DNA from: Clostridioides sp. ES-S-0010-02
GTDB taxonomy: Bacteria > Bacillota > Clostridia > Peptostreptococcales > Peptostreptococcaceae
Length of the DNA: 64,000 nt
Direction: 5' to 3'
NCBI GenBank assembly: GCA_020641055.1
Contig: CP067345.1
Span: forward strand, 2,225,317-2,289,316
In this document: positions 1-64,000 of the stretch, in pieces
How positions within the stretch are numbered: the first letter of the stretch is position 1
Layout of the letters: each line of letters starts with the position of its first letter
Translations under genes and position numbers: made by a program
Notes under the pieces: generated by a model
What the model was told of the DNA's origin: nothing
The model's input: only the letters and a program-made list of their open reading frames with translations
Databases searched by the model: none

Positions 1-246
1 GTATGTTCAAATAACAATATTCCTTCTGATATTAAGTCAGAAAAAGAATGGAGAATACTTAAAATCTTAGGCCCTTTAGATTTTTCACTTATAGGAATTT
101 TATCTAAGATAAGTGGGTTATTAGCTGATAATAAAATAAGTATATTTGCAATTTCTACATATGATACAGATTATATTTTAATCAAAGAAAAAGATATAAA
201 AAATGCTTGTAAAATTTTAAACTGTAATGGATATGAGATAGAGTAG
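1..246 (+). CDS. C-terminal part of an ACT-domain protein (5' end outside window)
   Basis: The frame is open from the first base and ends at TAG 244-246, giving 81 visible residues. The stretch WRILKILGPLDFSLIGILSKISG followed by ISIFAISTYDTDYILI has the pattern of the small ligand-binding ACT fold seen in the CASTOR/ACT_7-type proteins, in which a hydrophobic strand, a helix and a second strand ending in TDYILV recur. These proteins usually bind amino acids and act as sensors. Nothing can be said about the start or full length. The next gene begins 29 bases downstream on the same strand, so the two may be co-transcribed. Confidence 0.7.
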   Translation, partial: VCSNNNIPSDIKSEKEWRILKILGPLDFSLIGILSKISGLLADNKISIFAISTYDTDYILIKEKDIKNACKILNCNGYEIE

Positions 247-275
247 TTGAATACTTAAATGCGAGGTCATAGTTT

Positions 276-1121
276 ATGATTCATATAGTTGAGATTTTTA
301 AAATAAGTATAATAAATATCTTTTGTTTTATAGGAATATTTATTGTATTTGGATTGATTTTTAGTATTATAGAAAATTTAAATAATAAATATATCTTTTT
401 ATCTTTTGGAAAAACTGGTGTCATTGTAACTGGAGCTATAGGAACTTTTGTACATGAATTGAGTCATTTAATAATGTGTTTGATTTTTATGCATAAAATA
501 AATTCAGTAAAATTCTTTAGACCAATTGAAAGTAAAAATGATGGAGTATTAGGATATGTAAATCATAGCTATAAAAAAGATAATATTTATCAGAGTATAG
601 GAAATTTTTTTATAGGAATCGCTCCAATTATAGGTGGAACAATGATAATTATTTTACTTTTTAGAATACTATTACCAGATAGCTATATTAAAATAATACA
701 AAGCATAGATTTAAGGTTATATGTAAGTATGATTAATAACTTTAATATAGCAGGTTTTACACAGATTATTTTAGATGATATTTTTAATTTTGTAAAAATA
801 ATATTGTTAACGCCTGATATATATTCATTAAGATATTTTATATTTATGTTTTTAATGTATTCAATTTCCACTCATATGTCACTTAGTAGTGCCGATTTAA
901 AAAGCAGTTTAAAGGGTTTGAGTTTTATAGTTATAATTATATTTGCAATTAGTTTAATCATATACTTATTTGGGCTTAATAGCTTAAATATTTCTAATTT
1001 AATAGTGAAGTACAATATATTTATAAGTTTTTTTATGACAATAGGTGTTATTTTTTCAATAGTAACTCTCATAATATCTTATATTTTAAGTTTGGTAAGT
1101 CCATTTAAAAATTTTAATTAA
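276..1121 (+). CDS. Polytopic membrane protein with an HExxH motif
   Basis: A 281-residue, very hydrophobic protein with about six to seven membrane segments (roughly residues 10-30, 50-75, 110-130, 170-215, 218-238, 248-275). At about residues 61-66 it carries VHELSHLI, an HExxH zinc-protease-like motif placed inside or beside a membrane segment, as in M50 (site-2 type) intramembrane proteases. A second, distal metal ligand such as the M50 NPxDG motif is not apparent, so protease activity is an inference. GAGGT lies upstream of the ATG at a usable distance. It follows the ACT-domain gene closely and is followed by hairpins. It could equally be an inactive membrane homologue. Confidence 0.7.
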   Translation: MIHIVEIFKISIINIFCFIGIFIVFGLIFSIIENLNNKYIFLSFGKTGVIVTGAIGTFVHELSHLIMCLIFMHKINSVKFFRPIESKNDGVLGYVNHSYKKDNIYQSIGNFFIGIAPIIGGTMIIILLFRILLPDSYIKIIQSIDLRLYVSMINNFNIAGFTQIILDDIFNFVKIILLTPDIYSLRYFIFMFLMYSISTHMSLSSADLKSSLKGLSFIVIIIFAISLIIYLFGLNSLNISNLIVKYNIFISFFMTIGVIFSIVTLIISYILSLVSPFKNFN

Positions 1122-1449
1122 GATATTAAATCTTATACTATTTTACTTTCATTGAAAAGATAGTAAAATTCAAAATTGAAAGAGAGTTTAATAAAACATA
1201 AAATTTCTCAATATATTTTAGTAAATACTTATTAAGTATATATTGAGAAATTTAAAAAGAGCATTTGAATTCAACTAGTCTTTAAATGTGGATTTAGGGA
1301 ATAGTTAGTGCAAAAACCAATTAGAGCACTACTAATCTCTTAAAAAATACATTAATTGATTAAATTAAATATTTATGCTAACATAGCTACATTGTTATTA
1401 ATAAAAATAACTTACAAATATTCATATTTTAATTTTAGGAGGTTTAAAT
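1122..1449. other. Intergenic region with hairpins
   Basis: No gene is seen here. It holds an imperfect hairpin around 1136-1171 (ATTTTACT/AGTAAAAT arms), a 15-base perfect inverted repeat (1201-1215 with 1239-1253), another short hairpin at about 1308-1335 (TTAGTGC/GCACTA) and the promoter and ribosome binding site region of the recombinase gene. Confidence 0.6.
1201..1253. terminator. Perfect 15-bp hairpin after the membrane protein gene
   Basis: AAATTTCTCAATATA at 1201-1215 is matched exactly by its reverse complement at 1239-1253, with a 23-base loop. There is no clean T-run afterwards (TTTAAAAAG), so it may be a weak terminator or a palindromic element rather than a classical intrinsic terminator. 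Confidence 0.4.
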
Positions 1450-2577
1450 TTGAATAATGATAAGAAAATTATAAAAGTACATAATAAATCTGATAAACCT
1501 GATAATATTGTCATCAAAGAAAATGAACTTATAGAAAAATGTCTACTTTTGGAAAATAAACTTCCTGCATTTATGAAAGATTATTTTATATATTTAAAAG
1601 GTTCTGTTGCTGTCTCTACACGACTTGCTTATTTAGAAGATATAAAGTTTTTCTGTTTATACATGATTGAGACAAAGGAATTAACAAGTGCAGATTGTAT
1701 AAAGGACATTACAGAAAGTGATTTTAACATGATAAAATCAAGAGATATAAACTTATTTTTAGGTGATTATTGCAGTAGATATTATAAAAATACAGAGAAA
1801 AATACATTGATTTTTGAAAATAACAATAGAGCTCTGGCAAGAAAAAAATCATCCATCTCTACTCTATTTAAATTTTTATATAGAAATTCTCAAATAGATA
1901 GTAACATAACTGATGGATTTAATCCAATAAAGCTACCTAAACCACAACCAGATGCTATCAAGCGTCTTGAAATAGATGAAGTTGCAAAAATGTTAGAGTC
2001 AGTAGAAACAGGTGAAGGTCTTACTGAAAAAGAAAAAGTTTATTGGAAAAAAACTAGATTACGTGATAAGGCTATATTAGCTCTATTTGTTACATATGGG
2101 CTTAGATTAAATGAACTCAGAGAACTTAATATCTCCTCTTTTAATTTTTCAAGAGGTGAATTTAAAATATATAGAAAACGTGGAAAAGAAGTCTTAATGC
2201 CTATAAATCATACTTGTGAACATGTAATAAAAGATTATTTACAAAATGAGAGAACAAGAGATGACTTACTAGATGATGAAGTTAAAGATGCATTGTTCTT
2301 ATCTCTTCAAAATAAGAGGATTACAGCAAAAGCTATAAGAACACTTGTAAAAAAATATACCTCTATTCCATTAGATACAACTAGAGATAATGGATATAGC
2401 CCTCATAAATTAAGAGCAACTGCTGCAACTTCTCTGATTCAAACAGGATTTTCTATATATGATGTTCAAAATTTACTCGACCATGATAATGTCACGACTA
2501 CTCAACTTTATGCCGCACATAAAAAAAATGTAAAACGTGATATAGTTAAGAATTTTGAATGGATTGAAGATGATTAA
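1450..2577 (+). CDS. Tyrosine recombinase (XerC/XerD-like integrase)
   Basis: A 375-residue site-specific DNA recombinase. The start is TTG at 1450, seven to nine bases after AGGAGG (1437-1442). Residues about 35-155 form the SAM-like core-binding domain (SVAVSTRLAYLEDIKFF), and residues about 175-370 the catalytic domain. All catalytic positions can be seen: Arg in TYGLRLNELREL, Lys in the KRGKE turn, HKLR for the His-x-x-Arg box, the second His in LLDHDNV, and Tyr in TTTQLYAAHKK. The acidic N-terminal extension of about 35 residues is longer than in housekeeping XerD. It lies just upstream of lexA with only 57 bases to the next upstream frame, which suggests a chromosomal rather than phage role. 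No attachment site is visible nearby. Confidence 0.9.
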   Translation: MNNDKKIIKVHNKSDKPDNIVIKENELIEKCLLLENKLPAFMKDYFIYLKGSVAVSTRLAYLEDIKFFCLYMIETKELTSADCIKDITESDFNMIKSRDINLFLGDYCSRYYKNTEKNTLIFENNNRALARKKSSISTLFKFLYRNSQIDSNITDGFNPIKLPKPQPDAIKRLEIDEVAKMLESVETGEGLTEKEKVYWKKTRLRDKAILALFVTYGLRLNELRELNISSFNFSRGEFKIYRKRGKEVLMPINHTCEHVIKDYLQNERTRDDLLDDEVKDALFLSLQNKRITAKAIRTLVKKYTSIPLDTTRDNGYSPHKLRATAATSLIQTGFSIYDVQNLLDHDNVTTTQLYAAHKKNVKRDIVKNFEWIEDD

Positions 2578-2584
2578 AAATCAG

Positions 2585-2623
2585 GAACAAATGTTTGCAG
2601 ATATAAATGGATTATGTTATAAT
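2585..2623 (+). promoter_or_regulatory. lexA promoter with an SOS (LexA) box
   Basis: GAACAAATGTTT at 2585-2596 fits the Gram-positive LexA operator GAAC-N4-GTTY. It overlaps the -35 element TTGCAG (2595-2600), which stands 17 bases upstream of a perfect TATAAT at 2618-2623. Binding of LexA would therefore block its own promoter, giving the usual SOS autoregulation. The predicted transcription start is near 2630. Confidence 0.8.
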
Positions 2624-2679
2624 TAAAAATATAAATGTATGGAAATAAAAACAAAATATGTTTGGAAATGAGTGATGTT

Positions 2680-3315
2680 ATGTATTTAGATCTAACTGAA
2701 AAGCAAGTTTTAATACTGGAATTTATAAAATCTCAAATCATATTAAAAGGCTATCCACCTGCTGTAAGAGAAATATGTACTGCTGTAGGGTTACGATCTA
2801 CTTCAACTGTGCACTCTCATCTAAATAAACTTGAAAAACTGGGATACATAAGAAAAGACCCTACTAAACCAAGAGCTATTGAAGTTTTAGAGCGTAGTAA
2901 AGTCAATGATGTTTCTGGAGCTAACCAGGAAATAATAGAACTTCCTTTAGTAGGTCAAATAACAGCTGGAGAACCCATTTTAGCTCAACAAAACATAGAG
3001 GAATATATTCCATTCCCTGCCAGTTTAGTAAAGGGCAGTAATAATTTTGTATTAAAAGTAAAAGGCGAAAGTATGATTAATGCAGGAATTTTAGATGAAG
3101 ATTACGTTGTAGTAGACAAAAAAAATACAGCCTTAAATTCTCAGATAGTGGTTGCACTTATAAATGGTGAATCTGCGACGGTCAAGAGATTCTTTAAAGA
3201 AGGAAACTCTATAAGACTTCAACCAGAAAATGATTTTATGGAACCAATTATGCTTAAAGACTCAGAAGTTGAAATTGTAGGTATTGTAACTGGTGTATTT
3301 AGAGTTATAAAATAA
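2680..3315 (+). CDS. lexA: LexA repressor (SOS regulator, S24 autopeptidase)
   Basis: 211 residues from ATG 2680. An earlier in-frame ATG at 2635 would lie only about five bases after the predicted transcription start and has no ribosome binding site. The start MYLDLTEKQ also gives the family length. Residues 1-70 form the winged-helix DNA-binding domain (VREICTAVGLRSTSTVHSHLNKLEKLG). The self-cleavage bond is Ala96-Gly97 in QITAGEP. The catalytic dyad is Ser131 (GESM) and Lys169 (ATVKR), spaced 38 as in Bacillus LexA. It represses DNA-damage genes, and RecA filaments trigger its cleavage. The upstream operator indicates autoregulation. A bidirectional terminator follows. Confidence 0.95.
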   Translation: MYLDLTEKQVLILEFIKSQIILKGYPPAVREICTAVGLRSTSTVHSHLNKLEKLGYIRKDPTKPRAIEVLERSKVNDVSGANQEIIELPLVGQITAGEPILAQQNIEEYIPFPASLVKGSNNFVLKVKGESMINAGILDEDYVVVDKKNTALNSQIVVALINGESATVKRFFKEGNSIRLQPENDFMEPIMLKDSEVEIVGIVTGVFRVIK

Positions 3316-3335
3316 CTATTAAAGAATATCAAAAA

Positions 3336-3405
3336 AATAAGCTATTTAATAGATAAAATGTATCTTAATTTCTTTATTTTATCTGTTTGGAATAGCTTAT
3401 TTTTA
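3336..3405. terminator. Bidirectional terminator between lexA and a convergent gene
   Basis: AATAAGCTATT at 3336-3346 pairs with AATAGCTTATT at 3391-3401. A T-run follows on the plus strand, and an A-run precedes on the same strand, serving the minus-strand gene. Confidence 0.75.
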
Positions 3406-3479
3406 TATGCATTTACTTTTTTATAATATTTAATGCTTTTTATTTATTATTTCTCATACTTTAGCTATTGATATTTTAA

Positions 3480-4643
3480 CTATTGCTTTCCATAACATAT
3501 ATCACATGGGTCATTTTTCTTACTTTCTGCAATTGTACCTGATAATATTTTTTTACTTCTTGAAAGCCCACTACAATTTTTAGTTGAGTGATAACTCTTC
3601 CCTTTTGGAGTAAAATACACTGTTTTTGACGAATTTGATACATTTTGTTCCTTATTTAAGGATTCATTTTTGTCTGTATTGTTATTTAAATTTTCGTAGT
3701 TTCCATCTTCTCTAACACCATTTTTGTAACTTCCATCTTTACAGCTTGTAAAAACTCCATCACCTGTAGATTCAAATACTATATCTGAACATTCGTCACT
3801 TCTATGTACTTTTACACCCATCTTTTTTAATTTGTTCATTGTTTCCTCATGTGGATGACCATATGAATTACCTTTCCCAACTAAAATTACTGCATATTCA
3901 GGGCTTACTTTATCTAAAAAAGCCTGAGATGAACTACTACGAGAACCATGATGAGCTACTTTTAAAAGGTCTACTTCTCCAAGTTTTGATAGTATTTCTT
4001 TTTCTGTACCTTCCTCAGCATCACCTGTAAATAAGGCTTTATCATTACCATTAGTATATGCAAGTACTAGTGATTGTTCATTAGTAGTATCTCCTCCATT
4101 TGTATTTAGAACTTCAAAATAGGAGTCTTCAAGATAAAATTTTTTATTTTCAAGAGGTACACTTGGAGATAAATCCTTATTTGCTAAAGCATTTATAAAA
4201 TCTCTGTAACTCTTTGTTTCTGCTGAACCATTTGATACAAAAACATTTTCTATATTGAAATTTTTTACAACAGAATCAAGTCCCCCTAGATGGTCTGCAT
4301 GAGAATGAGTAGCTATAAGATACTTAATATCTTTTACCCCTTGATTATTTAGGTAGTCTACCATTAAATTCTCATCATCGTTATCTCCCCCATCTATCAA
4401 CGTAAAAGTTTTGCCCTCTTGAATTAATATTGCATCACTATTTCCAGTATTAATAAAATGAATTTTTATATTTTTATCATTTGATATACTACTAGATAAA
4501 GTTTCTTGGTTATTTGATTGATTATTTTCACTGTCTGTTGCACTACTACATCCAGTTAAATAAATAGATATAGAAATTATCAATAAAAATACCAAAGCTT
4601 TAATTTTACAATTTCTTTTGTTTTTTATATTACCTTCTATCAT
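3480..4643 (-). CDS. ComEC-like metallo-beta-lactamase-fold hydrolase, lipoprotein
   Basis: A 387-residue secreted lipoprotein: a basic N-terminus, a hydrophobic stretch, and the lipobox LTGCSS near residues 29-34 with Cys as the lipidation site. After a linker, residues about 57-290 form a metallo-beta-lactamase fold of the soluble ComEC/Rec2 type, with the metal-binding motif THSHADHLGG, a second GDA (LFTGDAEEG) and HHGSRSSSS, then GHPH. The C-terminal 45 residues (KGKSYHSTKNCSGL ... PCDIC) form a small Cys/His module often attached to such proteins and probably binding zinc. The substrate is unknown, and nucleic acids or phosphodiesters are plausible from the fold. It is a single gene convergent with lexA. 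It is not the polytopic competence channel itself. Confidence 0.85.
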   Translation of the reverse strand: MIEGNIKNKRNCKIKALVFLLIISISIYLTGCSSATDSENNQSNNQETLSSSISNDKNIKIHFINTGNSDAILIQEGKTFTLIDGGDNDDENLMVDYLNNQGVKDIKYLIATHSHADHLGGLDSVVKNFNIENVFVSNGSAETKSYRDFINALANKDLSPSVPLENKKFYLEDSYFEVLNTNGGDTTNEQSLVLAYTNGNDKALFTGDAEEGTEKEILSKLGEVDLLKVAHHGSRSSSSQAFLDKVSPEYAVILVGKGNSYGHPHEETMNKLKKMGVKVHRSDECSDIVFESTGDGVFTSCKDGSYKNGVREDGNYENLNNNTDKNESLNKEQNVSNSSKTVYFTPKGKSYHSTKNCSGLSRSKKILSGTIAESKKNDPCDICYGKQ

Positions 4644-5092
4644 AACTTACTCCTCCATTTTCACAATACTTTATGTCATCTACCGACTTATTCTATCATA
4701 ATTAGCCATTTGATATCAATATTTATCCTATACAGTTAATTTATCTTGTATTAATAATAAAACAATAATATCTCAACTTTTTTTATTTTAATAATATAAT
4801 TTATTAACTTTTTATATATTTTTAAGTAATAATATTTAATATAATAGTAATGATGATAAATTACAAAATAAAGGATTTTTAAGCTTTAATCCATTGGAAA
4901 AATATACTATAATATATGTATTAACCAAGAGAAAATAGCTAAATAAGCTATTCTTAGTAATATAAAAATATATTTCTAGATTTTGATAACTGTCAGTTTA
5001 ACTATCATAACCTATATTTGAGGAAAGAAATTCCCATTTCAAACCTAGCTAAAGGATGAGTTATTGACAGAATTTTTACTCAGGAGGTAAAA
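4644..5092. other. Divergent intergenic region with structured leader
   Basis: No gene is seen. It contains the minus-strand ribosome binding site for the hydrolase, very AT-rich sequence, a TATAAT-like box near 4910-4915 on the plus strand, a short hairpin AATAGCT/AGCTATT at about 4935-4955, and the candidate structured leader described separately. Confidence 0.5.
4990..5070 (+). promoter_or_regulatory. Candidate structured 5' leader of the diguanylate cyclase gene
   Basis: CTGTCA (4990-4995) pairs with TGACAG (5065-5070), and inside it AACTATC (5000-5006) pairs with GATGAGTT (5055-5062, one bulged G). The enclosed part has a hairpin TTTGA...TCAAA with GGAA/TTCC and two AACCT repeats. The closing stem ends 22 bases before the start codon, close to AGGAGG. 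I do not recognise a known riboswitch class: the c-di-GMP-I signature and the c-di-GMP-II conserved bases are not evident. Confidence 0.4.
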
Positions 5093-6499
5093 ATGGAAGA
5101 TAATTCACATTATACACTCATTCTAGCATTAGCTGATATAATTGTTGGAAAACAAATAGATACAAAAAAAGTCACTAAATCGCTTGAACTTATATGTAAT
5201 AGTTTTTCGTTTGAATGTGCTCTAGTATATGAAGTAGACCAATATAATCATTTTAATTTAATTGAGAATTACAGTTTGAGTGACATAAAATTATGTAATA
5301 GTTTCAATGCATATGAAATTGAATCGGATTTTCAAAAGCAATTAGCTCATCAGAAAATAATTTATTTAAATAAAAATAAAAATTATAAACCATGTGAGAT
5401 TGATTTTATGAATATTTTTCATGCAGAATCTTTGATTGGAATATCTGTGATAGATGAGAATTTTAATAATTATGGCTTTATTTTATTTTTAAATACTACA
5501 TCTAGGAAAATAGATTTTTCTGATTCTGAACTTAATACACTATGTATTGTCCTTTCACTACTTGAAAAGTATTTAAGTGTAAGAATACATAGAAATAAAG
5601 TTTTCTTCACACAGACTGCACTTGAAAGCATAATAAATAATACAGGCATAGATATTTATGTCATTGATTTTTATACATATGATATTATATATGTAAACAA
5701 GTCAATGGCTGAACCTTATGGTGGGATATCTCAATTTTTGGGTCAGAAATGCTGGCAGGTTCTTTTCCCTGGGCAGACATCTCATTGTGAGTTTTGCCCA
5801 CAAGAAAATCTTATTGATGAAAACGGCAACATTACAGGAGTACATACCTGGAATTATCAAAGACCTTTTGATGGAGCATGGTTTAGAGTATTTAGTACAG
5901 CTTTCAGATGGATTGATGGTCGTCTTGCTCATCTTGTTAGTAGTGCAGATATAACTGATAATAAAAAGAATGAAGAATTAATTGAATATATGGCAAATTA
6001 TGATGTATTAACAGGTCTTCCAAACCGAAGAATGCTTATTGAAGAATGTAAAAATAGAATTGACAATGCTAAAGAAGATGAGCAAGGATATGTAATCTTT
6101 TTCGATATTGATGGTTTTAAAGTAATTAATGATAATTATGGGCATGATGCTGGTGACGAGTTTCTTATAAAATTGGGGGAATTCTTCTCATCAATTCCAC
6201 TTCTTAAAAATTCAGTTTATAGAAATGGTGGAGATGAATTTGTTGCTGTAATTGGTGGTGACATTACAAAAAATAACATACGTAATTTAGTAAGTTTTAT
6301 ACATGAAAGGTTTAAAAACCCATGGAATTTAAAAAATGGTTCTATATATTGTAATACTAGTGTTGGTATAGCTTGCTATCCAGAAGATGGAAATAATGCT
6401 GAAGAATTAATTAATAAAGCAGATCAGGCAATGTATCAAATTAAAAAAGCTGGCGGTTCAGGAATATGTTTTGGCTACCAGTTAATAAAAAATGATTAA
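5093..6499 (+). CDS. GAF-like/PAS/GGDEF diguanylate cyclase
   Basis: 468 residues, soluble (no membrane segment). Residues about 1-165 look like a GAF-type sensor. Residues about 170-290 are a PAS domain containing the Cys pattern GQKCW...HCEFCP. Residues about 300-468 are a GGDEF domain with an intact GGDEF motif at 379-383 (RNGGDEF), preceded by the usual YDVLTGLPNRR and FFDIDGFKVIND metal-binding segment. It should convert two GTP into cyclic-di-GMP. The inhibitory I-site RxxD expected five residues before GGDEF is absent (LLKNSVYRN), so product inhibition may be weak. AGGAGG stands six bases before the ATG. A structured leader precedes it and a strong terminator follows. Confidence 0.9.
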   Translation: MEDNSHYTLILALADIIVGKQIDTKKVTKSLELICNSFSFECALVYEVDQYNHFNLIENYSLSDIKLCNSFNAYEIESDFQKQLAHQKIIYLNKNKNYKPCEIDFMNIFHAESLIGISVIDENFNNYGFILFLNTTSRKIDFSDSELNTLCIVLSLLEKYLSVRIHRNKVFFTQTALESIINNTGIDIYVIDFYTYDIIYVNKSMAEPYGGISQFLGQKCWQVLFPGQTSHCEFCPQENLIDENGNITGVHTWNYQRPFDGAWFRVFSTAFRWIDGRLAHLVSSADITDNKKNEELIEYMANYDVLTGLPNRRMLIEECKNRIDNAKEDEQGYVIFFDIDGFKVINDNYGHDAGDEFLIKLGEFFSSIPLLKNSVYRNGGDEFVAVIGGDITKNNIRNLVSFIHERFKNPWNLKNGSIYCNTSVGIACYPEDGNNAEELINKADQAMYQIKKAGGSGICFGYQLIKND

Positions 6500-6519
6500 A
6501 TCTAAATTTTTTAATCAGC

Positions 6520-6561
6520 AGTAAAAGGGTAATAACTAATTCTAGTTATTACCCTTTTACT
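6520..6561 (+). terminator. Perfect intrinsic terminator of the GGDEF gene
   Basis: The 19-base arms 6520-6538 and 6543-6561 are perfectly complementary with a four-base loop. The arm itself ends in the T-rich stretch CCCTTTTACT. Confidence 0.85.
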
Positions 6562-6774
6562 AATTAATTGTAACATGATATGAGTTTTTACGATGTTTTT
6601 TTACATAATATTTAAATAATAATTTATAAAGCAATAACATAGAAAATTGATACCTTATAAGTTTTATATTATATAAAATGAATTATTTTACATCAGTAGT
6701 ACCCAGTTATGCATTTTAAACGCCCATTTATGTTTAAAATATTGCAAAATTCTTCCAAAAACTATAATATATTA

Positions 6775-6848
6775 AATATCAACAAAAATAAATAAACTTT
6801 TTCCTTAAAGAAGGCTTAAAGCTCACACCAACTGCCTTCTTTTTTTTT
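6775..6848 (+). ncRNA. Candidate small RNA between an orphan promoter and terminator
   Basis: TTGCAA (6742-6747) and TATAAT (6763-6768, 15-base spacer) are followed after about 40 bases by a hairpin AGAAGGC (6809-6815)/GCCTTCT (6834-6840) and eight T. No reading frame with a ribosome binding site lies between. The terminator points on the plus strand, so it does not serve the minus-strand motor genes. The rest of 6562-6860 holds nothing else I can name. Confidence 0.35.
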
Positions 6849-6860
6849 ATAATTTTTTAA

Positions 6861-7493
6861 CTATTTATTTTGATTAATATTTATTTCATATTTTAGCTCT
6901 ACTCTTCTAGATGCATCTCTATTTACACTATTATCTCCGTTTTTTAAGAGTTCAGCTTTTGACCTACCTATTGCAATAATATGTTTAGTTACCTTATCTT
7001 TATATTTATAATTACCTATTTCATCTCCTACTATAAATTTAGCAACGCTATATGCCCTTCTTTGTGATAAATCTAAGTTATAGATATAGCTTCCTACATC
7101 GTCTGTATGGCCTTCTATAACTATTTTAGATATATAGTCGCCATAATCTTTATAAATAGTTTCTATGTACTTTGGAACAAACATTTTTAACATCTCTTTA
7201 GCCTCTGGTTTCAAGACATCACTATCTACATCAAACATTGTCCTTTCACCAAAAGTTACTTGACCATTAGCCTTATCCACTTTCACAGGTATACCACTTT
7301 TTTTAAAGGTATCTTCAACAGAAGCATTCACATTTTTAGCTAAATCCTGTTCAACTGAACCTGAGATACTTTCTGAACTAAATAATATAAGAATTACAAC
7401 CATCAACACAGTGGATAATAAATCTGTAAATGTTGGCCAGAAACTACTCTTTTCAAATTCTCTGTTAACAGTTCTTCTATATTTATTATTCAT
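6861..7493 (-). CDS. MotB/ZorB-like OmpA-domain stator protein
   Basis: 210 residues. One membrane segment lies at about 22-42 (FTDLLSTVLMVVILILF), with the conserved proton-path Asp24 just before it, as in MotB and ZorB. Residues about 75-205 form an OmpA-type peptidoglycan-binding domain with EGHTDDVG, LSQRRAYSVAKF, GRSKAELL and NRDASRRVELK. The protein should anchor an ion-driven stator to the cell wall. Its start overlaps the end of the MotA-like gene by eight bases, so the two are translated together. The usual flagellar MotB context is absent. It could be a stand-alone ZorAB-type motor or an uncharacterised ExbD/MotB relative. Confidence 0.85.
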   Translation of the reverse strand: MNNKYRRTVNREFEKSSFWPTFTDLLSTVLMVVILILFSSESISGSVEQDLAKNVNASVEDTFKKSGIPVKVDKANGQVTFGERTMFDVDSDVLKPEAKEMLKMFVPKYIETIYKDYGDYISKIVIEGHTDDVGSYIYNLDLSQRRAYSVAKFIVGDEIGNYKYKDKVTKHIIAIGRSKAELLKNGDNSVNRDASRRVELKYEININQNK

Positions 7494-8844
7494 TTAACTC
7501 ATCCTCACCTATGACCTTTATTTCTTTCTTTTCTATCTCATAAATTTCTTCACTTAAAGGATTAAATATACTATCAATATTACTTTCAAATAAGTCTTCA
7601 CTATCAAGAGGAACTTCGTCTTGCATGAAGGAGTTATTAAACATAACATCTAGCTTATCTTGAATGTCTAAAGAATTCTCAAACATTATATCTAGTTTGG
7701 CTTGTAAGTCATTAGAAAAGTTCTCAATAATACTTGAAAGATTCTTAATTGAATCGTCTAGAGTATATTTTTCGTCTAAAAGAATTTTTTGATTTTGAGA
7801 TATTTTGTTTTCATGAGTCATTAATTTAGTTAACAAATCTTGAGCACTTCTTTCATATAAAGCAAATCCTGCATTTATATTTCTTATATAATCTTTAATT
7901 TTATGTTGGCTTTCAGTGGAATTATATATATTTTTTGAGGATTCTTTTATATCAAATAAAATTTCCTTATTTATATTATCTTGATTATCGTACTTATCAA
8001 ACAGTTTTACAAATTTTACATTTAAAATATTAAACTGTTTATCTAATTTTCTTACACTTTGGTCAAATGTCTTAATAGAACTTTGAGAGCCTTCTAAAAG
8101 ACTTTTTAAAGCTTCTATTCCACTAATAAATTCGTCATTAAAATCATTTAAGTCTTTAGATATTTTATCAAATTTTTCAATAGCTTCTATAGACTTGCTT
8201 ATTTGTTTTATTGTATTTTTTACCTCCTCTACTTTTAAATCCATTCTTTCCGATTTAATATGAGTTACCTCAGAAGTCAGTAGATTCTCAGCTTTTAACA
8301 TTATTTGTATCAAAACATGTTCACAGTCTTTTATCTTTGTAAAATAGCCTATAATTAGAGAAAATACTACTCCAAATATACTAGTTGTAAATGCAGTTTG
8401 CATGCTACTAATAGTCGAAGGAAGTGAATTTATAATATCTTTAGTATCAACACATAAAAGCATTGTAGAAAGCCCAACAAATGTACCTAAAACTCCAAGT
8501 AATATACTTATTGAAGATGAATTTTTTATGCTCCTAATTTTTTCTAATATCGGTAAGTTATTATATTTTAAATCTGATACAACTTCTTCTACAAACGAAG
8601 TTATATTTACATCAGCATAAGGATTTTCTTTACTATATGTATAGTAATCATTCCTTATTTTGCTATAAAATACACTCGTTTTATAGTCTTGGTTGATTTC
8701 TTCTAGTTTTGAACTTACAAACAAATACAACTTGTTGTTTTCCATAATTTTAAAAATAGAATACACAGTTATTGCAAGTAAAAATAATATAGTTATTGGA
8801 TTAGTAAATATTGACTCTATCAAATTAGTTATTATGTTACTCAA
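7486..8844 (-). CDS. MotA/ExbB/ZorA-like channel protein with coiled-coil tail
   Basis: 452 residues. Hydrophobic segments lie at about residues 12-30, 112-132 and 150-172. The last two carry the MotA/ExbB signature: VLGTFVGLSTML and SSMQTAFTTSIFGVVFSLI, where small and Thr/Ser residues line the ion path. Residues about 200-400 are rich in heptad-like Leu/Ile/Lys/Glu patterns, typical of the long cytoplasmic coiled-coil tail of ZorA. With the OmpA-domain partner it should form an ion-driven rotary or pulling motor across the membrane. It is shorter than ZorA of known Zorya systems (about 700 residues), and no ZorC, ZorD or ZorE gene is adjacent. AGGGG-type ribosome binding site (TAGGGG) precedes the ATG. 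Confidence 0.8.
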   Translation of the reverse strand: MSNIITNLIESIFTNPITILFLLAITVYSIFKIMENNKLYLFVSSKLEEINQDYKTSVFYSKIRNDYYTYSKENPYADVNITSFVEEVVSDLKYNNLPILEKIRSIKNSSSISILLGVLGTFVGLSTMLLCVDTKDIINSLPSTISSMQTAFTTSIFGVVFSLIIGYFTKIKDCEHVLIQIMLKAENLLTSEVTHIKSERMDLKVEEVKNTIKQISKSIEAIEKFDKISKDLNDFNDEFISGIEALKSLLEGSQSSIKTFDQSVRKLDKQFNILNVKFVKLFDKYDNQDNINKEILFDIKESSKNIYNSTESQHKIKDYIRNINAGFALYERSAQDLLTKLMTHENKISQNQKILLDEKYTLDDSIKNLSSIIENFSNDLQAKLDIMFENSLDIQDKLDVMFNNSFMQDEVPLDSEDLFESNIDSIFNPLSEEIYEIEKKEIKVIGEDELNE

Positions 8845-9013
8845 TTTTATCCCCTACCTTATAATTTATTTATCTATAATTTATACGTACAAGTTACTAA
8901 GAAAATACGTAAATAAACAAAATATTTATATTATATTTATGAAAAATGGTACAAATAGGTTGTAATGTTAATAACATAATATATACGAGCTAAAAGTTAT
9001 AGGGGGTGGCATA

Positions 9014-9613
9014 ATGAATGACAACATAGTAGAAGTTAAAAATATCAATATGAACTTCTACACTAAGGAAGGCGAGCTTGAAGTATTAAAGGATGTCAAT
9101 TTTAATTTAAAAGAAGGTGAAATACTAACATTACTCGGTCCTTCTGGAAGCGGAAAATCTACAATTTTAAATATTCTTACTAATCTTTTAAAACCAACTA
9201 GTGGTGATGTAAAGATTACTGGAAATATTGGATATATGTTTCAAAAAGACAATCTGCTTGAATGGAGAAATATAATGGATAATATAACTATTGGTTTGGA
9301 AATTCAAGGGAAAAAAGATAAAAAATCTTTAGATAGAGTTGAAGAGCTTTTAAAGACTTATGGACTATGGGATTTCAGAAGTATGTATCCTAAAGAATTA
9401 TCTGGTGGTATGAGACAAAGAGTTGCTCTTATTAGGACACTTTCTGTAAATCCAGATGTTTTACTTTTAGATGAACCTTTTTCAGCTCTTGACTATCAAA
9501 CTAGACTGTTGGTTTGTGATGATGTTTATAGTATTATTAAAAATGAAAATAAGTCTACTATTTTAGTTACACATGATATTGGTGATGCACTTTCTATAAA
9601 AGTGCAACTTTAG
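9014..9613 (+). pseudogene. N-terminal part of an SsuB/TauB-type ABC ATPase, split by element 1
   Basis: Codons 1-190 (9014-9583) encode the ATPase up to the switch histidine: Walker A GPSGSGKST at 42-50, Q-loop near 77, signature LSGGMRQR at 129-136, Walker B VLLLDEP at 149-155 and VTHD at the end. From 9584 on, the frame runs into the mobile element and stops after nine foreign codons. The remaining 60 codons lie at 13910-14092. Joining the shared GA at 9584-9585 and 13910-13911 gives THDIGEAISISDKV in frame and a 250-residue protein, the usual length for nitrate/sulfonate/taurine importer ATPases. GGGGGTGG precedes the ATG. The truncated product lacks its C-terminal part and is probably inactive while the element is present. 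Confidence 0.9.
9594..9608. repeat. Left-end arm of the element 1 attachment site (attL)
   Basis: CTATAAAAGTGCAAC, inverted relative to GTCGCACTTTTGTAG at the right end with two mismatches. It begins eight bases inside the inferred crossover GA at 9584-9585. Confidence 0.75.
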
Positions 9614-9993
9614 GAATTAATCTATTTTATTTAAATCCATCCATTTAGATTCTAACTCAGATATTTTTCATGATAATACTCATGAATATGAAGTTGTTAT
9701 AGTCAATCTTAATATGTATGAAATGTAGAATAGTTGAGGGTGCTATTGCTTCTAACGAGCTAGGAATTATAAAAAAGTCCTTTTAATCTTAAAAAGGGGT
9801 TTGTGCTATACAGTAAGATAGTAAAGCTATTTTCATAAGGTTTTCATATTGACAGTTTTGCAATAAAGTTATAATATTAATAGGATTGTAGTTTTTTATA
9901 GCATATGGAAAATTATGTTCATTTTAAAACTATTAATAAATATAATTTTTTATATTTGGATAATCGTAAAATTAAAATAAAGGATGATAAAAA
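9614..9993. other. Left interior of element 1: no intact gene
   Basis: Short open pieces (for example 9720-9786, reading VEGAIASNELGII in one frame) may be remnants of a decayed gene, but none has a start and ribosome binding site. A hairpin CCTTTT/AAAAGG lies at about 9779-9797, followed by the prfC promoter. Confidence 0.45.
9849..9875 (+). promoter_or_regulatory. Promoter upstream of the release factor 3 gene
   Basis: TTGACA at 9849-9854 and TATAAT at 9870-9875 with a 15-base spacer, about 118 bases before the start codon. Both boxes are consensus although the spacing is short. Confidence 0.55.
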
Positions 9994-11592
9994 ATGACAG
10001 AACAAAATTTAAGCTTGATTGATGAAGTTAAAAGAAGAAGAACCTTTGCAATCATTTCCCATCCCGATGCAGGAAAAACTACATTAACTGAAAAGTTTCT
10101 ATTATATGGTGGTGCCATTCGTGAAGCAGGATCAGTTAAATCAAGAAGATCTCAAAAACATGCAGTATCTGACTGGATGGAAATTGAAAAACAAAGAGGT
10201 ATATCTGTTGCATCAAGTGTTCTTCAATTTGAATATAACAACTTTTGTATAAATATTCTTGATACTCCAGGGCATCAAGATTTTAGTGAGGACACTTATA
10301 GGACTCTTATGGCAGCAGACTGTGCAGTAATGGTTATTGACTCTGCTAAAGGTGTCGAGGATCAGACAAAGAAATTATTCCAAGTTTGTAAAATGAGAGG
10401 AATACCAATTTTCACTTTTATAAATAAAATGGACCGTCAAGGAAAGGATCCCTTTGAACTACTTGAAGATATTGAAAATGTTCTAGGAATTCGCTCTTGT
10501 CCAGTAAACTGGCCAATTGGTTCTGGTAAAGAGTTCAAAGGTGTGTTTAACCGTCATAAAAATCAAGTTGAACTATTTGATGATGGTAACCATGGACAAT
10601 CTATTGCTAAATCTACAACTGGAGATATATCTGATGAAAAATTTAATACTTTATTAGGTGATGCTCTTCATGAAAAACTACTAGAGGATATTGAACTTTT
10701 AGATATTGCTGGAGATAATTTTAATTTAGACGGAGTATTAAATGGTGAATTGACGCCTGTGTTCTTCGGAAGTGCCCTTACCAACTTTGGTGTAGAACCA
10801 TTTTTAGAATCGTTCTTAGAAATAACACCTCCACCAAATCCTCGTAGCAGTAATTTAGGTGATATTGACCCTAATTCTAATAGCTTCTCAGGATTTATAT
10901 TTAAAATTCAAGCTAATATGGATAAATCTCATAGAGATAGAATTGCATTTTTAAGAATTTGCTCTGGTAAATTTGAAAAAGGTATGACAGTAACTCATGT
11001 ACAAAGAAATAAAAAGGTTAAACTTTCACAACCTCAACAGTTTGTAGCCCAAGACCGTGTTATAATAGATTCAGCTTATCCAGGGGACATTATAGGGATA
11101 CATGATCCAGGAATATTTAATATTGGTGATACATTAAGTGAAAAAAAATCAAATTTACAATACACTGGTATACCACAATTTGCTCCTGAACATTTTGTAA
11201 GAGTATCTACAAAGAATGCTCTTAAAAGAAAACAGTTCTTAAAAGGTCTTACACAATTATCAGAAGAAGGTACTATACAGATATACAAACAACCTAATTT
11301 TGGTATGGAAGAACTTATTGTAGGAGTCGTTGGAGTTCTTCAATTTGAAGTTTTAGAATATCGTCTAAAACAAGAATATGGTGTTGATATGATAATGAAT
11401 ACACTACCTTATCGTCACATACGTTGGATTGAACCTGATACTTTCAAATCGGATAAGCTTTCAATACCAATGGATACAATACTAGTTGAAGATAAAAATA
11501 GCAATCCAGTATTGTTATTTCAAAATGAATGGTCTATTAGACATCTAATTGAAAGAAATGAAAATTTAGTTTTAAGAGAAACTTCTTTATAA
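9994..11592 (+). CDS. prfC: Peptide chain release factor 3 (RF3)
   Basis: 532 residues, the normal RF3 length. The GTPase domain shows the P-loop SHPDAGKTT at 22-30, DTPGHQDFSEDTYRTL (G3) and NKMDRQ (G4). The later part has the RF3-specific continuation through the beta-barrel (FKIQANMDKSHRDRIAFLRI) and C-terminal domain (GVLQFEVLEYRLKQEYGVD). It recycles RF1/RF2 from the ribosome after peptide release. AGGATGATAAAAA ATG gives the start, and an upstream consensus promoter indicates its own transcription. Remarkably it lies inside the serine-recombinase element and is its only sizeable cargo. It may be a second copy or the cell's only copy. EF-G-like ribosomal protection proteins are relatives, but the RF3-type sequence argues against a tetracycline resistance role. 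Confidence 0.92.
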   Translation: MTEQNLSLIDEVKRRRTFAIISHPDAGKTTLTEKFLLYGGAIREAGSVKSRRSQKHAVSDWMEIEKQRGISVASSVLQFEYNNFCINILDTPGHQDFSEDTYRTLMAADCAVMVIDSAKGVEDQTKKLFQVCKMRGIPIFTFINKMDRQGKDPFELLEDIENVLGIRSCPVNWPIGSGKEFKGVFNRHKNQVELFDDGNHGQSIAKSTTGDISDEKFNTLLGDALHEKLLEDIELLDIAGDNFNLDGVLNGELTPVFFGSALTNFGVEPFLESFLEITPPPNPRSSNLGDIDPNSNSFSGFIFKIQANMDKSHRDRIAFLRICSGKFEKGMTVTHVQRNKKVKLSQPQQFVAQDRVIIDSAYPGDIIGIHDPGIFNIGDTLSEKKSNLQYTGIPQFAPEHFVRVSTKNALKRKQFLKGLTQLSEEGTIQIYKQPNFGMEELIVGVVGVLQFEVLEYRLKQEYGVDMIMNTLPYRHIRWIEPDTFKSDKLSIPMDTILVEDKNSNPVLLFQNEWSIRHLIERNENLVLRETSL

Positions 11593-11727
11593 AAAATAAA
11601 TATTAATGCCCCCTACGTCTATTTTTAAACGTAGGGGGGAGATTTCCGATTTTCTTTTTTCTAACCACTCTTCTCTTTTAATGCCATTAGTCTCATAAAA
11701 TATATGTGAATCCAAATATTTTCTCAT
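11587..11727 (-). CDS. Possible 46-residue protein in element 1
   Basis: From ATG 11727, preceded by AGAGAGG, the frame reads MRKYLDSHIFYETNGIKREE and continues to a stop at 11587. The last third crosses the prfC hairpin, which makes the 3' end suspicious. The first 30 codons look protein-like and acidic/basic mixed. No family is recognised. It follows the 58-residue frame on the same strand after 43 bases and could be co-transcribed with it. Confidence 0.35.
   Translation of the reverse strand: MRKYLDSHIFYETNGIKREEWLEKRKSEISPLRLKIDVGGINIYFL
11609..11638. terminator. Hairpin after prfC
   Basis: CCCCCTACGT (11609-11618) pairs perfectly with ACGTAGGGGG (11629-11638). No T-run follows on the plus strand, and a moderately T-rich stretch lies on the minus-strand side. 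It probably works as a transcription or RNA-stability barrier for both strands. Confidence 0.55.
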
Positions 11728-11770
11728 TTGTTTTTCCTCTCTTATATCATATGTATACCTTATCAAAATT

Positions 11771-11947
11771 TTAAGCTTTAGCTTCACTTTTTTCTAAATC
11801 TTCTTCTAGTATCTTAAAGGCTTTATCTAAAACTTCCTCAGGATACTTTTTTCTTAATGCATTTACAAACCATATAGCTTTAGCTGATTCTATTTTTTTT
11901 AGTTCCAGTGGATTTGTAGGAAAAATCTCCACAACTTTTATATCCAT
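11771..11947 (-). CDS. Small 58-residue hypothetical protein in element 1
   Basis: ATG at 11945-11947 preceded by AGGGGGG at a good distance, stop TAA at 11771-11773. It reads MDIKVVEIFPTNPLELKKIE at the start and is largely helical and charged, ending KILEEDLEKSEAKA. No cysteine cluster, membrane segment or recognisable domain is present. The strong ribosome binding site and clean frame support a real gene. Its place between prfC and the recombinase, on the opposite strand, suggests a regulatory or element-maintenance role, but that is a guess. Confidence 0.6.
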   Translation of the reverse strand: MDIKVVEIFPTNPLELKKIESAKAIWFVNALRKKYPEEVLDKAFKILEEDLEKSEAKA

Positions 11948-12288
11948 ATATAACCCCCCTATGCCTTAATTGAGTTATTATATTAATCTATGAGGTTATA
12001 GACTTGTCTTGACACAACTAATTAAGTCTCAAATTTTCTCTATGAAAACGAAATCAATATTTTTTCATATGATGCAATAAAAATGTATTATTAACATTTA
12101 ATGTATTCTTTACATCATATATTTATATATAAGTAAATAATAAAACACTATTAATACCTATACGTATTGAAAATACTACTATAAGGGGTGAACTGATAAA
12201 TACATCTACTCTTTTGTGATATGAAATTGAATACCAGAATATTACTTATTCAAGTCAATTTATACCAAAGTTTAAGGGGGTTAAACTT
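11948..12288. other. Promoter region between the small gene and the recombinase
   Basis: No gene is seen. It is very AT-rich, contains the divergent promoters for the 58-residue gene and the recombinase, and ends with AAGGGGG eight bases before the recombinase ATG. Confidence 0.5.
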
Positions 12289-13932
12289 ATGAAGGCTGCA
12301 ATTTATTCAAGAAAATCAAAATTTACGGGCAAAGGTGAATCTATAGAAAATCAAATACAACTATGTATGGACTATGCTAAATCTGTTGGTATAAAAGATT
12401 TTTTAATATATGAAGATGAAGGCTTTAGTGGTGGTAATATAGATAGACCTCAGTTTAAAAAAATGATGCAAGATGCAAAAGCAAACAAATTTGATTATCT
12501 TGTGTGTTATAGATTGGATAGAATATCAAGAAATGTATCTGACTTCTCTACTCTAATAGAAAAATTAAATAAACTAGATATATCTTTTATATCTATCAAA
12601 GAGCAATTTGACACTTCTACTCCAATGGGAAGAGCTATGATGTTTATATCTAGTGTATTTGCACAGCTTGAAAGAGAAACAATAGCTGAACGTATAAAAG
12701 ATAATATGTATGAACTTGCTCGTACTGGGAGATGGCTAGGTGGTAAAACACCTCATGGATTTAGCAGTAAAAAAATCAAATACTTAGATGAAAACCTAAA
12801 AGAAAGAAGTATGTATCAGTTAGAAGTTAGTGATGATGAGATGGAAGTTGTTAAAATAGTTTATGCTAAGTATCTAGAACTTAGATCTTTATCTCAATTA
12901 TACAAATATGTTTATCACAATGGAATAAAAGGTCCTCGTGGTGGTAAATTTGACCCTAGTTCATTATCTGGTATACTTAGAAGTCCTGTTTATGTAAAAG
13001 CTAATGATGTTGTTGTAGAATATCTTAGAAATAATAATATGGAAGTTATCGGTACTCCTGATAATGAATGTGGAATACTTACTTATGCTAAAAATACATC
13101 TACACCTATAGCAGCTATTGCTAAACATAAAGGAATTATAGATTCTACTACTTGGCTTGAAGTTCAAGGTTTACTTGATGCTAATCGTGATAAGAGTCCA
13201 AGAATTGCTACTGGTAAAGTTGCTTTATTATCAGGAATTTTAAAATGTTCTAAGTGTGGTTCTAATATGAGAATTACTTATAAAGGCAAACGAACTGATA
13301 AAGAATTAAAGTATTATTATGTATGTGGTACTAAAAAGAATCTTGGTGTTGATGCTTGTAATTGTAAAAATCTTAAAGGACCTTTAGTTGAAGCTATTGT
13401 TATTGAAAGAATTAAAAATTGTAATGTAGAATCTATTATAGATGCTTTTCATGAAAATAAGATTAAAGTTGATAATGCATCAAATAGTATTAATAGTGAG
13501 ATTAATTTATTTAGGAATTTTATTAAGGATAAAGAAAAAATCATCAGTAATTTAGTTATAGAACTTGCTAAAAATACTGGTAGTGTTGCTTCTAATTATA
13601 TTATCTCTCAGATTGAAAGTTTAAATAGTGAAATTGAAGAATTAAAAGTTAAGGTTAGAAACTTAGAAGATAACAATGCTGATATTAAAAATGCCAGTGT
13701 TAATTTAGATATTGTTGTTAGTAATTTAGAAAAGTTTAACAATATGGTTGATGATGCTAATTTGGATAATAAGAAGTTATTGTTGTCTACTATTATTGAT
13801 TCTATAGTTTGGGATAGTTCTAGCAACACTCTTAGCATTGTTTATATGGGTGCTGACATAGATGACTTAGTTTCGTTGTCTGATAGGTCGCACTTTTGTA
13901 GCGATGGCAGAAGCAATAAGCATATCAGATAA
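12289..13932 (+). CDS. Large serine recombinase of element 1
   Basis: 547 residues. The resolvase-type catalytic domain (about 1-150) starts AAIYSRKSK with the nucleophilic Ser10, and continues with GFSGGNIDRPQFKKMM, YRLDRISRN and LERETIAERI. The recombinase domain (about 165-290) is followed by a zinc ribbon (CSKCGSNM ... CNC) and a coiled coil (about 395-480) used for site synapsis. The first 540 codons lie inside the element, and the stop codon at 13930-13932 lies 21 bases beyond the crossover dinucleotide. The last seven codons (RSNKHIR, the Arg codon overlapping GA) are thus read from host DNA. After excision the frame would run into the left end instead and finish 21 codons later. AAGGGGG gives the start. 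Confidence 0.93.
   Translation: MKAAIYSRKSKFTGKGESIENQIQLCMDYAKSVGIKDFLIYEDEGFSGGNIDRPQFKKMMQDAKANKFDYLVCYRLDRISRNVSDFSTLIEKLNKLDISFISIKEQFDTSTPMGRAMMFISSVFAQLERETIAERIKDNMYELARTGRWLGGKTPHGFSSKKIKYLDENLKERSMYQLEVSDDEMEVVKIVYAKYLELRSLSQLYKYVYHNGIKGPRGGKFDPSSLSGILRSPVYVKANDVVVEYLRNNNMEVIGTPDNECGILTYAKNTSTPIAAIAKHKGIIDSTTWLEVQGLLDANRDKSPRIATGKVALLSGILKCSKCGSNMRITYKGKRTDKELKYYYVCGTKKNLGVDACNCKNLKGPLVEAIVIERIKNCNVESIIDAFHENKIKVDNASNSINSEINLFRNFIKDKEKIISNLVIELAKNTGSVASNYIISQIESLNSEIEELKVKVRNLEDNNADIKNASVNLDIVVSNLEKFNNMVDDANLDNKKLLLSTIIDSIVWDSSSNTLSIVYMGADIDDLVSLSDRSHFCSDGRSNKHIR
13887..13901. repeat. Right-end arm of the element 1 attachment site (attR)
   Basis: GTCGCACTTTTGTAG, the inverted partner of 9594-9608. 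The inferred crossover GA is at 13910-13911, eight bases further out. The arm is within the coding sequence of the recombinase. Confidence 0.75.
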
Positions 13933-14092
13933 AGTTGCAATACTATCTAAAAGACCAGCTACTATAAAAAATATTTATGATATTGAACTTAATATGGATG
14001 GAACAAAAACGCCTCTCAAAACACGTAAAGTTCCCGATTTTCAAAAGTATTTCGACATCTTATGGAAGGAGCTAGATACACATGAGGCTTAA
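13904..14092 (+). pseudogene. C-terminal part of the split ABC ATPase
   Basis: From the crossover at 13910 the frame reads EAISISDKVAILSKRPATI and continues to TAA at 14092, 60 residues that complete the ATPase begun at 9014. SDKVAILSKRP is the typical end of the nucleotide-binding domain after the switch histidine in SsuB/TauB-type ATPases. The ATG at 13904 is created by the element end and is not a native start. The permease start overlaps this end by 11 bases, as expected for a coupled operon. Confidence 0.88.
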
Positions 14093-14881
14093 TAAAAGAT
14101 CTGAAGGATATATAAACTATATTAAAGGTGTAAAAAGAGAAAAAAGAAATGTATTATTTTATCAACTATTAATTTTAATTGGCTTTATTATAATTTGGGA
14201 GATTTTAGCTGATTTAAACGTTATAAATACTTTTCTATTCAGCAAACCAAGTGATATTTACAACTTGTTTATTCAATATGCATCTAGTGGCCAACTATTT
14301 AAACATATTGGAGTATCTGTATATGAAACAGTTCTTGGTCTTGTTATAGGAACTGTTTTAGGTATTTTAGTAGCTATTGCTCTTTGGTGGTCAGAAAAAT
14401 TATCAAAAATATTAGACCCATTTTTGGTAGTTTTAAATGCTCTTCCTAAGACTGCTTTGGCTCCTATAATTATAGTTTGGGTTGGTGCTGGAATAGAAGG
14501 AATTGTAGTAACAGCTGTAACTATTTCCGTTGTTGTTACCATACTTTCGGCCTATAATTACTTTATGAATATAGATGAAGAAAAATTAAGATGTTAAAGA
14601 GTTTTGGAGCTAGCAAATCACAAATCCTATTTAAACTTATATTACCCGCAAATACAGGAAATTTAATAAACTTAACTAAGATTAATATTGGTATGGCTTG
14701 GGTAGGTGTTATAGTAGGAGAATTTTTAGTATCAAGATATGGAATAGGATACTTGATAGTTTATGGCAGTCAAGTATTTAAGTTAGATTTAGTAATGATG
14801 GGTGTATTCGTGTTAGCTGTTTGTGCATGGGCAATGTATGCTATAGTTAACATTATTGAAAAAATATATAATTCTAGATAA
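14082..14881 (+). pseudogene. SsuC/TauC-type ABC permease with a one-base frameshift
   Basis: The first frame (14082-14597) and the second (14591-14881) together form one binding-protein-dependent permease. Five to six membrane segments are visible, and the EAA-loop is RMLKSFGASKSQILFKLILPAN, split by the shift. At 14581-14585 there is a run of five A. Adding one A gives DEEKIKMLKSFGASKS in frame and a 266-residue protein, normal for SsuC. The shift could be a real inactivating mutation, slippage-prone phase variation or a sequencing error in the homopolymer. It overlaps the ATPase gene end, confirming an ATPase-permease operon. A terminator follows. Confidence 0.85.
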
Positions 14882-14911
14882 ATAAAAAATATTATTTAGT
14901 AAATTTTAATC

Positions 14912-14952
14912 ATTCTAGTATTTATAGGATAGTTTTCTAGAAATACTAGAAT
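14912..14952 (+). terminator. Hairpin after the permease gene
   Basis: ATTCTAGTATTT (14912-14923) pairs exactly with AAATACTAGAAT (14941-14952). No long T-run follows. Confidence 0.55.
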
Positions 14953-15430
14953 TGTACAATTAAAAAATTATAACTATATAACTTTAATATGTGAAACTGT
15001 AGGAATATTTGTGAGAAACATAAAGCAAATTTACCTACAGTTTTTAGTGTATAAAATCAGTAAAATAAGTTAGATATTTACTGATTTTATTACATAAATC
15101 CAATAGTACAATTCATCTTTCCATAATATCTGGAGATGTATCATACAATCTTATTTTTTATTGAGTATATTATAAAGTAATAGAACAATTAAAATACTGA
15201 TTACCCTATTTTGCAACTTACACAATTGTATATAAAAGATAAAAAATAATTATCATCAAATTCATAATTTTAAGGCTTAATGCATATAATTATATGTCGG
15301 TTAAAGGCGCATAAAAATAAAAGGAATTCATAAGTTATATGTTGTATAGATATTGTAGTAGATGTAATATGTAAGAAATTTCAGCACTATTTATATTCTG
15401 TACAAAAAGATACTTGAAGGGAGATTGAAA
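14953..15430. other. Intergenic region with two further hairpins
   Basis: No gene is seen. Hairpins AAACTGTAGG/CCTACAGTTT with TTTTT (14994-15045) and AAAATCAGTAAA/TTTACTGATTTT (15053-15089) stand in tandem, the first with a good T-run. The rest holds the promoter area of the small gene at 15431. Confidence 0.55.
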
Positions 15431-15565
15431 ATGGGAATATTAGAAGGAGCTGCAATGATAAGAGAAATTGCAATTAAAATAGCCAAAGAAAAAGGTATTA
15501 CAGAACAAAAGGCATGGCCTGAAGCTGTAAAAGAGTTTAAAGAAAAATATGAACTTGTGTTATAA
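15431..15565 (+). CDS. Small 44-residue hypothetical protein
   Basis: ATG 15431 is preceded by AAGGGAG and the frame ends at TAA 15565, directly followed by a strong terminator, so it is a discrete transcription unit. The sequence begins MGILEGAAMIREIAIKIAKE and continues with GITEQKAWPEAVKEF. It is helical, charged and without cysteines or a membrane segment. No known domain is recognised. The tight promoter-gene-terminator arrangement and good codon pattern support expression. Confidence 0.65.
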   Translation: MGILEGAAMIREIAIKIAKEKGITEQKAWPEAVKEFKEKYELVL

Positions 15566-15578
15566 ATTTTGATTATAA

Positions 15579-15609
15579 AAAACTGTCTTGATTTTATTAA
15601 GACAGTTTT
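15579..15609 (+). terminator. Terminator of the 44-residue gene
   Basis: AAAACTGTCTT (15579-15589) pairs with AAGACAGTTTT (15599-15609). T-rich sequence follows. Confidence 0.8.
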
Positions 15610-15786
15610 CATATTTTATGATGAAAATTTTATAAAAAGTTTAATGAAATAAGATTTAATTATTAAAAAAACAATTTAAAATTTATTTTATCTTTTATAT
15701 TTTTAGCTATAAAACAAATTTGTTTTTAATACTGTTTTTGAGGTATAAATCTTATATATTAAAGATAAGATTTGGAGGTATTTAGT

Positions 15787-16230
15787 TTGGAAAGTAAACT
15801 TGAAAATAGATGTTCATGGCAAGAGTATTTTATGAGATTATGTGAGACAGTAGCTGAAAGAGGTACTTGTGACAGAGCTTATGTTGGAGCTATAATTGTT
15901 AACTCAGAAAACAGAATCGTATCTACTGGATACAATGGTAGTATATCTGGAGATAATCACTGTAGTGAAGTTGGTCATGAGATGAGAGATGGTCATTGTA
16001 TTAGAACCATTCATGCCGAACAAAATGCCCTTTACTATTGTGCTAAAGAAGGCATATCAGTTAAAGATTGTTCTATTTATGTAACCCATTTTCCTTGTTT
16101 AAATTGTACTAAGGCCATAATTCAATCTGGAATTAAACATATCTACTATAAAACTGGATATAGGATGGATGAATATGCCTTGAGATTATTACAATCAAGC
16201 AATGTGTTATATACAAAATTGCAATTTTAA
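15787..16230 (+). CDS. Deoxycytidylate (dCMP) deaminase, ComEB-like
   Basis: 147 residues from TTG 15787. GGAGG (about 15774-15778) stands eight bases upstream, and an earlier in-frame TTG at 15772 overlaps that ribosome binding site. Zinc-dependent deaminase motifs are HAEQNAL (His and the proton-shuttling Glu) and FPCLNC (two Cys zinc ligands), with an extra Cys/His-rich segment GDNHCSEVGHEMRDGHC typical of the dCMP deaminase group. It converts dCMP to dUMP for dTMP synthesis. It is a single-gene unit. Similar genes occur both in chromosomes (comEB) and in phages, and its neighbour here is endolysin-like. Confidence 0.9.
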   Translation: MESKLENRCSWQEYFMRLCETVAERGTCDRAYVGAIIVNSENRIVSTGYNGSISGDNHCSEVGHEMRDGHCIRTIHAEQNALYYCAKEGISVKDCSIYVTHFPCLNCTKAIIQSGIKHIYYKTGYRMDEYALRLLQSSNVLYTKLQF

Positions 16231-16362
16231 TACTTACACATATTATTCTATAATTTTACAAAATATTTTATATTAGATAATTAAAGTATAAAAAGAAACA
16301 AAATTTTAAATTGTGCATATATTAAATAGAAGTTAAATTTAATCATAAAGGAGATGTATAAT

Positions 16363-17145
16363 TTGAAAGTAGTAGTAATACCAGGGCACACTTTAACTGG
16401 GAAAGGTACAGGAGCTGTAGGATATATAAACGAAAGTAAAGAAACAAGAATAATGAATGACTTAATAGTTAAATGGCTTAAATTAGGAGGGGCTACTGTT
16501 TATACAGGAAAAGTTGATGCATCAAATAATCATTTAGCTGACCAATGTGCTATAGCAAATAAACAAGAAGCTGATTTAGCTGTTCAGATTCATTTTAATG
16601 CAAATGTTACAACTTCAACCCCAGAAGGTACAGAAACTATATATAAATCTAATAATGGAAAAGCATATGCAGAAAAGGTAAATGCTAAACTAGCTACAGT
16701 ATTTAAAAATAGAGGTGCAAAATCTGATGTTAGAGATCTTTATTGGCTTAATCACACTAACGCAACAGCTATACTAATAGAAGTATGCTTTGTAGATAGC
16801 AAAGCGGATACAGATTACTATGTTAATAATAAAGATAAAGTTGCTAAGTTAATAGCAGAAGGAATATTAAATAAATCTATATCAAATTCTCAAGGGGGAG
16901 ATAAAGTGTATGAAAATGTAATAGTTTATAAGGGGGACGCTGATAAAGTTGCTGCTCAAATTTTATACTGGCAATTGAAAGATGCTTTAGTAGTAGAAGC
17001 ATCTAGCTATAAGCAAGGTTTAGGCAAAAAAGTTTATGTTGTAGGTGGAGAAGCTAATAATCTTGTAAAAGGTGATGTAATAATAAATGGTGCTGATAGA
17101 TATGAAACTGTAAAATTAGCATTAAGACAAGTAGGTAAGTTATAA
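16363..17145 (+). CDS. N-acetylmuramoyl-L-alanine amidase, endolysin-like
   Basis: 260 residues from TTG 16363, nine bases after AAGGAG. The ATG at 16354 touches the ribosome binding site and is unlikely. Residues 1-175 form an Amidase_3 zinc domain: VVIPGHT (His ligand), NESKETR (Glu), QIHFNAN (His) and ILIEVCFVDS (catalytic Glu). The C-terminal 75 residues (YENVIVYKGDADKVAAQILYW ... VVGGEAN ... RYETVKLAL, with some residues omitted) resemble the cell-wall-binding half of C. difficile phage endolysins such as CD27L. No signal peptide is present, as in holin-dependent endolysins, and no holin gene is adjacent. It cleaves the bond between muramic acid and the stem peptide. It could be a prophage remnant or a domesticated lysin. 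Confidence 0.88.
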   Translation: MKVVVIPGHTLTGKGTGAVGYINESKETRIMNDLIVKWLKLGGATVYTGKVDASNNHLADQCAIANKQEADLAVQIHFNANVTTSTPEGTETIYKSNNGKAYAEKVNAKLATVFKNRGAKSDVRDLYWLNHTNATAILIEVCFVDSKADTDYYVNNKDKVAKLIAEGILNKSISNSQGGDKVYENVIVYKGDADKVAAQILYWQLKDALVVEASSYKQGLGKKVYVVGGEANNLVKGDVIINGADRYETVKLALRQVGKL

Positions 17146-17175
17146 AATAGATATTATTTTATAAATATATAATAA

Positions 17176-17222
17176 AAAGATGTATCTACTTATTATGTTT
17201 ATTCATCAATAGATACATCTTT
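17176..17222 (+). terminator. Terminator of the amidase gene
   Basis: AAAGATGTATCT (17176-17187) pairs exactly with AGATACATCTTT (17211-17222), followed by ATTTATTTG. Confidence 0.75.
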
Positions 17223-17305
17223 ATTTATTTGTACTTTATAAAGTATTTTCTGTAAAATTAGTTTAGTAAAGTTTTAAATTCACAGAAATACTAAAGCTTA
17301 TCGTA

Positions 17306-17659
17306 TTAATATTTTTTATCCGAAAAAATATTTTTAATTATAGTTAATATATCAACTATGACATCCATATTTGATTTAACGCTGTCTTTAGTAACAAGAA
17401 AGTCTGCTGTAACTTCAGTAACAGCCTCTGTTACATCTTTCATATTCTCGCCTACTTCTCCAAAACTATCTACAACACTAGGAAGATTATTTAAAGTTGT
17501 ATTTATATTTTGAGTATTTTCATTTAATACATTTCCAACAGTATTTAAAATCTTATGTAATTTAGCAAGTACAATAATTAAATAAATTAAAGCGATACAC
17601 CCAAGTATAGCTAATAATACATATATTATACTAATATTAATTGTTATTGTGTTATTCAT
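17306..17659 (-). CDS. DUF948-family membrane-anchored protein
   Basis: 117 residues. The N-terminal membrane segment at about 8-30 (IYVLLAILGCIALIYLIIVL) is followed by a long polar helical part with repeated Asn/Val/Thr heptads (LNTVGNVLNENTQNINTTL), the pattern of DUF948 general-stress-type proteins. It probably forms a coiled coil at the membrane. It starts two bases after the YtxH-like gene stops, so the two form an operon, an arrangement also seen for DUF948/YtxH pairs in Bacillus. No enzymatic motif. Confidence 0.75.
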   Translation of the reverse strand: MNNTITINISIIYVLLAILGCIALIYLIIVLAKLHKILNTVGNVLNENTQNINTTLNNLPSVVDSFGEVGENMKDVTEAVTEVTADFLVTKDSVKSNMDVIVDILTIIKNIFSDKKY

Positions 17660-17661
17660 TG

Positions 17662-18045
17662 TTATTCCTCAGTGACACTTACTGGTTCAACAATGTCTAT
17701 TACTTTATCTTCCTCGCTAGAATCTTCAACACGTTTTTTATTATCTATATAATTTCTTATCTTTTGCTTTGATTCAATGAAATTTCCTTTTCTGTCTTCT
17801 AATTTCTCAGACATCTTACCTTTTACATCCACTGTTTTCATGTTTATTTTATCCGCAATTTGTTGAGATGCATCTTTTATATCTTCTCTTGTTTCTTTTC
17901 CTGATTTAGGTGCTAGTAATACTCCTCCAACTGCACCAGTAACAGCTCCTAATACGACACCAGCCGTTGCAATTTTAGCTTGTTTGGCTTTTTCAGCTCT
18001 TTGTTTAGCTTTTCTTTTATCTTCTATTTTTTTTGATAAGCTCAT
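17662..18045 (-). CDS. YtxH-like general-stress protein
   Basis: 127 residues from ATG 18045, nine bases after AAGGAG. An in-frame TTG six bases earlier is too close to the ribosome binding site. A basic N-terminus is followed by a glycine/alanine-rich hydrophobic segment (about 27-48) and the hallmark GVLLAPKSGKETREDIKD of YtxH proteins. The rest is a charged helix ending in an acidic tail. YtxH members are stress-induced, membrane-associated and of unknown mechanism. It is first gene of the two-gene unit with the DUF948 protein. Confidence 0.85.
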   Translation of the reverse strand: MSLSKKIEDKRKAKQRAEKAKQAKIATAGVVLGAVTGAVGGVLLAPKSGKETREDIKDASQQIADKINMKTVDVKGKMSEKLEDRKGNFIESKQKIRNYIDNKKRVEDSSEEDKVIDIVEPVSVTEE

Positions 18046-18223
18046 ATCCAATCGCTCCTTATTATAATATTTCTAAATATTATAATACATTTTTTTCCAT
18101 AATGATATAGTTTCTAACTAAATTTTTAAAAACTAATAAAAAGTTCTTTCTAGTATTTATATATATAATAAGAATTCTAAACTACATTCCAAAAATTCTA
18201 TAATATAAGTATCTGAAAACTCT

Positions 18224-18337
18224 TTAATATAAGTCTCCTACTCTTTCACTGTATATCAAAAATTTTGATGCAGTTTCTAAATACAATTCTTCATTAGCGT
18301 TTAAACATCTTATTTCTTTTGTGCTAAATATCTCCAT
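18224..18337 (-). CDS. Possible 37-residue protein
   Basis: ATG 18337 and stop at 18224-18226. The product starts MEIFSTKEIRCLNANEELYL and ends YSERVGDLY. AAAAGGG upstream is a weak but usable ribosome binding site. It lies just downstream of the candidate ncRNA terminator on the same strand. Length and AT-richness mean chance cannot be excluded. No family recognised. Confidence 0.35.
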   Translation of the reverse strand: MEIFSTKEIRCLNANEELYLETASKFLIYSERVGDLY

Positions 18338-18364
18338 ATTTTTAACCCTTTTAAATAAATTAAT

Positions 18365-18517
18365 TAAAAAAACAATAAGAGAGGAATTAATCCTCTCTTT
18401 TAAATTTAATTAGATTTGGCAGGGCGGCGTATCCTGCATCTCTATTAACTACCCTATAAGCAGCGTATTGGGTGCCTTTTCCAACCTCAAATCTAATAAA
18501 TAAATATTTACATATAT
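18365..18517 (-). ncRNA. Candidate structured RNA with its own promoter and terminator
   Basis: On the minus strand a consensus promoter (18524-18552) is followed by a compact, unusually GC-rich stretch that is closed by TTAGATTTG (18488-18496) pairing with CAAATCTAA (18410-18418). Inside it, GGCAGGGCGGCGTATCCTGC (plus strand) and TACCCTATAAGCAGCG form further helices. It ends with AAGAGAGGA/TCCTCTCTT (18377-18399) and a minus-strand U-run. No reading frame with a ribosome binding site spans it. The size is about 140-150 nt. It could belong to a conserved Clostridia sRNA family, for instance one of the spore-former RNAs, but I cannot name it from sequence alone. Confidence 0.65.
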
Positions 18518-18523
18518 ATTTAT

Positions 18524-18552
18524 ATTATAACTTATTTGATAATATTTTTCAA
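18524..18552 (-). promoter_or_regulatory. SigmaA-type promoter of the candidate ncRNA
   Basis: Read on the minus strand: TTGAAA (18552-18547), 17-base spacer, TATAAT (18529-18524). The first transcribed base should be near 18517. Confidence 0.65.
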
Positions 18553-18580
18553 TGCTTTAGGAAAAATTAATAATATTATG

Positions 18581-18964
18581 TTAACCATCATATTGTAATA
18601 CTCTTCCACTACTAATTCTACTTTCTAATTTTGCTTCTTTTATGGCGTATAATGAAGAGACATATAGATATCCCTTTTTTGTATCTAGTTCTGTAGCAAC
18701 TAATATATAATCATCAAGTTTTTTTACAAATTCTACACTTTTACCAGGTTTTTTAGGATGACTTCCTATATACTCAGGAGATTTTAGCACTGTTTTTATA
18801 GTTTCTAGTATATCATTAAAAATGTCTTTACTCAATTGACCTCTATGTTTTTTCTTTATATGTTTTATAACACCAGAAGAAGCATAAATTTTACCAGTAT
18901 ATTTAATTCCAGCGAGTTCAGCTAATTCTTCATCTATGATTCCAACAACTTTGTCTGTAGACAT
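18581..18964 (-). CDS. PBECR-like (phage Barnase-EndoU-ColicinE5/RelE-like) fold protein
   Basis: 127 residues from ATG 18964. A GTG nine bases earlier is almost on top of AAAGGA, so the ATG is preferred. The order of elements, GKIYASSGVIKHIKKKH, LKSPEYIGSHPKKPGKSVEF, YILVATELDTKKGYLYVSSLY, matches the PBECR group of compact nuclease-like domains often found as the C-terminal toxin part of phage polyvalent proteins. Here it stands alone. A catalytic His/Lys/Arg set is plausible (His at HIKKKH, Ser-Ser before Leu-Tyr), but activity is unproven. No antitoxin-like partner is adjacent. Confidence 0.6.
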   Translation of the reverse strand: MSTDKVVGIIDEELAELAGIKYTGKIYASSGVIKHIKKKHRGQLSKDIFNDILETIKTVLKSPEYIGSHPKKPGKSVEFVKKLDDYILVATELDTKKGYLYVSSLYAIKEAKLESRISSGRVLQYDG

Positions 18965-19404
18965 ATAAAGCACATTCCTTTCTAAGATAATTTATTGCTA
19001 AAATTATTAAAATTAAATATCTATATTTAAAGTATAGTTTATTCGAAAAAGAAAAGATAGTATAATATAGTTTTTTCATATCTGACCTTACATAACCTCT
19101 TTTTATATGATTTATAAATGGTAACTAAGGCTCTATTTTCAAATTATTTTTGGAAAATTTTTAGTTTTTTAAGCTTATATTATATATATATCATTTTTTA
19201 CTTGAAAATATATATATTCTGAATTATTATAATAGTAAGAATTGAAATGAAATTAGGCAAGGCTGTTGAAAGATTTTATGATTAGATATGGAGAAAATAT
19301 AGTAGACTTTTGTTTGTACAGAATAATAATGCATGTTTTATTTTAAAGTGTTCTATGATAATATTATTTTTATATATCAAATAAATTACCAACAGGAGGA
19401 AATT
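18965..19404. other. Divergent intergenic region
   Basis: No gene is seen. It holds the minus-strand start region of the PBECR-like gene, extremely AT-rich sequence, and the promoter and AGGAGG site of the deacylase gene at 19405. Confidence 0.5.
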
Positions 19405-19893
19405 ATGAACGCTCAACAAGAAGTATATAAAAAATTGGATGAACTAAATATATCTTATGAAATTGTAAATCATCCTGCAGTCTATACAATTGATGAAATG
19501 GAACAATTAAAAACACTACAAATGGAGTTTGTTGTAAAAAATTTATTCCTTCGTGATTCTAAGGGTAAAGAGCACTTTTTAGTTGTCTTAGGTAAAGATA
19601 AAAAAGCAGATTTAAAGGATATACGCCAAAAAATTGATAGTAAACCTCTTAGTTTCGCTTCTGAAGAAAGACTTGAAAAATATCTAAAACTTACTAAGGG
19701 AGCTGTAACACCTTTTGGTATACTAAATGATACTGATGCTATTGTAAAAATTGTATTTGATAAAGATTTATTGAAAATGGATAAAATAGGTATACATCCA
19801 AATGACAATACTGCCACTGTATTTTTAAAGTTTGAAGATTTAAAAAGGATTATAGAAAAAAATGGAAATGAAATATACTATGTAGAAGTATAG
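19405..19893 (+). CDS. YbaK/ProX-type aminoacyl-tRNA deacylase
   Basis: 162 residues from ATG 19405, eight bases after AGGAGG. An upstream in-frame extension of 24 codons has no ribosome binding site and is not protein-like. The fold is that of the editing domain INS/YbaK: VNHPAVYTIDEMEQL, VVKNLFLRDSKGKEHFLVVL, conserved catalytic Lys in VVKNLF, and GAVTPFGILND (the TPFG loop). Such proteins hydrolyse mischarged tRNA, here most likely Ala-tRNA(Pro) as in ProXp-ala/PrdX. It is a single-gene unit with a strong terminator. Confidence 0.88.
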   Translation: MNAQQEVYKKLDELNISYEIVNHPAVYTIDEMEQLKTLQMEFVVKNLFLRDSKGKEHFLVVLGKDKKADLKDIRQKIDSKPLSFASEERLEKYLKLTKGAVTPFGILNDTDAIVKIVFDKDLLKMDKIGIHPNDNTATVFLKFEDLKRIIEKNGNEIYYVEV

Positions 19894-19925
19894 GTTTATT
19901 ATTTTACATATAATAAATGATAGAT

Positions 19926-19968
19926 AAAGTGGGTACCTCAAAATAAAAATTTGAGTCATCCACTTTTT
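19926..19968 (+). terminator. Terminator of the deacylase gene
   Basis: AAAGTGGGTACCTCAAA (19926-19942) pairs imperfectly with TTTGAGTCATCCACTTT (19950-19966). T-run follows. Confidence 0.75.
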
Positions 19969-19987
19969 TATACAAAAAATAGAAAGG

Positions 19988-20005
19988 GGGGTTCATAAGA
20001 ACCCC
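19988..20005 (-). terminator. Hairpin downstream of the FtsX-type permease gene
   Basis: GGGGTTC (19988-19994) and GAACCCC (19999-20005) with a four-base loop. It is the nearest hairpin after the minus-strand gene ending at 20123. No strong U-run on that strand (CTTTCTATTTTTTG), so assignment is tentative. Confidence 0.45.
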
Positions 20006-20122
20006 TAGTATAATTCACACTACTTCCATAGATGAACTCTGTATTTTCAATGTTTAAATCGCCTTTTGGGACAATTGTGAATCATTTGAACTCAATCACG
20101 CATGTATCTCTTTTATTTTCTA

Positions 20123-22669
20123 TTAAGTCATATCATCCCTAAGCGCATCAATAATATTTTCTCTTTTTATTTTACTAATGGCATACAACATTGTAATGAA
20201 CACTATAAAGAGAACGACAAACACGCTGATTCCGATACTGGTCCATGGAAGTACAAAATCTATATCATCTTTGACCATTCCTTTATGAATTAGCCAGGAA
20301 GAAATTACAGCTATAGGAAGTCCAAAGAACAGCGACCTCATGCCATAAAAGGCACACTCAAAATTCATCATCTTCTGAAAATCGCGTTCAGACATTCCCA
20401 CAGAGCGAAGCATGGCAAGTTCACGACGGCGTAGCTTGATATTTGTGGAAATTGTGTTGAATACATTGGCTACTGCAATCAGCGAGATCATAATTATAAA
20501 AGTATATGCGAACACGTTGGCAATAAAGATGTAATTACGGTTTTCGTCCATCATTCCATACATATTGTACAGGTTATACTCAGCCGTAATCCCTTCGATT
20601 TCGATGATTTTCTCCATTTCTGCAACTGACTGATTGGGATTCTTTGATTTAAAACTCAAGCTTTTAATTCCTTTAGAAATACTTGGAGTCTCAAACGAAT
20701 CTTTGACCGAATAAGGTGCCAACACCCTGAAGCAGGCTTTCCTCATCTTTGAGTTTCTGACACCTGGTGGAGAATCAGGTGGCACGACTTTTACAAATGA
20801 AATGTTTACATTTTGCCTATCGACTGTGTTCGACTTGCTATCAGCTTCAGAAGTAAGTTTAAGATTTATGGAAGAATTTGTGAAGATATCAATAGTATGG
20901 TCATCCTCCACCATCATGGAAACGGCAATCATTTTTGCATTTTGCCCAGTGTACTCTTCTGTTGGCAACCCCAGACTTTTGATAATGTTCAGATACGTAC
21001 TGTCATCAAGAAACTGCATATCTACTGGCATATCAACCGTTTCAGATGGCGAATGTGAACCCTCATAGTTCAAGTAATCATCTGTAAGTTCACTTACTTT
21101 AACAACACATGAATAGGTCATAAGTTCTTGATACAAGCCTTCATACACACCATTGGTAGTCTTCAGCTTATTGTATAGCTGTAGCATTTTACTGTCATTC
21201 ATGTCCTGTGTGGAAAAAATGATGTCCTGGTCAGTAACCTCTGATGCCTGATTTGAAACTTGTTTCAAATCAGCTACCAAAGCACTGGTCGATATGAACA
21301 GCACTATACTTAAAACAAGCGATAGCACAATACTACGATAGCGTTTCTTGTTTCTTTTAAAATTCTTCAGCGCCAGAGTTCCCTCCAGACCGTAAATACG
21401 CTGTGCAAGCTTTGATATCCTTACTGCTTTGGATTCAATTTTCACCTCGTTCGTCTGGCGAATACACTCCATCACTGGTTTGCTGGCAGCCTTTCTAGCT
21501 GGAATATAAGCCGATATCAAGATGGTAACCATGCTGACCACTGCCGCAACAACGATTGCTGGGATGGACAACGTCAAGGTCAAAGGTACATTGGTGTAGA
21601 GAACATTTGCGAAATTTTTGGAGATAACAGAAATAACAAGTCCAATACTAACTATACCAACCGCAACACCAATTGGTATGCCAACAGCACCAATGCAAAG
21701 ACCTTCAAATAAAACTGAATTACGTAGCTGCTTTGCTGTAGCTCCAACAGATGAAAGGATTCCAAACTGCTGTGTGCGTTCGTTCAACGACATGTTAAAC
21801 GAATTATATATCAGAAAAATCGAGCCGAGCATGATTATGGCGACCACAATACCACCAACTGAGTACAAAAGCATATTGAACAAGTTATTGTCGGAAATAC
21901 CCATGAAACGCAACACATTATCATTTAAAACGTAAGCATGGTCTCCAGTACTGTTTGTATATGAATGAACCTGACGTGGATTTTTCAACGTGACAAACAG
22001 GCTAAGGCTGTCAGCCTTGATTTGTGCATCCGCTTTGGTTATCAATGTGTATCCTGGTGCGGAAGATTCCTCAAAGACAGGCCTTTGGCAGGTACCAACA
22101 ACTGTGTAGCTTCTCTCGCCTTGTGGAACAAGAGTTTCATCTCCAGCAGTATATTGGTCACTCTGACTAAGCTTCTCATTTCCATTCATACGGTTTCCCA
22201 CAGGCAAAGAAATAGTGTCGCCCACTGCGAATTTGACACCGCCATCTGTTGCAACTTTACCCGAAACAAGAATCTCTCCACTGTTTTCAGGTAATCTGCC
22301 AGAAATCAAAGTTATAGGCAAAGTATCAAAGGCTTTTTCGCTGAATCCAGCTATAAAAAGATACGGTTTGTTTGGGTTTTTGTTGCCATCAAGCTTTGCA
22401 TAGCCAATATTTTCAAATGTTGCGGTATTTGCAACTTTATCATTTCCTATCTGTTTCTGTACGAAAGAGGAATTAACATCCAAAAACTCAACATGCCAAC
22501 CACCATATTTCTCAATCGAACCATTTACCATATAGTTTTGCAGGGAAATGGCAAGTGTAGCGACTGCTGTAATCATAGCAGCAGACAGAACAACTCCGAT
22601 AACTGTTACAATCGTTCGTGTGCGTCTCTTTTTCATGTTTTGCAGTGCAACTTTGTTGAAAATGTTCAT
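20123..22669 (-). CDS. FtsX/MacB-like ABC transporter permease
   Basis: 848 residues. A membrane segment at about 17-40 is followed by an extracellular MacB-like domain. FtsX domain one covers about residues 265-400 (three segments, with RTQQFGILSSVGATAKQLRNS), another segment lies at about 445-465 before a second extracellular domain, and FtsX domain two covers about 720-845 (RRRELAMLRSVGMSERDF). Both FtsX cytoplasmic motifs (ERxxxxGxLxxxGA) are intact. It works with the adjacent ATPase in export or mechanical signalling across the membrane, often of antimicrobial peptides. Its start lies nine bases before the ATPase stop region. Codon use is more GC-rich than the neighbours, suggesting transfer. 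Confidence 0.9.
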   Translation of the reverse strand: MNIFNKVALQNMKKRRTRTIVTVIGVVLSAAMITAVATLAISLQNYMVNGSIEKYGGWHVEFLDVNSSFVQKQIGNDKVANTATFENIGYAKLDGNKNPNKPYLFIAGFSEKAFDTLPITLISGRLPENSGEILVSGKVATDGGVKFAVGDTISLPVGNRMNGNEKLSQSDQYTAGDETLVPQGERSYTVVGTCQRPVFEESSAPGYTLITKADAQIKADSLSLFVTLKNPRQVHSYTNSTGDHAYVLNDNVLRFMGISDNNLFNMLLYSVGGIVVAIIMLGSIFLIYNSFNMSLNERTQQFGILSSVGATAKQLRNSVLFEGLCIGAVGIPIGVAVGIVSIGLVISVISKNFANVLYTNVPLTLTLSIPAIVVAAVVSMVTILISAYIPARKAASKPVMECIRQTNEVKIESKAVRISKLAQRIYGLEGTLALKNFKRNKKRYRSIVLSLVLSIVLFISTSALVADLKQVSNQASEVTDQDIIFSTQDMNDSKMLQLYNKLKTTNGVYEGLYQELMTYSCVVKVSELTDDYLNYEGSHSPSETVDMPVDMQFLDDSTYLNIIKSLGLPTEEYTGQNAKMIAVSMMVEDDHTIDIFTNSSINLKLTSEADSKSNTVDRQNVNISFVKVVPPDSPPGVRNSKMRKACFRVLAPYSVKDSFETPSISKGIKSLSFKSKNPNQSVAEMEKIIEIEGITAEYNLYNMYGMMDENRNYIFIANVFAYTFIIMISLIAVANVFNTISTNIKLRRRELAMLRSVGMSERDFQKMMNFECAFYGMRSLFFGLPIAVISSWLIHKGMVKDDIDFVLPWTSIGISVFVVLFIVFITMLYAISKIKRENIIDALRDDMT

Positions 22670-22677
22670 GGATATAC

Positions 22678-23355
22678 CTACCTCCTTTCATCTCGCGTCA
22701 CTTTGCCATCTGATATGCAGATAATGCGGTCTGCTTGCAGGGCTATATTTTCGTCATGCGTTACAATGATAAGGGTTTGACGATATTTTTTATTGCTTAA
22801 TTTCAATAGATTGATAATTTCATGTCCATTTCGGCTGTCTAAACTACCTGTGGGTTCATCAGCAAGCATTACCGCTGGGGCATTCATTAAAGCACGTCCT
22901 ATGGAAACACGCTGTTGCTGACCGCCAGAAAGCTGATTTGGTAAATGCGTTTTGCGGTCTTTTAGCCCAAGTAGGTCCATCAAGTCATTTAAGCGTTCCT
23001 CATTGACCTTTCGCTTGTCCATCAGTATAGGTAAAGTGATGTTTTCCACAACATTCAGAGTTGGAATAAGGTTATGAAATTGGTAAATCAGTCCGACTTG
23101 TCGCCTACGGAAAATGGCCAGCTTTTCATTGCTTTGGGCATATACATCCTGACCGTCCAAATACACCTTTCCGCTTGTTGGTACGTCCACTCCACCGATG
23201 ATATGAAGTAATGTGGATTTTCCTGAGCCAGATGAACCAATGATTGCAGTAAACTCCCCCTTTTCTATTGTAAGCGAAACATTGTCAAGTGCGGTAACTT
23301 TGTTCTCGCCCTTGCCGTAGACCTTGCATAGATTTTCAATTTTTAAGAACTCCAT
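22678..23355 (-). CDS. LolD/MacB-type ABC transporter ATPase
   Basis: 225 residues. Walker [10 protein letters not shown] near 38-46, Q-loop IYQFHN, signature LSGGQQQRV, Walker [13 protein letters not shown] and switch VTHD are all present. The family partners FtsX-type permeases and couples ATP hydrolysis to extrusion or pulling work. AAGGAG precedes the ATG. It lies between histidine kinase and permease on the same strand, with 82 bases to the kinase stop, so the four genes 25100-20123 form one module. GC-rich codons as in the rest of this module. Confidence 0.93.
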
Positions 23356-23437
23356 TATGTAAGTCTCCTTTCTTATGGTTTAACCATATAATATAACTTT
23401 CAACTTACATCTGTGTGACTTTCAGGTGAGAGATTAG

Positions 23438-24427
23438 TCACTTTGGGAAACGAATTACAAATATCGCGCCACCTTTTTGGTGATTTTTTGCAGTAATCGT
23501 CCCTCCCTGTCGTGTTATAATTATTTTACAGAGTGCCAATCCAATCCCATATCCTGTGGCTTCTGCGTTTTTACCACGATAAAATCTATCAAACAAATAA
23601 GGTAAATCTTCTTTTTCAAATCCTGTGCCACTGTCATGGATAGTAATCTCAGTAAATAGCGGATTATCCTCACAAACAATCTCAATCTTCCCATTATCGC
23701 CTGCACTTTCCATACAATTTTTGAGGATATTCTGAATTGCTTCTGAAAGCCAACCCGAATCACCCTGAATAATCATTCCTTTAGGCACATCTATTTGTAA
23801 AGCAATGTTATGCAGTTCAATTGGAATTAGAAATGGTCGAAGTGAGTTGTATATCAAGTTGTTCACATCTATCTGCTCGCTTTGGAAAACTACAATACCT
23901 GCGTCTAAGCGAGATAACTTCAATAGGGAAGTAATCAACCAATCCATCTTTACAAATAATTCCTCTGTTTCCCTCACCAATGCCTTTCGTTGATTTTCAT
24001 CAGAGCTATTTGATAGCAATGACAGAATAATATTCGCGGATGTAAGAGGTGTGCGGAGTTGGTGGGCTATGTCAGCCAACGAATCAGCAAGATGTTCTTT
24101 TTCTTTTTTCAGCGCATCGTTTTGTTCCCGAATACATAGTGTCATTTTTGTTATCTCGCTGTGCAGAATGGAAAGTTCGCCCTCGTCCGATTCACCAATA
24201 TACAGATGGTCAGCATTATGAAGCACAAGATCAATTTGATTAGAAATCTGTGCAATATTTTTATATCGAGCTTTGGTAAAAGAGAAAAACGCTAAACCAA
24301 AGGCAGTAACAGAAATAATAGAAAGGATTCCCGCCACCATATTTATTGTAAATCCAAGCGTTACAGTGGTGACAGCCATTAAAGAGAACAAAATAGCAAA
24401 CTGCTTAAACTCTCTATTTCGAAGCAT
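23438..24427 (-). CDS. Sensor histidine kinase of the ABC module
   Basis: 329 residues from ATG 24427, preceded by GGGGGACGATT. An earlier start would overlap further into the regulator gene and lacks a ribosome binding site. Two membrane segments at about 10-28 and 30-52 enclose almost no outer loop, the intramembrane-sensing design seen in kinases that respond to ABC transporters. HisKA with DIAHQLRTPLTSAN at about 122-134 (phosphorylated His), then N-box (NILKNCMESA), GxG (SGTGFEKEDL, YGIGLALCK). It overlaps the response-regulator gene by 14 bases and phosphorylates that regulator. Confidence 0.92.
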   Translation of the reverse strand: MLRNREFKQFAILFSLMAVTTVTLGFTINMVAGILSIISVTAFGLAFFSFTKARYKNIAQISNQIDLVLHNADHLYIGESDEGELSILHSEITKMTLCIREQNDALKKEKEHLADSLADIAHQLRTPLTSANIILSLLSNSSDENQRKALVRETEELFVKMDWLITSLLKLSRLDAGIVVFQSEQIDVNNLIYNSLRPFLIPIELHNIALQIDVPKGMIIQGDSGWLSEAIQNILKNCMESAGDNGKIEIVCEDNPLFTEITIHDSGTGFEKEDLPYLFDRFYRGKNAEATGYGIGLALCKIIITRQGGTITAKNHQKGGAIFVIRFPK

Positions 24428-25100
24428 AATCGTCCCCCAATCTATACCCTGTCCCACGAACAGTCAGAATTATTTGTGGGCTTGCTGGGTCGCTCTCTAT
24501 CTTCTCCCTCAAGCGCTTTATGTACACAGTTAATGTATTATCATTGACAAACTCACCCGCCGCGTCCCATAATTCATCAAGGAGCCTGCTCCTCGTGATA
24601 ATACTTTTGGGGTTATTAATAAACACCAACAACAAGCGGTACTCTAAAGCTGAAAGAAAAACCTCATTGCTGTTTTTTTTCACAACGCCACTTGCCATAT
24701 CGACATGAAGCCCACAGATTTCAAAAGCCGCTTCTGAACGTCCGTTTTTTCGTAGGGCAGTTCCAATTCGCGCAATCAATTCACGTGGACGAAAAGGTTT
24801 TGTTATATAGTCATCTGCGCCTATATTCAGCCCAGTAACAACACTCGCCTCATCGCCTGAAGCTGTCAGAAAGATAACAGGAACATCTTGCATTTCTTTG
24901 ATTTCTGTGCAAACTGTAAAACCATTTCCGTCAGGTAAGGAAATATCAATTAACGCCAAGTCAAATTTATTACTGGAAAGTATGGCAATAGCTTCACCTC
25001 GTGTAGGAGCGTGAGTGACTTCAAATCCTTCTGAGTGCAGCAAAAGCATAAGATTTTTAGCGATTGCTTTATCGTCCTCAACCAAAAATATTCGTTTCAT
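24414..25100 (-). CDS. OmpR-family response regulator of the ABC module
   Basis: 228 residues. The receiver domain (1-115) contains the acidic pair EDD, the phospho-acceptor Asp in LALIDISLPDGNGF and Lys in ITKPF. The winged-helix output domain (about 130-225) has SALEYRLLLVFINNPKSIIT and GTGYRLGDD. It probably activates the downstream ABC genes in response to an envelope stressor. AAGGATGG lies upstream of the ATG. First gene of the four-gene module. Confidence 0.93.
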   Translation of the reverse strand: MKRIFLVEDDKAIAKNLMLLLHSEGFEVTHAPTRGEAIAILSSNKFDLALIDISLPDGNGFTVCTEIKEMQDVPVIFLTASGDEASVVTGLNIGADDYITKPFRPRELIARIGTALRKNGRSEAAFEICGLHVDMASGVVKKNSNEVFLSALEYRLLLVFINNPKSIITRSRLLDELWDAAGEFVNDNTLTVYIKRLREKIESDPASPQIILTVRGTGYRLGDDYASK

Positions 25101-25615
25101 TTGTTTTCACCATCCTTTACTTTACTATTTCTATATCGTCCATCAGCTGAAACAAATCACATATTCTTCATTTTTTTGTTTACTTAATCCGCTCAGCAGA
25201 GTAATTTCATATCACTATTATGTATGCAATTTCCCAATTTTTCAAGGGTTCTTTTGTTGTTATATAGCTCACGCGTAACACCTCCATTGCTATATTATAT
25301 TTCTTTTGATGGAAATACACAAGTTGAGGTCTTGGTAAAACTGCTTTAACAAGCATCTTTACATTTGAAAATAGTTCTCCATAATGAAATCAATTTTCGA
25401 AAGTTCTCATTTTGCATTGTTATAGAAAGTAACCATATTCCTGTAAATACAGGTTTGATAAATGCCTTACCTATATTTACAGTGTCAAATGTACATGTTT
25501 ATAGTGTAATAAAGAGGGTGAAAGCAACAAGTGCTTTCACCCTCTTTGAATATATAGCTTGTGTCACCCAATAGAATCCCATAATCACTTGCAACCAAAA
25601 TTCCACTATTTTTTA
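25101..25615. other. Gene-free stretch with a 16-bp hairpin
   Basis: No intact gene is seen. It holds the promoter area of the response regulator and short direct and inverted pieces (CTGTAAATACAG near 25441). The composition drops back from GC-richer to AT-rich near 25330, possibly marking the edge of the transferred module. Confidence 0.45.
25510..25546. terminator. Strong hairpin between module and methyltransferase
   Basis: The 16-base arms 25510-25525 (AAAGAGGGTGAAAGCA) and 25531-25546 are perfectly complementary with a five-base loop. It can serve the minus-strand methyltransferase gene. Confidence 0.7.
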
Positions 25616-26350
25616 TTACTTTTTCCTTGCAGAAACAAGTAACATCATAGGTCTACGTAATTCATCTTTCATTTCAGGAATCGTATTTAATAATTTCCCT
25701 TCTGGTTGAGGTTCGATTATTTCTAATATCTCAAATCCAGTTTTAACTAAAGTATTTAGATAAGTAGTTAATGTTTTATGATATTTTATAACTTCTTCCC
25801 CTAAAAAATTTGATTTTCGAAGTCCCTCTATAAAATAGTTATCTACTGGCCAGTGTAAATTGTTTCCATCTTTATCACAGTACCATTCTTGAGCTCCATA
25901 TGCAGTGAATATAGGATGTTCAACTGAAAATACAAAATCTCCTCCGCTTGAAAGACAATTGCTTATATTTTTACATATATCTTCAAATGATTGAATATAA
26001 TGAAAAGCCAAAGAACTAATTACTACATCAAAGCAATCTTTTGGGAAGTCTATATCTTCAATAGGCATACATATGTATTTTATATTATCAAATTTGGTTT
26101 TATTTCTTGCTTCTTTTAGCATCTTTTCTGAAATATCAATTCCAATAGCAGACTCTGCACCATTTTCAACTGCATATTGACAGTGCCATCCAAAACCGCA
26201 CCCTAAATCTAATACTCGTTTCCCCTCAAAATCAGGTAACATTTTTTTTAGAGTATGCCATTCTCCAGCACCTTCAAGACCTTTTTTAGAGCGTTCCATA
26301 TCACTGTATTTACAAAAAAATTCATCATTATCATATTTATTTTGTTTCAT
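25616..26350 (-). CDS. Class I SAM-dependent methyltransferase
   Basis: 244 residues. Motif I is VLDLGCGFGWH (about 46-56), the acidic end of beta 2 is GIDISEKM, motif II is DVVISSLAFHYI and motif III is LSSGGDFVFSVEHP. This is the UbiE/Methyltransf_11-type small-molecule methyltransferase layout. The N-terminal segment FFCKYSDMERSKKGLEGAGEW is typical of a widespread Firmicute subgroup without assigned substrate. GGAGG precedes the ATG. It stands alone, and its link to the neighbouring ABC module is only positional. Confidence 0.88.
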   Translation of the reverse strand: MKQNKYDNDEFFCKYSDMERSKKGLEGAGEWHTLKKMLPDFEGKRVLDLGCGFGWHCQYAVENGAESAIGIDISEKMLKEARNKTKFDNIKYICMPIEDIDFPKDCFDVVISSLAFHYIQSFEDICKNISNCLSSGGDFVFSVEHPIFTAYGAQEWYCDKDGNNLHWPVDNYFIEGLRKSNFLGEEVIKYHKTLTTYLNTLVKTGFEILEIIEPQPEGKLLNTIPEMKDELRRPMMLLVSARKK

Positions 26351-26729
26351 TTAATTTCCTCCATTTTAACTGTACTTGTTTAACTATATTTGCCAAAATA
26401 TAAAATGCAAATCTTCACTACTTTACACAATAACATTTTTTAAATTTATAAAATTAAATTATTATTTATATGAATTAATTTAATATCTATTATTAATAAA
26501 TTTTGTGCCTATATAATTTATATAAAACATTACTGTTTTAATTTTATATCTTAATTTACAAATAATCAATACAATCTATTTAATATAATCGATTACTTGA
26601 AAAATTCAAATATAAAAATTATTTTTAAATTATTGTAGAAATAAATTCTATAGGTATATATTTTTGTAACAACTACAACAAATATTTAATATTATATATT
26701 ATTCGGATGTCTTATGGGAGGTATTTATT
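26351..26729. other. AT-rich intergenic region
   Basis: No gene or clear structure is seen. It carries the divergent promoter regions and ends with GGGAGG before the binding-protein start at 26730. No riboswitch signature (for example TPP or SAM) is evident. Confidence 0.5.
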
Positions 26730-27308
26730 ATGTTTAAAAAAATAATCGCAATTGCAAGTTCTATTGTTATGAGCACAATATGCTTAACTGGATGTGATTT
26801 TAACTCTAATGATGAAAATGATAAGTCTGCTTCATCTAAAGACTTAGATAAAGTAACTATTGCAGAAGTTACTCATTCTGTTTTTTATGCCCCACAATAT
26901 GCTGCTATTACAAAAGGATTCTTCGAGGATGAAGGAATAAAGATTGACCTTATAAATACTCAAGGTGCGGATAAAACTATGGCAGCTTTAATTTCAGGTG
27001 AAGCAAATGTAGGCTTAATGGGTCCTGAAGCTTCCATATATGTATATAATCAAAACAAAAACGATTATGCTGTAAACTTTGCACAATTAACTAAAAGAGA
27101 TGGTAGTTTTTTAGTTGCCAGAGAAAAGATGCCTAATTTCTCATATGATGATTTAAAAGGAAAAGAAATATTAGGTGGTAGAAAAGGTGGCGTTCCACTA
27201 ATGACTTTTGAATATGTTCTAAAAGACAAAGGACTTACTATTGGAGAAAATTTAAAAGCAGGCAATGTCAACGTAAGAACTGATGTACAAAAATCAGTCT
27301 GTTTATAA
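26730..27308 (+). pseudogene. N-terminal part of an SsuA/THI5-type substrate-binding lipoprotein, split by element 2
   Basis: Codons 1-187 are native. The signal peptide with lipobox CLTGCDF (Cys near 22) is followed by the NMT1/SsuA-like fold start: VTIAEVTHSVFYAPQYAAITKG with further residues EGIKIDLINTQGADKTMAAL. At CAA 27288-27290 the element begins, and five foreign codons lead to a stop at 27308. The missing 162 codons are at 36130-36618. The join gives RTDVQFGVMAGAFAGGEG in frame and a 349-residue protein, normal for the family. It would deliver a sulfonate, taurine, nitrate-like ligand or thiamine precursor to an importer, and the broken ATPase/permease operon at 9-15 kb is the likely or similar partner. 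Confidence 0.9.
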
Positions 27309-27309
27309 C
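27294..27309. repeat. Left terminal inverted repeat of element 2
   Basis: TCAGTCTGTTTATAAC, exact reverse complement of 36107-36122. It starts three bases inside the CAA junction. Confidence 0.88.
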
Positions 27310-27452
27310 TGTGATTTATAGCATCTAAAATACATATAATATAATTATTACTAAATTTAATGTCAAGATAATATAAAAAGACATAGATGAATTACTCTTC
27401 ATTCATGTCTTTTTTGTATTATTATTTTTTTCATATATTTCTATATTATATA

Positions 27453-28694
27453 TTAATTAACTTGATGTTTTCTAAAGTTATTCTTAACAAAAGGTAAAAA
27501 AATAATTGATAATATTAAACCTGTAAAAATAATCATTGTAGGTAAATCTATTATTAAGTTTCCAAATCTGTAGTTTACATACTCAGAAAATGAGAATGAA
27601 ATAGCATTTGATGGTAAAATTCGAAGAATCTGATTATATAGCCAATTTGTCTCACTATATTTTAAGAACAGTGGTATAAATAGTAACACCATATCTGTAA
27701 TTAAAACGGGAAAAGGCGATTTCATGCAAGTAGATAATAAAAGTGTAAATCCAATTAATGCTATTAATATCATATAGATAACTAAAATACTCAATAAAGT
27801 TGCTTGTAAAAATGTAACTGGGTATGGTGTTGAGCTTACTGTAAGTTGTAATGGTAAATTCCATCCATCTACTCCAAAAGACAATATAAGAATTCCAATA
27901 GATATAATTGTATTTATTATAAAAACAATTGTCCCAAATAAAAAGGAACTTATTATTTTAGCTGTTATAACTTTTGTTTTTCCATATTTAGAAGACAATA
28001 TCACTGAATCAGTACCTGATTGATATTCTCCTGAAAATACAGAAGCTATACTTATACAGATAGCCAATATAGTGAAAATTAGTAAGTCTCTACCCAGTAA
28101 AAAATAATTCCAGCCTTCATAATATCCATTTAAATAGGGTTCATTTATTTTCTTATTCTTAGATAACCAAAACTCTTTTTCTTTTTGTGCATAATTTCCA
28201 TCTGAATATTCACTGTTTAATATTGTATTTACTTTTTCATTTCTAAACTTATAAAAATTAGTTCTATTTTTTAATGATATTGATTGAAGTATCATAGAAT
28301 TAAAATCATTTGGTGCATTATATGATTCTGTTATAAAGTTATAAAATGTTTTGTTTGGATAAAAGAATCTCCAATAAACACCTTGCTTAAAACTTGAAAA
28401 TCCATTTTCATCTTTTACAATATTATTTGGATTATTAAAATTTTTTTGATATTCTCTGATTGAGTTTTCTATTTTTTTATCTGTTATGTATCCCTCGTTT
28501 AATTTAGATTGTTGTTTTGAAAGTTCAATAGCTTGTAGCCCTCTATACTCTTTACCATTCTCATCATAGGATTTTTCTTTGAGTGGCATTAAGGCAAAAA
28601 GAAATATACTTAAAATCAAGCTTCCTAAAACAACTGCTATTGTAGACTTTCTTTTTATTATCTTTTTTAATTCAAACTTAATTAATGTAGACAT
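27453..28694 (-). CDS. ABC-2 type transporter permease (element 2)
   Basis: 413 residues from ATG 28694 (GAGGGGA five bases upstream). The gene may also be read from an ATG 18 bases earlier, without a ribosome binding site. A first membrane segment at about 18-38 is followed by a large outer loop (about 45-190) and five to six segments in the C-terminal half, including VFSGEYQSGTDSVILSSKYGKTKV, the cytoplasmic coupling stretch of ABC-2 permeases. It forms an exporter with the ATPase that starts 20 bases upstream. Similar pairs export or resist antimicrobial peptides (BcrAB-like), and the actual cargo is unknown. Confidence 0.85.
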   Translation of the reverse strand: MSTLIKFELKKIIKRKSTIAVVLGSLILSIFLFALMPLKEKSYDENGKEYRGLQAIELSKQQSKLNEGYITDKKIENSIREYQKNFNNPNNIVKDENGFSSFKQGVYWRFFYPNKTFYNFITESYNAPNDFNSMILQSISLKNRTNFYKFRNEKVNTILNSEYSDGNYAQKEKEFWLSKNKKINEPYLNGYYEGWNYFLLGRDLLIFTILAICISIASVFSGEYQSGTDSVILSSKYGKTKVITAKIISSFLFGTIVFIINTIISIGILILSFGVDGWNLPLQLTVSSTPYPVTFLQATLLSILVIYMILIALIGFTLLLSTCMKSPFPVLITDMVLLFIPLFLKYSETNWLYNQILRILPSNAISFSFSEYVNYRFGNLIIDLPTMIIFTGLILSIIFLPFVKNNFRKHQVN

Positions 28695-28714
28695 ATTTAT
28701 CCCCTCACACATAT

Positions 28715-29581
28715 TTATTGTACTTCATTAAAACAATATAAATATAAATCTTCTAATGTTGGTCTTAGATTACATGCATTATCATGTGGTTTTATATCAC
28801 TTATAATTCTAAGAGTGGCAACACCTCCAGAGTGATGAATATTTACCAAACAATATTTACTAGCCATATAATCTACTTCATTTTCATTAACCACACATTT
28901 CCATACTTTATCTTCTATTTTTGATGTTACTGCTTCCACTGAACCATCCAAAATGAGATTCCCTTTTTTCAGTATTAAAATTTTATCTGCAATATGTTCT
29001 ACATCAGATACAATATGAGTAGATAAAATTACAATTTTTTCCTTGGAGAATTCTGAAATCAAATTACGAAAACGGACTCTTTCTTTTGGGTCTAAACCAG
29101 CTGTTGGCTCATCTAATATTAAAATTTTAGGGTCATTAAGCAATGTCTGAGCAAACCCAAGTCTTTGTTTCATACCACCAGAAAATGTTCTTATTTTTTT
29201 ATTAACGACACCTGACAATCCAACCAACTCTAATAATTCTTGCGATTTTTCTTTTGCGTAACTAGGAGTTAACCCTTTCAATGAAGCTATATATAACATA
29301 AACTCTTTTGCAGTAAAGTCTGGATAATATCCAAATTCTTGAGGAAGATATCCAATCATATCTCTAAAATCTTCTCCCATATCCAAATTATTTTTACCAT
29401 CTATCTTCACTTCTCCAGAGGTTGGGCTTAATACTCCGCAAATCATTCTTATAAGAGTTGTTTTTCCTGCTCCATTTTCTCCTAAGAATCCATATATACC
29501 TTCATTTAGCTTGAATTCTATCCTATCTACTATAATTTTGTTATCATATTGTTTTGTTAGACATTCTAAACTTAGTTCCAT
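28715..29581 (-). CDS. BcrA-like ABC transporter ATPase (element 2)
   Basis: 288 residues. Walker A GENGAGKTT at about 36-44, Q-loop YLPQEFGYYPDFTAKEFM, signature FSGGMKQRL, Walker B ILILDEPTAGLDPKERV and STHIV switch. The C-terminal 70 residues form the extension typical of drug and bacteriocin export ATPases. AGGAGG lies at the proper distance from ATG 29581. Transcribed with the sigma factor and membrane gene upstream. Confidence 0.93.
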   Translation of the reverse strand: MELSLECLTKQYDNKIIVDRIEFKLNEGIYGFLGENGAGKTTLIRMICGVLSPTSGEVKIDGKNNLDMGEDFRDMIGYLPQEFGYYPDFTAKEFMLYIASLKGLTPSYAKEKSQELLELVGLSGVVNKKIRTFSGGMKQRLGFAQTLLNDPKILILDEPTAGLDPKERVRFRNLISEFSKEKIVILSTHIVSDVEHIADKILILKKGNLILDGSVEAVTSKIEDKVWKCVVNENEVDYMASKYCLVNIHHSGGVATLRIISDIKPHDNACNLRPTLEDLYLYCFNEVQ

Positions 29582-29618
29582 ACAATTCCTCCTAATACTA
29601 TATATTGTTATTTATTAT

Positions 29619-30380
29619 TTAGATAATAATGTTTTCAAATGAACAAAGATGTTTCCATGTTTTTTTTATTTCATGTATTAATATTACTGATGTCACTAAA
29701 AAAATAATTAACCATTGCTCTATTGATTCAAATTGATATATACTGTTTTTAAAAGTACCAAGCATAAATATTAACAAGACAAGAGATGTACCATAAATCA
29801 TACAATAGTAATTTGTATACTTACCTCTATTTCTATTTATAATTTCTAAGCATCCAATACACATTAAGTTAAAAGGTACTAATATATAAATTATTATATA
29901 CAAGGTATTGATATCAATTATTTGTTTTGCTAGTAATAAAATAACGCACATAAATAATAAATCACTTACTCCAAAAACAATCATTCTAGTAGCAATAATT
30001 TTATGTAATGTATTTTTTGTTGAAAATTCTATTTCCAATACACTATTGTTATATACTTTTGCTATCTCCTCTATATTAGTCAATATAAAAAGTGGAACTG
30101 CTACAGAAACCAAGGATAATATTTCATAAAATGAGTTATTATCTCTTGATGTATTGAATAGTAATGCACATATTGTACATAACACTAGAAATTGTATAAT
30201 CCAGGTTCTTTTTCGTATAAAACCAATTTGAGAGATAAAAAAATCTATACTATTCATCCTTTTATCAGCGTTACTAAACGTCATTTTATGTATTGTTTTA
30301 ATAGTCTTTTCAAAAGCTGAAACTTCATATTTAGGAACTGTATACTCCATTAAACTTTTTTTGATTTTTTTCTTATTCAT
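29619..30380 (-). CDS. Membrane protein paired with the ECF sigma factor (element 2)
   Basis: 253 residues. A basic cytoplasmic N-terminus of about 55 residues (KKIKKSLMEYTVPKYEVSAFEKTIKTI, internal part) precedes six membrane segments (about 60-78, 85-105, 130-150, 155-178, 190-208, 222-240). The start overlaps the sigma-factor stop by four bases (ATGA), so it is translationally coupled and a good candidate for the sigma-factor partner, anti-sigma or sensor. No zinc-binding anti-sigma motif is present. Family known only by context: sigma, membrane protein, ABC ATPase and permease in many Clostridia. Confidence 0.7.
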   Translation of the reverse strand: MNKKKIKKSLMEYTVPKYEVSAFEKTIKTIHKMTFSNADKRMNSIDFFISQIGFIRKRTWIIQFLVLCTICALLFNTSRDNNSFYEILSLVSVAVPLFILTNIEEIAKVYNNSVLEIEFSTKNTLHKIIATRMIVFGVSDLLFMCVILLLAKQIIDINTLYIIIYILVPFNLMCIGCLEIINRNRGKYTNYYCMIYGTSLVLLIFMLGTFKNSIYQFESIEQWLIIFLVTSVILIHEIKKTWKHLCSFENIII

Positions 30381-30892
30381 ACTTTGCCTCCTTCCATATA
30401 TACCTCTAATTTTTTTAAGGCCATACTCATCCTATACTTTGTAACAGATACACTGGAATCCATAATTTTAGCAATATCCTTAAATTTCAAATCATGATAA
30501 TACCGCAAAATTACTACTTCAAATTCTGTTTCTGGCAATTTAGTCAAGGCTTCTTTTACAAATATTTTGTTTTCTACATCTACTAATTCTTGTTTAGATT
30601 CTTCTTTGTCTAGTGACTCTAAATATAGGGGTTGTTTTTTCTTCCAAAAATCCTTACACCTATTTCTAGCAATAACATATAAATAATTTTCAAATTTACC
30701 ATAGTGTTTATAATTACTTATATTTTTTATAACTGTTACAAATACATCTTGAGTTAAGTCCTGTGCAGTCATTTGATTATCTACATGGCGATAACAATAA
30801 CAATAGACGCTATTATAATATTTCTCTATTAAAGTATCAAACAATTCTTTTTTACCTGTTTTTATTTGTGCTATAATCCTAGAATCATTCAC
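30377..30892 (-). CDS. ECF-type RNA polymerase sigma factor (element 2)
   Basis: 171 residues from GTG 30892, five bases after GGAGGTGA. The ATG at 30907 is part of that ribosome binding site. Sigma region 2 is LFDTLIEKYYNSVYCYCYRH with TAQDLTQDVFVTVIKN and NYLYVIARNRCKDFWKK, and region 4 is LPETEFEVVILRYYHDLKFKDIAKIM (separate parts). It would direct RNA polymerase to a few target promoters, likely including its own operon and the exporter. Its presence on a mobile element makes it a regulator that travels with its exporter. Confidence 0.9.
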   Translation of the reverse strand: MNDSRIIAQIKTGKKELFDTLIEKYYNSVYCYCYRHVDNQMTAQDLTQDVFVTVIKNISNYKHYGKFENYLYVIARNRCKDFWKKKQPLYLESLDKEESKQELVDVENKIFVKEALTKLPETEFEVVILRYYHDLKFKDIAKIMDSSVSVTKYRMSMALKKLEVYMEGGKV

Positions 30893-31070
30893 TATTATCA
30901 CCTCCATAACTCTATATAACGATTAAAACAAAGATAATCTTCAAATGACTTTATACCTTTAGATAATGCCCTATTTATTCCTTGTTTTGCTGTTTTGTTT
31001 AACGCTAAACTCTTATTGATAACTATTTTAAATTTAAGTATAATATATAAAACTAAATATTGATTATAAT

Positions 31071-31739
31071 TTAATTATCCTCTCTTAAAATATCCTGTTT
31101 ATAAATTTTAATATCCTCTTCAAGAGCTTCTTGTGAGTCACTATTTAATTCCTTATTTATGTATATCTTGTCTATAAAAAGTTTAAGCTTTCCTCTATAA
31201 GATAATTTGAATATAATGTATGCAATACAACCACCTAAAGTATTCATTATCAAATCATCTATATCTACAGCTCTTAACTGTGGAACTATAGACATGCAGT
31301 TCATAATTAATTGAATAGTTTCTATTGATAATGATATTAAAAAGCTAACTATAATTGTTTTTTTAAAATTTCTTAAACTTGATTTTATTAAACATAGATA
31401 TAATGTAAATGGTAATAACAACAAAGTGTTGCCAATTAAATTATTTTTTATAAGATTTATATTTGTATACTTATTTTCTATGAAATCTCTAAATGGCAAT
31501 AGATTTATATTCATTTTTTCATAAATCGTAAATCCTGAGAAATAATTTTCATCTGTATCTATTGGCAAAATGACTAAACTTATTAATATAAATAAATAAA
31601 GTATAAATATGTTGACCATTATTTCTTTTAAAAAAATATACTTCTCTTTATTCTTATACTTATTTATAAGTACAATTACCCTAACTATTACCCATATTGG
31701 TAATCCACACACAAATAACTTCATTATATCAAATTTCAT
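31071..31739 (-). CDS. VanZ-like membrane protein (element 2)
   Basis: 222 residues with five membrane segments (about 5-24, 38-60, 95-118, 127-148, 160-180). VanZ-family signatures are visible: NLLPFRDFI, IKNNLIGNTLLLLPFTLYL and RAVDIDDLIMNTLGGCIAYIIF (acidic/Asp-Asp-Leu-Asn motif near the C-terminus). VanZ homologues give low-level teicoplanin or lipoglycopeptide tolerance, and most members are uncharacterised. AAGGAGG precedes the ATG. Single-gene unit, separated by about 180 bases from the sigma operon. Confidence 0.85.
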   Translation of the reverse strand: MKFDIMKLFVCGLPIWVIVRVIVLINKYKNKEKYIFLKEIMVNIFILYLFILISLVILPIDTDENYFSGFTIYEKMNINLLPFRDFIENKYTNINLIKNNLIGNTLLLLPFTLYLCLIKSSLRNFKKTIIVSFLISLSIETIQLIMNCMSIVPQLRAVDIDDLIMNTLGGCIAYIIFKLSYRGKLKLFIDKIYINKELNSDSQEALEEDIKIYKQDILREDN

Positions 31740-32050
31740 AATCTACCTCCTTAGTATTTGTAATTTGAAAACTTTAAGTAATTTTATCCTTATAAAATTG
31801 ATTTATCTAGTGTAAATTACTTCTACTATCTTATATAACGATTTACAGTTTCAAAAAGTCAGTATTAAAAAATTATTTTATAAAATATATTCTTTAATAT
31901 TTATCAATAATAATTTGAAACTTATATACTATCTGAAAATAAAAATAAAAGCTCTCTCCAAATATTTTATATATTTAGAGGTAGCTTTTATTTTTAATAA
32001 CTATATTTGATTTGGATAATCTAAGGTAGTGTTTATATAAAGTTTATATT
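31740..32050. other. Intergenic region inside element 2 with a terminator
   Basis: Only the promoter area of the VanZ-like gene and the hairpin at 31941-31995 are seen. Confidence 0.5.
31941..31995. terminator. Terminator of the GNAT gene
   Basis: AAAAATAAAAGCT (31941-31953) pairs exactly with AGCTTTTATTTTT (31983-31995). A/T-runs on both sides allow either direction. Confidence 0.7.
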
Positions 32051-32554
32051 TTATTTGAAAGTATAAATGTATCGTACATCAGTAATTTTTTTATCCATAA
32101 TCTCAATAGTATATACATCATTATTACAATAAAATCCATGTTTCTCATAAAATTTTCTCGCTCTCTGGTTTTCTTCTAATACCCAAAGATAAATATTACT
32201 AAATCCTGACAATCTCATATCATCTAGAGCACTTTGAAATATTTCATTTCCAACACCTTTTCCAAAATACTGAGGAAGTAAATACAATGAAACTATCTCG
32301 CCCCAATCTTTTAAAGTATCATCCCTTGAGTTGCCATAAGCAATACAACCAATTGGTTTATTATTATCAAAAATCATTTTAGCTGTTATTTTATTGTTTC
32401 CAATTAAATCTTTAAAAGTTTCAACCCAAAAATCGTCCTTTAAATCGTCTAAATAACTCTGTGGTATAATTCCCTTATATGCTGTTTTCCAACTTTGAGC
32501 ATAAATCTTACTTATATTTTCTACATCATCTATTACAGCGTTTCTAATTTCCAT
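32051..32554 (-). CDS. GNAT-family N-acetyltransferase (element 2)
   Basis: 167 residues from ATG 32554, preceded by AAGGAGGAGAAG. An ATG 18 bases further up lies before this ribosome binding site. The acetyl-CoA binding motif is LLPQYFGKGVGNEIFQSAL (Q/RxxGxG/A pattern), followed by LWVLEENQRARKFYEKHGF, the RimI/PhnO-like C-terminal motif. The N-terminal VENISKIYAQSWKTAYKGI is typical of acetyltransferases of small molecules or N-termini. Substrate unknown, antibiotic or peptide acetylation possible in this cargo setting. Confidence 0.88.
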   Translation of the reverse strand: MEIRNAVIDDVENISKIYAQSWKTAYKGIIPQSYLDDLKDDFWVETFKDLIGNNKITAKMIFDNNKPIGCIAYGNSRDDTLKDWGEIVSLYLLPQYFGKGVGNEIFQSALDDMRLSGFSNIYLWVLEENQRARKFYEKHGFYCNNDVYTIEIMDKKITDVRYIYTFK

Positions 32555-32862
32555 CTTCTCCTCCTTAAACATAAAATATTTATGATAGTTATTTTCTATT
32601 TTATAATCTTTTATAGTAATAAATTTTAAAAATTATATAACTTACTTTAGTAAGAGTATACCAGTTTTCTTTTATACAATAAATTAAATTTTAAAATAAT
32701 ACTGATATTTCAAATCTTAACAATATTTTATAAGAAATTATCATATGTAATCTAAGTTTTAATGAGTATATTATTAGTTAAAGATTTATTATAAATTAAC
32801 TAGTGAAGTTTTAATGTTAAGTTTTTAAATATATTTGTCCTATTTTATATCATAAAGAAGTG

Positions 32863-33144
32863 CTAATTACTAGCAACTTCCTTATTTGAGTTTTGTACTT
32901 TTAATTGTCTATCTATCATTATTTTTTCTATTGCTTTATATATTCTATCATCTTTATCCTGTTTTTCTCCTATTGTAAACTTTCTTCCTAGTGTTGTTTC
33001 AGGAGATACTACATGGCATACAGTATTTCCATGTAGTACTGTCATGGATATTTTATAACCATTATCGTCTGTTGGAACATCTACATCATCATCAAAGTAT
33101 GTTATAGTAGTTGTACCATCCAAATCTTTTTCTATCTTTGGCAT
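32863..33144 (-). CDS. 93-residue hypothetical protein (element 2)
   Basis: ATG 33144 is preceded by AGGAGGGG. The protein is acidic and Asp-rich (TYFDDDVDVPTDDNGYK), ends in a polar tail and lacks membrane segments or cysteine clusters (one Cys). It shows a strand-rich first half (TTTITYF, KISMTVLHGNTVCHVVS) and a helical second half (DRIYKAIEKIMIDRQLKV). No family is recognised. The excellent ribosome binding site and codon pattern argue for a real gene. Confidence 0.7.
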   Translation of the reverse strand: MPKIEKDLDGTTTITYFDDDVDVPTDDNGYKISMTVLHGNTVCHVVSPETTLGRKFTIGEKQDKDDRIYKAIEKIMIDRQLKVQNSNKEVASN

Positions 33145-33520
33145 GCAAATCCCCTCCTCTCTTATATTTTATGTATATTAAAAATTGTCCTATTCTTAAT
33201 TAATATTTATAAGTATTTAAGTAGTGTAATTTATGAAAAACAGCAATATATATCCAAAATACTCCATACAGTTAAGCACTTAATTAGATACTTTATGTAG
33301 TAAATTAAAACCATTATACTCTAATAAAATTAAGTGCTAAACTATGATATACTAAATATAAAAAAATTATATAATTAATAACTTTAATACTTAAGATTTA
33401 ATATTTAAGTTGATTTTCAATACTAAATCTATACTTTATTATGCTAGTTAATTTGTGCATAAAAAGAGAGGAAGAATTATTTTAAAATAGGTATTATAAA
33501 AAGTACAAGGAGCTGATTTT
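33145..33520. other. Regulatory region upstream of the AraC-like gene
   Basis: No gene is seen. It contains a pair of inverted sequences described separately, AT-rich promoter sequence and AAGGAG eight bases before the ATG at 33521. Confidence 0.5.
33270..33343. repeat. Inverted repeat upstream of the AraC-like regulator
   Basis: AGTTAAGCACTTAATT (33270-33285) and AATTAAGTGCTAAACT (33328-33343) are near-perfect inverse copies (one base lost), 42 bases apart. Each arm is itself nearly palindromic around AAGCACTTAA. This layout fits two operator sites for a dimeric regulator, possibly the AraC-like protein encoded 180 bases downstream. Confidence 0.45.
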
Positions 33521-34375
33521 ATGGAATGGATTGAAAAACTAAACAAAGCAATTAACTATATTGAAGAAAACATAACAAAAGAAATTGAATATGAACAACT
33601 GTCAAAAATAGCTTGTTGTTCTACATATCATTTTCAAAGGATGTTTGCTTATATGGCAGATGTACCTCTTTCTGAGTATATTCGACGTAGACGTATGTCT
33701 TTGGCTGCTGTAGAATTACAAAATGATAATAAAAAAATAATTGATGTAGCTTTGAAATATGGATACACTTCTCCAACAGCATTCAATCGTGCCTTTAAAA
33801 GTATTCATGGTATTGCACCATCAATTATACAAAAAGGAGAAACAATAAATTTAAAGGCCTTTCCTCCAATTAGCTTTAAAGTTACTATAAAAGGAGCTGA
33901 AGAAATGAATTATAGAATTGAAAAGAAAGAAGAATTTCGTATTGTTGGTGTATCTCAACGCCTTCACACTGAGTTAGAAAAAAACTTTGAGATTGTTCCA
34001 AAAATGTGGCAACAATCTGCATTAGATGGAACTATTCAAAAACTGTTACCTATGATGAATAGCCAACCAAAAGGTGTATTAGGTGTAAGTGTGTGTAATG
34101 ATTCAGAAGAGTGGAAATACTTTATCTCTGTTGCAAGCACAGAATCCATAGATGATAAATTAGATGAATATACTATTTCACCTTTTACTTGGGCAATATT
34201 TTCTGGAGAAGGACAATGCCCACAAGCTATACAAGAACTAGAAAAACGTATTGTAACAGAATGGTTACCTACTTCCGGATATGAGTATGACAATGGTCCT
34301 GATATTGAACTTTACTTAAATCCAGACCCACAAAATTCTAAGTTTGAAGTATGGATACCTGTTATAAAAAAATAG
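33521..34375 (+). CDS. AraC-family regulator with GyrI-like effector domain (element 2)
   Basis: 284 residues. Residues about 5-105 are the double helix-turn-helix AraC domain (LSKIACCSTYHFQRMFAYM and IDVALKYGYTSPTAFNRAFKSIHG). Residues about 125-284 form a GyrI-like/SHS2 effector-binding domain (YRIEKKEEFRIVGVSQRL; FTWAIFSGEGQCPQAIQEL; YLNPDPQNSKFEVWIPV), as in SAV/Rob-type multidrug-binding regulators. It likely binds small hydrophobic or cationic compounds and controls efflux genes. AAGGAG precedes the ATG. Terminator follows. Confidence 0.92.
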   Translation: MEWIEKLNKAINYIEENITKEIEYEQLSKIACCSTYHFQRMFAYMADVPLSEYIRRRRMSLAAVELQNDNKKIIDVALKYGYTSPTAFNRAFKSIHGIAPSIIQKGETINLKAFPPISFKVTIKGAEEMNYRIEKKEEFRIVGVSQRLHTELEKNFEIVPKMWQQSALDGTIQKLLPMMNSQPKGVLGVSVCNDSEEWKYFISVASTESIDDKLDEYTISPFTWAIFSGEGQCPQAIQELEKRIVTEWLPTSGYEYDNGPDIELYLNPDPQNSKFEVWIPVIKK

Positions 34376-34475
34376 CCTATAAATTTAATTTATATAGATA
34401 TATAGAAATAGAAAGATAGAATTTATGCAAAAGTGAAGTTCTATTTATAATAACAAAGACTTGAATATATATGTG

Positions 34476-34525
34476 AAAATAAACATGTTAAAAAATAAAA
34501 TCTATTTTTTACATGTTTATTTTTT
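34476..34525 (+). terminator. Terminator of the AraC-like gene
   Basis: AAAATAAACATGT (34476-34488) pairs with ACATGTTTATTTT (34511-34523), with further inner A/T pairing and a T-run. Confidence 0.7.
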
Positions 34526-34583
34526 ATGTTTTAAATATAATCAGTTTACTGCTGAATATAATATATTCAAGGAGTGTGATTTA

Positions 34584-36092
34584 ATGAATGTTTCTATTTA
34601 TCTGCGAAAAAGCAGAGCTGATGAAGAAGCAGAACACAGAGGTGAGTTTGAAACCTTAGGTAGACATAAAACAACACTACTAAAACTAGCAAAAGAACAA
34701 AACTTAAATGTAATTGATGTTAAAGAGGAACTTATTTCTGGAGAAAGTATAGAATATAGGCCTAAGATGTTAGAGCTACTAGATGAAGTTAAAAGTAATA
34801 ATTATGATGCTGTTTTAGTAATGGATATTGACCGTTTAGGACGTGGAAATATGCAAGACCAAGGATTAATATTAGATACTTTTAAAAAGTCTCAAACAAA
34901 AATTATTACTCCTAGGAAAACTTATGATTTGAATGACGAATTTGATGAAGAATATTCTGAATTTGAAGCTTTTATGGCTCGTAAAGAATTAAAACTAATA
35001 TCTAGGCGTATGCAAAGAGGTAAAATTAAAAGTATTGAAGAAGGTAAGTTTATTGCTCAGTCTCCTCCCTATGGATATGATATTAAATACTTAAACAATA
35101 AAGAAAGAATTCTTGTAGTAAATAAAGATAAAGCAAATGTTATTAAAATGATATTCGATATGTATTTAAAAGGAATTGGAGCCTGTAAAATATCCAAGTA
35201 TCTAAATGAACTTGGTTATAAAACCACAACAGGTAGAACTTGGTATGAAAAAGGTGTAAGAGATATTATAAAAAATAAAGTATATTGTGGCTACATAGTA
35301 TGGAATAAAGTTGAGAGAAAAAGAAATTCTAGTAGGACTAGAGGCATCGAGGAACAAATGGAAGTAAAAGGAAAACATGAACCAATAATAAGCGAAGAAA
35401 TATGGAATAAAGCGCAAGATATAAGAAAAAAACGCAGTAACTCACCTACTCCAAACAATAAAATAACCAATCCTTTAGCTGGAATTATAAAATGTGGATA
35501 TTGTGGTCATACTTTAGTTGCAAAATCTAATACAACATCAAAAGGATATGAAAAATATATAGTCTGCACTAATTGTAAAAACAAATCTACTAAATTATAC
35601 ATATTAGAAAATAAAGTTTTAGAGGTTTTAAGTAAATGGCTAACAGATTATAAGCTATCTTTGAAAGAAGAACTTGTTTTTAAAGATAAATTTGAAGATA
35701 ATTTAAAATGTACTCTAACATCCTTAAAAAAAGAACTTGAGAACCTAGAGAAACAAAAGGGAGGATTACATGATTTTTTAGAACAAGGAATATATAGTTC
35801 AGATGTATTTATAGAACGTTCAAATATACTTACATCACGTATAGAAGATGTTAAAAATTCTATAAATAAAGTAAATATAGATATTAAAATAGCAAAGGAA
35901 AAAAGCACTGTTAGAATGCAAATTATTCCTCAACTTGAAAAAGTTTTAAGAGAATACACAGAAGAGAAAGAGCCTTATCTGAAAAATATATTACTTAAAA
36001 CTATAATTGACCATGTTGTATATAAAAAAGAGCCTAATCAAAAATGCGATGATTTTTCTTTAATACTATACCCCATTATATCAAAAGATTAA
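34584..36092 (+). CDS. Large serine recombinase of element 2
   Basis: 502 residues from ATG 34584, seven to eight bases after AAGGAG. An upstream in-frame extension of 41 codons crosses the terminator and has no ribosome binding site. Catalytic domain: VSIYLRKSRAD with nucleophilic Ser10, VMDIDRLGRGNMQDQGLIL and ELKLISRRMQRGK. Recombinase domain about 150-250 (PPYGYDIKYL, TGRTWYEKGVRDII), zinc ribbon CGYCGHTL ... CTNC, coiled coil about 350-450. It differs strongly from the recombinase of element 1 and is nearer the YLRKSR-type integrases. It ends 15 bases before the right inverted repeat, in the standard position for such elements. Confidence 0.93.
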   Translation: MNVSIYLRKSRADEEAEHRGEFETLGRHKTTLLKLAKEQNLNVIDVKEELISGESIEYRPKMLELLDEVKSNNYDAVLVMDIDRLGRGNMQDQGLILDTFKKSQTKIITPRKTYDLNDEFDEEYSEFEAFMARKELKLISRRMQRGKIKSIEEGKFIAQSPPYGYDIKYLNNKERILVVNKDKANVIKMIFDMYLKGIGACKISKYLNELGYKTTTGRTWYEKGVRDIIKNKVYCGYIVWNKVERKRNSSRTRGIEEQMEVKGKHEPIISEEIWNKAQDIRKKRSNSPTPNNKITNPLAGIIKCGYCGHTLVAKSNTTSKGYEKYIVCTNCKNKSTKLYILENKVLEVLSKWLTDYKLSLKEELVFKDKFEDNLKCTLTSLKKELENLEKQKGGLHDFLEQGIYSSDVFIERSNILTSRIEDVKNSINKVNIDIKIAKEKSTVRMQIIPQLEKVLREYTEEKEPYLKNILLKTIIDHVVYKKEPNQKCDDFSLILYPIISKD

Positions 36093-36106
36093 TTGTATAT
36101 TTCAAT

Positions 36107-36122
36107 GTTATAAACAGACTGA
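36107..36122. repeat. Right terminal inverted repeat of element 2
   Basis: GTTATAAACAGACTGA, exact reverse complement of 27294-27309. It ends four bases before the CAA junction at 36127-36129. Confidence 0.88.
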
Positions 36123-36126
36123 CTAC

Positions 36127-36618
36127 CAATTTGGAGTAATGGCTGGGGCTTTTGCAGGTGGTGAAGGTGACTTTACAACAGCATTTGAACCTACAGCAAC
36201 TGCCATGGAAAAAGAAGGCAGCGGATATATAGTAACATCTATAGGAAAAGATTCTGGAGAAATACCATTTACAGCTTACTCTACTACTAGATCTTACATG
36301 AAAAATAATAAAGATTTAATTCAAAGATTTACAAATGCTGTTTACAGAGGTCAATTATGGGTTCAAAAAGCTCCTAGTAAAGAAATCGCCGAAGCTATGC
36401 AACCTTTCTTTGAAGATATATCTCTAGAAGATTTAGTAACAGTTGTAGATAGATATAAGTCAATAGATGCATGGTCTCAAAACCCTGTATTAAAAGAGGA
36501 AGGTTTAAATAAACTAATGGATGTTATGAAAGAAGCTAAGGAATTAGACAAAGAAGCCCCTTACAAAGACATAGTAAATACTGAATTTGCAAATAATGCA
36601 ATAAAAAATATAAAATAA
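36127..36618 (+). pseudogene. C-terminal part of the split substrate-binding protein
   Basis: From CAA 36127 the frame reads QFGVMAGAFAGGEGDFTTAF and continues through AYSTTRSYMKNNKDLIQRF to TAA 36618, 162 residues after the Gln. It matches the second lobe of NMT1/SsuA-like binding proteins (GEGDFTTAFEPTA is the ligand-contacting turn). The ATG at 36139 is internal and has no ribosome binding site, so this half is probably not translated alone. A perfect terminator follows at 36657-36684, so the native gene ended its operon. Confidence 0.9.
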
Positions 36619-36656
36619 ATATGCATCAGTTTTAACTAAAAGCTTACAAAAATTAT

Positions 36657-36684
36657 AAAAAGAGTCTTTTAAAAGACTCTTTTT
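36657..36684 (+). terminator. Terminator after the binding-protein gene
   Basis: AAAAAGAGTCTTTT (36657-36670) is immediately followed by its reverse complement (36671-36684), ending in TTTTT. Confidence 0.8.
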
Positions 36685-36748
36685 ATAATTGAGATTAAAG
36701 TTTATATTAAAAAATAGAAATTAAAGTATCGTAAAGATACCTATATAT

Positions 36749-37096
36749 CTATCCTCTGTATTCTGCTCCAGCATTGATTTTTGTAATTTGAACAGCAACC
36801 ATTTCCTCATTGCTTCCATTAGTAATTTCATGCCATTCTCCTGTTGGTACAAAAACAGTATCACCTTGTTTTACATCACACTCATGTTCTCCAAGTTTCA
36901 TTTTCCCTTCTCCTTTTAAGAACACAAATATTTGTTCACCATTAGGATGTCTATGGGCATTAAGAACTTGATTAGGTTTAAAATAATAAACTTCTGAAGT
37001 TATATCATTACCAGCAAATACTGGTATTTTTGGTACTGCTGCATCATTATATTGAGCTAAGCTTCCATCTAATAGATTCTTTTTATTTTCATGCAT
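36749..37096 (-). CDS. Small cupin-domain protein
   Basis: 115 residues, single cupin barrel. Motif 1 is HRHPNGEQIFVFLKGEG (two His and Glu metal ligands) with motif 2 at PTGEWHEITNG (third His). Such small cupins bind a divalent metal and act as dioxygenases, isomerases or sensors, or simply as storage folds, and the reaction here is unknown. AGAGGT precedes the ATG 37096. Stand-alone gene. Confidence 0.85.
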   Translation of the reverse strand: MHENKKNLLDGSLAQYNDAAVPKIPVFAGNDITSEVYYFKPNQVLNAHRHPNGEQIFVFLKGEGKMKLGEHECDVKQGDTVFVPTGEWHEITNGSNEEMVAVQITKINAGAEYRG

Positions 37097-37294
37097 ACTA
37101 TAAATACCTCTTTTCTATATTATAGATTTACTATTATTATTCCAATATAAAAAAATAGTATTCTCCTTATACATAATAGGAATAAAATTCTTTTACTTGT
37201 AACTATGACTCCTTAATATAAATTAAATTTTTTAATGTTTTTATTAAACTTACATCTTAACCTTTTAACACAGAAATTATTTCATTACATATAT

Positions 37295-38317
37295 TTAATG
37301 ATTATCTTGATTTTCTATTCTAATGTTTTTTTCATAGGTTGGTTTACTTTTGATTCTATTTTCAATATATGTTGAATTTGAAATAGAGTTATTCAAAAAG
37401 TTTGTAGAGATAAATTCTAATTTTAAATACATTATTGATGAAAATAAACATAAAAACAATACTACAACAGTGCTTCCTTTATATTTTTCACTAAACATAT
37501 AATAAACACGTTTTTGAATATCTGATTTTTGATGTAAACCAGCTACAAATTTATTTGAATAATTTAATTTTTTTCTCATCATATTTATGATAATTAAAGC
37601 ATACTCTTTTTTCTCTTCTATATTACAATTTTTTAAAACTCTTTCATCACAATAAAGTTCACAATCTAAATCTATAATCTTATCCATAATATACATAAAA
37701 GGATTAAACCAATAAACACATTTTAAAAATAACACTAAATATTTAATATAAAGGTCTTTATTCTTAAAATGTATAAGTTCATGTCTAAATATCCATTCAA
37801 GTTCTTTTAATGTATATTCACATGGTGGCAAAAGAACACATGAATCAAAAAATGCAGGTGTTTCAACTTCATAAGTGTATTTAAGTTTTATATCTTTACT
37901 TATTTTTAGTTCCTTTAATAAATTTTCATAAAGCTTGATTATATCTTTATCATCTATCTCATAAGATAAATCATTAATTAAATTTTTGAGTTTTATATAT
38001 TTCAAAATATTGTAAATTAAATATACTATTGCACCAATAATCCAAATAAATATTAAAATGCCACTTTTAGAAATAGAAATATTATTAAAGTTTTCTAAGT
38101 TTATCTTTTTAATACTATCTTGATATTTCAATGTATTAAATGTAAAAGTATAATATGTAAATGGTAGCAAGAGTTTAATAACTACAATAAACCAGATATA
38201 ATAATTAAATCTTTTACTAAATCTTTTAAATACACTTATTCTAAATACTAATAAAAGAATTAGGAATAAATTACTTACTAAAACCGTTCTAAAAATATCA
38301 CTTAGAATCAAACTCAT
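37295..38317 (-). CDS. BlaR1/MecR1-like M56 membrane metallopeptidase
   Basis: 340 residues from ATG 38317 (AGGAGAGAAGAG upstream). Four membrane segments (about 7-28, 35-52, 95-118, 285-305) and the zinc motif FRHELIHFKNKD (HExxH) at about 190-201, followed by a Glu-containing helix (LDCELYCDERVLKN) matching the M56 third ligand. The penicillin-binding sensor domain of BlaR1 is missing: the protein ends about 35 residues after the last membrane segment. The usual BlaI/MecI repressor gene is not next to it. It may sense another envelope signal or have an unlinked repressor. Confidence 0.85.
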   Translation of the reverse strand: MSLILSDIFRTVLVSNLFLILLLVFRISVFKRFSKRFNYYIWFIVVIKLLLPFTYYTFTFNTLKYQDSIKKINLENFNNISISKSGILIFIWIIGAIVYLIYNILKYIKLKNLINDLSYEIDDKDIIKLYENLLKELKISKDIKLKYTYEVETPAFFDSCVLLPPCEYTLKELEWIFRHELIHFKNKDLYIKYLVLFLKCVYWFNPFMYIMDKIIDLDCELYCDERVLKNCNIEEKKEYALIIINMMRKKLNYSNKFVAGLHQKSDIQKRVYYMFSEKYKGSTVVVLFLCLFSSIMYLKLEFISTNFLNNSISNSTYIENRIKSKPTYEKNIRIENQDNH

Positions 38318-39450
38318 AGACTCTTCTCTCCTATTATATCTATTCTTCAATATGTTTATTTAACAATTTTTAAAAATCAGTTCAATATTAGTATTTTGTA
38401 TTTAATTTTATGTATAAAGTAATTATAATTGCCATTAGTAAAATTTACCAGTATTATTTTGTTACTTATACTTACCAATAAACTTATTTAATTCTCTCCT
38501 TACCAAATCAGGTTTATCACGAAGCTATTTAGGCTAATTAAAATTTATTATATTAAATATAATTTATACTTAAAACTATATTATTAAAAAAAGGCATAAA
38601 ATATATTATTTTATGCCCTTTTTTAATAGTATGGTTTTTTCAATGCTTGTATAAACATAAATCGTTTATTTGTCAGTGAAATGCCAGTAATTTTTTTTGT
38701 TTTTTTTATTATTTTTTCATCTTTTTAGGATTCTCATAAACATTATATTTGTATTTATATTTTTAAAATTTATAGAAATCAAGCATATTAATTTACCACT
38801 CTAAATAGTTTTTACATTAAATTATTTAAACTTTATATTTTTTGTTTTAGCTATACCATATTTCTACCACAAAGAATTTATCGAATTTTATTTTCATTCA
38901 AATCCTTTTCAAATTAAAGACTCGTTGTATCGCATAAATTTCCATTAAAAATATTTGCGTTTCTATTTTTTATTTTAGCAAACTTTTCTTTTATTTTTTT
39001 AATTAAATTCATAAATTTCATTTTTATAAATTTCAGCCAAAATTTATCTCTCCGCATTTTGGATTTTAAATGCACTCTATAAAACCACGCTATGTTTTAT
39101 ACATATTTCATACAAACTTCCTTAAAATCTATTTAAATGTGTAATTTGATGTTTAAGCTACAAGCGAATCTAAAAAGTTAACTATATTTATATTATGTAA
39201 ACTAAATTGATTTTTGAAAGCTTCATTTATATTTTTAAATAATTAAGATAAACTTGAAATTATTTTCATAGTGATTTATCTTAATATTATGAATATTTAC
39301 CAATAGTACTTTAAAGAAAAAAGGGAAGCATTACAATCTATTTAGATTAGTGCTTCTCTTTTCACTTCTTTTCTTCTTTGTTGAGTTAATAATACTTTCG
39401 CAGTTACAGTTATGAATAGGCATACTATTATTCTCATAAATTAATCCATC
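38318..39450. other. 1.1-kb gene-poor, T-rich region
   Basis: No convincing gene is seen. Hairpins are present: GGCATAAAAT/ATTTTATGCC with A/T-runs at 38586-38624, and AAAAGGGAAGCATTA/TAGTGCTTCTCTTTT at 39317-39362 that terminates the minus-strand XRE operon. A minus-strand frame of 35 codons near 39010-38905 (MKFMNLIKKIKEKF) lacks a good ribosome binding site. The plus strand is strongly T-biased between 38690 and 39060. The BlaI-type repressor expected upstream of the M56 gene is absent. Confidence 0.5.
39317..39362 (-). terminator. Terminator of the XRE/membrane-protein operon
   Basis: Arms 39317-39331 and 39348-39362 pair with few mismatches. On the minus strand the 3' arm is followed by CCTTTTTTCTTT. 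Confidence 0.65.
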
Positions 39451-39660
39451 CTAAAAGAAAAATAAATCTTCAAACTTTTTATCTAATGCAATGCATAAAA
39501 TCAATGCAAGTTTAGCAGTAGGATTGAATTGTCCTGTTTCTATTGAACTAATAGTATTACGTGATACTCCAACCATTTTTGCTAATGCTGATTGAGATAA
39601 TTTTGCTTCTGACCTTGCTTCTTTCAAACTATTTTTTAATATCAATTCTTCTTTTTCCAT
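39451..39660 (-). CDS. Small XRE-family transcriptional regulator
   Basis: 69 residues, essentially one helix-turn-helix domain: LKEARSEAKLSQSALAKMVGVSRN and NTISSIETGQFNPTAKLAL. The C-terminus LDKKFEDLFFF is standard for this group. It should repress its own operon, which also codes for two small membrane proteins. GGTAG-type ribosome binding site is modest. It begins 11 bases after the preceding gene stops. Confidence 0.9.
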   Translation of the reverse strand: MEKEELILKNSLKEARSEAKLSQSALAKMVGVSRNTISSIETGQFNPTAKLALILCIALDKKFEDLFFF

Positions 39661-39671
39661 ATCACTTCTAC

Positions 39672-40001
39672 CTATAACGTATAAATGAATTTAAAAATAC
39701 ATAGTGCAAAAATAATTAAAGCCCCTATACTTATCAGCAAATATTTTTTCTCATTTATCTTTCTGTAAACAACAAAATAAGCAACTGATACATAGCCAGT
39801 TAATACAGCTAAAATATCATAGAATGGTGTTACTTTTTCAAGACCTCTCATGTCAGATACAACTACTTTGACTGCGAAAACAACACCACAAATAATCGCT
39901 AAAGCAATTGAACCAATTGCAGTAGCTTTTTGACTTACTGTGTTTTCAAATTCTTCGTTTTTTTCCAATTTTGCCTTGTTTAAAACAGCTTCTTTATTCA
40001 T
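39672..40001 (-). CDS. Small three-segment membrane protein (DUF6442-like)
   Basis: 109 residues. A charged N-terminus MNKEAVLNKAKLEKNEEFEN is followed by three to four membrane segments (about 28-48, 62-80, 88-106). The N-terminal NKEE/AVLxKAxxEKxDE pattern is shared with the gene upstream, so both belong to the same small-membrane-protein family found next to XRE regulators in Firmicutes. Function unknown. AAAGGGG precedes the ATG, and 15 bases separate it from the upstream gene. Confidence 0.75.
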   Translation of the reverse strand: MNKEAVLNKAKLEKNEEFENTVSQKATAIGSIALAIICGVVFAVKVVVSDMRGLEKVTPFYDILAVLTGYVSVAYFVVYRKINEKKYLLISIGALIIFALCIFKFIYTL

Positions 40002-40016
40002 ATCAATTCCCCTTTC

Positions 40017-40328
40017 TTAAAATACTTGTGTAATGTAATAGATAAAACTACTCAATGTTATAATAGAAGAGAGAAGGATAATAAAGCCACTCTTTTTATT
40101 TAATGCCTTAAAACTCCCATAATAGTTCCCAGTTAACCAGCCCCATAATATAGTTAATAATAAGGATAAATCAGTTGTTCTTAATTTTATAAGATTTAAG
40201 ATAATGAGCGGTACTATTATACCTACAAATAATAAAGTTCCATATCGTTGACCTTTATTTAATACGAATAAATATCCCTCATCTGATTTTTCTTGTCTAC
40301 TTCTTTCTAAAATTTCTTCTTTATTCAT
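40017..40328 (-). CDS. Small membrane protein (DUF6442-like), paralogue of its neighbour
   Basis: 103 residues. N-terminus MNKEEILERSRQEKSDEGY, then three membrane segments (about 30-48, 55-70, 80-98). It is a diverged paralogue of the next gene and first in the three-gene operon with the XRE regulator. AAAAGGAG stands before the ATG 40328. Function unknown. Toxin-antitoxin-like or stress-sensing roles are speculation. Confidence 0.75.
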   Translation of the reverse strand: MNKEEILERSRQEKSDEGYLFVLNKGQRYGTLLFVGIIVPLIILNLIKLRTTDLSLLLTILWGWLTGNYYGSFKALNKKSGFIILLSSIITLSSFIYYITQVF

Positions 40329-40511
40329 CTATATTCTCCTTTTATTGCCAAGTTTACTTGTCAATAACTTTTGCAAAGTTTTATTGTCAAATTAAAAGTA
40401 TGCAAATCTTATATAGAAATGCACGCTTTTATGATTTACCTTACTATCTTCCAGTTATCGCCTTTCTTCAAGGTCAATTCATACTGTGAAATCTGCATTG
40501 GATTTTTACAT

Positions 40512-40556
40512 AAAAAATACTAGATATAAATTTATGATTTATATCTAGTATTTTTA
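40512..40556 (-). terminator. Terminator of the YdcF-like gene / c-di-GMP operon
   Basis: AAAATACTAGATATAAAT (40514-40531) pairs with ATTTATATCTAGTATTTT (40537-40554), with A/T-runs on both sides. Confidence 0.75.
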
Positions 40557-40573
40557 TTTGTCACATATCACTT

Positions 40574-41311
40574 TCACCTATCAAAAACAATTGTTTTCCA
40601 TATTGCAAAAAATTCTCTTGTATAATATGTTGGAACAAATGAAAGCTTTGACTTACTAGCGTAAAAAGAAATATTTTTATATTCATTTCTAGATGCTAGT
40701 ATTTTACTCCTAAGAACATGAAAATCAGTTGTTACAATTTTTACTTTTATATTTTTTATTCTTTTTCTACTATGCTCTTCTATCTTTAGCTTTGAATATT
40801 TAAAGTTTTCATAAGTATTTGTAGATTTATATTCTTCTATTATTCTATTGCTATCTATACCATTTCTAACAAGATAATCTTTCATAGCTTTTGCCTCAGT
40901 TATATTTTCTCCATTACCCTTACCACCTGATACTACTACATAGCATTCACTATTAACTTTTAAATATTTTAAAGCAGTGTTTAATCTTCCCTTCAATGTA
41001 GTACTTGGTGTAGTCTTTTTTACAGAAGCTCCTAAAATCAAAAGATAATCACTTTTTGTCTCAAAACTATTTTTAGGATAAAAGATTATTAAGCTTTCAG
41101 TAATCATGAATACTATTAAGAAAACACTAATTAGTATTTTTAGCACTTTATAAAAAACCTTCTTTTCTTTAATTTTCTTTTTTAAGATTCGATAAACAAT
41201 TAATAGTATTCCTATAACTAAGAAAAATCCACTAAATGAAATACCACCAAAAACTATTTTAAGATAAAAATAGTAAATTATAAATATTAAACCCAATATT
41301 AAATTAATCAT
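40574..41311 (-). CDS. YdcF-like (DUF218) membrane protein
   Basis: 245 residues. Three N-terminal membrane segments (about 3-20, 23-42, 57-78) precede the DUF218 domain: DYLLILGASVKKTTPSTTLKGRLN, CYVVVSGGKGNGENITEA, KAMKDYLVRNGID and TTDFHVLRSKILA. Family members (SanA, ElyC, YdcF) act at the envelope, for example in peptidoglycan or vancomycin barrier function, and YdcF binds SAM. It starts 16 bases after the large GGDEF protein ends, on the same strand, so it may be the last gene of the c-di-GMP operon. Confidence 0.85.
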   Translation of the reverse strand: MINLILGLIFIIYYFYLKIVFGGISFSGFFLVIGILLIVYRILKKKIKEKKVFYKVLKILISVFLIVFMITESLIIFYPKNSFETKSDYLLILGASVKKTTPSTTLKGRLNTALKYLKVNSECYVVVSGGKGNGENITEAKAMKDYLVRNGIDSNRIIEEYKSTNTYENFKYSKLKIEEHSRKRIKNIKVKIVTTDFHVLRSKILASRNEYKNISFYASKSKLSFVPTYYTREFFAIWKTIVFDR

Positions 41312-41327
41312 ATTTCTATAATCCTTT

Positions 41328-44300
41328 TTATTTGTTTTTGTTTTTATATAAAGAAATATCTATGCACTCTATAAGACAGTTATATTCTCCATCTATCCAA
41401 TTAATCCAACTTGCAATTGATACATTTTCTCCAAATATATTTGTCTCTGTTTTAAATTTTGAATCTCTATTTTCTTTTAATCCATTAATCGGGCAGTTAT
41501 TACAAGGAATATTAGATTTTAATAATGATTTATAACATTTATCTCCTATTTTTATTTCTAAGTCTAAATTTGAGACCTTATTATTAATAAAAATAAGGTC
41601 ATAAGTATTCGGATTTACTATATATATATAATTATCAATAGAATCAAGAACTTCTTTTAGTGATAGATTAGAATCTTCATATTCAATTTCACCTTTTAGA
41701 CTTTCTTCTTTCACACTACCCTTACTTATATCGGTTTCAAGTTTATTTTCACATATACAATCATTATAAAGTGAATACTTATCTTTTCCTTTATTCTTTG
41801 CATAATAAAGTGCCATGTCTGCTTTTTTATAAAGTTCTTCAAATACAGCTCCATGTTCTGGTACGAATGAAATTCCAACTGTACCTGATATCTTATACGT
41901 TTTTTTATTTCCAGTATAAGAATTTCTAAATATATTACATATTTTTTCTGCTTTACTTTTAGCATTTTCAAAAGATTGAATATTCTTTAAGAATACTATA
42001 AATTCATCACCACCAATACGCCCCACTATATCATTATTTCTAAATATAGGCTTTAGTTGTTTAGAAACTTCATACAAAACTTTATCTCCAAAAACATGTC
42101 CTAAATTATCATTTATTGATTTAAAATTATCTATATCAATAATTAAAAAGGCATGAATTCCTGAATTTGATTCTTCTGAATTTAGAAAATCATTAATAAG
42201 ATTTTCTGTAGTACCCTTATTATATAATCCTGTTAAAGTATCTCTTTCAGCTTTTAATTTTAATTTAATTTCTTCATTTTTCTGTTCGTCGATATCTTTA
42301 ATATAAGCAAGTGCTTTTATATCATTCGTAATAGAGTCTTTTATTAAATGCATTGTACAAAGTACCCAAATCATTTTATCATCTTGATTCATTCTTCTAT
42401 ATTCCAACTTTATTTCACTTATATTATTTTTATAGGCTTCTAATAAATGTCTACATAAAAATGTATTTAAAAAGACTTCTTTATCATCTTTATAAATAAC
42501 AGTCTCTGATATAGATTTTACCATTTCAGAGTAGTCATTGCTTGGTTTAATTCCAAATTGTCGATACCAATTTTCATTACCCCTTATAAAAATATCCTTT
42601 GATACATTTATTTCATAGGTTATTATTGCTTCTGATAATATAGCGGAATGATATTTGTATGCTTGATTATATCTTATTTCTGCTTCTTTTTGTTCACTTA
42701 TATCTTCTTGTATCCCAATAGCTCTTATAGGTTTACCATCTTCATCAAAAATAGTAGTTAATGTAATTTTGTTCCATATGTAGCCTTGATCTGGAACTCT
42801 TATTTTAACAACACAACTTGCAGTTTTTTCTCCACTTATTATCTTCTCATACATTTTTATAAAATCTTCACTAAAGTCTTTATAAATAATTCCTGCTTCA
42901 ACTAAGGAATAAGGAACATTTTCATTTATTTTATCAATATTATAATTTTCCATACTCTTATTAGTATTTACAAGAGATTTTGTATTTATATCATACTCAA
43001 ATATAATATTTGATGTTTGATTTAATGCAATTCTAAATCTTTCTTCATTAATTCTAAGTTTTTGTTCTGCATTTTTTAAATCAGTTATATCAGTTAAAAT
43101 CCAAATTCCTTTTTTGCTATCATCACTATCAGTAATAAGCCTTCCTTTTAAAGAAACCCATATCATCTTGCCATCACATTTCTTTATTCTATATTCACCT
43201 ACAGCGATATTTCCAATAATCAACTGATGTCTTAAATTTTCAAGAATCTTTTTTCTATCATCATAAAAAACAAGATTACATGATTTATATTGGAGTTCAT
43301 CTTCTAACTGTTTACGTGTATATCCAATCATTGATAGATAACCAGAGTTAGCATATTGTATAGTAAAATCTTCATCAAATTCTGTTATAAGTATTCCGCC
43401 TAATATATTTTCTGATACCATTTCAAGTTCTAAATTCTTTTGTTCCATTTCTTTTTCTAATTGTTTTGTTTTGGTAATATCTACTGTAACACAATAAAGA
43501 TATTTTTTACCATCAGGTTCTACTATAAGTTCCCCCTTATCAGATATCCAGACTATATCACCACTTTTAGTTCTAACTCTGTATTCCAATTCAATAGTTT
43601 TATTTTTATAAAGTTGTTCAGAGATTTCTTTTTTTACTCTTTCAACATCATCTTTGTGTATTATTTTATAAAAACTATTATTAAATTGCATTTTTATTTC
43701 TTCTCTTGTGTAACCAAACAAATCAACAAATCCATCACTTAAAAATTCAAACTCAAATTTTTCATCAACAGTACATTTTTGAACTCCTCCAGGAATGCTA
43801 TTTGTAATAGATGATATTTCCTTATTGGCTTTTAGAATATGCTTTTGTGATTTATTATTTTTATAGAAGATATATATTATTAGTGCAATAAATAATAAGA
43901 ACACCTTACAAATTAAAGAAAATGCTAATTGATTTATTTTATCAATATTTTTTCTTACAGTATATTGTGGTATTACTGAGAGAACATACCAGTCATTTAC
44001 ACCTATTGGTGTGTATGTTGCATAACGTTCTTTACCTTTGTATTTATATGAAATAAATCCACTCTTTTTATGTTTTGTATCTTCATATACTTTTTTATAG
44101 CTATAACCAGCATCAAAAGAAGCTTCCTTGAATATATCGTATATATTACTACTTGCTCCAACTATAGCATTTGTATGTGAAGATTTCAAAACAAATTGTC
44201 CGCTAGATTCAAATATATCTATATATCCTTCACTGTTGAAACTTGTTATGTCAATGAATTCAGCTAATTTATCATTATAGTATGAACCATATAAAACACC

Positions 44301-44783
44301 AATCACTTTATTTTCTTTGTATACAGGTGTAGCTATAACAAAAGTATCTTTTCCATCAATAGGAGATTTTACTACTTCAGATATGTTACTGTCTCCACTA
44401 ATAGCTTTCTTAAAATATTGGTAATTTGATATATCAACAACTTTCCCATCGCTAGTACGACTTATTCCATTAGGAGAAGCAATTGATATTCTTTGAAAAT
44501 CAGATTCTTTTGATATTTTAGCTAATAACGGGATTATCTCAGGATTATCTATAGTATCAAAATATGAAACCATATTCGCTATACTCTTAACAAATGATAA
44601 TGAACTGTCTAGCTTTATTTTTATAGCATTAGAACTTTGTAAAGATATTTCTTTTAAACTAACTTTATTGTTTTCTTCTTCTTGAACATTAGTTTTAAAT
44701 GCAAAATCAGAAAAAGAAATTATTGTGAATAAAAATATTAATATAATACTCATTACGCTTTTCAACGATTTTGCTCTTATCAC
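41328..44783 (-). CDS. Cache/multi-PAS/GGDEF diguanylate cyclase
   Basis: 1151 residues from GTG 44783 (GGAGGTGG upstream). A membrane segment at about 10-30, an extracellular dCache sensor (about 45-275), a second segment at about 283-305, then four cytoplasmic PAS domains (about 320-830), each followed by PAC-type motifs such as YRVRTKSGDIVWISDKGEL. GGDEF domain about 850-1015 with an intact GRIGGDEF and an I-site RNND five residues before it, so it is an active and product-inhibited cyclase. Unusually, a further PAS follows GGDEF at the C-terminus, with the Cys motif GDKCYKSLL ... PCNNCP also present in the 5.1-kb cyclase. It shares an operon with the phosphodiesterase upstream. Confidence 0.9.
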   Translation of the reverse strand: MIRAKSLKSVMSIILIFLFTIISFSDFAFKTNVQEEENNKVSLKEISLQSSNAIKIKLDSSLSFVKSIANMVSYFDTIDNPEIIPLLAKISKESDFQRISIASPNGISRTSDGKVVDISNYQYFKKAISGDSNISEVVKSPIDGKDTFVIATPVYKENKVIGVLYGSYYNDKLAEFIDITSFNSEGYIDIFESSGQFVLKSSHTNAIVGASSNIYDIFKEASFDAGYSYKKVYEDTKHKKSGFISYKYKGKERYATYTPIGVNDWYVLSVIPQYTVRKNIDKINQLAFSLICKVFLLFIALIIYIFYKNNKSQKHILKANKEISSITNSIPGGVQKCTVDEKFEFEFLSDGFVDLFGYTREEIKMQFNNSFYKIIHKDDVERVKKEISEQLYKNKTIELEYRVRTKSGDIVWISDKGELIVEPDGKKYLYCVTVDITKTKQLEKEMEQKNLELEMVSENILGGILITEFDEDFTIQYANSGYLSMIGYTRKQLEDELQYKSCNLVFYDDRKKILENLRHQLIIGNIAVGEYRIKKCDGKMIWVSLKGRLITDSDDSKKGIWILTDITDLKNAEQKLRINEERFRIALNQTSNIIFEYDINTKSLVNTNKSMENYNIDKINENVPYSLVEAGIIYKDFSEDFIKMYEKIISGEKTASCVVKIRVPDQGYIWNKITLTTIFDEDGKPIRAIGIQEDISEQKEAEIRYNQAYKYHSAILSEAIITYEINVSKDIFIRGNENWYRQFGIKPSNDYSEMVKSISETVIYKDDKEVFLNTFLCRHLLEAYKNNISEIKLEYRRMNQDDKMIWVLCTMHLIKDSITNDIKALAYIKDIDEQKNEEIKLKLKAERDTLTGLYNKGTTENLINDFLNSEESNSGIHAFLIIDIDNFKSINDNLGHVFGDKVLYEVSKQLKPIFRNNDIVGRIGGDEFIVFLKNIQSFENAKSKAEKICNIFRNSYTGNKKTYKISGTVGISFVPEHGAVFEELYKKADMALYYAKNKGKDKYSLYNDCICENKLETDISKGSVKEESLKGEIEYEDSNLSLKEVLDSIDNYIYIVNPNTYDLIFINNKVSNLDLEIKIGDKCYKSLLKSNIPCNNCPINGLKENRDSKFKTETNIFGENVSIASWINWIDGEYNCLIECIDISLYKNKNK

Positions 44784-44816
44784 TTACTTACCACCTCCAA
44801 ATTAAAATTTATTGAC

Positions 44817-46994
44817 CTATATTTTATAGACTAATTTCTCAAACTCTTTAACTGGTAATGGTTTTGAAAAATAATAACCCTGAATAATGTCACAATTTGC
44901 TTCCCTTAACATTTCCACCTGACTTTTTGTTTCAATTCCTTCAGCAACGACTCTTATTCCCAATTGTTTAATAAGCGAAACTATACTTTTTATAACAATT
45001 TGACTTTTATCAATATTCTTATCATCAATAAAAAAGCCTCTATCTAATTTGATTACATTTAAAGGTATATTTTTAAGCATATTTACAGAAGAATATCCTG
45101 ACCCAAAATCATCCATTGAAATTATAAATCCAATATCTTGAAGTCTTCTACTTACATCAAATAGAGTGTCCGTATCACCAAACATACTAGATTCAGTAAT
45201 TTCAATTTCTATTAAACTATATGGTATTTTATATTTATCACATATATTAACTATTTTTGTGATAAAATCTTTTTTTAAAAAATCAACTCTTGAAAAGTTC
45301 ACAGATATAGGTAAAGGTAAAATACCTTTGTCAAATAAAGTTCTAATTTCTTTGCAAGCTTGTTCTAGTATGTACATATCAATTTTTGTAATAAAACCAT
45401 TCTTTTCAAATATAGGAATAAAATCACTTGGATATATAAATTCTTTTTCTGTGTATTGCCATCTAACCAGTGCCTCACTTCCACAAAATTTATCTGATTT
45501 AATATTGTATTTTGGTTGTAAATACATTATAAATTGATTATTTTCAAGTGCATATTCCATCTCTTTCTCTATTTTATCTTCAAGTAATAACTTATCCCTT
45601 AACTTATCGTTAAAAAAAGCAAAATTTATATCTCTATTGTTTTTTATTGATAATTTCGCAAGTGAAGCTCTATCACTATATGCACTTATAGATAAGTTCT
45701 TATCCTTAATTTCATAGATTCCAAAAGACAAATTTACAAAGTCATTACTAATAATGATTTTTTTAATAGTATTTACTATATCTTCTTTTGTATTATATTT
45801 TAATAAGATATTAAAATTATCAGAACTAACACGAGCAAAAGTCTCATTATCATGAGTCATATTATTTAATGTATCTGCAATATCTTTTAAAATTGAGTTG
45901 CCTTTTTTATGGCCATATATATCATTAATTGCTTTGAATTTATCAATATCAAATGTTACCATTGCATGTTTATCATTTTGTGATGCTTTCTTTAGTAAAT
46001 TTATAGCATCTGATTCAAATTTTCGCCAATTTGAATAACCAGTTACAAGATCTGTATATGCTATTTTTTCTATAGTCTTTTGACTCTTTGCTTTTGAATA
46101 TAATATGTACAGTATAACACCTAAAAACAAAAATGAAAGTATAATCCATCCAATAATTGTAATCATCATTAAATTGTTTAGCTTTTTAGATACAACTATC
46201 TTTGGAACGATTGATATTATAAACCAGTCATTTATTCCTAAAGAAGTATATGCCATATAAATTTCTTTTCCTGATTCTTTAGCCTCTACTACTCCTTTAT
46301 CCGATATTTTCATATTTTTAAAAGTAAATGTTTTTTTAAAATTAACTTGTGAAAGATTTGTAATATTTGAATTTGAATTTTTGTGATAAGATGGTATAAT
46401 TATTTCACCATTACTATCACATATAAGTGAAAAACTTTCACCATTAAAAGTTGAAATAGACAAAAACTCAGATACAAACTCAACATCATAATCAGCTGCA
46501 ATAACAGCAACAATTTTACCATTATTGTATAATGGGACTGCATATGTTTTCGTCAATTTTCCAGTATCTTTATCTATTAAAGGCTTTGATATATTAGCTG
46601 TACCTTTAATGGCCAACTTAAAATAATCCCTATCTGAAAAATCTGTTCCAAAAATACCTTTAGCATAGCCTTTGCCATTAGGTAAAATCATACCAATATT
46701 ATTATAGTTACTATTTTTATTATATGATTCCAAGATTTTCAAAGTTTTTTCTAAATTAAAATTATCTTCTATTTCTAAAAACTTAGAAATACTTTCTAAT
46801 TCATTTAAATTACTTTTCAACTTACTATTAATTGCAATCTTACTCTCTTCACTAATTTCTGATAAATAATTCTTTGTCTCATATTCTAATACATTATCCA
46901 TATTACTTATATAAAAAAACGCAAATACACTAAAAAAGAATAGTACCATAAATGCTATTAATATACTTTTTAATATTTGCCTACTATATTTCAA
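44817..46994 (-). CDS. Cache/degenerate GGDEF/EAL cyclic-di-GMP phosphodiesterase
   Basis: 725 residues from TTG 46994, eight bases after GAGGTG. A GTG 24 bases earlier has no spacing to a ribosome binding site. Membrane segments at about 10-30 and 275-300 bracket a dCache sensor. The GGDEF domain (about 315-465) has SSDNF instead of GGDEF, so it should not synthesise c-di-GMP and may bind GTP. The EAL domain (about 470-725) keeps the catalytic signature: SEALVRW, EIEITESSMF, MDDFGSGYSS, IKLDRGF, AEGIETKSQV and GYYFSKPL. It hydrolyses c-di-GMP to pGpG. Its stop is 33 bases from the start of the Cache/PAS/GGDEF cyclase, so opposing enzymes share an operon. Confidence 0.9.
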   Translation of the reverse strand: MKYSRQILKSILIAFMVLFFFSVFAFFYISNMDNVLEYETKNYLSEISEESKIAINSKLKSNLNELESISKFLEIEDNFNLEKTLKILESYNKNSNYNNIGMILPNGKGYAKGIFGTDFSDRDYFKLAIKGTANISKPLIDKDTGKLTKTYAVPLYNNGKIVAVIAADYDVEFVSEFLSISTFNGESFSLICDSNGEIIIPSYHKNSNSNITNLSQVNFKKTFTFKNMKISDKGVVEAKESGKEIYMAYTSLGINDWFIISIVPKIVVSKKLNNLMMITIIGWIILSFLFLGVILYILYSKAKSQKTIEKIAYTDLVTGYSNWRKFESDAINLLKKASQNDKHAMVTFDIDKFKAINDIYGHKKGNSILKDIADTLNNMTHDNETFARVSSDNFNILLKYNTKEDIVNTIKKIIISNDFVNLSFGIYEIKDKNLSISAYSDRASLAKLSIKNNRDINFAFFNDKLRDKLLLEDKIEKEMEYALENNQFIMYLQPKYNIKSDKFCGSEALVRWQYTEKEFIYPSDFIPIFEKNGFITKIDMYILEQACKEIRTLFDKGILPLPISVNFSRVDFLKKDFITKIVNICDKYKIPYSLIEIEITESSMFGDTDTLFDVSRRLQDIGFIISMDDFGSGYSSVNMLKNIPLNVIKLDRGFFIDDKNIDKSQIVIKSIVSLIKQLGIRVVAEGIETKSQVEMLREANCDIIQGYYFSKPLPVKEFEKLVYKI

Positions 46995-47139
46995 GTAGCT
47001 ACACCTCACCCTCTCCACTAGTTATATTTAGTTGATTCACTTTATTTTACTATTAAAAACTCTTTTTTACAATTGAGTTTTATAAATTGTTAATAAAGAA
47101 CATATTAAATAAGTATTATTTATAGGATAATAAAATTAA

Positions 47140-47227
47140 GGGTATAAATACAGCAATAGCATATTTAATTACATTAGTAACAATAAGACTAATATGATTA
47201 AATATGTTATTGTTTATATTTATACCC
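47140..47227. repeat. 88-base near-perfect long hairpin
   Basis: GGGTATAAATA (47140-47150) at one end and its complement (47217-47227) at the other enclose further matching sequence (AATAGCATATTTAAT / ATTAAATATGTTATT and CATTAGT / ACTAATA), giving arms of about 38-40 bases with a few mismatches and a short loop. It lies after tyrA. It may be the operon terminator, but it lacks a clear U-run and is much longer than usual, so a MITE-like palindromic repeat is an alternative. Confidence 0.55.
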
Positions 47228-47268
47228 ACTTACATGTAATTTTAAATTTATATAATTTAAATAAGAGT

Positions 47269-48108
47269 CTATTTTTCTAAATACTCTCTTCTGACTGAAG
47301 ATGTTTTAAAATATTCAACAAGTTTATTTTTATCATTATTAAAGATAGCCTCTTTTATTAAATTCACTTCCATCTCAAAATTTTCTATAGATTTTAATAA
47401 ATTATCTCTATTTCCTAAAAAAAGTTCACTCCATAGGTCTTCATTCATATTTGCAATACGAGTTAAATCCCTATAGCTATCTCCAATAAATTTGCCTGTA
47501 TCTCTACCTTCTTCATCACTATTTATAAGAGCAACTGCCATTACATGAGGTAATTGAGATGTAAAAGCTATCATTTCATCATGTTTTTGTGCAGTTAATT
47601 TTTTTACTCTTTTAAATCCTATCTCTAAAATTAAATTCTCAACAAACTCCAAGTTTTTTATATTATTTCTGCCAGTTGGAGTAATTATATAATTTGCTTC
47701 TTTAAATACCTCATCACTCGCAAAATCAATTCCCTTTTTTTCTCTACCTGCCATTGGATGACCAAATATAAAATCTATATCATCTGGAATAATTTTTAAG
47801 ACATCATTTATAAGAACTTCTTTTATTCCTGTGGTATCAGTAATTATAGTTCCTCTTTTAAAATACTCTTTATTATTTTCTAAAAAAGTTACAATTAATC
47901 TAGGATATATAGATAATATAATCAAATCAGCTTGTTTGAAAAATTCCTTCCCTGTAGTACATCCTTTTTTGATGATTTCTAACTCTTCTGCTTTTTTCAG
48001 AGTTTCAGAATCTATATCTACTCCAAACACATCTTCATATCCAGCTTTTTTCAATGCCTTAGCAAAAGAACCTCCTATAACTCCTAATCCTACAACAACA
48101 ATATTCAT
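47269..48108 (-). CDS. tyrA: Prephenate dehydrogenase
   Basis: 279 residues. N-terminal Rossmann fold with VVGLGVIGGSFAKALKKAGY (GxGxxG) and GVDIDSETLKKA (Asp for NAD). Then DTTGIKEVL and FGHPMAGREKKGIDFA, the conserved HPMAG substrate loop with catalytic His, plus QLPHVMAVALI in the C-terminal helical domain. It oxidatively decarboxylates prephenate to 4-hydroxyphenylpyruvate for tyrosine. No regulatory ACT domain, so feedback control must lie elsewhere. Last gene of the aromatic operon, 15 bases after aroK. Confidence 0.93.
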   Translation of the reverse strand: MNIVVVGLGVIGGSFAKALKKAGYEDVFGVDIDSETLKKAEELEIIKKGCTTGKEFFKQADLIILSIYPRLIVTFLENNKEYFKRGTIITDTTGIKEVLINDVLKIIPDDIDFIFGHPMAGREKKGIDFASDEVFKEANYIITPTGRNNIKNLEFVENLILEIGFKRVKKLTAQKHDEMIAFTSQLPHVMAVALINSDEEGRDTGKFIGDSYRDLTRIANMNEDLWSELFLGNRDNLLKSIENFEMEVNLIKEAIFNNDKNKLVEYFKTSSVRREYLEK

Positions 48109-48123
48109 TATTCTTATTTCCCC

Positions 48124-48657
48124 CTAGATTATTTTTTCATTAAATTCAAATTTAAAATTTTTATTAATTGCATTTTTGATATTATATACAGCATCATTTA
48201 ATGATTTATCATTTAAAATTTCTATATCCGCAGCATTTTTATAAAGATTTATTCTTTCATTATAAAGATTGTATAATTTCTCTTTTCCATCTTGTAATAA
48301 GGGTCTTGAATTAATATTTATATCTTCTAAAATTTTTTCTATAGGTCTATTAATAAAAAGTATTATTCCTGCTTCTTTGAGTATTTCTATATTAATATCT
48401 TTTTTTATTACACCACCACCAGTAGAGACTACTGTTTTATCACTAGTAGAAAGTTCTCTACATGCTTGAGTTTCATAATTTCTAAAAACATCTTCTCCTT
48501 CTAAAAATAATTCTGCTATACTTTTTTGAGATATTTTATTTATATAATCATCCATATCACAAAAACTACAATTATATTCCTGTGCTAAAAGTTTTCCAAT
48601 TGTAGTTTTTCCACTACCTGGCATACCTATTAATATTACTTTTTCTTTGTTTATCAT
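48124..48657 (-). CDS. aroK: Shikimate kinase
   Basis: 177 residues from ATG 48657, after AGGGGG. A TTG six bases earlier lies too near that site. P-loop GMPGSGKTTIGKLLA, shikimate-binding DMDDYI and FRNYE, GGGVI for the substrate, lid SRPLL with Arg. It phosphorylates shikimate at O3. Overall organisation as in AroK/AroL. In the operon between aroE and tyrA. Confidence 0.93.
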   Translation of the reverse strand: MINKEKVILIGMPGSGKTTIGKLLAQEYNCSFCDMDDYINKISQKSIAELFLEGEDVFRNYETQACRELSTSDKTVVSTGGGVIKKDINIEILKEAGIILFINRPIEKILEDININSRPLLQDGKEKLYNLYNERINLYKNAADIEILNDKSLNDAVYNIKNAINKNFKFEFNEKII

Positions 48658-48668
48658 AATCAATCCCC

Positions 48669-49478
48669 CTATAAAAAGTTTAATTTTATTTCTTCATATA
48701 TAATATTTAAAACACCATTATCTATTTTAGTATTCTGCCATATTTCTTGAGATTTTATTGCTTGCCCAACCAACATATATAATCCATTACACGTTTTTTT
48801 ACCTAGATTCTGACCAATTTCTAGAAAAGAAGTTTTTTTAGGATTGTAAATCAAATCTACTAATATATCAAAATTTTGTATAATAGATTTTGAGACAGGT
48901 GATAATCCTATATTAGGGTACATTCCTACTGGAGTTGCATTTAATATTATATCTCCTTTTATATTCTTAAGTTCTTCATAATCTATTAATATAGCTGAAT
49001 TATTTGATAGCTTTTTATTATCTTTTTTTCTACTTGAAACATAAACTTTATCTATTCCAGAATCAAGAAGGTATGTTATGGCTGCTTTAGATGCACCTCC
49101 AGTACCTAATATAACAGCTGTCTTTCCTTGAATATCAATATTAGCTATTTTGAACATAATGTCAAGTCCAAAATAATCTGTATTATAGCCATATAATTTA
49201 TTCTCTTTAAGTAAAATTGTGTTAACTGCCCCTATACGCTTTGCTTCTGGAGATATAAAATCTAAAAACTCCATGACTCTTTCTTTATATGGGACAGTAA
49301 CATTTACACCTTTGATTCTTAATAATTTTATAGCATCATCCAACATTGGTATATTTTCTTTTGAAATCTCAAAGTTCTTATAAGCACCTTCAATATTCAA
49401 TACTTCAAATAACCTCTTATGAATTTGAGGTGAAACGCTATGAGATAGCTTTTCACCTATTAGACCAAAAAAATTCAT
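48669..49478 (-). CDS. aroE: Shikimate dehydrogenase
   Basis: 269 residues from ATG 49478, after GGAGGTGG. The upstream frame MIGGGK is the ribosome binding site itself. N-terminal domain has KLSHSVSPQIHKRL (substrate loop SxS), NVTVPYKERV with catalytic Lys, and NTDYFGLD. NADP domain has ILGTGGASKAAI (GxGGxxxA) and NATPVGMYPN. It reduces 3-dehydroshikimate to shikimate. Operon position after pheA with a 46-base gap. Confidence 0.94.
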   Translation of the reverse strand: MNFFGLIGEKLSHSVSPQIHKRLFEVLNIEGAYKNFEISKENIPMLDDAIKLLRIKGVNVTVPYKERVMEFLDFISPEAKRIGAVNTILLKENKLYGYNTDYFGLDIMFKIANIDIQGKTAVILGTGGASKAAITYLLDSGIDKVYVSSRKKDNKKLSNNSAILIDYEELKNIKGDIILNATPVGMYPNIGLSPVSKSIIQNFDILVDLIYNPKKTSFLEIGQNLGKKTCNGLYMLVGQAIKSQEIWQNTKIDNGVLNIIYEEIKLNFL

Positions 49479-49524
49479 CTTTCCACCTCCAATCATTCTG
49501 TTTTAAAGAAAAAATTACATTTAT

Positions 49525-50721
49525 CTATTCAATTTTATTTCTATATACACCGATAAATTTGAAGTATGCTGTATTACGTTCTATCATGTCTAATAAGCTA
49601 CATACTTTTGAATCATATATAGAACATTCAAAATCTATATAAAAGAAATATCTCCAAGAAGCATTTTTCATTGGTCTTGATTCTATTTTTGTCATATTTA
49701 TATCGTTTTCAGCAAAGTATCCAAGTATTTTATAAAGCTTTCCAGCTTCATGCTCAACAGAAAATACAATACTCATCTTATTTGACTCTTCTTCAATGTG
49801 TATCTCATTACTAATTACCACAAATCTAGTATAATTATCTGTTATATCATTTATACAAGGACTTATTATTTCTAATCCATAAATCGTTGCGGCTTTTTTA
49901 CTAGCAATTGCTGCCTTTGTTTTATCTTGAAGCCTTTTAACAAGTTCAGCACTAGTTGCTGTATTATTAAAAGGTATCAATTTCCATTGACTATTTTGTT
50001 TTAAAAATTCACTACTCTGACCTATTCCTTGTGGATGTGAATATATTTCTTTAATATCTTCAAGGTTTGTGCCCTTTATTCCAATTAAATTTTGATTTAT
50101 TTTTATACACTCTTCCCCAACTATATAGAATCCATATTTTCCTAAAAGGTCGTAAGTTTCAGAAATTGCTCCTGTAGAGGAGTTTTCTATAGGTATTATT
50201 CCATAATTTATTTCTTTATTTTGAAGTGCTATAAAGACATCTTCAAATTCTTTAAATTGTTTTTTTGTGATTTGAGTGTTAAAAAATTTTGTTAGTGCTT
50301 CTTCTGTGAATGAACCTGATATACCAGGAAATCCTACTAGGAGATTTTTTTTATTAAGTTCACTTTTTAATGACTTATATTTATATAGATTTAACAAATC
50401 AAAATTTTCATTTGATGAATTTGAACTGTTTTCATTTTTTTCCTCTACATCATTATCTATTAATCTTTTTTGCAAATTTCTACTAACTTCCATTACTGAA
50501 TTGAAAAATTGTACAGTCTCTTGTGAATATTTTTTATCTTCTAGATTATCTACTGCTTTACTCAATACTTTTTCTTCTCTATCTTTTTGAAGTATAGTAG
50601 TATTATTTTTCATTTTATATCTAGCAATTTCGAGAACTATATTCATCCTTTTTTCAAATAGTTGAACAAGTTCCTTATCTATATCATCAATTTTATTTCT
50701 ATATCTCGTTAAATCCTCCAT
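49525..50721 (-). CDS. pheA: Bifunctional chorismate mutase / prephenate dehydratase
   Basis: 398 residues. Residues 1-85 are an AroQ-type mutase (YRNKIDDIDKELVQLFEKRM with Arg and Lys of the active site). After a Ser/Asn-rich linker, the dehydratase (about 120-305) has GFPGISGSFTEEAL, IPIENSSTGAISETYDLL and DNYTRFVVI (Thr-Arg-Phe). The ACT domain (about 310-398) has GKLYKILGYFAENDINMTKIE (two parts) and ESRPMKN for Phe binding, implying feedback inhibition. It makes phenylpyruvate. AAGGACG precedes the ATG, three bases after aroC ends. Confidence 0.94.
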   Translation of the reverse strand: MEDLTRYRNKIDDIDKELVQLFEKRMNIVLEIARYKMKNNTTILQKDREEKVLSKAVDNLEDKKYSQETVQFFNSVMEVSRNLQKRLIDNDVEEKNENSSNSSNENFDLLNLYKYKSLKSELNKKNLLVGFPGISGSFTEEALTKFFNTQITKKQFKEFEDVFIALQNKEINYGIIPIENSSTGAISETYDLLGKYGFYIVGEECIKINQNLIGIKGTNLEDIKEIYSHPQGIGQSSEFLKQNSQWKLIPFNNTATSAELVKRLQDKTKAAIASKKAATIYGLEIISPCINDITDNYTRFVVISNEIHIEEESNKMSIVFSVEHEAGKLYKILGYFAENDINMTKIESRPMKNASWRYFFYIDFECSIYDSKVCSLLDMIERNTAYFKFIGVYRNKIE

Positions 50722-50723
50722 TA

Positions 50724-51803
50724 TTATCGTCCTTTCATCAAATCAAAAATTCCAATAGCTGTTACTGCTTCTATTACAGGTACAGCTCTTTGAACTATAC
50801 AAGGGTCGTGTCTACCTTTAATAGCTAAAACATCATCTTTTTTATCTTTTATATTAACAGTATTTTGTTGTTTACTAATTGATGGAGTTGGCTTAATTGC
50901 TACTTTAAAAACTATTGGCATTCCAGTTGTAATACCTCCAACAATCCCACCATTATTATTAGTTTTACTTTTTACTGTATCTTCATCATAGTACATTTCA
51001 TCATTACTTTGAGAACCATACATGTCTGTAATATCAAATCCTAATCCAAATTCTACACCTTTTATAGATGGAACAGAAAATAGTAAATGTGATAGAGTAG
51101 ATTCAACAGAATCAAAAAACGGATTTCCAACACCTACATTAACACCTACTACTGCACATTCAATTATACCACCAACTGAATCTCCCTGATTTTTTGCATC
51201 TAGAATAGTATTTTTTATAGCTTCTTCTTTTGATAAATCAAGCAAAGGTAATTCTAAATTTTGTAAATTTAATAATTCTTGTCTTGAGATGTCTATATAA
51301 TTAAAACCCTTATCCTCTATATTCTTGATTTTTTTTATGTGGGCTCCTATCTCTATACCTTCTTGTGATAAAATTTGTTTACATATAGAACCACAAAATA
51401 CTAATGGAGCAGTTATTCTTCCTGAGAAATGTCCTCCTCCTCTATAGTCATTAAACCCAGAATATTTTATATGACCTGTATAGTCTGCATGACCTGGTCT
51501 CATCAAGTTTTTAACTTCTCCATAATCTTTTGAGCGAGTATCACTATTTCTTATAATTGCACATAATGGAGTTCCTGTAGTTTTTCCATCAAAATATCCA
51601 CTTAAAATTTCTGGTATATCACTTTCATTTCTTGAAGTTGATATAGAATTTTTTCCTGGTGCTCTTCTCTTCATTTCTTTATCAATTTTATCAAAGTCTA
51701 ACTCAATGCCAGCTGGAAGACCATCTATATTTATACCTATAGCATTTCCATGAGATTCTCCAAAGATGGATATTTTTAAATTATTTCCCCATATTCCACT
51801 CAT
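50724..51803 (-). CDS. aroC: Chorismate synthase
   Basis: 359 residues from ATG 51803, after AGGAGG. Signatures GNNLKISIFGESHGNAIG, RPGHADYTGHIKY and FRGGG-like YRGGGHFSGRITA are present, with GGITTGMPIVFKVAIKPT and GRHDPCIVQRAVPVIEA near the end, the FMN and EPSP-binding loops. It converts EPSP to chorismate using reduced FMN. Its start lies inside the end of aroA (23-base overlap), coupling translation. Confidence 0.95.
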   Translation of the reverse strand: MSGIWGNNLKISIFGESHGNAIGINIDGLPAGIELDFDKIDKEMKRRAPGKNSISTSRNESDIPEILSGYFDGKTTGTPLCAIIRNSDTRSKDYGEVKNLMRPGHADYTGHIKYSGFNDYRGGGHFSGRITAPLVFCGSICKQILSQEGIEIGAHIKKIKNIEDKGFNYIDISRQELLNLQNLELPLLDLSKEEAIKNTILDAKNQGDSVGGIIECAVVGVNVGVGNPFFDSVESTLSHLLFSVPSIKGVEFGLGFDITDMYGSQSNDEMYYDEDTVKSKTNNNGGIVGGITTGMPIVFKVAIKPTPSISKQQNTVNIKDKKDDVLAIKGRHDPCIVQRAVPVIEAVTAIGIFDLMKGR

Positions 51804-53097
51804 CAATTCTTCCTCCTAACATCTCAAAATCTTTAAAAAAATGTGGATAAGACTTTGATACACACTCAAAATCTTTCAATATGATTGGTTTATCACATCT
51901 ACAGGAAGCAATTGCAAGTGTCATGGCAATCCTGTGGTCTTTGTGACTCCATACCTCTACGCCTCCATTTAATTTGCTTACTCCCTCAATTATCAAACTA
52001 TCCTCTTTTTCTTCTATATTTGCCCCAAGCTTACTTAACTCAACATTTATTGCATGAAGTCTATCACACTCCTTAATTCTAAGTCTTCCAGCATTGATTA
52101 TAGTCGTCTTCCCTATACTTAAAGCTGCTACCACAGATAAAACGGGTATTATATCTGGGCATTGAGATGCATCTATCAAAGTACTATTTAGACAATTTGT
52201 TATTCCTTTGATTTTGTTGTCTTCTCTTAAAATTTCCACACCCATCCTTGATAAAATCTCAATAACTTCACTATCTCCTTGAAGAGAATTTTCTTTAAGG
52301 TCAAGTATGTTAATATCTTCTCCAATAGCATCTGCTGATAAATAAAATGCACCTTGAGAATAATCTCCTTCAACTTTATAATCTATAGCTTTATAAGTTT
52401 GATTTCCTTTTATGATAAATTCTTTATAATTATTGTTTACAATTTCTACCCCAAAATCTTTCATAGTTGAAATAGTTAAATCTAAATACCCTTTAGATTC
52501 CAGTTCAGTGGTAATTATTATCTTTGAGTCACTATCTAATGTAGGTAATATAAATAATAATCCTGTTATAAATTGAGAACTTATATTTCCTTTTACTCTA
52601 AATTCGTCTGGTTTAAGTTTTCCTGATACGATTAAATCCAGTTTATTTTCTTTGTAGTTGTATTCTATGCCTTGTCTGTCAAATATCTCATAATAAGTAT
52701 TAAGTGGTCTTTTTCCAAGATTACCTCTTCCTATAAATCTTTTTACTCCATCAAAGGCTAAAGATATAGGTACCAGAAACCTTAAAGTAGAACCTGATTC
52801 ATTACAATCTATAGTCAATTTAGGTTGATTCAATTGATTCTCTTTATTTAAGATTGCTTCTTTAGAGTAGATTCCTGTAATTTCTAAAATGTCTTCTTTT
52901 TTTTCTATGGTTGCTCCTAATGATATCATTGCTCTTATAGTAGCTATGATATCATCAGAAAAATCTATATTAGAAATTCTACTTTTTCCATCACTTAAAG
53001 CAGCACAAATAACTGCTCTATGTGCCATACTTTTTGATGGAGGAATTTTCACATCTCCTGATAATTTGCTTGGATATATTTTTAAGCTTCCCATCAT
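51781..53097 (-). CDS. aroA: 3-phosphoshikimate 1-carboxyvinyltransferase (EPSP synthase)
   Basis: 438 residues. Motifs: IPPSKSMAHRAVICAAL (Lys and Ser for S3P), CNESGSTLRFLVPISL with GSTLRF, GKRPLN, SSQFITGLL, CPDIIPVLSV and RLRIKECDRLHA, GVEVWSHKDHRIAM. It transfers enolpyruvyl from PEP to shikimate-3-phosphate. The glyphosate loop reads SGSTLRFL rather than the class I LGNAGTAMRP, i.e. the class II (glyphosate-tolerant-like) type common in Gram-positives. ATG overlaps the aroB stop by four bases. Confidence 0.95.
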   Translation of the reverse strand: MMGSLKIYPSKLSGDVKIPPSKSMAHRAVICAALSDGKSRISNIDFSDDIIATIRAMISLGATIEKKEDILEITGIYSKEAILNKENQLNQPKLTIDCNESGSTLRFLVPISLAFDGVKRFIGRGNLGKRPLNTYYEIFDRQGIEYNYKENKLDLIVSGKLKPDEFRVKGNISSQFITGLLFILPTLDSDSKIIITTELESKGYLDLTISTMKDFGVEIVNNNYKEFIIKGNQTYKAIDYKVEGDYSQGAFYLSADAIGEDINILDLKENSLQGDSEVIEILSRMGVEILREDNKIKGITNCLNSTLIDASQCPDIIPVLSVVAALSIGKTTIINAGRLRIKECDRLHAINVELSKLGANIEEKEDSLIIEGVSKLNGGVEVWSHKDHRIAMTLAIASCRCDKPIILKDFECVSKSYPHFFKDFEMLGGRIDEWNMGK

Positions 53098-54158
53098 TTT
53101 ACCTCCTGAAAAAATTTAGAAGTAGTATCATATATAATACTTTCTCCAATATCCTTTAAAAGTATTATTTTTAGTGTATCACCTAGATTTTTTTTATCAA
53201 GAGATATAGTATCTATTATAGATTTATTATCTCCTAATTCAACATCATAAGGTAAATCATAATTTATTAAAATTGATTTTATAAGCTCTGATGTACCTTG
53301 TTTTGTAATCCCTTTTTTTTCACTCTCTAATGTTATCTTATACATGCCTACACCAACAGCTTCTCCATGAGTATAACCTGTAAAGTTATAGTGTTTCTCA
53401 ATAGCATGACCTAGTGTGTGTCCAAAATTTAAAAGCATCCTATCTCCTAAATCTCTCTCATCAGCTTCAACTACAGTTTTTTTGATAAGGCAACATTTGT
53501 GTATAATGTATTCTATATGTTGCATCACTTCTTCCCTATTTTTTAAGTTTTCAAGCTTATTAAAAAAAGTTTTATCTTTTATACATCCATACTTTATAAC
53601 CTCTGCCATTCCATCTCTATAAAATTTTTCTGGAAGAGATGATAATACATCTGGGTCAATAAATACTGCTTTCGGCTGATAAAAACTCCCTACTAAGTTT
53701 TTTCCCCTTTCAAGGTCAACTCCAACTTTTCCACCTACAGAACTGTCCACTTGAGCTAATAGAGATGTTGGAATTTGAATAAAATTTACACCTCTTAAAA
53801 AAGTTGCTGCTGTAAATCCTCCTAAATCTCCAATTACCCCTCCTCCCAATGTGATAATCAAATCTTTTCTAGTTAACTTAAAGTCAAGTAAACTTTCATA
53901 TATTTTAGGTAGAGTATTAAATGACTTTGTCTCTTCACCAGCTTCTAATATTATAGCTTTCGTTTCAAATCCAGATTCAATCAAATTATTTTTAACTTCA
54001 TATAAATATAATTTTGCTACATTTTCATCTGTAACAATAAAAATCTTATTTCCAGAATATATTTTTTTAATTTCTTTACCTATATTTTTTAATATACTTT
54101 TTTTTATAAATATATTGTAACTATTCTCTTTTAGATTAACTAATAATTTTTCTTCCAC
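53094..54158 (-). CDS. aroB: 3-dehydroquinate synthase
   Basis: 354 residues from GTG 54158, after AAGGATGG. NAD- and metal-dependent fold with GEETKSFNTLPKIYESLL, LGGGVIGDLGGFTAATFLRG, PTSLLAQVDSSVGGKVGVD, and the metal ligands in RDGMAEVIKYG, LLNFGHTLGHAIEKHYNF and GYTHGEAVG. It cyclises DAHP to dehydroquinate. Gap to the DAHP synthase is 21 bases. A dehydroquinate dehydratase gene, the next pathway step, is not in this window. Confidence 0.95.
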   Translation of the reverse strand: MEEKLLVNLKENSYNIFIKKSILKNIGKEIKKIYSGNKIFIVTDENVAKLYLYEVKNNLIESGFETKAIILEAGEETKSFNTLPKIYESLLDFKLTRKDLIITLGGGVIGDLGGFTAATFLRGVNFIQIPTSLLAQVDSSVGGKVGVDLERGKNLVGSFYQPKAVFIDPDVLSSLPEKFYRDGMAEVIKYGCIKDKTFFNKLENLKNREEVMQHIEYIIHKCCLIKKTVVEADERDLGDRMLLNFGHTLGHAIEKHYNFTGYTHGEAVGVGMYKITLESEKKGITKQGTSELIKSILINYDLPYDVELGDNKSIIDTISLDKKNLGDTLKIILLKDIGESIIYDTTSKFFQEVK

Positions 54159-54179
54159 GTTTAACCATCCTTCTATAGA

Positions 54180-55193
54180 TTATATTTCTCTTCCAACTGC
54201 TGATGCGATAGTTTTTAGTTCATTTATTAATCCTTCATACTCATCTGGTTTAATTGATTGTTTACCATCACAAAGTGCATGAGCTGGGTCATTATGAACC
54301 TCTATTATTAAACCATCTGCTCCAACCGCAATTGCTGCTTTAGATAGAGAGTCAACCATCCATGATTTTCCTGCTGCATGACTTGGGTCAACTATAACTG
54401 GTAAATGGCTAAGTTTTTTTACAGCTAAGATTGCACTTAAATCCAAAGTATTTCTAGTGTATGTTTCAAAAGTTCTTATACCTCTTTCACAAAGAACCAC
54501 ACTTTCGTTTCCTCCAGCCATTATATATTCAGCTGACATTAGCCACTCTTCAATTGTAGCAGATAATCCTCTTTTTAAAAGTATTGTTTTATTTGTTTTT
54601 CCTAATTCTTTCAATAAATCGAAGTTTTGCATGTTTCTTGCTCCAACTTGAATTACATCTACATTTTCTTCAAATACATCTATATCTTGTGTTGACATTA
54701 TTTCTGTAACTATAGGAAGACCTGTTTTTTCTTTTGCTTTTTTTAATAAATCTAATCCATCATATCTTAATCCTTGGAAAGCGTATGGAGATGTTCTTGG
54801 CTTGAATGCTCCTCCTCTTAAAAATCCTGCTCCTGATTTTTTTACATCTTCAGCTATAGAAACTATTTGTTCCTCTGTTTCAACAGAACAAGGACCAGCT
54901 ATCATAGTAAGTTTTTTTGACCCAATTTCCATACCATCTACATTTATAATTGAAGGTTCTGGATGAAATTTTCTATTTGCTTTTTTAAAAGGTTCTACTA
55001 CATGCATAACTTTTTCAACCACCTTATTTGCTTCTATTCTTTTGGCATCTATTTTACTAGTATCTCCAACTAACCCCAAAACAGTTAATTCTTTTCCATC
55101 TATAGGATTCACTTCTACACCTTCTTTACAAATAGCTTCTATTAATTTCTTAACTTCTCTCTTATCTGCTCCTACTTTTAATACCACTATCAT
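54180..55193 (-). CDS. aroF: 3-deoxy-7-phosphoheptulonate (DAHP) synthase, type I beta
   Basis: 337 residues, first structural gene of the aromatic operon. Residues 1-70 form a ferredoxin-like regulatory domain (VVLKVGADKREVKKLIEAI) as in Thermotoga-type enzymes, where it binds Tyr or Phe. The catalytic barrel shows MIAGPCSVETEEQI, RGGAFKPRTSPYAFQG, QVGARNMQNFDLLKELG, LLKRGLSATIEEWL, CERGIRTFETYTRNTLD and VDPSHAAGKSW. It condenses PEP and erythrose-4-phosphate. AGGGGG lies nine bases before ATG 55193. A leader peptide and attenuator-like terminator sit between promoter and this start. Confidence 0.95.
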   Translation of the reverse strand: MIVVLKVGADKREVKKLIEAICKEGVEVNPIDGKELTVLGLVGDTSKIDAKRIEANKVVEKVMHVVEPFKKANRKFHPEPSIINVDGMEIGSKKLTMIAGPCSVETEEQIVSIAEDVKKSGAGFLRGGAFKPRTSPYAFQGLRYDGLDLLKKAKEKTGLPIVTEIMSTQDIDVFEENVDVIQVGARNMQNFDLLKELGKTNKTILLKRGLSATIEEWLMSAEYIMAGGNESVVLCERGIRTFETYTRNTLDLSAILAVKKLSHLPVIVDPSHAAGKSWMVDSLSKAAIAVGADGLIIEVHNDPAHALCDGKQSIKPDEYEGLINELKTIASAVGREI

Positions 55194-55232
55194 CTTTACT
55201 ACCCCCTAATGTTATATTTTTATACTTGAGTT

Positions 55233-55267
55233 TAAAATAAAAAAGAGAACTCATTAATGAGTTCTCT
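55233..55267 (-). terminator. Attenuator-like intrinsic terminator upstream of aroF
   Basis: AGAGAACTCATT at 55244-55255 is followed by its exact reverse complement (to 55267), a 24-base perfect palindrome. On the minus strand it is followed by TTTTTTATTTT. It lies after the leader peptide and 51 bases before the first aro gene, so read-through decides operon expression. Confidence 0.85.
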
Positions 55268-55353
55268 AAAATAATCTATTAAGCATCAAATCTTACATGA
55301 CCATATAAAATAATCATTTTTATAAAATTGACCTATGCCCAAGGTTATTAAAA

Positions 55354-55485
55354 TCAAGGCCTCACCAGAAAGGAATTACATGTATTTTTGTAAAAGAAAT
55401 AGCCAGCGCTAAAATAAAAGCCCCAGAACATAAAATAAAAAAAGCTATAAAGTTTTGCCACTAGTTCTTTTAAAATCCCTTTCAT
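55354..55485 (-). CDS. Aromatic-residue-rich leader peptide of the aro operon (43 aa)
   Basis: ATG 55485 follows GGAGGATAATACT, an excellent ribosome binding site, about 40 bases after the predicted transcription start. Residues 13-32 are YSFFYFMFWGFYFSAGYFFY: 14 of 20 are Phe, Tyr or Trp (eight Phe, five Tyr, one Trp). The stop TGA is at 55354-55356, and a perfect terminator follows 86 bases further on. The position, tiny size and codon run are those of leader peptides such as pheL or trpL, where ribosome stalling on scarce charged tRNA prevents termination. The run could also be a small membrane protein, but its place between promoter and attenuator argues for control. Confidence 0.8.
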   Translation of the reverse strand: MKGILKELVAKLYSFFYFMFWGFYFSAGYFFYKNTCNSFLVRP

Positions 55486-55531
55486 AGTATTATCCTCCAT
55501 TTTTATAATTTATTAATCTTCTTGTTTAATA

Positions 55532-55559
55532 ATTATAGCAAAGAAAATATAATTGTCAA
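55532..55559 (-). promoter_or_regulatory. Promoter of the aro leader and operon
   Basis: On the minus strand: TTGACA (55559-55554), 16-base spacer, TATAAT (55537-55532), both consensus. Start of transcription predicted near 55525. The remaining 55268-55353 and 55560-55661 carry small hairpins (AUGAUUA/UGGUCAU at about 55293-55313) that could be alternative RNA structures. Confidence 0.75.
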
Positions 55560-55661
55560 TATTTTCTATAAATATTTTCAATTTAAAATATTTTTTTATT
55601 TTCTTAATACACTTTTTCTTTTAATATATTTTTCTAAAATCGTTTAAAAAGCATCTTATTT

Positions 55662-56618
55662 TTACAATAATTTTTTTATTTTAAATATTATAATTCCAAC
55701 AAAAACTATGCCTAACATCAAAAGTAATGTTGCTGGATATCCATAAAGCCAGTTTAGTTCTGGCATATACCTAAAGTTCATTCCATATATTCCTGTTATA
55801 ATTGTAAGTGGTGCAGAGATAGCCGTAAGTAGGGTCAATTTTGTAATTAAGTGATTCGTTTTTTCACCTACTCTAGAAGAATAAATATCTAGGAGTTTAT
55901 CTGCTAACTCACGTGTTGATAGTGCAAAATTATATAATTTATCAATACCAAAATCTATCCCTTGAAAATTTTCAAGATTATATTTTTTTACATTCGAGTA
56001 TTTTAAATATCGTATATTTTCTTTAACTATTCTATCTCCAATATATAAAAGTGGTCTGGTGTTTTTAACTATAGTTCTAGTCAATCCTCTTACATCACTT
56101 ATTCTAGAAACATGATTTTTATGAATATTGTCCATCATCTCATCTTCTATTTCAAGAATTAATTCTTCAACTTTTTCTAAAGATTCAAAACCATTTTTTA
56201 TAACTTCTCTAAAAATTAAATAATTTATCTTAAAAAGGTTTATGACAGGATTTTTTTCAAGTTGAGAGTTTTTTAAAATAAGATTCTTTACAAATTCAAA
56301 TAGAAAATGCTCTTCATTTACAACAACTAATATAAAATTATCTGATAAATACATATTTACTTCTTCTATAACAGCTTCTCCATTTCTCAATTCAAAAGTA
56401 TTTAGGCTCAAAAAATCATAATTATCAAATAAATCAAGCTTTGTTATTTCATCAAATTTAAGACAATCATTAAATGTTATTTCATCTATATCCAAAGTTT
56501 CCTTGAGTAATTTTAAATTTTTTGGAGCACTTAATATAAGATATGAATTTTCTGGTATATAAAATTTTGTTCTAAAATCTTTTGCAATCTCTCTTGTATT
56601 TAAATTCAATATATACAT
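55662..56618 (-). CDS. CorA-like divalent metal ion channel
   Basis: 318 residues from ATG 56618 (AGGAG seven bases upstream). The N-terminal cytoplasmic domain (about 1-250) has the CorA helices. Two C-terminal membrane segments enclose the signature YGMNFRYMPELNW (GMN selectivity loop) at about 283-295, and the protein ends KIKKLL. It should carry Mg2+ or Co2+/Ni2+ down the potential. It is a diverged CorA, with MPEL as in many Gram-positive homologues. Single-gene unit between the aro promoter and the Kdp genes. Confidence 0.9.
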   Translation of the reverse strand: MYILNLNTREIAKDFRTKFYIPENSYLILSAPKNLKLLKETLDIDEITFNDCLKFDEITKLDLFDNYDFLSLNTFELRNGEAVIEEVNMYLSDNFILVVVNEEHFLFEFVKNLILKNSQLEKNPVINLFKINYLIFREVIKNGFESLEKVEELILEIEDEMMDNIHKNHVSRISDVRGLTRTIVKNTRPLLYIGDRIVKENIRYLKYSNVKKYNLENFQGIDFGIDKLYNFALSTRELADKLLDIYSSRVGEKTNHLITKLTLLTAISAPLTIITGIYGMNFRYMPELNWLYGYPATLLLMLGIVFVGIIIFKIKKLL

Positions 56619-56835
56619 AAATCTACTCCTAAACCTCAATTTACATTTTTAAAATTATATATATTTATTACTGTAATTATTTTTCACTATTTCAGTAATT
56701 ATTATTTAATATTTATTTATATTAAATTTATTAGAAAATAAATATTAAATCTTTTATTTTTTAACTTAGACTTTTCTTACAAATTATACCATACTTTTAT
56801 TTTAAAATGTGTTTAATATTATCAATGTTAAAAAA

Positions 56836-56893
56836 GTACTAAAAAATGAAATGCATATACTTAAATTAATAATAGCATACACACTTCATTTTA
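56836..56893 (-). terminator. Terminator after kdpE
   Basis: AAAAAATGAAATGCATA (about 56836-56852) and TATTAATAATAGCATACACACTTCATTTT form an imperfect long stem. A U-run follows on the minus strand. Confidence 0.45.
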
Positions 56894-56931
56894 ACTTAAT
56901 CTAAATTATACAATTTTAGAATCCATTTTGC

Positions 56932-57630
56932 CTATTCATCATTTAGTCTATATCCAACACCAACTTCTGTAATTATATACCTAGGGTCAGCAGGTTGCTT
57001 CTCTATTTTTCGTCTTAATGTTGCCATAAAAACCCTTAAAGACTTAGTTTCATTGCCTATAATACTACCCCATATTTCTTTTATTATAAAATTATGAGTA
57101 AGTACTTTTCCATGATGCTTTGCAAGTAATGAAAGAATATTATATTCAATTGGTGTCAAATGTACTTCATTATTGTCAACAATAACTTTTCTTTTATCAA
57201 AATCAATAAATAATTCACCTACTTCAAACGTAGACCTAATCTCTTCTTTTTGTTGTAATTCTACTTGTGAGTGTCTAAACGCTACTCTGACCCTAGCTAA
57301 TAACTCTACTATAGAAAATGGTTTTGTTAAGTAATCATCTGCACCTGCATCAAACACTTCTACCTTTTCTCTGTCTTGTTCTCTCGCTGAAACTACAATT
57401 ATTGGTATATTTGAAAACTGCCTAATAGCTTTTATTACCTCTATTCCATCCATATCTTCTAACCCTAAATCTAATAGAACGACATCTGGAGAATATGATA
57501 CAGCAATTGATATTCCTTCTTTACCAGTTATAGCCTCTTTAACATCATAATCTTGAGTTGCAAGTGCAGTAGATATAAATTTTCTTATTGTTTTATCATC
57601 CTCTACTAACAATATAAGTTTTTTACTCAT
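56932..57630 (-). CDS. kdpE: KdpE-like response regulator
   Basis: 232 residues from ATG 57630. GGAGG stands six bases upstream, and the TTG 12 bases earlier overlaps it. Receiver domain: VEDDKTIR, phospho-Asp in VVLLDLGLEDMDGIEV, Lys in YLTKPFS. OmpR winged helix: LTPIEYNILSLLAKHHGKVLT (in two parts) and VGVGYRL. It partners KdpD directly upstream (23-base gap) and would control potassium uptake in response to K+ limitation or c-di-AMP. No kdpFABC genes adjoin, so its target promoter must be elsewhere. Confidence 0.92.
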   Translation of the reverse strand: MSKKLILLVEDDKTIRKFISTALATQDYDVKEAITGKEGISIAVSYSPDVVLLDLGLEDMDGIEVIKAIRQFSNIPIIVVSAREQDREKVEVFDAGADDYLTKPFSIVELLARVRVAFRHSQVELQQKEEIRSTFEVGELFIDFDKRKVIVDNNEVHLTPIEYNILSLLAKHHGKVLTHNFIIKEIWGSIIGNETKSLRVFMATLRRKIEKQPADPRYIITEVGVGYRLNDE

Positions 57631-57664
57631 TTCTTCCTCCAAAACTAAATTTCAAAATTTCATA

Positions 57665-60367
57665 CTATTCATTTTCTTTTGGCAAACTAAATTTAAAAGT
57701 TGAACCTTTATCTTTATTGTTTACTACTAAAATTTCACCTTTATGAGCTTGAATTATAGATTTACAAATTGATAATCCAAGTCCAACACCTTTTCTAGAA
57801 TCCTTAGTACCTTCTTCTCCAGTAAAAAATCGATCAAATATATGCTCTTTCAATTCTTTTGATATTCCAGGACCATTGTCAGACACTTCAAACCAAACAT
57901 AATCTTCTTTTTCATATACAATTATATTTATCTTACAATCCTCTTTTGAATATTTTAAAGCATTATCTATTAGATTAATTAAAACCTGTTCTATTAATTT
58001 GGCATCCATAGGAACAAATAATATTTGCTCTGGTATATTAATATCTATAATTGCATTTTCAATTCTTTTTTTAATATTTTGCAATGACTCTGATATAATT
58101 TCCTCAACAAGTTCAGAACGTTTTTTGACTTCTAACTTTCCTTCATCTATCTTAGTCATGCTAAGCAAATTTTCAACAAGTCTTATTAACCACTGAGTAT
58201 CTTCATATACACCACTAAGTAATTCGTCTATTATATCCTGACCTATAGTATCCTTATTTTTTATAATTGTACTAACTGCTCCAGATATTCCTGCTAATGG
58301 TGTTCTGAGGTCATGTGAAACTGCTCTTAAAAGATTGCTTCTAAGCCTCTCTCTTTCTATCTCAAGATTAGTGTTTTCTTTTGCTTCTGATAGAATTTCT
58401 CTATCAAGAGCTATTGCCATTTGAGCAGTTATTGTTTCAATTAAACTTATATCTTCTGTATCTAATTTTGAATCAACACATGATATACCAATGACTCCCA
58501 AAGTTGAATTCATACCTATAATTGGTATATAATATCCTTTTGAACCAGGAAGTGTATCTGTATCACTACCTGCTACTGTTGAATTAGACAATACCCAACT
58601 TGCAACAGCCTTTTCATCTTCTATATCTAAATCATTTTTGTCCTTATTAGCAGTATTTTTTTTATAGAACTTTGATTTCTTATCCTTATCCACATTTAAA
58701 TAACAAACTATATCTCTACTTAGACTAAGACATAAAAGTTCTATACCCTTATTTACTATATCATCTTTATTCGACAATCTTAAAAATCCCTTAATGATTT
58801 GATATATCATTTTTGTATTTTCTTCTCTTTTAGCAGCTGTATCTGCTTCATGTTGTATCTTAGATGTAAGAGTACTAGTTATTATACCAACTATTGAGAA
58901 TACAACTAATGTTACTATATAATTTGAATCAGCTATTGACAGTGTATATAAAGGTGCTGTAAAAAAATAATTTAACAGTACTATGTTAAATACAGAACTT
59001 ATTATACCTGTACTATACCCTTTAGTCCACATAGAAACCAAAACTACACCTAACATATATATTAGTAATATATTTTCTCTTATAAATCCCATACTTTGTA
59101 CTATATATGCCAAAATGCTTATCACTGAAGTAATAATTATAAGTTTTATAAAATCAGTTTTACTAATTTTAAATTTTGATTTTATTGATGAGTTATCTTT
59201 TTTAGGTCTATATTTAACCTCTGAAGCAAATTTATAAGGGATTATATGTATATCTATATAATCAACTTCATCTATTAATTTGTCAACTATATCTTTTTTC
59301 AGTTTTTTACTCAATTTTTTAGTATTTGAATGATTTCTGCCTATTACAATTTTTGTTACATTTCTTATCTTGGCAATTCTAAGTATCTGTTCTATTACAT
59401 TTTCACCATGTAAAACAATTATCTCAGCACCCAACTTCTTAGCTAGTTTTAAATTGTTTTGTAATTGTTTTTGCTCCTCAAAAGGCAATTTTGCTGTATT
59501 TGGAGTTTCAACATATAAAGCTATCCACTTAGCAAACGTACTATCTGCTATCCTAGATGCAGTTCTAATAACCTTGGCTGAAGATGGAGATGGGCTTATA
59601 CATGCAAGAAGTGTATCTGATGTAGGTATTACTGTTACATCACCCTTTGATAATCTAGTCATTTGAACTTCTTTATTTACTCTTTCGGCTGTTTTTCTAA
59701 GTGCAATTTCCCTAAGTGCAACTAGATTGTCTTTTATAAAAAAATTATCTTTTGCTCTAATTGCCTGTTCCTTTTTATATATTTTACCTTCATTAAATCT
59801 TTCAAGAAGTACGTCAGGTTCAACATCTATAAGCTCTAATTGTGTACTTGTATCTAAAAATTTATCTGGTATAGTTTCTTTGACTGATACATTTGTAATT
59901 ATCTCCACAATATCATTTAAACTTTCTAGATGTTGTACATTTACAGTAGTATATACATTTATACCTGCTAGTAATAATTCTTCTATATCCTGCCATCTTT
60001 TAGTATGCCTTAACCCAGTGACATTAGAGTGAGCAAACTCATCAACTAATATAACTTCTGGCTTTCTTGCTAATGCTGCATCTAAATCAAACTCTTTTAA
60101 TTTTATAGATTTATATTCTATTTCTTTTACAGGAAGAGTCTCTAATCCGTCAAGTAATGATAATGTTTCTGGTCTAGTATGTGGTTCAATATATCCAACA
60201 ACTACATCAACCCCTACTTTTTTTAAATTTTGTGCAGATTCCAACATAGAATAAGTTTTACCTACACCTGCTGCATACCCAAAAAATATTTTTAACTGAC
60301 CTCTATTTAGTTTTTTTTCTTCATTCTTTATTTTTTTTAATAGAATATCAGGATTTGGTCTGTCCAT
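57665..60367 (-). CDS. kdpD: KdpD-like sensor histidine kinase
   Basis: 900 residues from ATG 60367, seven bases after AAGGAGG. Layout: KdpD domain with Walker A GYAAGVGKTYSML and VDEFAHSN (about 1-230), USP-like domain with the c-di-AMP-binding region (about 250-375, VIGRNHSNTKKLSKKL), four membrane segments (about 405-510), GAF (about 535-660), HisKA with SHDLRTPLAGIS (His), N-box LIDNALKYSKED, GPGISKELKEHIFDRFF and GVGLGLSICK. It senses potassium, osmotic state and c-di-AMP and phosphorylates KdpE. No transporter gene in the window. Confidence 0.93.
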   Translation of the reverse strand: MDRPNPDILLKKIKNEEKKLNRGQLKIFFGYAAGVGKTYSMLESAQNLKKVGVDVVVGYIEPHTRPETLSLLDGLETLPVKEIEYKSIKLKEFDLDAALARKPEVILVDEFAHSNVTGLRHTKRWQDIEELLLAGINVYTTVNVQHLESLNDIVEIITNVSVKETIPDKFLDTSTQLELIDVEPDVLLERFNEGKIYKKEQAIRAKDNFFIKDNLVALREIALRKTAERVNKEVQMTRLSKGDVTVIPTSDTLLACISPSPSSAKVIRTASRIADSTFAKWIALYVETPNTAKLPFEEQKQLQNNLKLAKKLGAEIIVLHGENVIEQILRIAKIRNVTKIVIGRNHSNTKKLSKKLKKDIVDKLIDEVDYIDIHIIPYKFASEVKYRPKKDNSSIKSKFKISKTDFIKLIIITSVISILAYIVQSMGFIRENILLIYMLGVVLVSMWTKGYSTGIISSVFNIVLLNYFFTAPLYTLSIADSNYIVTLVVFSIVGIITSTLTSKIQHEADTAAKREENTKMIYQIIKGFLRLSNKDDIVNKGIELLCLSLSRDIVCYLNVDKDKKSKFYKKNTANKDKNDLDIEDEKAVASWVLSNSTVAGSDTDTLPGSKGYYIPIIGMNSTLGVIGISCVDSKLDTEDISLIETITAQMAIALDREILSEAKENTNLEIERERLRSNLLRAVSHDLRTPLAGISGAVSTIIKNKDTIGQDIIDELLSGVYEDTQWLIRLVENLLSMTKIDEGKLEVKKRSELVEEIISESLQNIKKRIENAIIDINIPEQILFVPMDAKLIEQVLINLIDNALKYSKEDCKINIIVYEKEDYVWFEVSDNGPGISKELKEHIFDRFFTGEEGTKDSRKGVGLGLSICKSIIQAHKGEILVVNNKDKGSTFKFSLPKENE

Positions 60368-60492
60368 CAAACAACCTCCTTGTACATTTCATTACTATTA
60401 TAATATCAATTCTAGTATAAAAATGTAGTTAAGATGTATTTTTAATGATTAAGATTATGTAAAGATACAAGTATGTAGTTTAATTGTAAAAT

Positions 60493-60519
60493 AAAAATGC
60501 CTATTATTTAGGCATTTTT
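60493..60519. terminator. Hairpin between ftsH and kdpD
   Basis: AAAAATGCCTA (60493-60503) pairs with TAGGCATTTTT (60509-60519). A/T-runs on both sides allow bidirectional action; on the minus strand it would end the ftsH transcript upstream of kdpD. Confidence 0.75.
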
Positions 60520-60665
60520 ATTTTTTACACAGTCATTTTTATCGATTCTCTTGTTTTGATTTATATAGATATTTATTTATATTTTATTGAAAATACATTA
60601 ACATTTTTAAATATACAAATATATCTTTAAATAAAACTATTACTACAATCTTTATTTCAACATGG

Positions 60666-62483
60666 TTACTTTAAATTCAGTATTTCCATGAACTCATCAC
60701 CTGTAATTGTCTCTTTTTCTAATAAATATTCAGCAAGTTCATGTAGCTTATCAATATTATTCTCTAAAATCTCAATTGCTTTTTTATGACAAGTCTTTAC
60801 TATTCTAAATACTTCTTCATCAATTTTAGCTGCAGTATCTGAAGAACAAGCAAGAGAAGAGTCTCCTCCTAGGTACTGATTACTTACTGTTTCAAGAGCA
60901 ACCATATCAAATTCCTCACTCATACCAAGACGAGTAACCATAGCTCTTGCAATCTTAGTAGCTTGCTCTATATCATTTGATGCACCTGATGTACAAGTAT
61001 CAAAAATAACTTCTTCAGCAGCACGACCACCTGTAAAAGTAGTTATTTTATCAATGGCTTCCTCTTTGGACATAAGTACACTTTCATCTTCTGCAACTTG
61101 CATAGTATAACCCAATGCACCTGAAGTCCTAGGTATTATTGTAATTTTATGGACAGGTGCAGAATGTTTCTGCATTGCAGCAACAAGTGCATGACCTATT
61201 TCATGGTAAGCTATGATTTTCTTTTCTTTATCAGAAATCACAGCTCCTTTACGTTGATATCCTGCAATTACAGTCTCAACAGATTCCTCAAAATCTTGTT
61301 GCTCTACTACATCTCTGCCAGACTTAACTGCTAAAAGTGCTGCTTCATTTACAATATTTGCAAGTTCTGCTCCAGATGCACCTGATGTAGACCTAGCAAT
61401 TGCATTATAATCTATATTTGAGTCTACATTTACATTTTTAGCATGTACCTTTAAGATAGCTTCTCGTCCTCCAAGGTCTGGAAGTTCAACTGGTATACGT
61501 CTATCAAATCGTCCTGGGCGAAGTAATGCTTTATCAAGACTATCAGGTCTATTCGTTGCAGCTAGTATTACTACACCTATTCCACCATCAAATCCATCCA
61601 TTTCACTTAATAATTGATTTAAAGTTTGTTCACGTTCATCATTTCCGCCTATTCCACTTCCATTATCACGCTTTTTACCTATAGTATCAATTTCATCTAT
61701 AAACACTATACATGGAGCTTTTTCTTTAGCTTGTTTAAATAAATCACGTATTCTAGATGCTCCCATACCTACAAACATCTCAACAAATTCAGAACCAGAT
61801 ATTGAGAAAAATGGTACATCTGCTTCACCTGCCACAGCTTTTGCAAGTAGTGTCTTTCCTGTTCCTGGAGGCCCTACTAAAAGTGCACCTTTTGGCATTT
61901 GTGCTCCTATTTTTTTGTATTTTTCTGGATTGTGTAAGAAATCTACTATCTCGCTTAGAGCTTCTTTTGCCTCATCTTGACCAGCTACATCATTAAATCT
62001 TTTTCCACTTTGAGCAGATACATACATTTTGGCATTACTCTTTCCAAATTGCATACTATTGCCACCCATTCGTTTTTGCATTGATTTCATCATTAAATTA
62101 CCAAATAGCATAAGAATACCTATAGGTACTATCCATGTAAGTAAAATACTCAAAAGAGGTGAATTTTCTTTAGGAATAATCTTAGTAAATTCTACTTTTG
62201 CATCTTTTAATCTATCAACTAGTTCTGGGTCATCCATTCTACCAGTTATGTATATATTTTTATCCTTACTACTAGATGGGCTTATTGCAATTTTATTACT
62301 TTCTATTTCAACAGATTTAACCTTTCCTGAATCTAACATTGTAAGAAATTTTCCATAATCAATCTCAACCATTTTTTTATCCATTAGACTTGGAAATATT
62401 AAAGCATTTAAAAACATTACTACTATTATTATTATTGTATAATAATAGAGTATTGACCTCTTTTGTGGTTTGTGTTCATCCAT
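60666..62483 (-). CDS. ftsH: ATP-dependent zinc metalloprotease FtsH
   Basis: 605 residues. Two membrane segments (about 12-31 and 107-129) bracket a small outer domain. AAA module: Walker [10 protein letters not shown] near 202-210, pore loop [13 protein letters not shown], Walker [28 protein letters not shown]. Protease: [11 protein letters not shown] (HExxH) and third ligand in [10 protein letters not shown]/Asp upstream. It degrades membrane and regulatory proteins. Starts 30 bases after a MarR-type gene and is likely co-transcribed. AAAGGAG precedes ATG. Confidence 0.95.
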
Positions 62484-62513
62484 AATTTTGTTCTCCTTTA
62501 AATTAATTTTATG

Positions 62514-62957
62514 TTATTTGCAATCAATATGAGTTAAAAGCTTATTTAATTTTTCTAAGCCCTCTATTATATCTTCCATATCTTGCAATTTTTCACTAGT
62601 CATATTTTCAAAATAGTCATCAAAAATACTACTTGAAATATTTTCTTGTATATCCAGCGATTTTTCTGTAACTTTAACTTTTACAATTCGTTGGTCTTCT
62701 TTATCTCTTATACGATTTAAAAATCCATTTTTTTCGAGTCTTTGACATATTACTGACACATTGCTATTTGTCATATTCAAATTTTTACCTAAATCACTTA
62801 TTTTTTTCTCTCCATGTTCACATAGTTCTGATAAAATCAAAGCTTGTACTGCTGTAATCCCAAGTGGTTGATAGAACTGACTTAATGAAGTTGTAAATTT
62901 GATATTTATATCTCTAGTTAATTCTAGCAGTGCTTTTTTAAAACTTATCTCATCCAT
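62514..62957 (-). CDS. MarR-family transcriptional regulator
   Basis: 147 residues. Winged helix-turn-helix: LILSELCEHGEKKISDLGKN, LNMTNSNVSVICQRLEKNGF and the wing RIRDKEDQRIVKVKVT with the conserved Asp-Arg. N- and C-terminal helices form the dimer interface. It likely represses itself and the downstream ftsH. A palindrome that overlaps its promoter is described separately. AGGGAG precedes the ATG. Confidence 0.9.
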   Translation of the reverse strand: MDEISFKKALLELTRDINIKFTTSLSQFYQPLGITAVQALILSELCEHGEKKISDLGKNLNMTNSNVSVICQRLEKNGFLNRIRDKEDQRIVKVKVTEKSLDIQENISSSIFDDYFENMTSEKLQDMEDIIEGLEKLNKLLTHIDCK

Positions 62958-63046
62958 ATAAATTCTCCCTGTAAAAATACTTTATTTTACTAATATTTTT
63001 AACTTTAAATTCAAAAATATTTTATAAATAATCCTTAACACTATAA

Positions 63047-63091
63047 ATATTTAATGTATTAAATATTATAGTATTAAGGATTTATTGTCAA
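63047..63091 (-). promoter_or_regulatory. marR-ftsH promoter with a palindromic operator
   Basis: Minus strand: TTGACA (63091-63086), 15-base spacer, TATAAT (63070-63065). The perfect palindrome ATATTTAAT-GT-ATTAAATAT (63047-63066) directly abuts and overlaps the -10, as for a MarR dimer operator. Confidence 0.6.
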
Positions 63092-63164
63092 TAACAATAT
63101 TGTAACTTCAGTTATAAATAGTTTATCTTATCTTATTGAAATTTTTGAATAAGATATTTTTAAT

Positions 63165-63195
63165 AAAAAATCGATGTATTTATTTTACACCGATT
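63165..63195 (-). terminator. Terminator of the TetR gene
   Basis: ATCGATGTA (63170-63178) pairs with TACACCGAT (63186-63194). On the minus strand a T-run (TTTTTTATT) follows. Confidence 0.65.
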
Positions 63196-63255
63196 CCTCT
63201 CATTTTAATCTTATTCAAAAATAAAAATCTAAAGTTATTTACTATTACAATAAAT

Positions 63256-63888
63256 TTAATCTTCTGTTAACATATTATATACAAAATCAAAACTTCCTTT
63301 ATGTGCTCCCAAGGTCGTTTCCATAATACAAACAAATGCCTTTGCTTTTTGCAGTATTTCATCATTATCCCAATCAAACATGCCTTTATCAAATATACAC
63401 TCAGAAGAAACAAGTAAAAACTCTATTGTCTCTTTTGGATATTTTGTATTGAATACACCTTCTCTTATACCTTGTTCTACTACCTCTGTTAATATAGGTG
63501 TAAAATTTAAAATAGTTTTGACTATTGTCTTTTGATGCATCTCAGCATTGTTGGGTTGTTGAAATTGGTTAATCACTTTTTCTTTACTTCCTCCAACTTT
63601 AGGTCTTTGAGATATTAATATCTGAAAGAACTTTTCAATAACTGGAATATCTGGATTTGAAGCAATTTCTTTCAACATCTTTATATCATTATCTATAATT
63701 CTAGTTATAATTTCATCCATTACCTCTTCTTTAGATTTAAAATAGTAATAAAATGTTCCTTTTGCAATTCCAATCTCATTTAAAATATCATTTACAGTAG
63801 TTTTTGTATAACCTTTAGTACAAAAAAGCATTTCAGCTGTATCAAGTATTTCATTTTTACGTTCTTCAGGGTCTTTTATAATTCTCAT
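63256..63888 (-). CDS. TetR-family transcriptional regulator
   Basis: 210 residues. N-terminal helix-turn-helix: RKNEILDTAEMLFCTKGYTKT, TVNDILNEIGIAKGTFYYYF (recognition helix) and KEEVMDEIITRI. The ligand-binding C-terminal part is poorly conserved. Usually such regulators repress efflux or metabolic genes, and the target may lie beyond position 64000. AAGGAG precedes the ATG. Likely autoregulated through the operator in its promoter. Confidence 0.92.
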   Translation of the reverse strand: MRIIKDPEERKNEILDTAEMLFCTKGYTKTTVNDILNEIGIAKGTFYYYFKSKEEVMDEIITRIIDNDIKMLKEIASNPDIPVIEKFFQILISQRPKVGGSKEKVINQFQQPNNAEMHQKTIVKTILNFTPILTEVVEQGIREGVFNTKYPKETIEFLLVSSECIFDKGMFDWDNDEILQKAKAFVCIMETTLGAHKGSFDFVYNMLTED

Positions 63889-63908
63889 ATACTTTCTCCT
63901 TTCAATAG

Positions 63909-63958
63909 ACCAACAGTCGGTTTAGTTTTATTATATAAAACTACTTTTATAATGTCAA
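63909..63958 (-). promoter_or_regulatory. Promoter and operator of the TetR gene
   Basis: Minus strand: TTGACA (63958-63953), 17-base spacer, TATAAT (63935-63930). Downstream, ACCAACAGTCGGT (63909-63921) is an imperfect palindrome of the type bound by many TetR regulators. Confidence 0.6.
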
Positions 63959-64000
63959 TTTTATAAAATAAAAATAAGGTATAAAGAAGTATGATAATTA

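Follow-up and report, generated by a model that had tools for sequence, protein, structure and literature searches.

The window, a stretch of 64,000 nucleotides from Clostridioides sp. ES-S-0010-02, contains a short minus-strand leader with corA on one side and an eight-gene operon for aromatic amino acids on the other. In this operon, aroF, aroB, aroA, aroC, the chorismate mutase-prephenate dehydratase gene and aroE all pass a curated NCBIfam cut-off; the names aroK and tyrA are best matches scoring below curated cut-offs. The four named DAHP synthase genes closest to aroF, with 94-96% protein identity, come from C. difficile, which is the most likely species here. The features of the locus are the following, with coordinates of the window:

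55532..55559, minus strand: predicted sigma-A-type promoter, TTGACA-N16-TATAAT, with 12 of 12 consensus matches
55494..55498, minus strand: Shine-Dalgarno sequence GGAGG, 8 nt upstream of the ATG
55354..55485, minus strand: leader peptide ORF MKGILKELVAKLYSFFYFMFWGFYFSAGYFFYKNTCNSFLVRP, 43 codons and TGA, conserved across relatives
55390..55449, minus strand: aromatic codon run, residues 13-32, with 14 of 20 codons for F, Y or W
55403..55426, minus strand: P1 hairpin within the leader ORF, CUGG-G-GCU, loop UUUAUUUU, AGC-G-CUGG, with a G.G mismatch
55392..55402, minus strand: candidate pause region CTATTTCTTTT, with a U at 55392, 11 nt 3' of P1
55361..55368, minus strand: putative antiterminator strand (segment 2) CUGGUGAG, leader codons 40-42, found by comparison with relatives
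55254..55267, minus strand: segment 3, the terminator 5' arm and loop, of which CUCAUUA (55261-55255) pairs with segment 2
55234..55267, minus strand: intrinsic terminator, a 24-nt palindrome (55267-55244) with a U tract
54180..55193, minus strand: aroF, encoding DAHP synthase, with which the regulated operon opens
47269..54158, minus strand: aroB, aroA, aroC, pheA (CM-PDT), aroE, aroK and tyrA, the rest of the operon

The original prediction had described a consensus promoter, a strong ribosome binding site, a 43-codon frame with 14 aromatic codons in residues 13-32 and a 24-base palindrome with a U-run before aroF, and all four are present. The promoter is the only site with 12 of 12 matches in positions 47000-56700 (among 60 listed of 69 promoter-like sites), and GGAGG at 55498-55494 precedes an ATG at 55485, from which the frame extends to a TGA at 55356-55354. 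Of five terminator-like sites in the same interval, the palindrome with its T run is the only one on the minus strand. To judge from its sequence, a translatable short ORF with a Shine-Dalgarno sequence thus stands between promoter and operon. In the gap that separates corA from the leader promoter (55661-55560, minus strand), the scan of 47000-56700 detected no terminator-like site, so that transcription may read through from corA into the leader.

The leader peptide and its aromatic codon run

With the leader peptide as query, matches at E <= 0.01 were obtained in 22 of 71 genomes of the family, including two genomes with three copies, and the genome of this organism holds one match only. 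A profile made from 16 leader peptides (A1) has matches in 70 of 393 genomes of the order, distributed over 47 of 158 genera. Under strict filters, an RNA model (R1) built from 78 of these leaders matches 46 genomes among 391 drawn from the class and 13 among 398 drawn from the phylum, 11 of these 13 being outside the class; the genome draws from order, class and phylum overlap. In total, 126 leaders were examined in full, 89 found by peptide and 37 by the model. A Shine-Dalgarno-like sequence precedes a start codon in 71 of the 89 and in 32 of the 37, respectively.

Richness in aromatic codons is by itself noteworthy in this DNA but does not settle the matter. The six frames of the whole window contain 25 stop-free 20-codon stretches with at least 10 codons for F, Y or W, among which the leader run is the richest with 14 and the runner-up has 13. 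As AT-rich DNA alone nearly reaches such values, the significance of the run comes from its conservation. Another part of the window contains, by eye, a serine-recombinase-like ORF of 543 aa (34461-36092, plus strand), a sign of a mobile element; an aromatic stretch of 13 in 20 codons at 35411 (minus strand) is antisense to it and was rejected as a candidate.

In the leader alignment, aromatic codons are frequent over a span that opens six codons ahead of the Trp codon and closes six codons past the Ser of a SAG motif, and their share falls to 0 and 4% at the two codons following the run. It rises a second time, to 44%, at codon 13 after the Ser, which is the UUU preceding segment 2. The core contains at least eight aromatic codons in all 37 model-found members. 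A run of codons for the pathway products is hence conserved in the relatives. The original prediction had called for this comparison of frame and aromatic run, and its outcome is favourable, no member having been seen with P1 and without the run; it is a weak test, since the peptide profile and the RNA model both favour sequences with P1 and the run.

The P1 hairpin within the coding sequence

Inside the leader ORF, a hairpin overlooked in the original prediction is conserved, as judged by comparison of the leaders. In the codon alignment, CUGGGGCU ... AGCGCUGG is almost fixed at the nucleotide level, third positions included, and the P1 loop varies by whole codons, mostly aromatic (in leader L100, the 5' arm is in another frame, one nucleotide off). 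The arms pair about one position which is usually a purine-purine mismatch and which is turned into a pair in L014, L098, L125, L166 and L169. The 89 peptide-found leaders contain 22 distinct arm pairs, a count that includes L022 and L100 with uncorrected anchors, both hand-corrected for the alignment.

Alignment A2 retained 78 of the 89 rows, after removal of L013 (contig end), L021 (decayed, no terminator), L133 (probable false match) and eight identical cores. P1 pairing is found in 99.5% of its 546 cells, and three of the seven pairs have changed on both sides. None of 500 shuffles matched the observed pairing, both-sided changes or covariation score, and 10 of 500 matched the number of pair types. 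Slid versions of P1 pair in 19-44%, and RNAalifold recovers the helix unaided. In the model-found set (36 of the 37 sequences, L175 being left out as a near copy of L174), P1 pairing reaches 96.8%, with three pairs changed on both sides and one pair unformed in 7 of the 36. Here, the observed count of both-sided pairs is attained by 9 of 500 shuffles and that of pair types by 95 of 500. Since the search that yielded this set relied on the structure, its sequences are biased towards P1. Both sets together have both-sided changes in five different pairs of the seven. The genome of this organism has one perfect P1 pattern and three more sites with 2-3 mismatches.

Such strong conservation of sequence, together with the purine-purine mismatch in most arm pairs, could point to a metabolite riboswitch or a protein-binding RNA, with P1 as its binding site and translation as a by-product. 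We consider this very unlikely, as P1 is a single 7-bp hairpin, the members compared carry the aromatic codon run, and Rfam at gathering thresholds gave no match on the leader element, either in the window or in 18 other members. At a lax threshold, the only match on the window was aspC (19.2 bits, E 2.3), taken as chance, and the 18 other members gave a T-box in L123, a T-box below gathering in L083 and a weak mir-1252 match in L130, all outside the leader element. T-boxes (RF00230) are absent from the window, and 26 score above the cut-off elsewhere in the genome. The window also holds a Skipping-rope RNA (RF02924) at 18411-18495 (minus strand, 75.8 bits).

The original prediction had further suggested that one leader could sense tryptophan along with phenylalanine and tyrosine. 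Trp sensing is unsupported by the comparison, although 15 of 81 leaders carry at least two Trp codons. The core Trp codon is missing in 4 of 81 peptide-found leaders and present in 24 of 37 model-found ones. Where it is replaced, the stem is kept: UGG becomes UUG with GCU to GCA in L118, L121 and L130, and CAG in L134 and L154. These losses, accompanied by changes in the other arm, explain UGG as stem sequence, and Phe and Tyr are the best reading of the signal which a ribosome-mediated attenuator would sense here.

The same substitutions bear on a TnaC-like arrest peptide, in which the nascent WGFYFSAGY would stall the ribosome on free aromatic amino acids. This peptide is well conserved in the alignment; its conservation, however, tracks the RNA pairing, with Trp giving way to Leu or Gln alongside other-arm changes, Ala and Gly varying with the stem and the loop gaining aromatic codons. 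As the C-terminal part of the leader peptide is moreover read in two frames (see below), nascent-chain arrest is improbable.

Regarding the function of P1, it is slightly more likely than not that the hairpin, a candidate so far, causes RNA polymerase to pause. For NusG-dependent pauses in Bacillus subtilis, the accessible part of the report describes a hairpin that precedes the RNA 3' end by 11-12 nt and, in the non-template strand, a TTNTTT motif at -11 to -6 (PMC12288461). P1 and the U 11 nt onward would fit this spacing: the 11th nucleotide after P1 is a U in 81 of 81 leaders, and the next base is a G in 44. Four codons past the Ser of SAG, only 75% of the codons are aromatic, yet T fills the first position in 80 and the second in 78 of 81. 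Directly after P1, the looser motif YTNTTT occurs in 52 of 82 leaders, as against 83 of 262 upstream pairs of aromatic or Leu codons in matching register (p 5.6e-7); the window has CTATTT at this position. In addition, the NusG of this organism carries an Asn-Thr pair (VVRNTKG, aligned to VVRNTPG and LVRSVPR of PDB NusG chains), which, according to the accessible part of the same report, marks the pause-promoting type (PMC12288461).

Alternatively, P1 could slow or position the ribosome within the same attenuator. This possibility, which falls somewhat short of probable, fits the location of P1 mid-way in the regulatory codons and the frequency of the strict TTNTTT motif, which is not enriched after P1 (18 of 82 versus 40 of 262 upstream codon pairs, p 0.18). 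A polymerase pause would better account for the invariant U at exactly 11 nt, the enrichment of YTNTTT and the type of NusG.

Terminator, antiterminator and proposed switching

A terminator is present in 86 of 89 peptide-found and in all 37 model-found members. The original prediction had found no clear antiterminator by eye, and the minimum free energy fold of the whole 293-nt leader (z -3.0) likewise displays the terminator and lacks the antiterminator. Comparison of the leaders nevertheless uncovered one: the last leader codons (commonly UUUCUAAUGAG; codons 40-42 in the window) are complementary to the terminator 5' arm and loop. An alternative judged by eye, in which the P1 arms would pair with the terminator, gave way to segment 2.

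The two segments change jointly. UCUAAUGAG occurs with CUCAUUAGA, UCUAAGA with UCUUAGA, CAAUGAGA with UCUCAUUG, AUUCGAG with CUUGAAU and GGGAAACU with AGUUUCCC; in the model-found set, AAGCUCGC occurs with GCGAGCUU and UCUAAGG with CCUUAGA. The duplex of segments 2 and 3 ranks among the best 10 of 200 dinucleotide shuffles in 48 of 86 leaders, versus about 4.7 expected (mean z -2.12), with 38 of the 86 falling outside. When terminators were swapped among 79 distinct members, the own partner had a row- and column-corrected advantage of -2.78 kcal/mol, versus 0.00 +/- 0.27, reached in 0 of 10000 permutations; for 28 of the 79 terminators and 22 of the 79 leaders, the own partner was within the top 10%. 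The result recurs in the model-found set, with 26 of 35 leaders in the best 10 versus 1.9 expected (L176 and L178 were too short) and 0 of 10000 permutations in the swap. R1, with which this second set was found, leaves out the antiterminator region.

In the window, UGGUGAG (55367-55361) pairs with CUCAUUA (55261-55255). At -10.1 kcal/mol with flanks and rank 14 of 200 shuffles, this duplex is among the weaker cases. In the same genus, L002, L004, L005, L006 and L008, with CUCAUUAG, rank 2-6 of 200, and L007 ranks 31. The ORF stops directly after segment 2 in the window leader and in L003, and eight codons later in L002 and L004-L008.

Segment 2 with an (A/G)AUG(A/G)G core is read in two frames, by 6 and 21 leaders in the first set and by 8 and 10 in the second, and is hence kept as RNA and not as peptide. 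These frame shifts, the loop insertions in the leader ORF, the nearly invariant third positions of P1 at the codon level and the association with aro genes also argue against a gene for a small membrane protein followed by an ordinary terminator before aroF. Despite the hydrophobic and conserved nature of the 43-aa peptide, such a gene is hardly credible.

The layout of the leaders is consistent with switching by a stalled ribosome. Segment 2 starts 38-50 nt after the start of the P1 3' arm in 73 of 86 leaders, typically at about 42 nt. With a ribosome footprint of about 12-15 nt, segment 2 would be just clear of a ribosome that occupies the last codon of the run. In folding calculations, the terminator 5' arm and loop pair upstream with a mean probability of 0.68 behind a stalled ribosome versus 0.21 with a ribosome at the stop codon. 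With shuffled upstream RNA, the value behind a stalled ribosome is 0.44, and 79 of 86 leaders exceed their own shuffles. Once the 3' arm is included, equilibrium favours the terminator in both situations (mean probability over 86 leaders 0.82 stalled and 0.92 at stop; 0.96 in both for the window leader). Mutually exclusive pairing is thus found by comparison, and equilibrium folding alone does not show switching: given that a stalled ribosome does not tip the balance away from the terminator, switching has to be a matter of kinetics, with the antiterminator forming first.

In 61 of 86 members, segment 2 and the stop codon are more than 15 nt apart (median 26), so that segment 2 lies outside a ribosome at the stop and simple masking there does not explain termination in most members; the ribosome at the stop may act as a barrier, or following ribosomes may mask segment 2. 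In the window leader, this distance is 4 nt, and masking by the ribosome at the stop would work.

Collectively, these data are best explained by ribosome-mediated attenuation of transcription in the aromatic amino acid operon, a reading that is highly probable. The logic of pheL/trpL-type attenuation, invoked by the original prediction, is supported, the leader, P1, the terminator and the pairing of segments 2 and 3 having been found by sequence comparison. The pause, the stall, the signal and the order of events deciding the outcome would be as follows. RNA polymerase would transcribe the leader and probably pause just 3' of P1, so that a ribosome can load and draw level. A shortage of charged tRNA-Phe or tRNA-Tyr would stall this ribosome within the aromatic run, and segment 2, just past the footprint of a ribosome on the last aromatic codon, would be free; it would pair with the terminator 5' arm and loop as these emerge, the terminator would not form and aroF to tyrA would be transcribed. 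If Phe and Tyr are plentiful, the ribosome would move on across segment 2 to the stop codon, segment 3 would fold with segment 4, and transcription would stop near 55240.

Downstream genes and relation to known attenuators

The first gene within 600 nt downstream that is similar to one of the window's operon is aroF in 97 of the 126 leaders, pheA in seven, aroK in three, aroE in two, and aroB and tyrA in one each; 15 have none. Among these 15, L019 and L089 have aroF further downstream, with L093 similar to L089, and in all three a gene of unassigned role lies in between (in L019, a weak Iso_dh match below the cut-off). The genome of L019 has a second leader, L027, immediately upstream of aroF. 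L023-L025, from genomes of genus g5, precede a LarA-like gene (Lar_N; the scan covered L023), which suggests a racemase of an aromatic hydroxy acid and not of lactate. An SBF-family transporter follows L026 (scanned) and an SSF symporter L082 and L090 (the scan covered L082); both are candidate transporters tied to aromatic amino acids. L107 precedes, by eye, an apparent type II dehydroquinase. The others are cut at contig ends (L013, L124), masked (L080), decayed (L021) or a probable false match (L133).

The principle of attenuation is Yanofsky's, and the E. coli pheL, trpL and hisL leaders are leader-peptide attenuators. The present leader has in common with them a short ORF rich in end-product codons, an intrinsic terminator, an antiterminator on the terminator 5' arm and a leader pause hairpin, which is a candidate here. 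It differs in that P1 lies within the regulatory run and lacks the antiterminator strand, and in that the element as a whole is conserved in sequence beyond the class; the likeness drawn here is one of layout. Control of aromatic synthesis in clostridia has usually been sought in T-boxes, TRAP or DNA-binding proteins, and an analysis by Panina et al. in 2003 of aromatic regulation in low-GC Gram-positives reportedly dealt with T-boxes and an ARO box.

The following comparisons are drawn from the accessible parts of the reports cited. Pause hairpins occur in the hisL and trpL leaders (PMC9291695). Attenuation has been proposed for uORFC-13-1, upstream of aroF in Acholeplasma (PMC8632094), which, by its description, resembles the present leader in having one or more Phe codons in its uORF, a further base-paired substructure, a terminator and aroF; its reported range, unlike that found here, is Acholeplasma and environmental sequences only, with 24 representatives. 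Leader-peptide attenuation by His-leaders has been predicted in C. difficile itself, other Peptostreptococcaceae, the B. cereus group and Erysipelotrichales (PMC9413887); these concern the histidine operon, have 3-5 consecutive His codons and are described there without mention of a hairpin inside the ORF. Similarly, his leaders are described in Bacilli (PMC2965389), and a leucine-rich attenuator peptide of S. aureus (PMC5794164) is another case from Firmicutes, which differs by responding to branched-chain amino acids. A parallel for a pause is offered by the B. subtilis tlrB and vmlR leaders, with NusG-dependent pausing which in tlrB synchronises RNA polymerase with the leader ribosome (PMC6851288, PMC9226507, PMC12288461). 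They would share the hairpin 11-12 nt before the 3' end and a T-rich motif at -11 to -6 with the pause predicted here; they sense antibiotics, whereas here the pause region itself would consist of regulatory codons and strict TTNTTT is found in a minority. In its accessible part, a review of C. difficile riboswitches names T-boxes for the tRNA synthetases of Phe and Tyr and does not use the term "leader peptide" (PMC11477304). The accessible parts of PMC11109978, PMC7438776 and PMC11477304 make no mention of the present leader, and no aromatic leader attenuator in Clostridia was among the literature matches listed, as titles and abstract beginnings from mostly open literature.

Leader-peptide attenuation is therefore already known or predicted in Firmicutes; what looks new is that a hairpin is conserved within the ORF, that the layout is fixed and that the element extends past the class. 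A broader proposal, which we regard as evenly poised, is that of a single ancient and movable cassette of the clostridial phylum. In this cassette, the same nucleotides would serve as sensor codons and as a polymerase pause signal (P1, the T-rich stretch and the U at 11 nt), with an antiterminator strand at a fixed distance, and it would be placed before DAHP synthase, single aro genes, the LarA-like gene and transporters. If true, its presence before such varied genes would assign unknown genes to the metabolism of aromatic amino acids. As hairpin, T-rich stretch and codons can be varied separately, the role of pausing in the synchrony of ribosome and polymerase is directly testable. The element would also be a widespread leader-peptide attenuator outside Proteobacteria, unusual in that one RNA hairpin is kept across and beyond a class, and the leader would be a marker for genes of Phe and Tyr supply, such as those of LarA-like proteins and transporters.
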